A program made the translations under genes and the position numbers. From a virus, in the IMG/VR virus record IMGVR_UViG_3300009428_004250, positions 1 through 31,677 of that record: a DNA stretch of 31,677 nucleotides; one strand, written 5' to 3'. A model generated the notes under the pieces. That model was not told where the DNA came from. It made no database searches and saw nothing but the letters and a program-made list of their open reading frames with translations. Positions within the stretch are counted from its first letter, which is position 1; every line of letters starts with the position of its first letter. This document shows positions 1-31,677 of this stretch, piece by piece.

Positions 1-465
1 TCTGGGGCGGTGTTCGTGCGGCTCTGGGCGGGGGACGGCCAATGGTCGGACGCGCAGGGTGATCGTCTGATCCGGATCGAGTCCATCGTCGGCTCCCGCT
101 ACGACGACATTCTGGCGGGCGGTACAGGCGACGACGTTCTGATCGGCGGCGCCGGCGACGATCTCCTCTCCGGTCATGCCGGCAACGACCGGATCGTCGG
201 CGGGACCGGAAACGACACCCTTCTCGGCGGGCCGGGCAACGACGTGTTCGTGTTCGCCGACGGCGACGGCATCGACCAGGTGACCGACTTCGGCATCGGC
301 GATCGCCTCGACGTCGCCGCGGTCTCGGCGATCGACGGCTTCGAAGCCTTTCAGGCCGCTGCGAGCGAGGAGGCGGCCGGTCTGCGCCTCGTGTTCGACG
401 GGGGGCAGGTGCTGATTCATGGCGCGACGCTCGCAGCCATCGAACCGGACGACCTGATCTGGTGA
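1..465 (+). CDS. RTX-type calcium-binding protein, C-terminal part
   Basis: The frame is open from the first base, so this is the 3' end of a longer gene that begins before the window. The visible ~154 residues start with a stretch of the type that precedes RTX repeats (GDRLIRIESIVGS), followed by about five glycine- and aspartate-rich nonapeptides of the form GGxGxDxLx (for example GGTGDDVLIGG and GGTGNDTLLGG). A short C-terminal segment of hydrophobic and acidic residues follows, as in secreted RTX proteins. Such repeats form a Ca2+-binding beta-roll in proteins exported by type I secretion. The catalytic or adhesive part is not visible, so the function stays open. GC content is very high, unlike everything after base 724, which marks this as host chromosome. 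The stop is followed by a GC-rich hairpin. Confidence 0.85.
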   Translation, partial: SGAVFVRLWAGDGQWSDAQGDRLIRIESIVGSRYDDILAGGTGDDVLIGGAGDDLLSGHAGNDRIVGGTGNDTLLGGPGNDVFVFADGDGIDQVTDFGIGDRLDVAAVSAIDGFEAFQAAASEEAAGLRLVFDGGQVLIHGATLAAIEPDDLIW

Positions 466-483
466 GGCTAGGGGACGGACCGT

Positions 484-500
484 GAAGCGCGCCGCGCTTC
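484..500 (+). terminator. GC-rich hairpin after the RTX gene
   Basis: A perfect 7-bp stem (GAAGCGC / GCGCTTC) with a 3-base loop lies 19 bases after the RTX stop. There is no T-run, so it is at best a weak intrinsic terminator or a transcript-end stabiliser. Confidence 0.35.
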
Positions 501-561
501 CGCATGGACCGGAACGTGAGCTCTCGCGACTATGGCGGCACCAAAATCCAGGGAGAAATGC

Positions 562-729
562 ATGCTGAAACACCTCAACCCCGCCGGCGTGCCGAAACCC
601 GGCAGTCCCTACAGTCAGGCGGTCGAGGCTGCGCCCGGCATGCGGTGGCTGCACGTCTCGGGTCAGATCGGCGTGGCGCCCGACGGCACCGTGCTGGAGG
701 GTGCCGCGGCGCAGATCGAGCAGATATGA
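562..729 (+). pseudogene. ridA: ridA (enamine/imine deaminase) truncated by the element
   Basis: The N-terminal residues (LNPAGVPKPGSPYSQAVEA, then LHVSGQIGVAPDGT and AAAQIEQ) are the conserved start of the RidA/YjgF/UK114 family. These proteins hydrolyse reactive 2-aminoacrylate and related enamine intermediates and are usually 110 to 130 residues long. Here the frame holds only 55 codons. Family similarity stops at the Q of IEQ (base 723), and a stop codon supplied by the AT-rich element follows at once. The catalytic arginine and the rest of the barrel are missing, so the fragment should be inactive. The start was chosen because GGGAGA sits 6 bases upstream; an upstream in-frame ATG has no such site. 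The abrupt drop in GC at the break supports insertion rather than decay. Confidence 0.8.
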
Positions 730-836
730 AGGGCGAAAAATTATCGTTTAAAATCAAGGGCTTCCGACTATTATCCTGGGGATATGTAGGCATTTTGTAA
801 GCATGAATTGTCGTTGTAGCGCAACCATGCAGCGAG

Positions 837-1193
837 TTAGCCGGCAACCTTAGAGGGTGTGAGCGATAGGAAATCCTCCCATGACATGACGACTAGGGGA
901 GGCTTGCGGTTAGAGCGTAGGACGAGGATAGGCGTTGCACCGTTCCGGTTGGCTTCCGCCTGGGCATAGGCTCGATACACGTTCGCGAAACCCTCTTGCC
1001 GCTTGGCTTCGATGGAGAAGGGGAACCGTTCTCTCGCCGCTTTCGTCATCATCTTAATATCGGTTCCGTTCTCACTTCCTATTGCCGTTCTAATTTCATC
1101 AGGTTCAATGTGAAACAATTCGATAATTCGTTCCTTCAACCAAATTTGGAAATCCCTTCCTTTCAGCTTTGCGCTTTTCCTAGTGATAGGCAT
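837..1193 (-). CDS. PDDEXK-type nuclease, possible Holliday junction resolvase
   Basis: This 118-residue protein has the pattern of a small PDDEXK nuclease: a basic N-terminus with KGR (11-13), then NGTDI with the likely metal-binding D45, and FSIEAKRQ carrying the E62-x-K64 pair. A helix (YAQAEAN) and a strand (TPILVLRSNRKPPLVVM) follow. Small phage proteins with an ERFPFSIE(C/A)K core are usually annotated as resolvase-like endonucleases. By analogy with T7 gp3 it could clear branched DNA before packaging, but that role is inferred. Its ATG overlaps the scaffold stop by one base (TAATG), so it is probably translated by coupling and is the last gene of the minus-strand head operon. It is the element gene nearest the ridA junction. 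Confidence 0.6.
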   Translation of the reverse strand: MPITRKSAKLKGRDFQIWLKERIIELFHIEPDEIRTAIGSENGTDIKMMTKAARERFPFSIEAKRQEGFANVYRAYAQAEANRNGATPILVLRSNRKPPLVVMSWEDFLSLTPSKVAG

Positions 1194-2023
1194 TAACGGT
1201 TCATACGTAACATCTTTTCAGTTAGAACGCGGGCCTTCTCCTGTAACTGTCTGCCCTTAGCATCATTGTTATAATAATCACTATTGGTCATAAGTTCTTC
1301 AATTCTAGCTTCAATATCAAGGGCTGAGTTAGAACCTGTTTCCGTATCGTCTAGAATGGCTGGTGAATTCTTGCCCATAACGCTTTCAAGAAATTTCATA
1401 CCGGCTGCGGTATTCGCTAATGGTAGGTTCAAAACTTCCGCTGGTACGTTAGCCGTTGCCCATGTTCGGATTGCCTTATGCTTACTAGAAAACTGGTTTC
1501 CCCATTCCGCTTGAAGTGTAGCAAGTTCCGCCTTTGCATCGATCTTAGGGCCGTTTTCTAATGCTCTGTTAATTTCTCCCATACCAAGAGCCGTCTTAAA
1601 CATTTTAGCTATAACCGGCATCTGTTCCTCAGAGAACTTTCCTTCTTTAAACATCGGAATGAAAGTATCATAAACACCTTCATATCCTTCCAACGGTAAA
1701 ACGTCTTCACCAACAGCCGTGAAAGCATTCTGAATATGTTCGTGTGTAACGTCTTCAATTGCTACAGGGCCTTTCTCACGTAGCTTCTTTGTAAGTTCCT
1801 TGTATCCCTTTTCTAAATCTTCAATCTTCTTATACTTATCAGCGTACAAACGTTCTTCCGTTGTTTCGGTTTCATCGGTTTCGCTTTCAGTTTCAGTTGA
1901 CGTTTCATCTTCGGTGTCTGAGCCGATATCCATATCTAACAAAGAGGCGCTTTCGGTTGTATCATTAGCAACTTCATTAGTTTCTGTTGTTTCTGTTTGG
2001 TTAGTTTCTGTTCCTGTAGTCAT
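1193..2023 (-). CDS. Capsid assembly scaffolding protein (T7 gp9-like)
   Basis: This 276-residue protein begins with about 60 residues rich in E, T, D and S (many TET/ETE runs). A charged helical segment (YADKYKKIEDLEKGYKEL) and a helical body follow, and it ends in a basic amphipathic helix (QLQEKARVLTEKMLRMNR). This acidic-start, helix-and-basic-tail layout is typical of T7-like scaffolding proteins, which guide procapsid assembly and then leave. T7 gp9 is 307 residues. The gene sits two places downstream of the portal, as in T7, but the major capsid gene is not next to it. Both ends overlap neighbours by one base (TAATG). Confidence 0.8.
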   Translation of the reverse strand: MTTGTETNQTETTETNEVANDTTESASLLDMDIGSDTEDETSTETESETDETETTEERLYADKYKKIEDLEKGYKELTKKLREKGPVAIEDVTHEHIQNAFTAVGEDVLPLEGYEGVYDTFIPMFKEGKFSEEQMPVIAKMFKTALGMGEINRALENGPKIDAKAELATLQAEWGNQFSSKHKAIRTWATANVPAEVLNLPLANTAAGMKFLESVMGKNSPAILDDTETGSNSALDIEARIEELMTNSDYYNNDAKGRQLQEKARVLTEKMLRMNR

Positions 2024-2280
2024 TAATAATCTACCTCTCCATTTAGGTTCTTTGTTATATGTCTGTATATTTCCATCTGAGCAACTTTATAAACGGCGGA
2101 ATACGCATTAGGGTCGTTACGATCAACCTTAGTTCCATTGATAATAAGTAGAATGTCTTTCAATACCTTGCGGCCCGAATCATTGCCGAATACGTGCTTA
2201 TAAAGAAGTGCCTTTTCTTGGTCATTATCTCTTTGTAGATCGGAAGAAATTTGTAATCTCTTAGATTGATTTGGGTTCAT
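2023..2280 (-). CDS. Bbp19-like small phage protein
   Basis: An 85-residue soluble protein with the pattern YKHVFGNDSGRKVLKDIL followed by NDPNAYSAVYKVAQMEIYRHI. This resembles the Bbp19 family of small phage proteins, where an FxxxxGRxVLxDL motif precedes an 'a..eG.r.v...I' helix. The family lies among head genes of many podoviruses and has no firm biochemical role. It sits between portal and scaffold, and its stop overlaps the scaffold start. The acidic and basic residues are spread evenly and there is no membrane segment. Confidence 0.55.
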   Translation of the reverse strand: MNPNQSKRLQISSDLQRDNDQEKALLYKHVFGNDSGRKVLKDILLIINGTKVDRNDPNAYSAVYKVAQMEIYRHITKNLNGEVDY

Positions 2281-2308
2281 TTAATTTAGGTTCCATTGTT
2301 TTGATTAT

Positions 2309-3907
2309 TTACCCGTTATTTAAGTTTGCTAATGCCGCTCCTAATGGTCCGTCTAAAGCTTTGTTCAAGGACTCGCCAGCTTGCCCGGCTTGCCCGGCAA
2401 CGCCTAGCGTCTGTTGTGTCTGATTCATCTGTGAGATTTGCTCTTTCATAGCGTCAACGGTTTCTTCGGAATTCAATAGGTCTTCCGATACGCCAAAGCC
2501 TCTCAATAGCTTTCTTGCAAGCTTATCCTTGTTGACATGAATAGCGGTTTCTTCTGGCATAACCTGGGCAACGTTCGCATAACCCATCAAATCGTTTTGA
2601 GCCTGTTGCAACATGCTTGCTTGTTTGACCGCTGCATTAACATCAACGGTGAAAATCTCAGAAGCGTTCGATACGTCAAAGCCCATGTTTCTAACAATCT
2701 GTAGATGCTCGTCTGTGAATGGCGGAATCTCGCCACGCTTCATCATTCGTCCGACAACCTGAGTAGCAATAAGCTTCAAAGCTTCATCCTGAAAACGTCT
2801 AGCAGGTTGCCCTACCTGTTGAATGAATGCCTCTCTATCAGCCATGATTTCGGTTGCGGTCTTATAAGTGTTTTTGCCTGTAGACCTTCCACGCGAAAGC
2901 AAGATATTTCGAATTTGCATAGCGGTACGTTCGAACATATCGGTTGTAATATTATAATTGCCTGGGAATTGGATAGGCGTAAGTGGTTGTTCCGTGTAGA
3001 TGATTCCACCTGGGACCAAACGTGAAGCGGCTTGTTCGGAATTAAAGCTTTCATCTTCCGTCTGGAATGCACCAAGAGCGGCAAATTCCCCCGCTCCAAT
3101 CATTGTCATCTGCATCTTGTTGATAAGGCGGATCGATGGAAGAGCCGCTAGACAAGGGGAGTCTCCCCAACCGTTATTAGATTTTGCCCAACGCCATACG
3201 ACGAACGGACTCCAGTTCATCGAAACGTTTTTAAGTTCGTGCCAACCATTTTCTAAATGAATGGTATATGTGAATTGGTCGCCATCAGGAATGACGGACT
3301 CAATAACACCGTGAGAGGCATCAGGGTTTGTCTCTGTGATTTCTTCCGGCAAGTCTTCAAATCGCTTCATAAGCTGGCGAGTTGTCCACTTATGTTCACG
3401 GAACCTGCAATCGACGTTACCGGCTTTATCCTCTAGGAAATACAATTGTTTCAAAGGAACGCATTCATACGTAAGAGGCTCAAACGGTTCATCGTGAATG
3501 GCTATGCAAGCGGTACCTGCTACAATCGTATCAAGAATGCATTCACCGATAGCGAGATAGAAGTTAGAATTAACGAAATGATCCCTGAGATAATCATTAG
3601 ATTCCGATAATTGTTCAACGACAAGTGGCCCTATCTCACGTCTCAATGTGTCTTTAATAAAACTGATTTCTGCCCAAGGTCGGGCTTCTGGAATGAGCAT
3701 ATTAATAATGGAAGTCTGTAATTCAACCGCAGCTTCATAAGCAGTATTGTCAAACAAATCATCATGATCGGTAGGTTCATCTTCAATGTAGAACTGGCGA
3801 GAAGGCAAAACGTAGTAATAGGCTTCATCAATCAATGAGGCTTGCTGTTCTCTCTTGCTCTTAGCTAATCCTAATAGCTCTTTAAGTTCCTTTATATTTC
3901 GCTTCAT
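2309..3907 (-). CDS. Head-to-tail connector / portal protein (T7 gp8-like)
   Basis: At 532 residues it is close in length to T7 gp8 (536). It opens with a helical region (KELKELLGLAKSKREQQASLIDEAYYYVLPSR) and contains the typical portal-body features EAAVELQTSIINMLIPEARPW, FYLAIGECILDTIVAGTA and a conserved YKTATEIMADREAFIQ helix. The C-terminus is rich in Q and A. Portal dodecamers form the DNA entry channel, bind terminase and hold the tail. The gene follows the small lysine-rich gene and precedes the Bbp19-like gene in the minus-strand operon. Confidence 0.9.
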   Translation of the reverse strand: MKRNIKELKELLGLAKSKREQQASLIDEAYYYVLPSRQFYIEDEPTDHDDLFDNTAYEAAVELQTSIINMLIPEARPWAEISFIKDTLRREIGPLVVEQLSESNDYLRDHFVNSNFYLAIGECILDTIVAGTACIAIHDEPFEPLTYECVPLKQLYFLEDKAGNVDCRFREHKWTTRQLMKRFEDLPEEITETNPDASHGVIESVIPDGDQFTYTIHLENGWHELKNVSMNWSPFVVWRWAKSNNGWGDSPCLAALPSIRLINKMQMTMIGAGEFAALGAFQTEDESFNSEQAASRLVPGGIIYTEQPLTPIQFPGNYNITTDMFERTAMQIRNILLSRGRSTGKNTYKTATEIMADREAFIQQVGQPARRFQDEALKLIATQVVGRMMKRGEIPPFTDEHLQIVRNMGFDVSNASEIFTVDVNAAVKQASMLQQAQNDLMGYANVAQVMPEETAIHVNKDKLARKLLRGFGVSEDLLNSEETVDAMKEQISQMNQTQQTLGVAGQAGQAGESLNKALDGPLGAALANLNNG

Positions 3908-3920
3908 TCATAATTTCACC

Positions 3921-4103
3921 TTAAAGTTTTGACTGTACGCCTAAAAATCCAGTCTCTTCATTCAATAATGAACCGATACCGGAAGCTCTACGCTTGCGTT
4001 CTTCTTCGATTTTTCGAGCCGCCGCGTCTTCTCTCTGAGCCGCAAGCTTCGTATCTTCTTCTTTAACCTCTACCGGTTTGGGCGCTTTTGGAGCAATGCA
4101 CAT
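3921..4103 (-). CDS. Small charged phage protein, portal-adjacent
   Basis: A 60-residue protein starting MCIAPKAPKPVEVKEEDTKL, then an alanine-, arginine- and glutamate-rich helix likely to form a coiled coil, ending GIGSLLNEETGFLGVQSKL. Short proteins with an MC..PKAPKP start lie next to the portal gene in many T7-like phages. They are virion- or assembly-associated, but I know of no established function. It sits between the gp13-like gene and the portal with a 13-base gap to the latter. Confidence 0.6.
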   Translation of the reverse strand: MCIAPKAPKPVEVKEEDTKLAAQREDAAARKIEEERKRRASGIGSLLNEETGFLGVQSKL

Positions 4104-4124
4104 ATTAATATCCTGCCGTTTTAA

Positions 4125-4568
4125 TTATTTAGTGAGTTCCCATATTCGGAACGGTTCTCCCGTAAAGGGCATAATGTAATCAGTGGGTGTAAAGCCTAAT
4201 GTTTTAACCCAACGCTTATTAGATTCGTACTTATCCCATAAGGGAATAAGCAACCTCATTCCGAAGAATTCATTCTTAAATGCACCTACTACGCCTAGTG
4301 CGACGCTATGAAACGACTTAGGAATTCTATTAACGGCATCGGTAGCTATAAACCCTAATACCGCTGTACTTTGGAATCTTGCTGCCCAAAACATAGCCGC
4401 TGGTTTACCGTTCAAATGAGCGATGCAACCATTAACATCCTTAAGCAAGTCAACATAATTGCTATCAGTCAGATACATAAGCCTAGCTTCTTCCTTGTCT
4501 CGCGTTCTCATGTGTTCCCATAAATATTGAAGATCGGGAATGTTCGGTTCTACAAACTCAATGTTCAT
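4125..4568 (-). CDS. T7 gp13-like virion-associated protein (GNAT-like fold)
   Basis: This 147-residue protein has an acetyltransferase-like order of elements: NGCIAHLNGKPAAMFWAARF, then FHSVALGVVGAFKNEF, then SNKRWVKTLGFTPTDYI, which resembles the 'a..w.e.lGF' tail of GNAT proteins. In T7-like phages the counterpart is gp13 (138 residues), needed for proper virion morphogenesis. Enzymatic activity is doubtful. Its start overlaps the stop of the tail tube B gene (TAATG), so it belongs to the tail/portal operon. The match is one of length, position and fold pattern rather than a strong motif. Confidence 0.55.
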   Translation of the reverse strand: MNIEFVEPNIPDLQYLWEHMRTRDKEEARLMYLTDSNYVDLLKDVNGCIAHLNGKPAAMFWAARFQSTAVLGFIATDAVNRIPKSFHSVALGVVGAFKNEFFGMRLLIPLWDKYESNKRWVKTLGFTPTDYIMPFTGEPFRIWELTK

Positions 4569-6541
4569 TAGTTATCCCTCAACTTTATGTCCGTAACGAT
4601 TGACGCAATCGTACAGGGGAGGGGAGACGAGACAGACAGAGTGAGGGTAGGGGAGCGGTAGCCGCTTCCGCCTAGGGTGACGCTGGCAAGGCCGGTGAAC
4701 GACGGTAGCGGCTCGTCCAGTAGGTCATCGCCTAGGCGACGTAAGGGAACGGGATAGCCGTCAACGGTTAGGCTCTTGGTATCGAGAAGTTCAACCCTAG
4801 CGCGAACTTTTCTAATATCATCAACTCTCTTAATCTGATTCTCAATCGATATAACAATATCCTGAGTTTCAACTAGCGAAGTGTATTCATGTCCGATATG
4901 AACGGTGTAAGCGGTTTCAACGAGTTCAAATGCGCCGCTACCATTTACCGCAGTATCAGCATGTACCAACCCATCAGCTAATACGCTACAGGTTTCACCT
5001 GATAAGCCGGTTACGCCTGTCCAATTGGTTTTGGCGGTGCCACTCGTTAGGACGTAATGACAATCAAGAAAAACATCTTCCTCAGTAAGATATTCAAGGA
5101 ATGTTCCGTTATCTCGTTCTATTAAAGCGTACAACGTTTCTTTCAATCCATCGCCATGATCGGCAGATACAACGATAACACGCTTGAACAAACCATTAGT
5201 TTTGAAACGCGACCAACCTAATACGTTCTTTTCCTGATCGATTGTGCAAACAGCTATCTCGCCATCCGCCCTTACAACGAATAACAAGTTAGCCTGAGTG
5301 TCTTTGAAGCCTCGCATGAACGCCATATCAATAGGCGCTTTCCCATCTACAAACAAATGATGGGCGAATATCGTTTTGTTTAAAGCGTTAAACCTATCAT
5401 TCGTATAATCATAAACGAATGAACGGATTTCCTTATTGTTTCGTGTAGAGAATATCAATTCTCCCTGTACGTCGATAACAGGAAGGTTGTTAATTCCGTT
5501 GGTGGATTGCGTAGCCGCTCTAACGTTCGTTGCCGTGATCGGATTATCTCCCCCACCTGTCACAACGCTTTCAGCTTCCGTAGAAAATACGAATAAGTTT
5601 TGTTGTGCTTTAAGGTCTTTGATTGATTGTTGTTCGGTAGAAGTGAGGTTGAATGTATATGCGGTTGAATCAGTGACTTCATAAACATCGGTAGTGGCGT
5701 TCTTAACTTTATCGGCAAAGTTGTAATAGTCACTGACATTACTTCCGAATATGATTCCGGGCAAAGCACGTGTTCCACCGAAAACCAATCGATCCTGAAA
5801 GAATATACAGGTTCTAGGATATCCTTTAGATGAAGACCAAGCCCATTCTTCGAAGGCGTTTGAGGCATCTGTTCCGGTTAGATCAACGTCACCTATCGTA
5901 CCTTCGATCACAGTTGCAGAAGTGTATGCAGTTACAGTGACGGTACCGCCATTAATACGAAACTTGCGACCAACCCAAGCGGCTGAGAAATAGTCGTCTG
6001 AAGCCGTAAACGTCACTCCCGTTCCTGTTACCGCACTAGGCGTAATCGTTACAGTACGGTTGAAACGATAGAAGGGAAGTTCCGTAAACGTTATATTGCT
6101 AAATGTCCAATCGTTATCGGCCCCATTTCTCGTAAGACGTTTCACCGGATATTCAGGATGGGTGAATATGATTGTATCGCCCGAATGTGTGTAACGTATA
6201 TCGGCTATATGATTGGACGTGTAAGGCGACGTTATTAAATCAACGATTACATCGTTACGCAAAATGCGAAGTTCGATATCTGAAAACAAAAGAATATATT
6301 GTTGATCCGTATTAAACGAGAATTTAACAAAACGGGATGAGTCTGCATCAACGCTACCAGATGTTTTCAAAATGTTTCTGAAACCCGGTCTTCGCTTGAT
6401 CGGGCCATGCGGTAAGACGAGCCAATTTTCCAGGGTCTTAGCTGATCGGAAGTAGTCGGGAAGGTCCGAACGTGACTCCATGTACGGGCCAAATTCGCCG
6501 CTCCCGAAGGTCGTTTGTGGGGAAGAGATCGGCTTACGCAT
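4568..6541 (-). CDS. Tail tubular protein B / nozzle (T7 gp12-like)
   Basis: The 657-residue product begins with the signature of this family: a short basic start, FGSGEFGPYMESRSDL, YFRSAKTLENWLVLPHGPIKRRPGF, then KFSFNTDQQYILLFSD. A long beta-rich body with SSSKGYPRTCIFFQDRLVFGGT follows. T7 gp12 (794 residues) forms the hexameric tail nozzle; this one is shorter. I chose the start at 6541 because GGGGAGG lies 9 bases upstream and the ATG overlaps the preceding stop as TAATG. A TTG three codons upstream would lengthen the protein by three residues. The 3' quarter, around 4600-4780, is much more GC-rich than the middle of the gene. Confidence 0.88.
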   Translation of the reverse strand: MRKPISSPQTTFGSGEFGPYMESRSDLPDYFRSAKTLENWLVLPHGPIKRRPGFRNILKTSGSVDADSSRFVKFSFNTDQQYILLFSDIELRILRNDVIVDLITSPYTSNHIADIRYTHSGDTIIFTHPEYPVKRLTRNGADNDWTFSNITFTELPFYRFNRTVTITPSAVTGTGVTFTASDDYFSAAWVGRKFRINGGTVTVTAYTSATVIEGTIGDVDLTGTDASNAFEEWAWSSSKGYPRTCIFFQDRLVFGGTRALPGIIFGSNVSDYYNFADKVKNATTDVYEVTDSTAYTFNLTSTEQQSIKDLKAQQNLFVFSTEAESVVTGGGDNPITATNVRAATQSTNGINNLPVIDVQGELIFSTRNNKEIRSFVYDYTNDRFNALNKTIFAHHLFVDGKAPIDMAFMRGFKDTQANLLFVVRADGEIAVCTIDQEKNVLGWSRFKTNGLFKRVIVVSADHGDGLKETLYALIERDNGTFLEYLTEEDVFLDCHYVLTSGTAKTNWTGVTGLSGETCSVLADGLVHADTAVNGSGAFELVETAYTVHIGHEYTSLVETQDIVISIENQIKRVDDIRKVRARVELLDTKSLTVDGYPVPLRRLGDDLLDEPLPSFTGLASVTLGGSGYRSPTLTLSVSSPLPCTIASIVTDIKLRDN

Positions 6542-7137
6542 TAGCGCCAACCTCCCCTGTAGCCTCCCCTAGAGGCGGATAGCCACGTACTCGCCCCGTA
6601 GATGCTCCTAGACGTGTTCGCCTGGGCGTCGGAATGGCGAGCCTTCTTCATCTTCGCGTCATACTCAGTGAACAAACCTCTTGCTAAGTCACCGTCACCC
6701 ATCAAAGGGTTGCATAATTCATACGCAAGCTTGCTAACTAATGCGTCTGTGAATTGGGCTGAGAAACTATTTTCGTTACAATCGGCATGATATCTTAATA
6801 GAACAACCAATGAATTAGCGTATATGCGGTTTCCTTCATCGAGATATGGAATTGAAGTCATATTCTCGTCATATGCAGTGATTGTCCTGATATGATCGGC
6901 AGGAATGGCGAATGAATACGACCACTTAGTATCAGTTGGGGTATCGGTATATCTCGATAAGTTCGCTACGGTAGCGGTGAAGTTCCAGTTGTAATTACCT
7001 AGTTCGGCTGATTTAACAATCGGATATATCGTTGCGGCTACCTGACTTTCTCGTGTGCCATCATTGAAAGATGCAATCTCATTCGCGCCAATCTTCAACA
7101 AGGCTGCGGAAAGAATATCGAATTTGGTTCGTGCCAT
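6541..7137 (-). CDS. Tail tubular protein A / adaptor (T7 gp11-like)
   Basis: The 198 residues (T7 gp11 has 196) show the family pattern: ILSAALLKIGANEIASFNDGTRESQVAATIYP at the start, then NYNWNFTA and KWSYSFAIPADHIRT. These are followed by FTDALVSKLAYELCNPLMGD and a C-terminal GGYRGGWR. This protein forms the ring between portal and nozzle. It is the first gene of the minus-strand tail/head operon and is separated from the major capsid gene by an intrinsic terminator. Its stop is shared with the start of the nozzle gene. The 3' end lies in a GC-rich island with one CCTGGG motif. Confidence 0.88.
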   Translation of the reverse strand: MARTKFDILSAALLKIGANEIASFNDGTRESQVAATIYPIVKSAELGNYNWNFTATVANLSRYTDTPTDTKWSYSFAIPADHIRTITAYDENMTSIPYLDEGNRIYANSLVVLLRYHADCNENSFSAQFTDALVSKLAYELCNPLMGDGDLARGLFTEYDAKMKKARHSDAQANTSRSIYGASTWLSASRGGYRGGWR

Positions 7138-7170
7138 GTCATATCAATCTCACTCGTTACTATGTATTTA

Positions 7171-7201
7171 CAAAAAAATAGGGAAGCCGAAGCCTCCCTA
7201 T
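7171..7201 (-). terminator. Intrinsic terminator after the major capsid gene
   Basis: Read on the minus strand, a 10-bp stem with one mismatch (ATAGGGAGGC / GCTTCCCTAT) closes a loop of about four bases and is followed by a run of seven T. It lies 24 bases after the capsid stop, isolating capsid transcription from the tail operon. Confidence 0.85.
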
Positions 7202-7224
7202 CTTAAAAACTATGTAACTAATGA

Positions 7225-8052
7225 TTATACGTCGCTTACGTCACTCCATGCGATTTCATCATGAACCAACTTCGCACCATAAAGACCGGCTACACAAATC
7301 ACCCAATACTGAGCATCAGCGTTCTTATCGATTGATACGCTGAATTCCTTTGGAGAGAATAAAGCTACGTCTCTCTTGTGGAATGCATACGCTTCACGTC
7401 CGGTATAATCGGTGTCGGATGTAGCAGTAAGGTAATTGCTCTGTACGATCTTACCGAAACCGGCAACGTTAGAGAAATAACCGTCGTTCAACGCCTTGTT
7501 CACCATGAAATCAGATGATGTAAGGGTTGTGTCGTTCATCATGTCTTCCCAAGCTGGAGACGAAATAACCAATGTTCTATCGCCTTGATCAACATTCTTA
7601 GCATTGAGAACGGAAGCCATCTTAACAACACCCTGTTTGTTCATGGTGTTAGCCGTTGGCAATGCGGTTTCGGTTTCAGCGGTTGCGGCCAATGCAGCGA
7701 TAATAAGCTGGTCGATTCGCACATTGATTGCAGAAACCAATGTATCAATTGAAGACTTACGGAAATCAACGTTACTCTGGAATGGATCGAGAGAAGCGAT
7801 TCTATCGAAAGCTTCAACAGGCTGTGCAGCTACGTTGACTTGCGCCTGTGCTGGTTCGGTGAAAGTACCGTTAGTGAATCGGCCACGACCAACCTGCGCC
7901 GTTACGTTACCGATTGTAGGAATGTTGATAGATTCACCAACGCCGCTGTAATACTTAACACTGTCTCGTAAAAGCGACTTTGACTGTCTAAATGCTACGT
8001 TAAATTCTTTTGCAAACTGAGAAATAAAAACTTCTGTACGTGTATCAGCCAT
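7225..8052 (-). CDS. Major capsid protein
   Basis: A 275-residue protein with features of HK97-fold phage coat proteins: an N-terminal helical arm (VFISQFAKEFNVAFRQSKSLL), a GESINIPTIGN segment and an E-loop-like VGRGRFTNGTFTEP. A spine-helix region (SIDTLVSAINVRIDQLIIAALAA) follows, and the C-terminal part reads YAFHKRDVALFSPKEFSVSI then VAGLYGAKLVHDEIAW. It is shorter than T7 gp10A (345). The gene is flanked by minus-strand terminators on both sides, as expected for a highly expressed coat gene, and has GGAGGG upstream. A diverged paralogue lies immediately upstream. Which of the two forms the shell is inferred from length and from the completeness of the E-loop and arm. Confidence 0.8.
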   Translation of the reverse strand: MADTRTEVFISQFAKEFNVAFRQSKSLLRDSVKYYSGVGESINIPTIGNVTAQVGRGRFTNGTFTEPAQAQVNVAAQPVEAFDRIASLDPFQSNVDFRKSSIDTLVSAINVRIDQLIIAALAATAETETALPTANTMNKQGVVKMASVLNAKNVDQGDRTLVISSPAWEDMMNDTTLTSSDFMVNKALNDGYFSNVAGFGKIVQSNYLTATSDTDYTGREAYAFHKRDVALFSPKEFSVSIDKNADAQYWVICVAGLYGAKLVHDEIAWSDVSDV

Positions 8053-8102
8053 TTCATATGACCCTCCATTAAAAATTGTTTGAAATTTGCTACGGATGAA
8101 AC

Positions 8103-8122
8103 CGCAACTTCTCGCAACTTCC
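8103..8122. repeat. Tandem decamer in the capsid leader
   Basis: Two adjacent copies of CGCAACTTC plus one base (GAAGTTGCG on the transcribed strand) lie about 50 bases before the major capsid start, inside a 273-base leader. This could be a regulator or translational control site; no function is known. Confidence 0.5.
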
Positions 8123-8230
8123 GGGTGGGCTTACTTGTTTGGGGTTCACTCTTGCGAATGAGGTATGCCAAAACCTTTCAGGGTCTTCAGTTGTCACTAA
8201 TATTTACATGAAATATGCAAAATCATTGCA

Positions 8231-8269
8231 CATATAAAAAGAGAGTGAGGCGGTTAAACCTCACTCTCT
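8231..8269 (-). terminator. Intrinsic terminator between the two capsid genes
   Basis: A perfect 11-bp stem (AGAGAGTGAGG / CCTCACTCTCT) with an 8-base loop is followed on the minus strand by TTTTTATATG. It lies downstream of the capsid paralogue and stops transcription from the small-gene operon before the major capsid gene. Confidence 0.88.
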
Positions 8270-8325
8270 TGCAACACCAAAGGAAAAATACTTGAAATGT
8301 AGTCAGTATCACCTGACAAAAGTAT

Positions 8326-8997
8326 TTAGTGAAATATAATGATTGGACCATGCATTACACGAACGCCATACAATACAGTCACTTTAACATTATTTGCTTC
8401 AACGGCAATATCAGGCTGTTGTGGAACGAATGATGCAACCTGACTCTTAGTAAACGCATATCCATTGCTCCCATGACGGAATACCAATTTACCAATCAAT
8501 ACGCCATTCTTTTCTGATTCTTCGGAAGCGTCGGCTATCGCTGTAACGTTCTTTTTCAAAACCTTTTCAAAGTCAGCGACTAGAACGCGGTCTGTAGGCT
8601 CTAACAATGCAGCGTTCATCGCCTGGGCAACCTTGAAGATTCCAACCTTGTCTAGCTCCCCATTCGGAAGGTTCACCGTCTCAGCCGTAGCAGCGTCCAA
8701 AGCGGCGATAATCAAGGTGTCTCTCTGTTCGTTCACGCTGGCCCTAAGCTTTGCGTACACGCCTTCACGGTAATCAGGCTCATTCGAGAACCGTTCAACG
8801 TCCACAACCTCGCTTGCCTCGATAGGGGAGGGGGTGACGGTGACGGTGACGGAATGGCTAGTAAGGGAATCGGCTACGGGTGCAGAGTTGCCCATTGTAG
8901 GAATGTTGAAAGTTACGCCACCTTCAAAGGTGGTGATTGCCTTCTGTAACGCTGATGCATTGAATCCGTTATTAAATTCATTTGTGTATGTTTCCAT
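8326..8997 (-). CDS. Diverged second capsid-like protein, paralogue of the major capsid protein
   Basis: The 223 residues align along most of their length with the neighbouring major capsid protein. Shared blocks include FNIPTMGN versus INIPTIGN, DTLIIAALDAATAET versus DQLIIAALAATAETE, and GIFKVAQAMNA versus GVVKMASVLNA. Further blocks are DRVLVAD versus DRTLVIS, GYAFTKSQVASFVPQ versus AYAFHKRDVALFSPK, and LYGVRVMHGPII versus LYGAKLVHDEIA. It is about 50 residues shorter, lacking much of the N-terminal arm and a stretch before the YAF block. It could be a minor capsid subunit, a decoy or an interfering capsid protein. AGGAGG lies 8 bases before the ATG. The middle of the gene is a GC-rich island. 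Confidence 0.75.
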   Translation of the reverse strand: METYTNEFNNGFNASALQKAITTFEGGVTFNIPTMGNSAPVADSLTSHSVTVTVTPSPIEASEVVDVERFSNEPDYREGVYAKLRASVNEQRDTLIIAALDAATAETVNLPNGELDKVGIFKVAQAMNAALLEPTDRVLVADFEKVLKKNVTAIADASEESEKNGVLIGKLVFRHGSNGYAFTKSQVASFVPQQPDIAVEANNVKVTVLYGVRVMHGPIIIFH

Positions 8998-9012
8998 ATT
9001 TGCTACCTCCTA

Positions 9013-9099
9013 TTAAATTATTACTGCCACAATCGCTAAACCAATCAACAATGATGGACCTGAAAAGTAGTCATATATTCTGAAATCGTTAAAGCTCAT
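9013..9099 (-). CDS. 28-residue membrane peptide
   Basis: A very short frame encodes MSFNDFRIYDYFSGPSLLIG followed by LAIVAVII, a polar start and one hydrophobic helix. GAGGAT lies 6 to 7 bases upstream of the ATG. The stop overlaps the ribosome-binding region of the capsid paralogue, so the two are probably co-translated. Function unknown; a small inner-membrane peptide is all that can be said. Confidence 0.5.
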   Translation of the reverse strand: MSFNDFRIYDYFSGPSLLIGLAIVAVII

Positions 9100-9113
9100 T
9101 TGATTATCCTCTA

Positions 9114-9133
9114 TTAAGTTAGGTTAAGTTAGG
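9114..9133. repeat. Tandem decamer TTAAGTTAGG
   Basis: Two perfect adjacent copies of TTAAGTTAGG (CCTAACTTAA on the transcribed minus strand) lie just upstream of the 28-residue peptide gene. A single copy occurs at 31301-31310, just upstream of the probable small terminase gene, also on the minus strand. Its position in two leaders suggests a shared regulatory element. Confidence 0.5.
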
Positions 9134-9137
9134 TTTG

Positions 9138-9290
9138 TTAATGCTCTGTTTCGTTTGGTAAATCTATTAGTTCAACAAATGGTTCTTCATCATCATACGG
9201 CAGATGCACCTTAATAGCCGGGTGATCGGGATGCACGATTAATAAACAACCATCGTCATAAGCGAATGAGGCTTTGTCAAAGTATGACAT
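9138..9290 (-). CDS. 50-residue acidic hypothetical protein
   Basis: A small frame encodes MSYFDKASFAYDDGCLLIVH, then PDHPAIKVHLPYDDEEPFVE and LIDLPNETEH. The alternation suggests two or three short beta strands in an acidic soluble protein. Its ATG overlaps the stop of the upstream gene by one base (TAATG), the same coupling used throughout the element, which is the main argument that it is real. I do not recognise a family. Confidence 0.6.
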   Translation of the reverse strand: MSYFDKASFAYDDGCLLIVHPDHPAIKVHLPYDDEEPFVELIDLPNETEH

Positions 9291-9745
9291 TAAGCCTTTC
9301 CTAATACTGGAAAGCTTAATAATTGCATTTCCTCAAATACAAATGGATCTAGATACAGAAATACCATTACATCGAATTCCAATACCCCTTGCATACTAGA
9401 TGGGATATCGGCTCTAGTTTTGTCGTCGTATCGGATTTTTAAGGAAATGTAACAATGTTCCGTGAGGAATTCGCAACCGAATTCCTTTGATTCGATGGCC
9501 CTAGATACCGTTCTAAAAAATTCTCTGCAAACCATTCTGCGAAAAACTTCACCGGTTAAATGGTTAATATCTTCTAGGTTCATTGAGATAGTACCGGCAA
9601 GCAATGGGTTAGTTTTGGTGTTGTGCTCTAAGACGATGGTTTGTCCTTCGCTTAAAACACCTCTGCAATGCCCTTCCGCCTCCGTAAAGATATCGCAATA
9701 AAGCTGAGTTATAATTGCTTCGTTCGAAGTTGCGTCGTTATTCAT
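9290..9745 (-). CDS. Hypothetical protein, small-gene operon
   Basis: This 151-residue soluble protein has helices around 10-30 (IITQLYCDIFTEAEG) and 65-90 (VFRRMVCREFFRTVSRAIES), and beta-rich stretches with HCYISLKIRYDD and GVLEFDVMVFLYLDPFVF. I recognise no family. The start at the second ATG is preferred: AGGAGA sits only 2 bases before the first ATG but 8 bases before the second, exactly as in the gene upstream. Its stop overlaps the next small gene. The position between the anti-defence candidate and the capsid genes gives no clear hint of function. Confidence 0.7.
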   Translation of the reverse strand: MNNDATSNEAIITQLYCDIFTEAEGHCRGVLSEGQTIVLEHNTKTNPLLAGTISMNLEDINHLTGEVFRRMVCREFFRTVSRAIESKEFGCEFLTEHCYISLKIRYDDKTRADIPSSMQGVLEFDVMVFLYLDPFVFEEMQLLSFPVLGKA

Positions 9746-9760
9746 ATTCATAATCTCCTA

Positions 9761-10153
9761 TTAAAACGTATTTCTTTTGCCGCTGTGCATGTAAACATAA
9801 TCCCAAGCCAGGGTTGTCTTAATAACTATGCCAGAAGTACCCCAAGTATCAACAGGCACAAGCCTATCAAATTGAAGGCGTAAATCAAACACAACAATAA
9901 TGGGGCGAGTGGAAGCCGGTTTAGCCGACATGATGATTGACGCCAAACGTTTTCCATCAATCTTCAAAACCGAAAGCGTATTGCTATTAGATATCTCATA
10001 TTGAATATCAGTGAACGTTTCAGAGAAGGTATAATCTCCTGGAACTAATACCCTAGCGGCTGCGGTGCCATTCAAACGGAAATGCGTAACCATTTCATCA
10101 ACCGATCTATCGAATTCGTCGTTTAAGTATTCTCTCGGTAATGTGTAAGCCAT
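9761..10153 (-). CDS. Hypothetical beta-rich protein, small-gene operon
   Basis: A 130-residue product (MAYTLPREYLNDEFDRSVDE...) with a short helical start and then a chain of beta-prone segments: AARVLVPGDYTFSETF, TLSVLKIDGKRLASIIMS, RPIIVVFDLRLQFDRLVP and GIVIKTTLAWDYVYM. No known family is recognised. The start was moved two codons into the longest frame because AGGAGG lies 8 bases before the second ATG and only 2 before the first. It lies directly downstream of the Acb2/Tad1-like gene in the same operon, so a defence-related role is possible but unproven. Confidence 0.7.
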   Translation of the reverse strand: MAYTLPREYLNDEFDRSVDEMVTHFRLNGTAAARVLVPGDYTFSETFTDIQYEISNSNTLSVLKIDGKRLASIIMSAKPASTRPIIVVFDLRLQFDRLVPVDTWGTSGIVIKTTLAWDYVYMHSGKRNTF

Positions 10154-10170
10154 ATTCATAACCTCCTATT

Positions 10171-10386
10171 TCAAAACTTAGAGGGCGAACTAATCGCGCG
10201 ATTCACTTCCATGAACGCCACCTGGAAATCCGTTCTCGCAATCGCTAACCAACGTTGGTCAACCGTCTTCCATTCCTTCAAATCATCTAACATTTCCTGT
10301 AAGATTGTACCGATATCCGTAAGAGAATTAATTACATCAATCTCTTCATCCGTTAATTGTCTATATCCTGTAAGTGTTTTAGTCAT
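10171..10386 (-). CDS. Acb2/Tad1-like cyclic-nucleotide sponge (anti-CBASS / anti-Thoeris)
   Basis: The 71-residue product matches my recollection of the Acb2/Tad1 hairpin family along its whole length: GYRQL at 7-11, EEIDVIN at 14-20, DQRW at 43-46, ARTDFQ at 50-55, FM at 58-59, RA at 63-64, and P68 with a terminal F71. Family members are oligomeric helical proteins that bind cyclic di- or trinucleotide signals (Acb2) or cyclic ADP-ribose isomers (Tad1), so that CBASS or Thoeris effectors are not activated. As I recall, Acb2 uses Y11 and K26 for cyclic dinucleotides; the aligned residues here are Y8 and T23, so the lysine is missing and specificity may differ. Start: GGAG lies 9 bases before the chosen ATG, and the longer frame would need a TTG. 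It lies in an operon of very small genes. Confidence 0.72.
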   Translation of the reverse strand: MTKTLTGYRQLTDEEIDVINSLTDIGTILQEMLDDLKEWKTVDQRWLAIARTDFQVAFMEVNRAISSPSKF

Positions 10387-10406
10387 TTTAGTTTTCTCCA
10401 ATATGT

Positions 10407-10550
10407 TTAGTTTTTTGACTCGATTACGATTGCGGCGGCTACTGATAGAATTATTGATATAACCGCTAATAGTAGAAATAGTCCCATCAGTGGGGCTAAT
10501 ATATTTTCTGCGTATGCTAGTGTTAGGTGAACAAATTGATTACCTGTCAT
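10407..10550 (-). CDS. 47-residue single-span membrane protein
   Basis: The frame encodes MTGNQFVHLTLAYAENILAP, then a long hydrophobic helix (LMGLFLLLAVISIILSVAAA, IVI) and a short ESKN tail. A strong AGGAGG lies 7 bases before the ATG, inside the end of the upstream gene, and the start overlaps that gene's stop as ATGA. The size, single helix and tandem arrangement with another tiny membrane gene would suit a holin-like or membrane-active accessory protein, but this is not a family match. Confidence 0.65.
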   Translation of the reverse strand: MTGNQFVHLTLAYAENILAPLMGLFLLLAVISIILSVAAAIVIESKN

Positions 10551-10672
10551 TTTAAAGCCTCCTTTAGCATCTTGATGGAACTAAACATAAAGGATCCCAC
10601 AAATGCGACGGCCGCTAAACAAAAGATCGTTCCTATAACTGTAAAAAAACCAAACGCTATAATGTTCGCCAT
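10547..10672 (-). CDS. 41-residue membrane protein
   Basis: The frame encodes MANIIAFGFFTVIGTIFCLA, then AVAFVGSFMFSSIKMLKEAL and a final K: one long hydrophobic helix and a short basic amphipathic tail. The start shares one base with the stop of the upstream gene (TAATG), and its 3' end contains the ribosome-binding site of the next gene. Coupling on both sides supports it as a real gene. Function unknown. Confidence 0.65.
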   Translation of the reverse strand: MANIIAFGFFTVIGTIFCLAAVAFVGSFMFSSIKMLKEALK

Positions 10673-10869
10673 TATACATATCCTCCAATTACACTAATCT
10701 TAAAATGGTCGCCATTCTGCTCTATGCTCACTTGCTTCAATGTCTCCATAGAATGCAAATGCTTTCTAATAGCTCTTAAATCTGTTTCCTTCGTTACTGT
10801 GAATGTCACTGAGAATTGCACATTAGCGGTAACGAAAGCGTTCATAAGCTTAATAATCTCATTCATCAT
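10672..10869 (-). CDS. Small alpha/beta hypothetical protein
   Basis: About 65 residues (MMNEIIKLMNAFVTANVQFS...) with a helix, a beta strand (QFSVTFTVTKETDL), a helix (RAIRKHLHSM) and two further strands (KQVSIEQN, HFKISVIGGYV), a small ferredoxin-like order of elements. It is the first gene of the small-gene operon after the non-coding region. Two adjacent ATGs and an in-frame TTG are possible starts; I chose the first ATG, which has GAGA 6 bases upstream. No family recognised. Confidence 0.55.
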   Translation of the reverse strand: MMNEIIKLMNAFVTANVQFSVTFTVTKETDLRAIRKHLHSMETLKQVSIEQNGDHFKISVIGGYV

Positions 10870-11070
10870 CAATTATCTCTAAATCATGTATCTGTAAGTA
10901 TATAGGGCATTATGTAATTTCATGCGTTCTAATGCTCTGTAATGCTCTACCATGTATATTTACGTATAACTGTAGTTTTGGGACGTATTATTTTTTGGGG
11001 TATATATAGAGACAAATCCGCCGCCATTTTTCCCCCACCCCCCTCGCGGCTGAGATTCATTCGCTGGTCA

Positions 11071-11088
11071 AAGGGGGGTACCCCCCTT
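11071..11088. repeat. 18-bp perfect palindrome
   Basis: AAGGGGGGT followed by ACCCCCCTT is exactly self-complementary. It is too GC-rich for a terminator without a T-run and lies in the candidate origin, so a protein-binding or cruciform site is more likely. Confidence 0.8.
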
Positions 11089-11205
11089 CGGTCTGTAGCC
11101 TGGGCATAGGGGAGGGGGTATCGGCTGCTAGAGGAAGCGTGAGGCTCTAGGATCGATGCACGTTGACGCTGAGACGTGACAGGCTGAGACACATAGGGCA
11201 GCATC

Positions 11206-11520
11206 GAACGCCAGCCAGAGAGGCTTACAGCGTGCCATCGAGTGAACGCCAACCTCACAGTATTCAGCCGTTGTGCAGGTGCGAGATTGAAGGCTCGATT
11301 ACCTGGGCTTGCCAGTACTCGCCAACTATGGGCAATCGGATAGTTACAGGTACCTAACGAGTACTGATAATCGCTACCCATAATGAAGAATATCCGACAA
11401 TATACATCATGGAATATTGTTCGCAGTTCTCCAGGTGAACGGCTCTGAGTGAGAGAGGGAAGGGAAGGCTTACCGCCTGGGAACGCCTAGGAGGAACGCC
11501 TAGGGCGGCACGTGAACGCC
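11206..11520 (+). repeat. GAACGCC iteron-like repeats
   Basis: GAACGCC starts at 11206, 11244, 11481, 11494 and 11514, all in one orientation; two copies extend to GAACGCCTAGG. The spacing is irregular (38, 237, 13 and 20 bases). Such one-way repeats next to a replication gene suggest initiator binding sites. Confidence 0.5.
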
Positions 11521-11768
11521 ACTGATAGCCGGTCATCAGTGCCAGCTTACCGCCTGGGAAATGCCTGAGATTGACCGCTATAGCCGAATGAACATAGCGG
11601 TTCATGGCGGTCGGACTCGATGTGGCTACGCTTAAAATCATCAGCTATTCAGCCATTCTTGGGCATCTGATACCCTTCAAATTGGCTCATATCGGCTCCA
11701 ATCAGGGGGAATCAGGCTCTAGATATGAGCGAGGAATTGACCAATACGTGTCAGGAATGGGGGAAGAA

Positions 11769-12146
11769 ATGCGAACGATATTCTGTGTATTTTGTGTGTG
11801 TTTAGTTTCGTGGAATGTGAGTGCGCAAGAAGTAGACGTTAGCAACTTCAAAACGGGAAACAAGTTGTACAAAGACTGCGCCGAAAATTACAGACATTGT
11901 GTCGGATACGTTCAAGGGGTGGTGGATGGGGCGAGTGCTATTATGGCGGAACTTAGCATGAAAACGCCAATTTGCTTTCCTAATAATGTTACATCTGGCC
12001 AAGTGACAGATATTGTAATAAAGTACCTTAAAGAAAATCCATCAGCCAGACATTATGTCGCGGCCAGCAACGTTATGGTTGCTATTACCAATGCATTCCC
12101 TTGTCCAGATGTTGCGAAAGACCTTGGCGGGAAATGGGTTAAATGA
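11769..12146 (+). CDS. Secreted Rap1a/Tai-like protein
   Basis: The 125-residue product starts with a signal peptide (MRTIFCVFCVCLVSWNVSA, cleavage before QEVD). The mature part has the Rap1a/Tai pattern: C37...C44 in a CAENYRHCVGYVQGVVD stretch, ICFPNNVTSGQV with C69, then IVIKYLKENPSARH and a final NAFPCP with C112, giving likely disulfides. Founding members are periplasmic immunity proteins against type VI secretion amidase effectors; relatives occur on phages. Here it could protect the lysogen or guard against a cell-wall enzyme, but this is inference. The start was chosen at the ATG opening the signal peptide, preceded by GGGGGAAG; a longer frame begins at 11604 with unrelated sequence. 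It is transcribed toward the primase-helicase gene and converges with it. Confidence 0.7.
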   Translation: MRTIFCVFCVCLVSWNVSAQEVDVSNFKTGNKLYKDCAENYRHCVGYVQGVVDGASAIMAELSMKTPICFPNNVTSGQVTDIVIKYLKENPSARHYVAASNVMVAITNAFPCPDVAKDLGGKWVK

Positions 12147-12207
12147 TCGCGGCGGGAATCGTTAGGACGCAGAGGAATGATGTATTCTTAAGAAGTGAGG
12201 TAATTAG

Positions 12208-14865
12208 TTATTCAAAAAGGGGGAGTGAATACGTGCATCTAATAAGAATACTATTAGGTGCGGGGATTCGATCCCCTTTTCTATTTCGGTCCAATTCCCT
12301 GAATTCGACTAACTGGTATCGGCTACTTCTACTCAATTCCTCTAATTGGAGATACAAGGAAAGATATGGGTGAATAATTAATATGTGTTTATGTCCTGTA
12401 TCTCTGTAACCTTTGTTTCTTCCAATAGTCTGATTAATTATATCCATGTAGAAATGTTTAATAGGGGAAGCCAGTTCGATTCCCGCCGCCAAAGCATTAA
12501 GGTATGCGTATTGCTGCGGTGAAATCATCATCTGTATCTGTGCAATGTCTGTCTCTGATAGGAGGTTGCTTCCTTGAACGCCTTGGTGAGTACAGACGTT
12601 AGGTAATGTGAGACTAGATGCATGATTGGTTACAATGAAGATACCTGGGAAGGCTTCGTTAACGTCTCTTGCCAGTTCCTTAAGTCCTTCCTTGTGTGCT
12701 TTATCATGTTTGATGAATGGTATTTCGGTTTGTTTATCAATCGGCATAAAGTTTAATGTCTTAATGCCTAGTTTCTCAGATATGAGCATAGGTAGGGTTT
12801 CGGTTGTCGTTATGGCTACGTGATCGGCTGCATATTTGAACCATTCCTGTTTGTGAATGTATGCAGGTTGTCCGTCATATGATTTATAAATGTGATCGTT
12901 GACGTTCTTACTGTTGTCTTTGCCGAATGGTTCCTTATTGAAATCCAATGTGATTTGTTCGTAATCGGATAGGTTCACGTTTACTGCTACATGGGCGGAA
13001 ACTGTATCCTGTTCTTCTCCGGTCAATTTGTAATAGGCGTAATGTTTCTCAGTGGTCGTTGCCTTGTCCCAATCGAGTGAGTTTTGCATTCGTTTGATTG
13101 CTTCATATTGTTCCTGAGTGAGAAATTCGATTAAGTCGGTTGGTGCAATCTCGTCATATAGAAGGTATGCGGGCTTTAGATCATTCTTCAAACCCATAAG
13201 GTATTTGCTATCGTCAATTTGTGCGATATCGAAATCAGGATGCAGGAAGGCGATTGCTTTAAGAGATTTCAGCCACGTCTTATGAAGGGCGTGAACGGTG
13301 AAGATCATGCATTCATCAATTTTATTTCCGTTCCACGCTTCGTTACGCATTTCGATCATGCGGGCGAAAACATTAGGTTGATAGTTGGAAGCGTATTCGA
13401 TCAAAGAGCCGTCATAGATGGATACAGGCTTTTCCTCTAATTCTTCGCAAGCGAGGCTATAATATTTCGATGCAGAGCGAAGGAAGACGGCTGGCATATT
13501 TGAAGATCGTTTGAAAGCTTCGAACTTCTCGAATGATTGAGCATAGGAGATAGAGGCGACATATCTAGGTCCGGTGCATGTCATTAGAAGTTCAATGAAG
13601 CGTGTGGATTTGCCGATACCCTCGCTAGAGCAAAGAATAAACGTGTTAAATCCATGAAGAATGATAGGTGCGAGGTTTGATAGTGCCGTTCTGGCGTCTG
13701 ATATCTTCGTTTGGAATTGAAATAGCTGTTCAAGTCCGTTTGGCTTTCTAGGATAAATGTTGACGGTATCGGCTATGCATCTGGCCCATTGGTTCAAGCT
13801 GATTGGTAAATAAAAGTCTTCTAGGAAGTCATGTTCTCCAATTAGAATGATCTTCTTCATGTCTCCATATACGTAGCTTCCCGCTTTCCTGTCATGTGGT
13901 CCGTTGAAGAACTTTGCTCGCGGTTCGCCTTTGTAGCTATCGACGTGAGCGAGCGTCAAACCTGGGAAGTTCTCTTTGCACCAAGCGTCTAGCTGGCGTT
14001 CCAGTTCGGGAAACACGCTTGTTGGCGCTCTGTAGCCGCTACGGACGGGTTTGGGCTTGGCTGCGGCTGTCTGGTACTTCCCATCATCGAACATCATCGA
14101 GCGGGCTTCGGGATAGCTCCGGCTGGAAAGTTGATCCCATAGAACCGTTTGGCGGATTTTACGCGTTCTCGTGAGAGAGGCGAACGGATGGCTGTTGATC
14201 TGTCTGGTATCGAGAAGCCTTGTTCCGTGCGGTAAGCGGCGGAATTGCTTAGGACTCGCTAGGGCAGGATCAGCTTTCAATTCAAAAAACTGTTCGAATT
14301 CGGTTTTAAGATCGGTGAATACCAATCTGCACATTTCATAGAACGTTGCATCAGAAGTGTTATTCTTCCATTTCCCTAATGATCTGTTGGATTGAGTGCA
14401 AAGTTCTTTGTTTAAGTGATAAGTGTTGAATATGAAATGATAGTGAAGGCTCCAGTTTCCCGAATATGCTACGTTGCATCCTAGGTAGTCACCATATCTC
14501 TTTAGAGAGTTATGAAACTGATACATACGTGATTTCTGAATGTGGTTCTTAGATGATGGGCTGAGATTGTCTAGCTGTTCATATAATACATCTAATGTAT
14601 GTTCGTCGCATTCCATCGTAATGATGGCTATTCCTGAATTGATGGTATCAAACTCGCTATCAATAGCATTCTTGAAAACGCTATGACTGTTGATGGCTTC
14701 CGGGTTTCGTCTGACTTCCTCAATGAAGGGATCATACATTTCAAGCTTGGTTTCCTTGGTTGGTGCAATCGGAAACCGGTAATCGTTAACCTGAGACAGT
14801 ATAAGTCTGATTAAATCAGACGAGTCTTTATCAGTGGTTAGTTGTTTTAAATATTTTTGGTCCAT
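12208..14865 (-). CDS. Primase-helicase with archaeo-eukaryotic primase-like N-terminus
   Basis: The 885-residue product appears to join two modules. Residues about 75 to 225 resemble an archaeo-eukaryotic primase core: AIITMECDEHT (80-90) with an E-x-D pair, AYSGNWSLHYHFIF (133-146) with the S-x-H type motif II, and RRLPHGTRLL (209-218). Residues about 405 to 600 carry a P-loop SSEGIGKST (413-421) and a Walker B stretch AYLLYDEIAP (566-575), as in origin-binding superfamily 2 helicases of herpesvirus UL9 type found in phages. The protein could open and prime the phage origin; no DNA polymerase is present, so the host would extend. The start at 14865 is preferred because GAGG lies 8 bases upstream; the longer frame would translate through the leader hairpin. 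Confidence 0.7.
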   Translation of the reverse strand: MDQKYLKQLTTDKDSSDLIRLILSQVNDYRFPIAPTKETKLEMYDPFIEEVRRNPEAINSHSVFKNAIDSEFDTINSGIAIITMECDEHTLDVLYEQLDNLSPSSKNHIQKSRMYQFHNSLKRYGDYLGCNVAYSGNWSLHYHFIFNTYHLNKELCTQSNRSLGKWKNNTSDATFYEMCRLVFTDLKTEFEQFFELKADPALASPKQFRRLPHGTRLLDTRQINSHPFASLTRTRKIRQTVLWDQLSSRSYPEARSMMFDDGKYQTAAAKPKPVRSGYRAPTSVFPELERQLDAWCKENFPGLTLAHVDSYKGEPRAKFFNGPHDRKAGSYVYGDMKKIILIGEHDFLEDFYLPISLNQWARCIADTVNIYPRKPNGLEQLFQFQTKISDARTALSNLAPIILHGFNTFILCSSEGIGKSTRFIELLMTCTGPRYVASISYAQSFEKFEAFKRSSNMPAVFLRSASKYYSLACEELEEKPVSIYDGSLIEYASNYQPNVFARMIEMRNEAWNGNKIDECMIFTVHALHKTWLKSLKAIAFLHPDFDIAQIDDSKYLMGLKNDLKPAYLLYDEIAPTDLIEFLTQEQYEAIKRMQNSLDWDKATTTEKHYAYYKLTGEEQDTVSAHVAVNVNLSDYEQITLDFNKEPFGKDNSKNVNDHIYKSYDGQPAYIHKQEWFKYAADHVAITTTETLPMLISEKLGIKTLNFMPIDKQTEIPFIKHDKAHKEGLKELARDVNEAFPGIFIVTNHASSLTLPNVCTHQGVQGSNLLSETDIAQIQMMISPQQYAYLNALAAGIELASPIKHFYMDIINQTIGRNKGYRDTGHKHILIIHPYLSLYLQLEELSRSSRYQLVEFRELDRNRKGDRIPAPNSILIRCTYSLPLFE
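12262..12280 (+). terminator. Intrinsic terminator after the Rap1a-like gene
   Basis: GGGGAT, a 3-base loop and ATCCCC are followed by TTTTCTATTT on the plus strand. It lies within the antisense 3' end of the primase-helicase gene and probably ends the Rap1a-like transcript. On the minus strand no T-run follows. Confidence 0.6.
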
Positions 14866-14885
14866 ATTTTGTGCCTCAAAAGTAA

Positions 14886-14943
14886 AAAGTCCTGACGGAG
14901 GCACCCATCAGGACTTTAAGGACTTTTTCTTTTAAGGACTTTA
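14886..14943 (-). promoter_or_regulatory. Leader hairpin with competing repeats before the primase-helicase gene
   Basis: On the transcribed strand, three AAGTCCT units (two as AAGTCCTTA, one as AAGTCCTGA) precede a single complementary TCAGGACTTT, which is followed by TTACTTTTG. The nearest unit forms a perfect 10-bp stem with a 12-base loop, while the other two could pair with the same arm. This looks like an attenuator or mutually exclusive hairpins ahead of the primase gene. A simple terminator is the alternative. Confidence 0.5.
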
Positions 14944-15030
14944 GAAGGAGCTACCTTCCTATACCTATTTATGTCTTTTCTTCAAAAACACAACCCTTTA
15001 TGTCGATGTGTGCCTACATCATTCGTACTA

Positions 15031-15059
15031 TTTATGTACGTATGTCAAAAGTATGTCAG
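15031..15059 (-). promoter_or_regulatory. Possible sigma70-like promoter for the primase-helicase gene
   Basis: On the minus strand CTGACA (5 of 6 to TTGACA), a 17-base spacer and CATAAA (4 of 6 to TATAAT) precede the primase leader. TGACATAC is repeated within the element, which might also be an operator. This is a weak motif match only. Confidence 0.3.
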
Positions 15060-15070
15060 GTTCAATGGTT

Positions 15071-15110
15071 GGACAAAAGGAAAACCCCACCGCTCGTTAA
15101 AGCGATGGGG
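15071..15110 (-). terminator. Intrinsic terminator after the 41-residue membrane gene
   Basis: On the minus strand CCCCATCGCT, a 6-base loop and AGCGGTGGGG form a 10-bp stem with one T-G pair, followed by TTTTCCTTTTG. It ends the transcript running through the two genes to its right before the primase promoter. Confidence 0.88.
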
Positions 15111-15164
15111 CTGGTAAACATATCGGAGAATATGAAAGTGAGGGTTACTCACATAAGTATTTAG

Positions 15165-15290
15165 TTACATATCGAGAAAGAACGGTACAAAACTCAAACC
15201 AACGAAAGCGGCTATCATTCCCCATTGTCCGATTTCAGGACCAAGAAGGACGATGATAACGGGAGCGACAAAAAAGACTAACCATGACAT
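15165..15290 (-). CDS. 41-residue two-span membrane protein
   Basis: The frame encodes MSWLVFFVAPVIIVLLGPEI, then GQWGMIAAFVGLSFVPFFLD and a final M: two hydrophobic helices joined by a short polar turn. AAAGG lies about 10 bases before the ATG and a strong terminator follows. Two short helices with few charged residues would suit a small holin-like or inner-membrane protein. No family recognised. Confidence 0.6.
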   Translation of the reverse strand: MSWLVFFVAPVIIVLLGPEIGQWGMIAAFVGLSFVPFFLDM

Positions 15291-15340
15291 TGCAATGTAC
15301 CTTTCTATTAGTTGTTCTGAATGTATGTAGAGCTATGAGG

Positions 15341-15661
15341 CTATGCAACGAGTCTCAGGAAGCTAATAACGTTATCATTAATTTTCCGAATGAAGGTGAT
15401 TGAATTATCATCTTCATCAACGTGATCAATGGCTATCAACCATTCAATCCGGGCAATCACTTTCCCTTTCTCGTTGTCGGTGAGAGAGCGAAAGCCGGTC
15501 ATCAAACCGGAATACGATAAAAACCAAATCGGTAGGGCAGGGTCGTTCTCGATAAACCGGGCTTCATCCTCATAGCCGGTCATCAGTTCGGGAGAAGCTT
15601 GCACCGTGGCGGAAGAGCCAAGGAAGCTAACGCGGATCGTCTCAATGTTGCGGCTGTTCAT
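15341..15661 (-). CDS. Hypothetical protein with two LMTG segments
   Basis: This 106-residue soluble protein reads MNSRNIETIRVSFLGSSATV at the start. It contains two similar segments, ELMTGYEDEAR and GLMTGFRSLTD, and a C-terminal strand-rich part (SITFIRKINDNVISFLRLV). The DNA for the LMTG segments shares AGCCGGTCATCA with the candidate origin, where the same 12 bases form the loop of a hairpin. GC content is higher than in the neighbouring genes. Function unknown. Confidence 0.55.
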   Translation of the reverse strand: MNSRNIETIRVSFLGSSATVQASPELMTGYEDEARFIENDPALPIWFLSYSGLMTGFRSLTDNEKGKVIARIEWLIAIDHVDEDDNSITFIRKINDNVISFLRLVA

Positions 15662-15761
15662 CTAGGTTCCTTTAACGTTGGCGAAAAACGTCGAGCCGCA
15701 TTTCTATCACGAATATAGGATTTTGTCACTAGGAACACATTCCGCATAGTGCCAGGTGCAA

Positions 15762-15792
15762 CGAAAAACCCCCACCGGATAACCGACAGGGG
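15762..15792 (-). terminator. Intrinsic terminator
   Basis: On the minus strand CCCCTGTCGG, a TTAT loop and CCGGTGGGGG pair throughout when G-T pairs are allowed, followed by TTTTTCG. It ends transcription of the gene ending at 15851. Confidence 0.82.
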
Positions 15793-15850
15793 AGTTTCAC
15801 ACTTAGAGGATAAGCGAAGGTATTAACTTCTGAATTAATCTATGTCCTGT

Positions 15851-16192
15851 TTATGAGTTATCAATACATGAGTAGAAACAAACTTCCATCTTGTTGCTTT
15901 CGAATGGCTGCGGCTTATCGATAAACCTTATAATTGTGTCGTTTGCTTCCATCCATTCAATAAGAAAGCCATGATAGAGAGTGCGGCAAGACTCTTGGTG
16001 TATCATTGTTATATCAAAATCGGTTTCAGTCCGTTCCATAATGTAAACGAAATCATCGTCTCGTCTCTGATATCTAACGTAGCCGCCGCCATCGAACTTA
16101 CGGCTGTAGCTGTTAAACCTCATTGATGTTGCAAATCTTGGAAGGAAGTTATCTGTATTCAAATAGTACAGGAACTGTTTAGTTTGGTTCAT
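15851..16192 (-). CDS. Hypothetical protein
   Basis: A 113-residue soluble product starting MNQTKQFLYYLNTDNFLPRF, with an aromatic- and arginine-rich middle (FDGGGYVRYQRRDDDFVYIM) and strand-like stretches (DFDITMIHQESCRTLYHGFLIEW). Two cysteines lie near the C-terminus. I recognise no family. It stands between a strong terminator and a divergent plus-strand gene with a short AT-rich gap, so it is probably its own small transcription unit. Confidence 0.6.
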   Translation of the reverse strand: MNQTKQFLYYLNTDNFLPRFATSMRFNSYSRKFDGGGYVRYQRRDDDFVYIMERTETDFDITMIHQESCRTLYHGFLIEWMEANDTIIRFIDKPQPFESNKMEVCFYSCIDNS

Positions 16193-16252
16193 TTTGGTTA
16201 ATCTCGTTTGTTTTTCATTCCTAAATATTTAGAACATTAGGAGAATAACAAT

Positions 16253-16411
16253 ATGAAACGAGACGCAATAAAGCCGGTAGAAGATATGAAGAAGGAAATA
16301 CAGGAATTGTTTCATTGGATATCGAGCAATCAGGTTCCCTCTAAAAAAGACGGAAATAACGAACTTTCAAGCGAAGAAAGGGCGCATTTCTACAGAAACT
16401 TTCAGAAATAG
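16253..16411 (+). CDS. 52-residue charged hypothetical protein
   Basis: The short frame encodes MKRDAIKPVEDMKKEIQELF, then HWISSNQVPSKKDGNNELSS and EERAHFYRNFQK, a lysine- and glutamate-rich, probably helical protein. AGGAG precedes the ATG by 9 bases, and an AT-rich TAAATATTTA element lies upstream. It is the first plus-strand gene on the right side. No family recognised. Confidence 0.6.
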   Translation: MKRDAIKPVEDMKKEIQELFHWISSNQVPSKKDGNNELSSEERAHFYRNFQK

Positions 16412-16489
16412 GCACGTGAAACACCAAAACTAACCATTCTCCATAAATATGAATAGGCGAATATGCCTAACACATTGGAGGATGTTGAA

Positions 16490-17035
16490 ATGTTAAAATA
16501 TTGTAAGAATTGTCAAGCCGTAACAGAAACATATTTTTTTGGTAAATTGTACCATTGTCGAACCTGTCAGTTAGATAGAGCGTCGAAGCTACAAAAGCTG
16601 AGAGTACGTTTTAATAAATGGTTCGCTACTAAGGCGGCGGGATTTAATGAGGGTGAATGTTGGGAACTTACTAATACGTCTTATCCAACCGTAAGATTTA
16701 GCGGAGTCCAATATAAAGCCAACAGGTTGATATGCAGATTTGTAAATAAGCAACGAATTAGAGGAAAAGTTATCAGACATACATGCGATAACGATAAGTG
16801 TATTAACCCTGATCATCTAATTGTAGGTACGAGCAAAGACAATTCCATTGATATGGCGGAACGCGATAGATGGAAAAAGGGCGTATTATCAATCGAAGAT
16901 GTAAAATATATCAAGACGAGATTAGTGAACATTAAAAGAGGCGTCGTCATAGAATTGGCAAGAATGTTTAATGTTTCTCCAGAAGCCATTCGACACATTA
17001 AGAACGGAAAGAATTATAAACACGTTGTTATCTAA
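16490..17035 (+). CDS. HNH endonuclease with zinc ribbon and C-terminal HTH
   Basis: The 181-residue product has an N-terminal Cys4 zinc ribbon (C5, C8, C23, C26) and an HNH core with H97 in IRHTC, then CINPDHL with N106 and H109, and SKDN with N118. A C-terminal helix-turn-helix-like segment follows (VVIELARMFNVSPEAIRHIK). This layout fits free-standing homing-type HNH nucleases common in phages. The start at 16490 is supported by GGAGG 8 bases upstream; a longer frame starts 9 codons earlier. It lies just before the virion core genes, a typical insertion place for such nucleases. A role in packaging is possible but less likely, since the terminase genes are remote. Confidence 0.85.
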   Translation: MLKYCKNCQAVTETYFFGKLYHCRTCQLDRASKLQKLRVRFNKWFATKAAGFNEGECWELTNTSYPTVRFSGVQYKANRLICRFVNKQRIRGKVIRHTCDNDKCINPDHLIVGTSKDNSIDMAERDRWKKGVLSIEDVKYIKTRLVNIKRGVVIELARMFNVSPEAIRHIKNGKNYKHVVI

Positions 17036-17065
17036 ATAGATAAGATAACAAACGAGATATAATAT

Positions 17066-17605
17066 ATGTGTTCACCAACGGCACTCATTGGAATTTCACT
17101 TTTAACGACTGTTGCGGGCATAGCGGCTAACAATTCAGCCGCGAATGCTCAAACAAAGCAATATGAAAAACAGGCGGAAGCTCAAGCCCAAGCGTATGCA
17201 TTGCGCAACGTCGATAGGGCGCGTGAGCAAGCTAGAGCCTTGGGTACGGCTCGTGCGCAGTTCGGTGCATCTGGCGTTGATCCATCGGCAGGAACTACAG
17301 GCACGGTGTACGATCAGCAAATTAAAGAATTTGCTTACGCTGGTTTTGGGGATCAGATGAATACCGAAAATCAGGTTGATTCTCTCAATAGCAGTGCGAA
17401 AGCGAATGTTAAAAGCACAACGTGGAAAAATGTAGGATCACTTTTGGAGTTTGGTTCATCCGCCGCTAGCATCGGTTCGGGAGCCGGTTGGTTCTCGTCT
17501 GGTACAGGATACGGAACAACCGGAATGGGTAAGACAACTAATTCCGGCTTCTCGCCTCTCGGCGTTACAAAAGTAGGAAGCGGCAGAATTGTTGGAGGCG
17601 TGTAA
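17066..17605 (+). CDS. Internal virion protein B (T7 gp14-like)
   Basis: The 179 residues (T7 gp14 has 196) begin MCSPTALIGISLLTTVAGIA, a hydrophobic segment, followed by an alanine-, glutamine- and glutamate-rich helix (YEKQAEAQAQAYALRNVDRA). A glycine-rich tail with GFGDQMNTENQ follows. This order is typical of gp14-like proteins, which are ejected and form the outer-membrane pore of the DNA channel. It heads a plus-strand operon with the larger core proteins; the stop is directly followed by the next ATG, and GGAGG for that gene lies within its last codons. Confidence 0.82.
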   Translation: MCSPTALIGISLLTTVAGIAANNSAANAQTKQYEKQAEAQAQAYALRNVDRAREQARALGTARAQFGASGVDPSAGTTGTVYDQQIKEFAYAGFGDQMNTENQVDSLNSSAKANVKSTTWKNVGSLLEFGSSAASIGSGAGWFSSGTGYGTTGMGKTTNSGFSPLGVTKVGSGRIVGGV

Positions 17606-20356
17606 ATGGCAAATATTAATATCAAGAGAGCGCCAGAGTTCAATCTACAAAATGTAAGAACGGCTACCCCTCAATCAGCGGCACCGGTTTTCGAGAAACT
17701 AACGAATACGTTTTTAAATATGGCGAATGAGAGAGTGGCGGAAGAAAGTTACAATCGCGGTCTACAATCTCAAATGGATGCAGGTACGTCACCTGTAGCG
17801 GAAGAAAGCGGCTTATTTGGTATGCAAACGACTTCCTCAAAAGCGTTTAATAAGGGTGCAAGATTGGCATTGCTCAGTAATAAGCAATCAGAGTTAGATA
17901 CTACGCTAACTGAGATTGAAACAAAGTATCAATATAACCCAACGGAAATGCGTAAGAAGCTAGATGAATACAAGGGTAAGTTTCTAGCTGATGTTCCGGC
18001 TACCGTTCGTCCAGATTTGAGCCTTCATTACGCCAAGGCTTCTAACAATGCGTTACAGCGTTCATCATTGCTGGCGGTTGGTTTGGAACAGGACAGACAG
18101 AAAGCTAGTATCGTTGAAAGAGCTACGGATTTATCTAATACGGTTGGTGCATTGTCATTGAATTACGGTGCTAATGAGGCAACCATTAACGAAAAGCTTA
18201 ATGATTTCTTCTCGCTTGTCGATCAGGCGTCAACGGCTACGGATGATGGGCCACCTGTCATCGATCCTGTAACCGCTTTCAAACTTAAAAACTCAGCGAA
18301 AGAAACCATTGCAATTAATGCTATCAAGGGAAACTACGACAGATTAGGTACTATCCAAGAGAAGCAAGCGTTCATTGAGAAGTTGAAGAATGGCGAATTG
18401 ATATCGGGAGTTACATCTAATTCTAGTTCACCGGAACAATTGGCGGAACGTATCTCAGCGGTTGAATCTGGCGGTAACGCATATGCAAAGAATCCGAATT
18501 CATCCGCTACGGGTGCGGGACAGTTCCTTAAGGCAACTTGGCTTTCCTTGATGAAGTCGAATGAGCCTGAGTTAGTTAGGGGTATGAGCGATGACGAGAT
18601 ATTAAAACTTAGAAATGACAAAGCACTTTCGTTGAAAATGATTGGAGTATATGCCGATGACAATAGGGGCTATTTGGCGGCGAAGGGGTTGGCAACTGAT
18701 GATGGTAGTTTGTACCTCGCTCATTTTGCTGGCCCGGAAGGTGCGGCAAAAGTTTTATCATCCGATGGGAAAGAATCAGTAGAAAGCATATTAGGAAGTG
18801 AGGTTGTCAAAGCAAACTCATTCCTAAAAGGTATGAATGCAGATGATTTGAAAGAGTGGGCAAACGGTAAAGTTGGCAACGCTCCTGTAGTAGAGCCATC
18901 AACTATGAATATTATGGGTGTGATATCTGGCGGCGATGTAGCTGCATTGTCATCTGGTTTTCAATCTAAGCTAGAAACGGAAATGAATAAGCTTCACGCT
19001 CAAACCGTAGCGGAGAACAAGAGAAATCAGAAGGAATGGAAAGACGACTTCACCAAGACATTAGAGGTTTATCAAAAGACAGGCGCGGGCGAAGAAGACG
19101 TTATTGCAGGACTGTCGACCGGGATAAAGCTTGGTTCCCCTGATGTACAGGATTTGGGCGAGAAGGCGAACGCTGCACGAATGGCTAACCGCATAGCGAG
19201 TACGCCAGGAATGACGGCTACCGGACTCCAGGCGTCACACGATGAAATTCAAAGACGTGTCCAGAGTGGCGAGATTGACCGCTATCAAGGGATGCTCACT
19301 GCGGAAGCCTTACAGGCGAAAGCCGACGATCTACGGAAGGCGGAAGACGGCGGCAGCTTGCCAGAGCTACGGGCTTCCCAAGGCATGGCACCGGAAGTTC
19401 TACCGCATGACTTCTCCAAGCCGGAATCCGCCTCTCAGGCGCGTTTGTCGAGACAGGCGGTAACGGACGATCCGAAACAGCTTCTCAGCGATCAGGACGC
19501 CTCTAGAGCCTCAGAGATATGGAAGGAAGGCGGAAGCCAGGAACGGGAGAAGGTCGTTGGCTACATGGGCCAGCTTGCCGGAAACGATCCTCGCGCGGTG
19601 TTCACGCTGGCGAAGAAGGTAGCCAAGAGCGATCCGGCTTTCGGGCAGGTTGTCGGCATGGCTGCATCATCGAATACCAAAGAGCGTGAGGTTGCCGCTT
19701 CCTCAATGCGAGGCTTGAATTTCATGAAGGTGAATGAGGCAACCATTCAGGACGTACCAAATCTTAGAAGATATTTCACAGAGAAGTTATCAGAAATAAT
19801 TCCTGATAGATCGGGCAATTCAATATCGGGCATGGTTGATGTGGCAATCGGAAGATACGTAGATAACAAAGTACGTACAGGCGATTACAAAGACGATGAT
19901 AATAAGTTTAGCAGGGAAGAAGCTGATAAAGCATTGCATGATATTATTGGAGTGAAAGACACGTATTCAATTCGTCCGACTGGTGGCGATAGACAGAAGA
20001 TCATACCTTACAAATATGGCGTTTCGGCTTCTGAAATGGAACTTAGAATTAACGCAACGAATGATGAAGCATTAAAGAACATGAATGGTGGAATGTTCCC
20101 TAGAGATATAACGGGCTTAGAAATTAACAGCCGTCAATTAAGACGATCAAAGTTCGTGCCAGTTGGAAGGGATGGGGAAGAATACATCTACGTAGCTCAA
20201 TATAAAGATAAGGCAACTGGTGAATATCGTAATCTGTTATCAGGTAAAGTTAGCAATGGCGTTCCTGTCCCATTCATTTATAGATTTAGTCAGGCTCCCG
20301 ATAAAATCCAGTTGGGCGATAGTGAGGGGGCATTATTCAGGGGTGACATTAAGTAA
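17606..20356 (+). CDS. Internal virion protein C-like protein with transglycosylase domain
   Basis: A 916-residue core protein in the T7 gp15 position (747 residues there). Residues about 275 to 430 form a lytic transglycosylase-like domain: RISAVESGGNAYAKNPNSSA with the likely catalytic E287, GAGQFLKATWLSL, and later LYLAHFAGPEGAAKVL. In T7 this activity is in gp16, not gp15. The rest is long helical sequence. The protein is probably ejected and cuts a local hole in peptidoglycan. The region 19150-19720 is clearly GC-rich compared with the rest of the gene, with different codon use. Its stop overlaps the next start (TAATG). Confidence 0.82.
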   Translation: MANINIKRAPEFNLQNVRTATPQSAAPVFEKLTNTFLNMANERVAEESYNRGLQSQMDAGTSPVAEESGLFGMQTTSSKAFNKGARLALLSNKQSELDTTLTEIETKYQYNPTEMRKKLDEYKGKFLADVPATVRPDLSLHYAKASNNALQRSSLLAVGLEQDRQKASIVERATDLSNTVGALSLNYGANEATINEKLNDFFSLVDQASTATDDGPPVIDPVTAFKLKNSAKETIAINAIKGNYDRLGTIQEKQAFIEKLKNGELISGVTSNSSSPEQLAERISAVESGGNAYAKNPNSSATGAGQFLKATWLSLMKSNEPELVRGMSDDEILKLRNDKALSLKMIGVYADDNRGYLAAKGLATDDGSLYLAHFAGPEGAAKVLSSDGKESVESILGSEVVKANSFLKGMNADDLKEWANGKVGNAPVVEPSTMNIMGVISGGDVAALSSGFQSKLETEMNKLHAQTVAENKRNQKEWKDDFTKTLEVYQKTGAGEEDVIAGLSTGIKLGSPDVQDLGEKANAARMANRIASTPGMTATGLQASHDEIQRRVQSGEIDRYQGMLTAEALQAKADDLRKAEDGGSLPELRASQGMAPEVLPHDFSKPESASQARLSRQAVTDDPKQLLSDQDASRASEIWKEGGSQEREKVVGYMGQLAGNDPRAVFTLAKKVAKSDPAFGQVVGMAASSNTKEREVAASSMRGLNFMKVNEATIQDVPNLRRYFTEKLSEIIPDRSGNSISGMVDVAIGRYVDNKVRTGDYKDDDNKFSREEADKALHDIIGVKDTYSIRPTGGDRQKIIPYKYGVSASEMELRINATNDEALKNMNGGMFPRDITGLEINSRQLRRSKFVPVGRDGEEYIYVAQYKDKATGEYRNLLSGKVSNGVPVPFIYRFSQAPDKIQLGDSEGALFRGDIK

Positions 20357-22209
20357 TGATATTATTTGACGACATTAGCTTAGATGAAAACAGAAACGTA
20401 GTCGGCACATTTCCACTTAATAGAAGTGAAACATTCGATAGTTCGTTTGAGGCATCGAGAACAGACAGTAGCTTTTATGAAACCGATCAGCTTAACGCAT
20501 ACACCGATAAGTTGAATAAGCTTTCAGCGGAAAAGGGGTTTGATATTCCTGTACCTGTTGACGCTTGGAAAAGAACGCTTGGTATCAATTCGGCTATTCC
20601 GTCATCGTTGGAAGATATGAAGTATCGAGCGAATAGGATTGGGCTTGGTACACGTGTTGAAGTCGATAAAGCGCAAAACATGCCTGAGAAAGATAAGTTA
20701 GAGATTGAAGCGTTTAACAATTCCATTCGCCAACTTAGAGAAACCAATCCTGAATTGACGGGTGAACTTCTCACTACGGATGAATGGCAAAATCAGAACG
20801 TAGATCAAACCAAAAAGATCAGACAGGAAGCGGCGGAAGCTGCGGAACACGGCTCTTGGTCCGGTAATATGGTCAACTCTTTAATTGGTGGATTCTATTT
20901 CGGAATGCAGGAACCGGAGAACATCGCGGCATCGGCTGCAATGATTGCGCTTACCCCATTCACTGGCGGTGCAGCGGGAGCAACCCTAGGAATGAGGGTA
21001 CTTGGTCGCCTGGGCATGATCGGTGTGGACGCGACTCTAGCCGGTGCCGCTGAGTACAGCATTGCCGACAGGAAACGATCCTTCCGCGAACGCCTGGGCA
21101 TGACGGAACAGGAAATTGACGATCTACAGATATCCGAATCCCTATGGGCGGCAGGGGGAGCGGCACTGATTGGAGGCGTCTTAGATGGCGTCTACGCGGC
21201 CGGTAGATCGGGAGTGAGGCGTTGGAACGCGGCCAAGGCTGCATCAACGCCAGAGCGTCGCCTATTCGATTCCCTGGTGGAACTGGAAGACCCTAACCCG
21301 GCTGTCCGTCTAGCGGCGGTTCGGAAGGTGGAACGCATGGCACCGGACGCCATAACGAGCGACGTAAGAATCCAACTCGATATGACCAAAGAGCGAGCCG
21401 AACTAGAGCTATCGGCACCGAAAGGAACACCTACCGAAACCCATATCGCGAACATGGTGAAGGCGGAAGATCAGCTATCAGTTGGAAAAGCTACGCCTGA
21501 AAATATCGTATTGATCGATGATGGTTGGGCAAGTTTCGTTAAGCGAGTTGAAGGAAAGGAAGTTGTAACGAGAGCCGACTTAGAGGAATTCGTCTCAGTA
21601 AAAGACCTAAGCGAATTGGATACTAGCTTACAAGCGGTGAAGGCGGGTGAAGTGCAAGCCTTGTCGCCTGAGCAATTCGCAATTAATGATGACATTGTGA
21701 AGTTGCAAAAGCTAAGTGCTGCCGATCAAACGCCAGAAATCAAACAACAGGTAGATGAATTATCAACCTCATTGAATGAGAGATACAAAGGATTAGCGGA
21801 AAACGAGCGTGCGATTTATGGAACAACCGATGAAGCGACTAAGAACATTCCGCCTGGAACTGTGAGGTTGCTTACCGACAATCCAGCCGAACAACAGGTG
21901 ATAAATGATTTCGTTGTTAAGAAGGCAAGTGATCCTGTCAAAGAAGCTGATGTAGCTAGACAGGTGAATGAGCTACGTTCGTCATCTTCAACGGCTGATA
22001 GATCGACTTATGATGAAGCTAGATTAAAGACTGCTAAAATTGTTACTCCCGAAGAACAATCGGTAGCTGATATGATTGTAAATAATTACGGTGATCGTAT
22101 CATTGAACACCCTGAAACCGGGCAACCTGTTTCTATTAAAACATTGTTCAATGATATAGATGAAGATTTAGATGAACTAGATGGCATCTTCGGCTGTCTC
22201 ATTAGTTAA
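20356..22209 (+). CDS. Large virion core protein, N-terminal part of gp16-like region
   Basis: The 617-residue product has a polar start with short helical segments, then several hydrophobic alanine- and glycine-rich stretches between about 175 and 285 (NLVNSLIGGFYF-type, MIALTPFTGGAAGATLGM, LWAAGGAALIGGVLDGVYAA), including YSIADRKRSFRERLGM. A long acidic helical tail follows. Together with the next gene it totals 1439 residues, close to T7 gp16 (1318), so the two probably correspond to one ancestral ejection protein. Bases 20890-21440 form a GC-rich island with two CCTGGG motifs. It ends ELDGIFGCLIS. Confidence 0.7.
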   Translation: MILFDDISLDENRNVVGTFPLNRSETFDSSFEASRTDSSFYETDQLNAYTDKLNKLSAEKGFDIPVPVDAWKRTLGINSAIPSSLEDMKYRANRIGLGTRVEVDKAQNMPEKDKLEIEAFNNSIRQLRETNPELTGELLTTDEWQNQNVDQTKKIRQEAAEAAEHGSWSGNMVNSLIGGFYFGMQEPENIAASAAMIALTPFTGGAAGATLGMRVLGRLGMIGVDATLAGAAEYSIADRKRSFRERLGMTEQEIDDLQISESLWAAGGAALIGGVLDGVYAAGRSGVRRWNAAKAASTPERRLFDSLVELEDPNPAVRLAAVRKVERMAPDAITSDVRIQLDMTKERAELELSAPKGTPTETHIANMVKAEDQLSVGKATPENIVLIDDGWASFVKRVEGKEVVTRADLEEFVSVKDLSELDTSLQAVKAGEVQALSPEQFAINDDIVKLQKLSAADQTPEIKQQVDELSTSLNERYKGLAENERAIYGTTDEATKNIPPGTVRLLTDNPAEQQVINDFVVKKASDPVKEADVARQVNELRSSSSTADRSTYDEARLKTAKIVTPEEQSVADMIVNNYGDRIIEHPETGQPVSIKTLFNDIDEDLDELDGIFGCLIS

Positions 22210-22223
22210 TGGAAATAGTATGA

Positions 22224-24692
22224 ATGGTAAGATGCTTAGATAATATCAGAAAGGAATCATTGAAACAGGAATTGAAGGAAATCCTAGAGGATTACCTAGA
22301 TCAAACCGGGCTTAAGGGTGATTACGAAACATCGCTTGCATTGAAAGATATTACGCAAGCGGCTAAGGCTCGCCGCATCGCTGAGAAGAAAGCGAACGTA
22401 CAGCACATTTCAAAGATGAATGGTATTCTAGATGATATCGACGCTCATAAAGGCGGGGCGGAATGGGGTGCAACTTCACTAATTGAAACCGATCCTTTCG
22501 GAATTTCAAATAAGAATGGTAACTTCTCGGTAAACAGACAGTCGGCTTCAAGAAAGCTATATTCGTATTCTCCTGAATTGGTAGAAGTAAGAGACACATG
22601 GGTTGGATCGTTCGGCAGAAAAGATTACAAAAATGTAAACGACGAAGTGTTAAAAATCCTAGAAGGATCAGTTTCATCAAACAAAAAAGCTAACGCAATC
22701 GTTAATGGATTTCGAACGATTGCGCCAAAAGCATTAGATGATATGAGAGCGGCAGGTTTGCAGGTAGGTGAAATTAAAGATTACCTACCAAATATAACTG
22801 ATTGGGAACGACTTTATGATGGTCCTTCTATAAAATACACAAGGGAAGAATTCGTTGATGATTGGGCTTCTAGGGTAAACCAAGCTACAACTAATCCCAA
22901 AACAGGAAAGGCGTGGACTGATGATGAACTTAAGTCCGCATTGAGAACATATTATCAAACGCTAATTAATGGCGGAAGAAAGATAGATGATAGTTCGTCC
23001 GGTCAATTTGGCGGCGGATTGCAGGTTGCTCACGGACATAGCAGATTGTTTAACTTCAATAGTGCGTCTGATTATGCATGGCTTATGAGAAAGTACGGTA
23101 GCGAAGACGTAACCGGTGGATTGTTAAGTTACTTTGATAGAGTCGCGTCGGATATTGCGGAAGTGAAGACGTTCGGGCCACGTCCAGAAGCTATGAGACG
23201 TTCAATTAAGAAACATCTAATGGATAAGAATAAGCCAAGTGCCGCTGATAAGTTTGATGATATGTGGGGAATTGCGATAGGAGCTAATGGCGCTAGACCG
23301 GATAGACGAAATGTCGCCGCGTTTATGAGTGCGGCTAGATCGGTTGCCAGTGCGGTTCAATTACCTAGAGCGGTAATATCCTCATTCTATGGTGATCCTA
23401 AAAACGTTTTCATTAAATCAATGAGCAATGATAATAGCTTTTTGCGTTGGATCGATATGAGGTTGAAAGCTGGCGGGAATAGCGATGAAATGTTGGAGTT
23501 CCTACGGCAGCAAATGATCGTAGCTGATAGTTCATTCAATTCCGCTTCAAATACGATGGCTAGAGTTGGGCAGACTTCCGAATACATGAAAACAAAAGCG
23601 GGAAGATGGGCGTCGGATATTATGAATTGGTCTGGAATGTCCAGCACTACGGAAGCGGCAAGACAGTCTTATGAATTGTCATTGCAAGATTTGTTGGGAA
23701 ACAATCTAGGTAAGTCATTTGACGAATTGCCCGGCAATCTTAGGGACAGATTGTCAGAGTGGGGAGTGGTGGCGGATGAATGGAATTCAATAAGAGGAAG
23801 CGTAGGAGTTAGGGAATTTGGCGGAACATTCATAACTTATAAACCAATCGATATAGAAAACTTATACAAAATAAATCCCGACATAGCGGAAAAGATAATG
23901 CGGTTCACCGTTGGAGAATCGCGCCAAACTGTGATTGTACATAATGTTAGGGCTGAGAGTTTCCTAAATCGCGGGCAGAAGGGCGGCACCGTTTCGGGAG
24001 AATTCTGGCGTTCAACGTCTCAATACATGATGTTTCCCGCCGCAAGCTGGTATTCGTTATGGCGTCCAATGTTCAATAAGTCATATCAAGGAATTACGAA
24101 AGGTAAGATGATTGCGACTGCACTTGCTGGCGCGGTTGTAATGGGTGCGGTAGACATATGGACTAGACAAATACTATCAGGATCGACGCCACAATCATTG
24201 TTCGATGAAGAAGGAAACATTGATATAGACTTTCTTTTTCAGGCAGGGCTAAGACAAGATATGATTCCGGTATGGGGTACGCTTCTATTTCATTTTGGTG
24301 GGATAAAGTCACTTCAACAACTAGCGGGAATTGTGGAGGGGGAAACAGAATGGGGAGACTTGCAAACTCAATATGAATCATTCGCTCGTCTCACGCCTGT
24401 AACTTCCTTGGTTTACGATATTGGCGGGAAGACATTGGAGCCGCTGCAAGATGCAATTAGGGGGGAGGATATCGCCGCATCGAGCGGAAGAGCGTTGCGA
24501 GCCTGGGTTGATCTAGCCGGTTCAAGAGTAGGTGCGAACCTTTGGTATACGCAAATGGCGTGGCGTGGGCTGATTCTCGACAATCTGGAATCCGCTTTCG
24601 ACTCAGATGAATTCGAAAGACGCCAGGACGTGAGAAGACGCTATATGCGGGAAGAAGGAAGAGAGCCGTTAAGTGATTTCTTGTTTGAATGA
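22224..24692 (+). CDS. Large virion core protein, C-terminal part of gp16-like region
   Basis: An 822-residue, mostly helical protein. It opens with a lysine- and glutamate-rich helix (RKESLKQELKEILEDYLDQT) and has a membrane-prone segment near the end (KMIATALAGAVVMGAVDIWT). Patterns such as FDDMWGIAIGANGARPDRRN, ARSVASAVQLPRAVISSFYG and YMMFPAASWYSLWRPMFNKS are as seen in the C-terminal halves of large podovirus ejection proteins. The ATG follows an in-frame TGA directly and only weak GGAAA precedes it. The frame differs from the upstream gene, with 14 bases between them. The last 200 bases are GC-rich. Confidence 0.7.
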   Translation: MVRCLDNIRKESLKQELKEILEDYLDQTGLKGDYETSLALKDITQAAKARRIAEKKANVQHISKMNGILDDIDAHKGGAEWGATSLIETDPFGISNKNGNFSVNRQSASRKLYSYSPELVEVRDTWVGSFGRKDYKNVNDEVLKILEGSVSSNKKANAIVNGFRTIAPKALDDMRAAGLQVGEIKDYLPNITDWERLYDGPSIKYTREEFVDDWASRVNQATTNPKTGKAWTDDELKSALRTYYQTLINGGRKIDDSSSGQFGGGLQVAHGHSRLFNFNSASDYAWLMRKYGSEDVTGGLLSYFDRVASDIAEVKTFGPRPEAMRRSIKKHLMDKNKPSAADKFDDMWGIAIGANGARPDRRNVAAFMSAARSVASAVQLPRAVISSFYGDPKNVFIKSMSNDNSFLRWIDMRLKAGGNSDEMLEFLRQQMIVADSSFNSASNTMARVGQTSEYMKTKAGRWASDIMNWSGMSSTTEAARQSYELSLQDLLGNNLGKSFDELPGNLRDRLSEWGVVADEWNSIRGSVGVREFGGTFITYKPIDIENLYKINPDIAEKIMRFTVGESRQTVIVHNVRAESFLNRGQKGGTVSGEFWRSTSQYMMFPAASWYSLWRPMFNKSYQGITKGKMIATALAGAVVMGAVDIWTRQILSGSTPQSLFDEEGNIDIDFLFQAGLRQDMIPVWGTLLFHFGGIKSLQQLAGIVEGETEWGDLQTQYESFARLTPVTSLVYDIGGKTLEPLQDAIRGEDIAASSGRALRAWVDLAGSRVGANLWYTQMAWRGLILDNLESAFDSDEFERRQDVRRRYMREEGREPLSDFLFE

Positions 24693-24723
24693 TAAATAGT
24701 TAAAAGATTGAGAGGCAAGTTAT

Positions 24724-27700
24724 GTGGCTATAAACAATTATCCAACTCGTGTGCAATTCATAAGTTCCGGGCAAGACTCGTTTACGTTCCCATTCGAGAT
24801 TTTCGAGAAGGACGACATAGTAGTTTATGTGAATAATGAACTTAAAGTTAGAGGAACCGATTATAGCGTATCGGGCGAAGGTGTCAGTACGGGAGGAACC
24901 GTTGACTTCCTTACCGATCATGAACCTAACGCCGGTGACGTTTTAGTTATATTTCGTAGCGTTCCTAATGAAAGAGAAATTGATTACCAATCTCAGGGTT
25001 CATTCAGAGCAATCAACGTCAATGAAGATATGGATAGGATTTGGGCGAAACTACAGGAACATGATAGAGATTTAGATAGAACGTTGCATCTACCTGTAAC
25101 AGAAACAAGTGCCTCGCTAGAGTTGCCAGAAGACAGACGTAATAAGGTATTAGGATTTGATGATGACAGTGACGTAAAGCTTTACACTCCATACATAAGC
25201 GAGAACGGGAGCAACTTTAGATTACAGTTCGATACTATAAGCGACATGCTAGATGCCAGTGAATTAAATATTGAAGGCGATGTTGTATATGTGAAAGGTT
25301 ATCATGCGGCTGGCGATGGTGGCGGCGGTACGTTTATCAGATTAGATAATGACTTTGAACATATTCATGATGGCGGAATGATATTCAGATTTGCCGGATC
25401 GGATAACGTTTGGAAGAGAATTGTAGATCAAGCAAGCGATATTGATATCCGTTGGTTTGGTGCTAGACCTATTGAAAACTATAATGAAGGCAATGAAGTA
25501 GCCCATTGGATCAATGAAGCGGTAGAGAATGCAGGTAGATATTTGCACACTCCCGGTACATCGCGATATGGCTACGGTTGCATTTATGTACCTCCCGGTA
25601 ATTGGGCTATCCAATCTCCTACCGTACCCGGAACGGCGGGCATTATAATTCCTAGAACTGTCTCAATGCGATGTGACGGACGAATGATAGCCTATGGTGA
25701 AGCTGATGAACATTATCCAGCTATTCAAATTGGTACGCCAGCAAGTTCCGATAGCACTCACGTTGGTTCGGTATCTCGTCAAAAATATGACATTAATGTA
25801 TGGAGAAAGATTTCATCTAATCGTTCGGATAGATTGGTGTCAGATGGCGGTAGTTCGCCACATTGGGAAAAGATAAAGAATTGTGGCGTATTGCAATACG
25901 GCGGAAGATTCTGTGACGTAACAATGGGTTATGCAGAGAATTTCACTATTGGTTGGTGGATAAAGTCAGAAAGCAATGCAACAGTATTCGCATATAGCCG
26001 AGTAGAGATAGAGCAAATCAGAAACAACTATCTTAATCTTGCTATGACGGCTTCACAAAATGCCTTCATATACGCAACTGCTAGATTTGATGACCATGAT
26101 ACAACGCCAGTAACACAGGCGGGAAGAACATTAATCATTTCAGGAACTACCTGTACATTTGATTCAGGAGTAACATTACAGGCGGTAGTTGATAAAATCA
26201 ATACAACGGCAGGTTTTGTATCTAATAGTATTTGGGCAGATATGATGCGTGATCCAGCCGGAGGATACTATTTGAGAATTCAACGACATGACGCAACAAT
26301 GAGCGTTAGCGGTACCGCTATAGCTGATTTGGGTATCACTTCTGGAACAAAGAGTAAAAGTGATGGATGGTGTAATCAAAATCACATACAGGGGGGTTCT
26401 CTTCAAAACTCTGGTTCATGGGCAAATGGTACCCATAACAGATACGGTGTATTACTAGCTCAGACGGGATCAGGTTTTACACCGAACAACAATGTGTTTA
26501 AGAACGTAGCATTCGAATTACAACCCGGTGGAGACAATTCTACATCTTTCGGTATCATATTTGAAAATGCGACATTCAACCGAGTGGAGAATATGCGTAA
26601 TGAATTTACTGATTATGCATGTAACTTTACAAGAGGTTCATACTTCAACAGGGTTGATGTTCTATGGAATTCCAGTCGCCAATTCTTAAATGAATCTGGA
26701 AATGCAGGAAATTATGTGTACGATCAATCATCATGGGGACATGAAGGTGTCGGTAGTTCATGGAATTCTGGTTCTTTAGCAAAGCGAGCAGCTAATTATG
26801 GGACAGGTGGATTCATTTATATTCCTGGAATGTTCACTGTAACTTCTTCTAATGATACTTTGGGAAGTGCAACCAATAATATTACCGTAAATGGTGATTG
26901 GATTGAAATGAGTACTACAAGAGGAATAGGTGTTCGTCTTGATACGTCCGTAACAAAACGTTTTTATGTAACTCTGAATGTTGCATTAGATCAATATGAT
27001 GCAGGTAGATGTTATATTGGTGTTCGTCCTCGCGATGCGGCAGGTAACAGTTTAACAACTACAACTCCTGCTAATGAATACGTAACAGGTGACGTTAGAA
27101 GTAATTGGGCTTGGTTCGGTAGTTCCTATTTCGGGGGTATTTACAGAACAGGCGGTGCGAGTTTCACGGGACAAGTATTTGAAGTAACTGATGACGTTAA
27201 ATCAGTAGATGTTATGATCATTGGTAATACGACTGGTAGGGTTTATGGATCAACAGAAGTTTCATCGCCTACTTCTACTATTACTGTAAGCGGTAGAACG
27301 ATAGAGTTGAATTCCATAATGTGTACCGTAGTGGGTACTACATTACAGGACGTGATTGATTCTATCAATAATACCGTAGGAATATCGGCGGCAAGTATTA
27401 CTGCTAGTGCTAGAAGAATTGCGGCTAATCGATACACCTTATCTCTTGAAAGAGGCACAGGCGGTATAATTGTTGGAAGTGGAACAGCATTAGCAAATCT
27501 TGGAATAACAGCAGCGACGTATTCAACGCCAGCTAGAGTAAAATCGTTTGGTATTAAGCAAACGAAAGGTAGTTCGGCACCAATTTCTGTATCTTCACCA
27601 TTATCAACTCCTGACACTACGTTTGATGGGAGAAGAATGACGAATGCAGTTATCGCTACTGATATCGGTAAAACGTATGTAGTTGGCGATGTAATGTGGA

Positions 27701-28038
27701 ATATCGCACCTAGTGCGGGTTCTCCAACAGGATGGGTTTGTGTTACAGCCGGAATGCCTGGAACGTGGGCAGCTTTTGGTGCATTGCCGTTAACAGCGTC
27801 AACAACATTTAATCCGGGTTCTATTGCGGTGGGTGCTTCTGAATCTACTACAGTCACTTTAACAGGTGCAGCTTTAGGCGATTATGTAGAAGTTTCATTC
27901 TCTCAGAATCTTGATGGGGTAACGATATCGGGATATGTTTCTTCTACAAATACCGTAACTGTTTTGTTCACAAATCATGGAACGGTAGATAAAGATTTAG
28001 CATCTGGCACACTCAGAGCTAGAATTACAAAGTATTAA
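24724..28038 (+). CDS. Tail spike/fibre with T7 gp17-type anchor and hook-IN-like repeats
   Basis: This 1104-residue protein starts with the T7 tail-fibre anchor domain (YPTRVQFISSGQDSFTFPFE, then VNNELKVRGTDYSV, RAINVNEDMDRIWAKLQEHD). A pectate-lyase-like start of a beta-helix follows (WFGARPIENYNEGNEVAHWI, IYVPPGNWAI) and a long beta-rich body. Two segments, about 464-543 and 848-930, resemble each other and the flagellin hook-IN motif (I-I-S-G-T...TLQAVVDKINTT...IADLGITSGT; ITVSGRTI...TLQDVIDSINNT...LANLGITAAT). The C-terminus (about 1025-1104) looks like a beta-sandwich receptor knob. The start is GTG with GAGAGG 8 bases upstream. It binds and perhaps degrades a host surface glycan. Confidence 0.85.
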   Translation: MAINNYPTRVQFISSGQDSFTFPFEIFEKDDIVVYVNNELKVRGTDYSVSGEGVSTGGTVDFLTDHEPNAGDVLVIFRSVPNEREIDYQSQGSFRAINVNEDMDRIWAKLQEHDRDLDRTLHLPVTETSASLELPEDRRNKVLGFDDDSDVKLYTPYISENGSNFRLQFDTISDMLDASELNIEGDVVYVKGYHAAGDGGGGTFIRLDNDFEHIHDGGMIFRFAGSDNVWKRIVDQASDIDIRWFGARPIENYNEGNEVAHWINEAVENAGRYLHTPGTSRYGYGCIYVPPGNWAIQSPTVPGTAGIIIPRTVSMRCDGRMIAYGEADEHYPAIQIGTPASSDSTHVGSVSRQKYDINVWRKISSNRSDRLVSDGGSSPHWEKIKNCGVLQYGGRFCDVTMGYAENFTIGWWIKSESNATVFAYSRVEIEQIRNNYLNLAMTASQNAFIYATARFDDHDTTPVTQAGRTLIISGTTCTFDSGVTLQAVVDKINTTAGFVSNSIWADMMRDPAGGYYLRIQRHDATMSVSGTAIADLGITSGTKSKSDGWCNQNHIQGGSLQNSGSWANGTHNRYGVLLAQTGSGFTPNNNVFKNVAFELQPGGDNSTSFGIIFENATFNRVENMRNEFTDYACNFTRGSYFNRVDVLWNSSRQFLNESGNAGNYVYDQSSWGHEGVGSSWNSGSLAKRAANYGTGGFIYIPGMFTVTSSNDTLGSATNNITVNGDWIEMSTTRGIGVRLDTSVTKRFYVTLNVALDQYDAGRCYIGVRPRDAAGNSLTTTTPANEYVTGDVRSNWAWFGSSYFGGIYRTGGASFTGQVFEVTDDVKSVDVMIIGNTTGRVYGSTEVSSPTSTITVSGRTIELNSIMCTVVGTTLQDVIDSINNTVGISAASITASARRIAANRYTLSLERGTGGIIVGSGTALANLGITAATYSTPARVKSFGIKQTKGSSAPISVSSPLSTPDTTFDGRRMTNAVIATDIGKTYVVGDVMWNIAPSAGSPTGWVCVTAGMPGTWAAFGALPLTASTTFNPGSIAVGASESTTVTLTGAALGDYVEVSFSQNLDGVTISGYVSSTNTVTVLFTNHGTVDKDLASGTLRARITKY

Positions 28039-28050
28039 GGAATTAAACGA

Positions 28051-28365
28051 ATGGCATTAATCATTACATATGAAACAGAAAGCGGGTTATCGGTTACAGG
28101 CTCATACTGGCGTATCTCGTCTATGCGAATGGATTTCCCTACCGAAGACGTAGCGCCAGCAATCAGCACGATCCTTCAAGGGTACGTGTCAGCCGCAGCT
28201 AGAGCGGATGGGAAACCGCCTATGGAGAGTATCGAGACGTTCATACCGATGGCGGATATGTTGGCACTAGCTGCGCAAGCGGACAGCTACACCGATCTTA
28301 GAGCCGCTGCATACGCCTGGGTGAAGGCGAACCATCCTGCATTCTCAGGCGCGGTTGACGTGTAA
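28051..28365 (+). CDS. Spike-adjacent hypothetical protein
   Basis: A 104-residue soluble protein (MALIITYETESGLSVTGSYW...) with a beta-rich first half and helical end (ADMLALAAQADSYTDLRAAA, YAWVKANHPAFSGAVDV). Small proteins with such a start and a '...YAWVK...F..A..V' end commonly follow spike genes in podoviruses, perhaps as fibre-associated or assembly proteins. It follows the spike by 12 bases. It lies in a GC-rich island with one CCTGGG. Confidence 0.55.
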   Translation: MALIITYETESGLSVTGSYWRISSMRMDFPTEDVAPAISTILQGYVSAAARADGKPPMESIETFIPMADMLALAAQADSYTDLRAAAYAWVKANHPAFSGAVDV

Positions 28366-28422
28366 GGGGAGCGATCCTAGCTACCGATAGGCTCCCATCG
28401 CCTCTCGTCTCGCGAAGAACAT

Positions 28423-28560
28423 ATGACGCAATCGGAACGGGCAATTGTTGCCCTTCTGACTCTCGTCCAGGCTCGCGATATCGCTCATACGATCATCGAG
28501 ACAGCCGCTCCCATCTTCAACCTGGGGAGGCTGTTGGCGTCATCGATCCTGGGAAGCTAG
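28423..28560 (+). CDS. 45-residue hypothetical peptide
   Basis: The frame encodes MTQSERAIVALLTLVQARDI, then AHTIIETAAPIFNLGRLLAS and SILGS, an amphipathic to hydrophobic helical peptide with few charges. Only weak GAAG lies before the ATG, and the sequence contains two CCTGGG motifs, so coding status is uncertain. A membrane-active peptide in the lysis-gene position after the spike is possible. Confidence 0.35.
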   Translation: MTQSERAIVALLTLVQARDIAHTIIETAAPIFNLGRLLASSILGS

Positions 28561-28561
28561 A

Positions 28562-28596
28562 GACAAAAAGAGAGGGGAGCCGTGATAGCTCCCCTC
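28562..28596 (-). terminator. Intrinsic terminator between convergent genes
   Basis: A perfect 9-bp stem (GAGGGGAGC / GCTCCCCTC) with a 7-base loop is followed on the minus strand by TCTTTTTG. It ends the minus-strand terminase/DUF6641 transcript and, less strongly (ATTCTTGTG), the plus-strand spike transcript. Confidence 0.8.
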
Positions 28597-28624
28597 ATTC
28601 TTGTGTCCGGTAGGGAAGGGGAGG

Positions 28625-29062
28625 CTATGCAGCCTTCTTCCGCCCCGTCCTGCCCTTCAGCCGGGCACCGATAGCGTCGGCAGCTTCGATGATGGGTTGC
28701 CGCAGTTCGTTATCCGCCGCGTTCCTGATGGCTTCAAACGCCTGTTTCACGTTCTCCAGCGTCGGGCCAGCTTCGACGGTGCCGCGACCATCGATCAGAA
28801 GGTTCGTGTTGCCGTACTTCAGGTTCACGTACCAGACGCCTCCCTTGCGGAAGTAGGCAAGCCTGGGCTTCCTGCCCTTGTCCGTCATCGGGAGCGGCTT
28901 ACCGGCCAACTCCATTTCGACAAACTCCAGTTGCTTTTCGATTCCGCCTTTGAAGTTGGCGATAGGGTCTTTCGTAACCGCTGCATTCCCTATCGGCTTC
29001 GCCTCGCTTACCAGTTTGAAACCGGCAAGCATGGGCTGCGAGGAAGCGGGAGCCTTAGCCAT
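28625..29062 (-). CDS. DUF6641-like protein
   Basis: The 145-residue product begins with LAGFKLVSEA and has a core YFRKGGVWYVNLKYGNTNLLID. A helix with the pattern TLENVKQAFEAIRNAADNEL follows, and the protein ends in a basic tail (ARLKGRTGRKKAA). As I recall, this matches the DUF6641 family, found in phages and plasmids of alphaproteobacteria, with no known function. The basic tail suggests nucleic-acid contact. It lies downstream of the large terminase in the same direction with an 83-base gap, and GGAAGG precedes its ATG by 8 bases. It is GC-rich compared with the terminase. Confidence 0.6.
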   Translation of the reverse strand: MAKAPASSQPMLAGFKLVSEAKPIGNAAVTKDPIANFKGGIEKQLEFVEMELAGKPLPMTDKGRKPRLAYFRKGGVWYVNLKYGNTNLLIDGRGTVEAGPTLENVKQAFEAIRNAADNELRQPIIEAADAIGARLKGRTGRKKAA

Positions 29063-29145
29063 AACCGAAACCTTCCATATGAGAGATACCGAAAGCCGAT
29101 AATGGGAATCTTTCGGAACGTGTCAACGGTTTTAAAATCGGATCA

Positions 29146-30684
29146 TTAGCGGCTCATACGATAGCGGTTGATAACCGATACCTTGGGCCTTCCGAATGAT
29201 GAATGAGGCATCGTAAGGGGCTTGTCGGATTTCCCGATATTTTTGAAACCGGGAAGTTTCAAGATAGCCGCTGATACAGCGTCTAAGGTGTCGTCATGCT
29301 TACCGCCAGGATGATGGCGCATTTCGGTTTGGAATGGCCCGGTTGCAATGCGGTTGTGAACGTAGAGACGGCCAAACCTCAATAGCGGTTCTAAGGTGTC
29401 TGAAATCAAACGGCTCTTGTTGCCGGTTCTTGTGTCAGGTTTCACCTTGATATGATAGCCAGCGTTCTTAACAAACGTTCTGAAATGAGAAGGCAAGGTT
29501 TTTGCAAAGTTATCTTCTATGTAGATTTCATTGCACTTGAACCGCCTGAGATTAAAAAGGGCTTCCTTCATCTGGTTTTCAAACGGATCATCTAATCTCT
29601 TATCTGCAAAACACAAAACGCAAACATCTAGAACGTATATCTCATTGGTATCAGTGATTGCTACTATAGCTAAAACTGAGTTATCGCCAAATTTTGAGCC
29701 AAGGGCCGGGTCCCAGTACGAGGTAAGTTTTCTAACACTCTTGCCGTCAATAGAGAATGCAGCCTGCCCATTACTCTTAAACTTGAAATTATCGACTTCC
29801 AATTCTGCATTATAGAACTTAAGAAATCTCGGTTCTAACATAGCCTCGACTGTGCTTGTGGGCTGCATCAGATATTGAGACAGGAAATAACCCGGTTTGT
29901 TTTCAGTGAACTTGGTTTCTAAATCATCCAAGCCAACCATTTCGGGCCATGCCGCTTCGCCTGGATCAGCGGTCAAATCGCCGGCAAGCCATTCCTGAGA
30001 GGGTGGACGATTGTAAGCGGTTTCTACATGCCAATGATATTTTTTGGATTCCGTATTGAGTCCGTTAAGTAACCCTTGTTCATGATGATATGTTCCAACG
30101 ATAAGAAATCTAGAGTTAGAAACAGGGTGTAGTTCTTCGAATTGCTCCTTAAGTCTCTCGCGTTTGGCGTCGGAATCAACGTTCTTACGAATTTCTACGT
30201 CATCGATTGCGCATAAATCATAATGGTGTCCAGTTAGACCGGAAGCGATTGACTTAACAGAAACGCTTGGTGCCATGCCGTGACCGGAACGGATGACAGT
30301 AAAAGTATTAGCTTTCCAAGGATCACCGCCGCCTCGCTTCTTCGGTGCAAGGTGACTTGTTAGAGGATGGTTGACGATAACTGTTCTAATGAAGACGGAT
30401 CGTGTAGTAGCTAGGTCGTCATTCGCACTCACTACACCGCATGTAAAGTTCGGATTGAGATATAATCGCCAAGCTATGTAAAGAGATAATAGGTAGCTCT
30501 TACCTGCATTTCGAAAAGCCAATATTACTCGCATCGGCTTATGTTCGGTTGTCTCGATAAAATCAATAATGCGTCTATGAACGTCCGGTATGTCGGCTCG
30601 CTTAGGGTCGCCTGATTTCTCAGCTTCTACAAGGTTCCACAGTTGAACGAATTCTAGGAATGTTGCGGGTGTTTCTTCATTCAT
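29146..30684 (-). CDS. Large terminase subunit (T7 gp19-like)
   Basis: The 512-residue product has an ATPase with Walker A-like LAFRNAGKS (55-63) and Walker B LCAIDDVE (157-164). An RNase-H-like nuclease follows, with YWDPALGSKFGDNSVLAIVA, IYIEDNFAK and GGKHDDTLDAVSAAIL. T7 gp19 is 586 residues. The protein cuts concatemeric DNA and drives it into the prohead through the portal. The start at 30684 has AAAGG just upstream and overlaps another frame; a longer version would start 7 codons earlier without a good ribosome site. Confidence 0.92.
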   Translation of the reverse strand: MNEETPATFLEFVQLWNLVEAEKSGDPKRADIPDVHRRIIDFIETTEHKPMRVILAFRNAGKSYLLSLYIAWRLYLNPNFTCGVVSANDDLATTRSVFIRTVIVNHPLTSHLAPKKRGGGDPWKANTFTVIRSGHGMAPSVSVKSIASGLTGHHYDLCAIDDVEIRKNVDSDAKRERLKEQFEELHPVSNSRFLIVGTYHHEQGLLNGLNTESKKYHWHVETAYNRPPSQEWLAGDLTADPGEAAWPEMVGLDDLETKFTENKPGYFLSQYLMQPTSTVEAMLEPRFLKFYNAELEVDNFKFKSNGQAAFSIDGKSVRKLTSYWDPALGSKFGDNSVLAIVAITDTNEIYVLDVCVLCFADKRLDDPFENQMKEALFNLRRFKCNEIYIEDNFAKTLPSHFRTFVKNAGYHIKVKPDTRTGNKSRLISDTLEPLLRFGRLYVHNRIATGPFQTEMRHHPGGKHDDTLDAVSAAILKLPGFKNIGKSDKPLTMPHSSFGRPKVSVINRYRMSR

Positions 30685-30847
30685 TAGCCTTTCTCTGTTG
30701 TTCAATCATTTTCTTTTTCAATATGGATTTTGTTTCATCGCTGATATTCAGATGCTTTAGAAATTCGCCTTTCTTCGGCTTACTCGTCGTCTCCGCTTCC
30801 GCTATCTTCTTCGCTATCTTCGTCTTTAACATCTTCGCTGTAGTCAT
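30677..30847 (-). CDS. 56-residue basic overlapping frame between terminase genes
   Basis: In a frame different from both terminase genes runs MTTAKMLKTKIAKKIAEAET, then TSKPKKGEFLKHLNISDETK and SILKKKMIEQQRKANE. It overlaps the last 68 bases of the upstream gene and the first 8 of the large terminase. AGGAA lies about 10 bases before its ATG. It fills the gap that otherwise lies between the two terminase genes and is coupled to the large terminase start. The product is basic, while the overlapping tail of the upstream gene is acidic. Real, or a +1 frameshift product of the upstream gene, or chance. Confidence 0.4.
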   Translation of the reverse strand: MTTAKMLKTKIAKKIAEAETTSKPKKGEFLKHLNISDETKSILKKKMIEQQRKANE

Positions 30848-31286
30848 TATTTTTATGTTCCTTGCCTTCGTTCTCTTTTCTCAATTGCGCCAATACGCTA
30901 GTAACCTTGCGGTTAACAGTTTGCCCTTTCATAACTGTTAAAACATTCTGTTCTGTCTTTGTTGTATCGGAAGCCAACATCTTTTGTAGTGTTTGCAATG
31001 CCTTCATATGACCGGCTAATGAAGTCATCATTGAATGTTTCTGATTGGCCCAACGCTGCACTTCGGAAGGTTTGGCGTTTTCACCGGGATAAGGGAATTC
31101 TCTATAATTGTTCACGTAATCCATAGTTTCGCGTAAGGCGAGTTTCCAACCTGCATTGATAATGGAATTGTAACGCTTTTGATCGGCTGTAAGTCGTTCT
31201 TTAGGAGTAACGGAATAATGTACATTCTTGTCAGTACGATTACGTTTTGGGCGATAGCCTTTAACTGGTTCTTCTTTTTCACTCAT
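30780..31286 (-). CDS. Probable small terminase subunit
   Basis: A 168-residue protein with a basic N-terminus (GYRPKRNRTDKNVHYSV), a helical middle (YNSIINAGWKLALRETMDYV, WANQKHSMMTSLAGHMKALQ, LQKMLA) and a very acidic tail (EDVKDEDSEEDSGSGDDE). The identification rests on its position directly upstream of the large terminase and a helical, basic-to-acidic layout; I do not see a diagnostic motif. The gene begins after a divergent control region with a 9-bp inverted repeat. Confidence 0.5.
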   Translation of the reverse strand: MSEKEEPVKGYRPKRNRTDKNVHYSVTPKERLTADQKRYNSIINAGWKLALRETMDYVNNYREFPYPGENAKPSEVQRWANQKHSMMTSLAGHMKALQTLQKMLASDTTKTEQNVLTVMKGQTVNRKVTSVLAQLRKENEGKEHKNNDYSEDVKDEDSEEDSGSGDDE

Positions 31287-31317
31287 TAATTAGTTTCTCA
31301 TTAAGTTAGGTTATCTA

Positions 31318-31348
31318 TATTTAGCTAATGCAGCAATTGAGCTAAATA
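31318..31348. promoter_or_regulatory. Inverted repeat in divergent control region
   Basis: TATTTAGCT and AGCTAAATA (9 bp, 13-base spacer) lie in the 88 bases between the divergent probable small terminase gene and the last gene. Half-site spacing is close to two helical turns, typical of a dimeric operator. A TTAAGTTAGG copy lies just to its left. Confidence 0.45.
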
Positions 31349-31374
31349 ATAGGTACGAAACAAGGGTAAAGTTA

Positions 31375-31677
31375 ATGGCGGGATGGACTGATTTCTTAAA
31401 AGTTATGTTCGATAATATGTGGAAGGCAATGATATTTGTAACGTTCGCAATGATTATCGTTTTATTCGGTTTGCATGTAGTCGGATGGGTTGATTACTAT
31501 TTCCGCTGTGAGAAGTGCGGTTTGATTTTAGAAAAGAGATTTTTTCTAGAAGATCAGGCAATGCTACCCCTTAACGATGGCCCAATAGTAACCATCGTTT
31601 TCTTTCCTAATAAGGAAGATGATAGTTCCTTAAAATTGAGGGAACCTAAGTTTGCCTATCGCTTCCGACAGGACTGA
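31375..31677 (+). CDS. Membrane protein with CxxC, function unknown
   Basis: A complete 100-residue product: a short N-terminal part, a strong membrane helix (MIFVTFAMIIVLFGLHVVGW), then RCEKCGLILE with a single CxxC, and a polar tail (FAYRFRQD). The CxxC could be half of a zinc ribbon or a redox pair. It is divergent from the terminase operon and its stop is the last base of the window. No family recognised. It could be a lysis, superinfection-exclusion or accessory protein, but nothing in the sequence decides this. Confidence 0.6.
   Translation: MAGWTDFLKVMFDNMWKAMIFVTFAMIIVLFGLHVVGWVDYYFRCEKCGLILEKRFFLEDQAMLPLNDGPIVTIVFFPNKEDDSSLKLREPKFAYRFRQD

Follow-up and report, generated by a model that had tools for sequence, protein, structure and literature searches.

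The N-terminal arm (N-arm) and the E-loop are parts of the HK97 fold with which capsid subunits grip their neighbours. Most of the known examples of a dedicated second capsid protein come from large phages, such as T4, and from satellites, such as the one encoding Ccm. The T4 protein gp24, a paralog of gp23 with ~20% identity to it, forms only pentons, and its shorter N-terminal part is removed in maturation (PMC9958956). In SaPIbov5, Ccm and CP share 24% identity; Ccm forms the pentons, with a shortened N-arm that points away from the adjacent subunits (PMC8569155). A further literature match for paralogs of the major capsid protein (MCP) is the giant phage SPN3US, which differs in being a 240-kb myovirus. 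The 275-aa protein described below and, by descent, the 223-aa one belong to the family formed by the MCPs of the HTVC010P-type pelagiphages, Yersinia phage YeP5, Methylophilales phage MEP301 and LME-1; all those examined have a single MCP, followed by the tail tubular proteins A and B, and in the loci with both genes the portal lies upstream of it.

The DNA analysed here, an IMG/VR virus sequence of 31,677 bases (in the following called the window), is the one genome on which the whole analysis rests. Family searches recovered the gene set of a T7-like podovirus, with terminase, portal (PF12236), both tail tubular proteins (A and B), internal virion proteins and an internal protein that has a transglycosylase match. 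From this content the phage is classified as a T7-like podovirus and distant kin of the HTVC010P-type pelagiphages; these, YeP5 and MEP301 are the nearest named phages, with a protein identity of only ~30%. The 276-aa scaffold-like protein matches in phmmer the open reading frame (ORF) that related loci carry between the portal and MCP genes. Because the full virion gene set is present (own terminase, portal, MCP, scaffold-like gene, tail tubes A and B, internal virion genes), we rejected a satellite identity. The principal features are listed in Table 1.

Table 1 Features of the two capsid genes and their surroundings in the window.
Feature	Position	Strand	Evidence
Probable scaffold/capsid assembly protein, 276 aa	1193..2023	-	phrog_3742 E 3.4e-8
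Portal (head-tail connector)	2309..3907	-	PF12236 E 1.9e-56
Tail tubular protein B	4568..6550	-	phrog_376 E 8.5e-133
Tail tubular protein A	6541..7137	-	phrog_394 E 6.6e-39
Intrinsic terminator after MCP (core stem)	7182..7198	-	-18.3 kcal/mol, z -4.8, then T-run
MCP, 275 aa, HK97 fold, T7/HTVC010P-type	7225..8052	-	PF19821 Phage_capsid_2 E 2.9e-32; phrog_3437 major head protein E 1e-37
Shine-Dalgarno GGAGGG before MCP	8062..8067	-	sequence
Intrinsic terminator after short gene, before MCP	8239..8270	-	13-pair stem, T-run; -22.2 kcal/mol, z -6.1 vs shuffles
Short capsid paralog, 223 aa, just upstream of MCP gene	8326..8997	-	BLASTP to MCP E 1e-19; phrog_267 E 0.0037; AlphaFold pLDDT 84
Shine-Dalgarno AGGAGGT, 7 nt before ATG of short gene	9005..9011	-	sequence
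28-aa membrane-type mini-ORF (MSFNDFRIYDYFSGPSLLIGLAIVAVII)	9013..9099	-	stop abuts Shine-Dalgarno of short gene; sequence reading
50-aa ORF, same gene row	9138..9290	-	no family match
153-aa ORF, same gene row	9290..9751	-	AATAGGAG start region
132-aa ORF, same gene row	9761..10159	-	AATAGGAGG start region
Acb2/Tad1-hairpin protein, 76 aa, same gene row	10171..10401	-	PF24729 E 9.1e-15, above cut-off; PDB p26 8h2j/8ixz E 8e-10

Several stretches elsewhere in the window stand out in their own right. The left end (1-830) has a G+C content of 59-69%, against ~43% in the phage, and carries an ORF with RTX calcium-binding repeats and a third-position G+C of 0.85. It is likely host DNA or a chimeric join, and because it resembles host DNA the record may be a provirus. 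A protein with a signal-peptide-like stretch and a Rap1a domain (PF18602, E 1.3e-20), the latter a family known for bacterial type VI immunity proteins, is encoded inside the phage genome at 11604-12146 on the plus strand. The 898-aa protein at 12208-14904 (minus strand) has a GIGKST P-loop and matches no Pfam or PHROG family; perhaps it is a primase-helicase. An HNH homing-type endonuclease gene adjoins the internal virion genes (16463-17035, plus strand), and at 28500-29000, near the end of the tail module, the G+C content climbs locally to 59% at an ORF lacking a family match.

A preliminary description of this DNA, made from its letters alone, had pointed to two paralogous capsid-type genes lying side by side. 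Both ORFs lie on the minus strand where it had placed them. The longer one encodes the MCP. A profile built from this protein and its relatives matches the capsids of 9eg4 (LME-1), 9jwb, 8i4l and T7 10A, the proteins concerned being those of LME-1, cyanophages A4 and P-SCSP1u, and T7. The shorter protein aligns to the MCP nearly end to end, which confirms the ordered sequence blocks that had been noticed, with 29% identity over 259 columns by BLASTP (E 1e-19) and 33% over the shared columns by MAFFT (74 identical residues). The N-arm and internal losses ascribed to it were also borne out: absent are ~11 residues of the N-arm, ~8 of the E-loop tip and ~24 in the region of MCP residues 180-218. 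The family stretch TSSDF..KAL..G...GF is lost, too. Of 154 positions that are at least 80% conserved in relatives, 55 are retained in the MCP and 25 in the short copy; for the ten such positions within MCP 191-218 the numbers are six and none.

When 27 representative capsid proteins are placed on a tree, the short protein and the MCP come out as sisters with 99/97 support, a placement that is less sure for so long a branch as that of the short copy. Their shared stem measures 1.07 substitutions per site, followed by 3.37 for the short copy and 1.14 for the MCP, so the former evolved about three times faster. A stretch reading NIPT[IM]GN is common to both and absent from the other capsid proteins of the viral collection, which supports their pairing. 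By these comparisons the short gene is a true paralog of the MCP gene in the window. From the sister position, the long branches and the exclusive NIPT[IM]GN stretch, the duplication is private to this phage lineage and not recent, with uneven evolution afterwards.

Outside the window, the short protein left few traces. It reached no Pfam family at an E-value of 0.01, including the PF19821 cut-off (versus 2.9e-32 for the MCP), and its PHROG match, to the major head protein phrog_267, is weak (E 0.0037). By tblastn it matched nothing in 50,697 phage records or 72,556 plasmids, and in 390 genomes of the order to which the Ascidiaceihabitans genome belongs there was a single weak hit to part of it (38% along 83 residues, E 0.006). 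In the viral collection, scans with the short protein, the MCP or tail tube B singly, or with a two-sequence capsid alignment, returned no relatives among the matches listed, and a DNA pattern for NIPT[IM]GN found 69 stretches there, none in a capsid relative. Thus, among the matches listed from the phage, plasmid and viral collections there is no convincing relative of the short protein; by their design these collections may lack close kin of the window, so that closer relatives may exist.

The preliminary description had also proposed to look for relatives that keep both genes, and no two-copy relative turned up among the loci and records searched. A second capsid copy was found in none of the 162 family loci listed, within the sequence available at each (74 of them with at least 3 kb on both sides). 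Searching 44 whole records with the MCP gave one match per viral record; the bacterial genome of Bermanella, among these 44, had two, on different contigs. Gene order differs as well. In all 114 related loci having both genes the portal lies upstream of the MCP, usually with the scaffold gene between them, whereas the head module of the window (1193-7137) is reordered, with portal and scaffold downstream of tail tube B. The succession of MCP and tail tubes A and B is shared with the relatives, and the short capsid gene holds the place upstream of the MCP where they carry the scaffold gene. Because no such copy is seen in the ~160 related virus fragments examined, it probably does a new job, for instance at the shell corners or in meddling with assembly or host immunity.

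We also considered that the short gene could be a relic, either a leftover capsid duplicate or a former capsid gene after its replacement, which is still unbroken. The long branch, the internal shortening, the loss of family-conserved positions and the lack of relatives would agree with this. The coding state speaks against it. Codon-position identity between the two genes is 51% at first, 58% at second and 25% at third positions; synonymous sites are thus saturated while the protein is kept. The frame is open, without a stop in 223 codons, and its codon use is that of the other phage genes, in the right frame only. At such saturation we infer that a neutral stretch of 223 codons should contain ~10 stops, and the chance of finding none is ~2e-5. 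With the open frame, a strong Shine-Dalgarno sequence, phage-like codon use, and second positions kept while third positions are randomised, the short gene is not decaying, and a pseudogene or decaying duplicate is disfavoured. A relic is accordingly the explanation that we favour least, and we consider it very improbable.

Structure prediction gave the same HK97 fold for both proteins; the unrelated folds that would have spoken against a capsid pair were not seen. The MCP model (pLDDT 74) has a Z-score of 18.7 to the LME-1 capsid 9eg4. The AlphaFold model of the short protein (pLDDT 84, pTM 0.82) has the spine helix (residues 74-102), the P-domain sheet, the A-domain and an E-loop, which is shortened and of low confidence; the predicted fold is thus that of the MCP. 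Both models were built on the same 27 alignment rows, which are rich in MCPs, and the fold of the short protein is therefore no independent evidence of homology. Its best structural matches are the Pyrococcus furiosus virus-like particle PfV (Z 16.7, 203 residues, rmsd 3.0) and encapsulins (Z 15-16), ahead of LME-1 9eg4 (15.4); the Ccm-containing procapsid 7rwz is among the matches, too. An encapsulin identity was considered and set aside, as the sequence sister is a phage MCP. No encapsulin-type cargo gene was recognised in the window, and the resemblance to encapsulins and PfV reflects a minimal HK97 fold, that is, a shared fold only.

The strong terminator noticed earlier between the two genes is confirmed, and the terminator signals there and after the MCP are far beyond chance (Table 1). 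Because of the strong terminator upstream, the MCP must have its own promoter or depend on read-through; the stretch between the two genes yielded no consensus promoter. The short gene is the last in a tight gene row in which it is preceded by the Acb2-type gene, the ORFs of 132, 153 and 50 aa and the 28-aa mini-ORF, which is probably a gene. Start regions are alike across the row (AATAGGAG(G)), and from the spacing and the shared terminator we infer that it is one operon. The row contains three tiny membrane-type ORFs of 28, 47 and 41 aa (9013-9099 and 10407-10672, minus strand). The 132-aa and 153-aa neighbours had no relatives found in phages. Such a neighbourhood is what one expects for accessory genes, not for a head module.

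The 76-aa protein of this row is predicted, from its domain and the p26 match, to be a cyclic-nucleotide sponge of the Acb2 type, an anti-CBASS protein. Relatives of it occur in 100 phage records, and here it sits in a T7-like phage that lacks close relatives. Its presence in the row raises the idea of counter-immunity: the short copy might block or distract a capsid-recognising host sensor (of the CBASS, Thoeris or CapRel type) alongside the sponge. A trimmed capsid copy would occupy or spoil sensors of capsid hexamers, and one gene row would then act on a single defence at two points, blocking its trigger as well as its second messenger, which we regard as a long shot. Several defences sense the MCP (PMC10884400), and the Thoeris system of Staphylococcus senses MCP hexamers that are stabilised through contacts of the E-loop and P-loop (PMC11312562); a decoy might well look like an MCP whose E-loop and N-arm are reduced. 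The fast evolution of the short copy would fit as well, but it equally fits relaxed constraint. The link is a gene neighbourhood in one genome, and the literature search brought up no published capsid-derived decoy, so that counter-immunity as a whole appears rather improbable.

We tentatively favour a different role for the short protein, as a specialised minor shell subunit that most likely forms pentons, and hold this with somewhat less than even confidence. Duplication of the lineage's own major capsid gene would have yielded the 223-aa gene, and the short copy would now be under selection as a minor capsid subunit, with the HK97-fold core retained, the N-arm reduced, the E-loop shorter and the capsomer-contact region altered. 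It may co-assemble with the 275-aa protein and fill the positions that do not need those contacts, most plausibly the pentons, while the major protein would form the hexons; if the shell were T=7, as we assume, at most 55 copies of the short protein would be present. Precedents are T4 gp24 and SaPIbov5 Ccm, two penton proteins whose divergence from the respective MCP is similar. The truncated N-arm fits this pattern, because that of Ccm is shorter, too.

Other observations weigh against the penton role. The entries of LME-1, A4, P-SCSP1u and T7 10A list seven chains of one sequence, so in the closest solved relatives a single protein appears to make up hexons and pentons alike; with such single-protein shells, and no two-copy relative found, this capsid family needs no second copy. 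The short gene is transcribed in another unit than the MCP gene, where it follows genes that seem non-structural and precedes a terminator. Finally, with TSSDF..KAL..G...GF and the E-loop tip lost, the short protein could be unable to assemble any longer.

A fold that is kept while the inter-subunit elements are cut back, together with a transcription unit apart from that of the MCP and a place last in a row of accessory genes, would also suit assembly interference. In this reading the short copy, made during infection or from a prophage, enters the hexons or procapsids of related phages that compete with its own and disrupts their assembly in a dominant-negative manner. Ccm of SaPIbov5, which redirects helper capsids (PMC8569155), is a precedent, and the prophage protein Tab, which blocks virion (tail) assembly (PMC10884400), a looser one; the host-like left end, by which the record may be a provirus, points the same way. 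Yet the phage would poison its own lytic cycle unless timing or specificity protected it, no protector gene was recognised in the window and no integrase among the genes searched there, and the element is a full phage. We therefore consider interference unlikely. Of the preliminary description, which had offered both a minor shell subunit and a satellite-like interfering protein, paralogy and a shared capsid fold are supported, and either role may apply, although the element is no satellite.

The minor shell subunit that we favour would resemble T4 gp24, which likewise is encoded along with another protein of the HK97 fold. T4, however, has a prolate head and is much larger, whereas the window comes from a ~32-kb T7-like phage whose relatives use one MCP; the short gene sits apart from the MCP in a transcription unit that looks accessory, and its penton position is proposed by analogy. 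The pairing of the short gene with its own MCP within the T7-type family, in a tree that left gp24 off, would imply a duplication independent of that in T4. With Ccm the short protein shares the homology to an MCP, a changed N-arm and a similar divergence. However, Ccm comes from a satellite and is directed against a helper phage, whereas the short gene resides in a full phage, adjoining its own MCP gene, its sister.

As a duplicate private to one lineage, and in a T7-like phage of 32 kb, the short gene would offer a simple system for a capsid protein gaining a role at the vertex, in interference or as an immune decoy. Should the short protein work together with the Acb2-type protein next to it, this would represent a new way of blunting capsid-sensing immunity. 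If it is indeed a penton protein, a small podovirus would split the duties of hexon and penton between two proteins.
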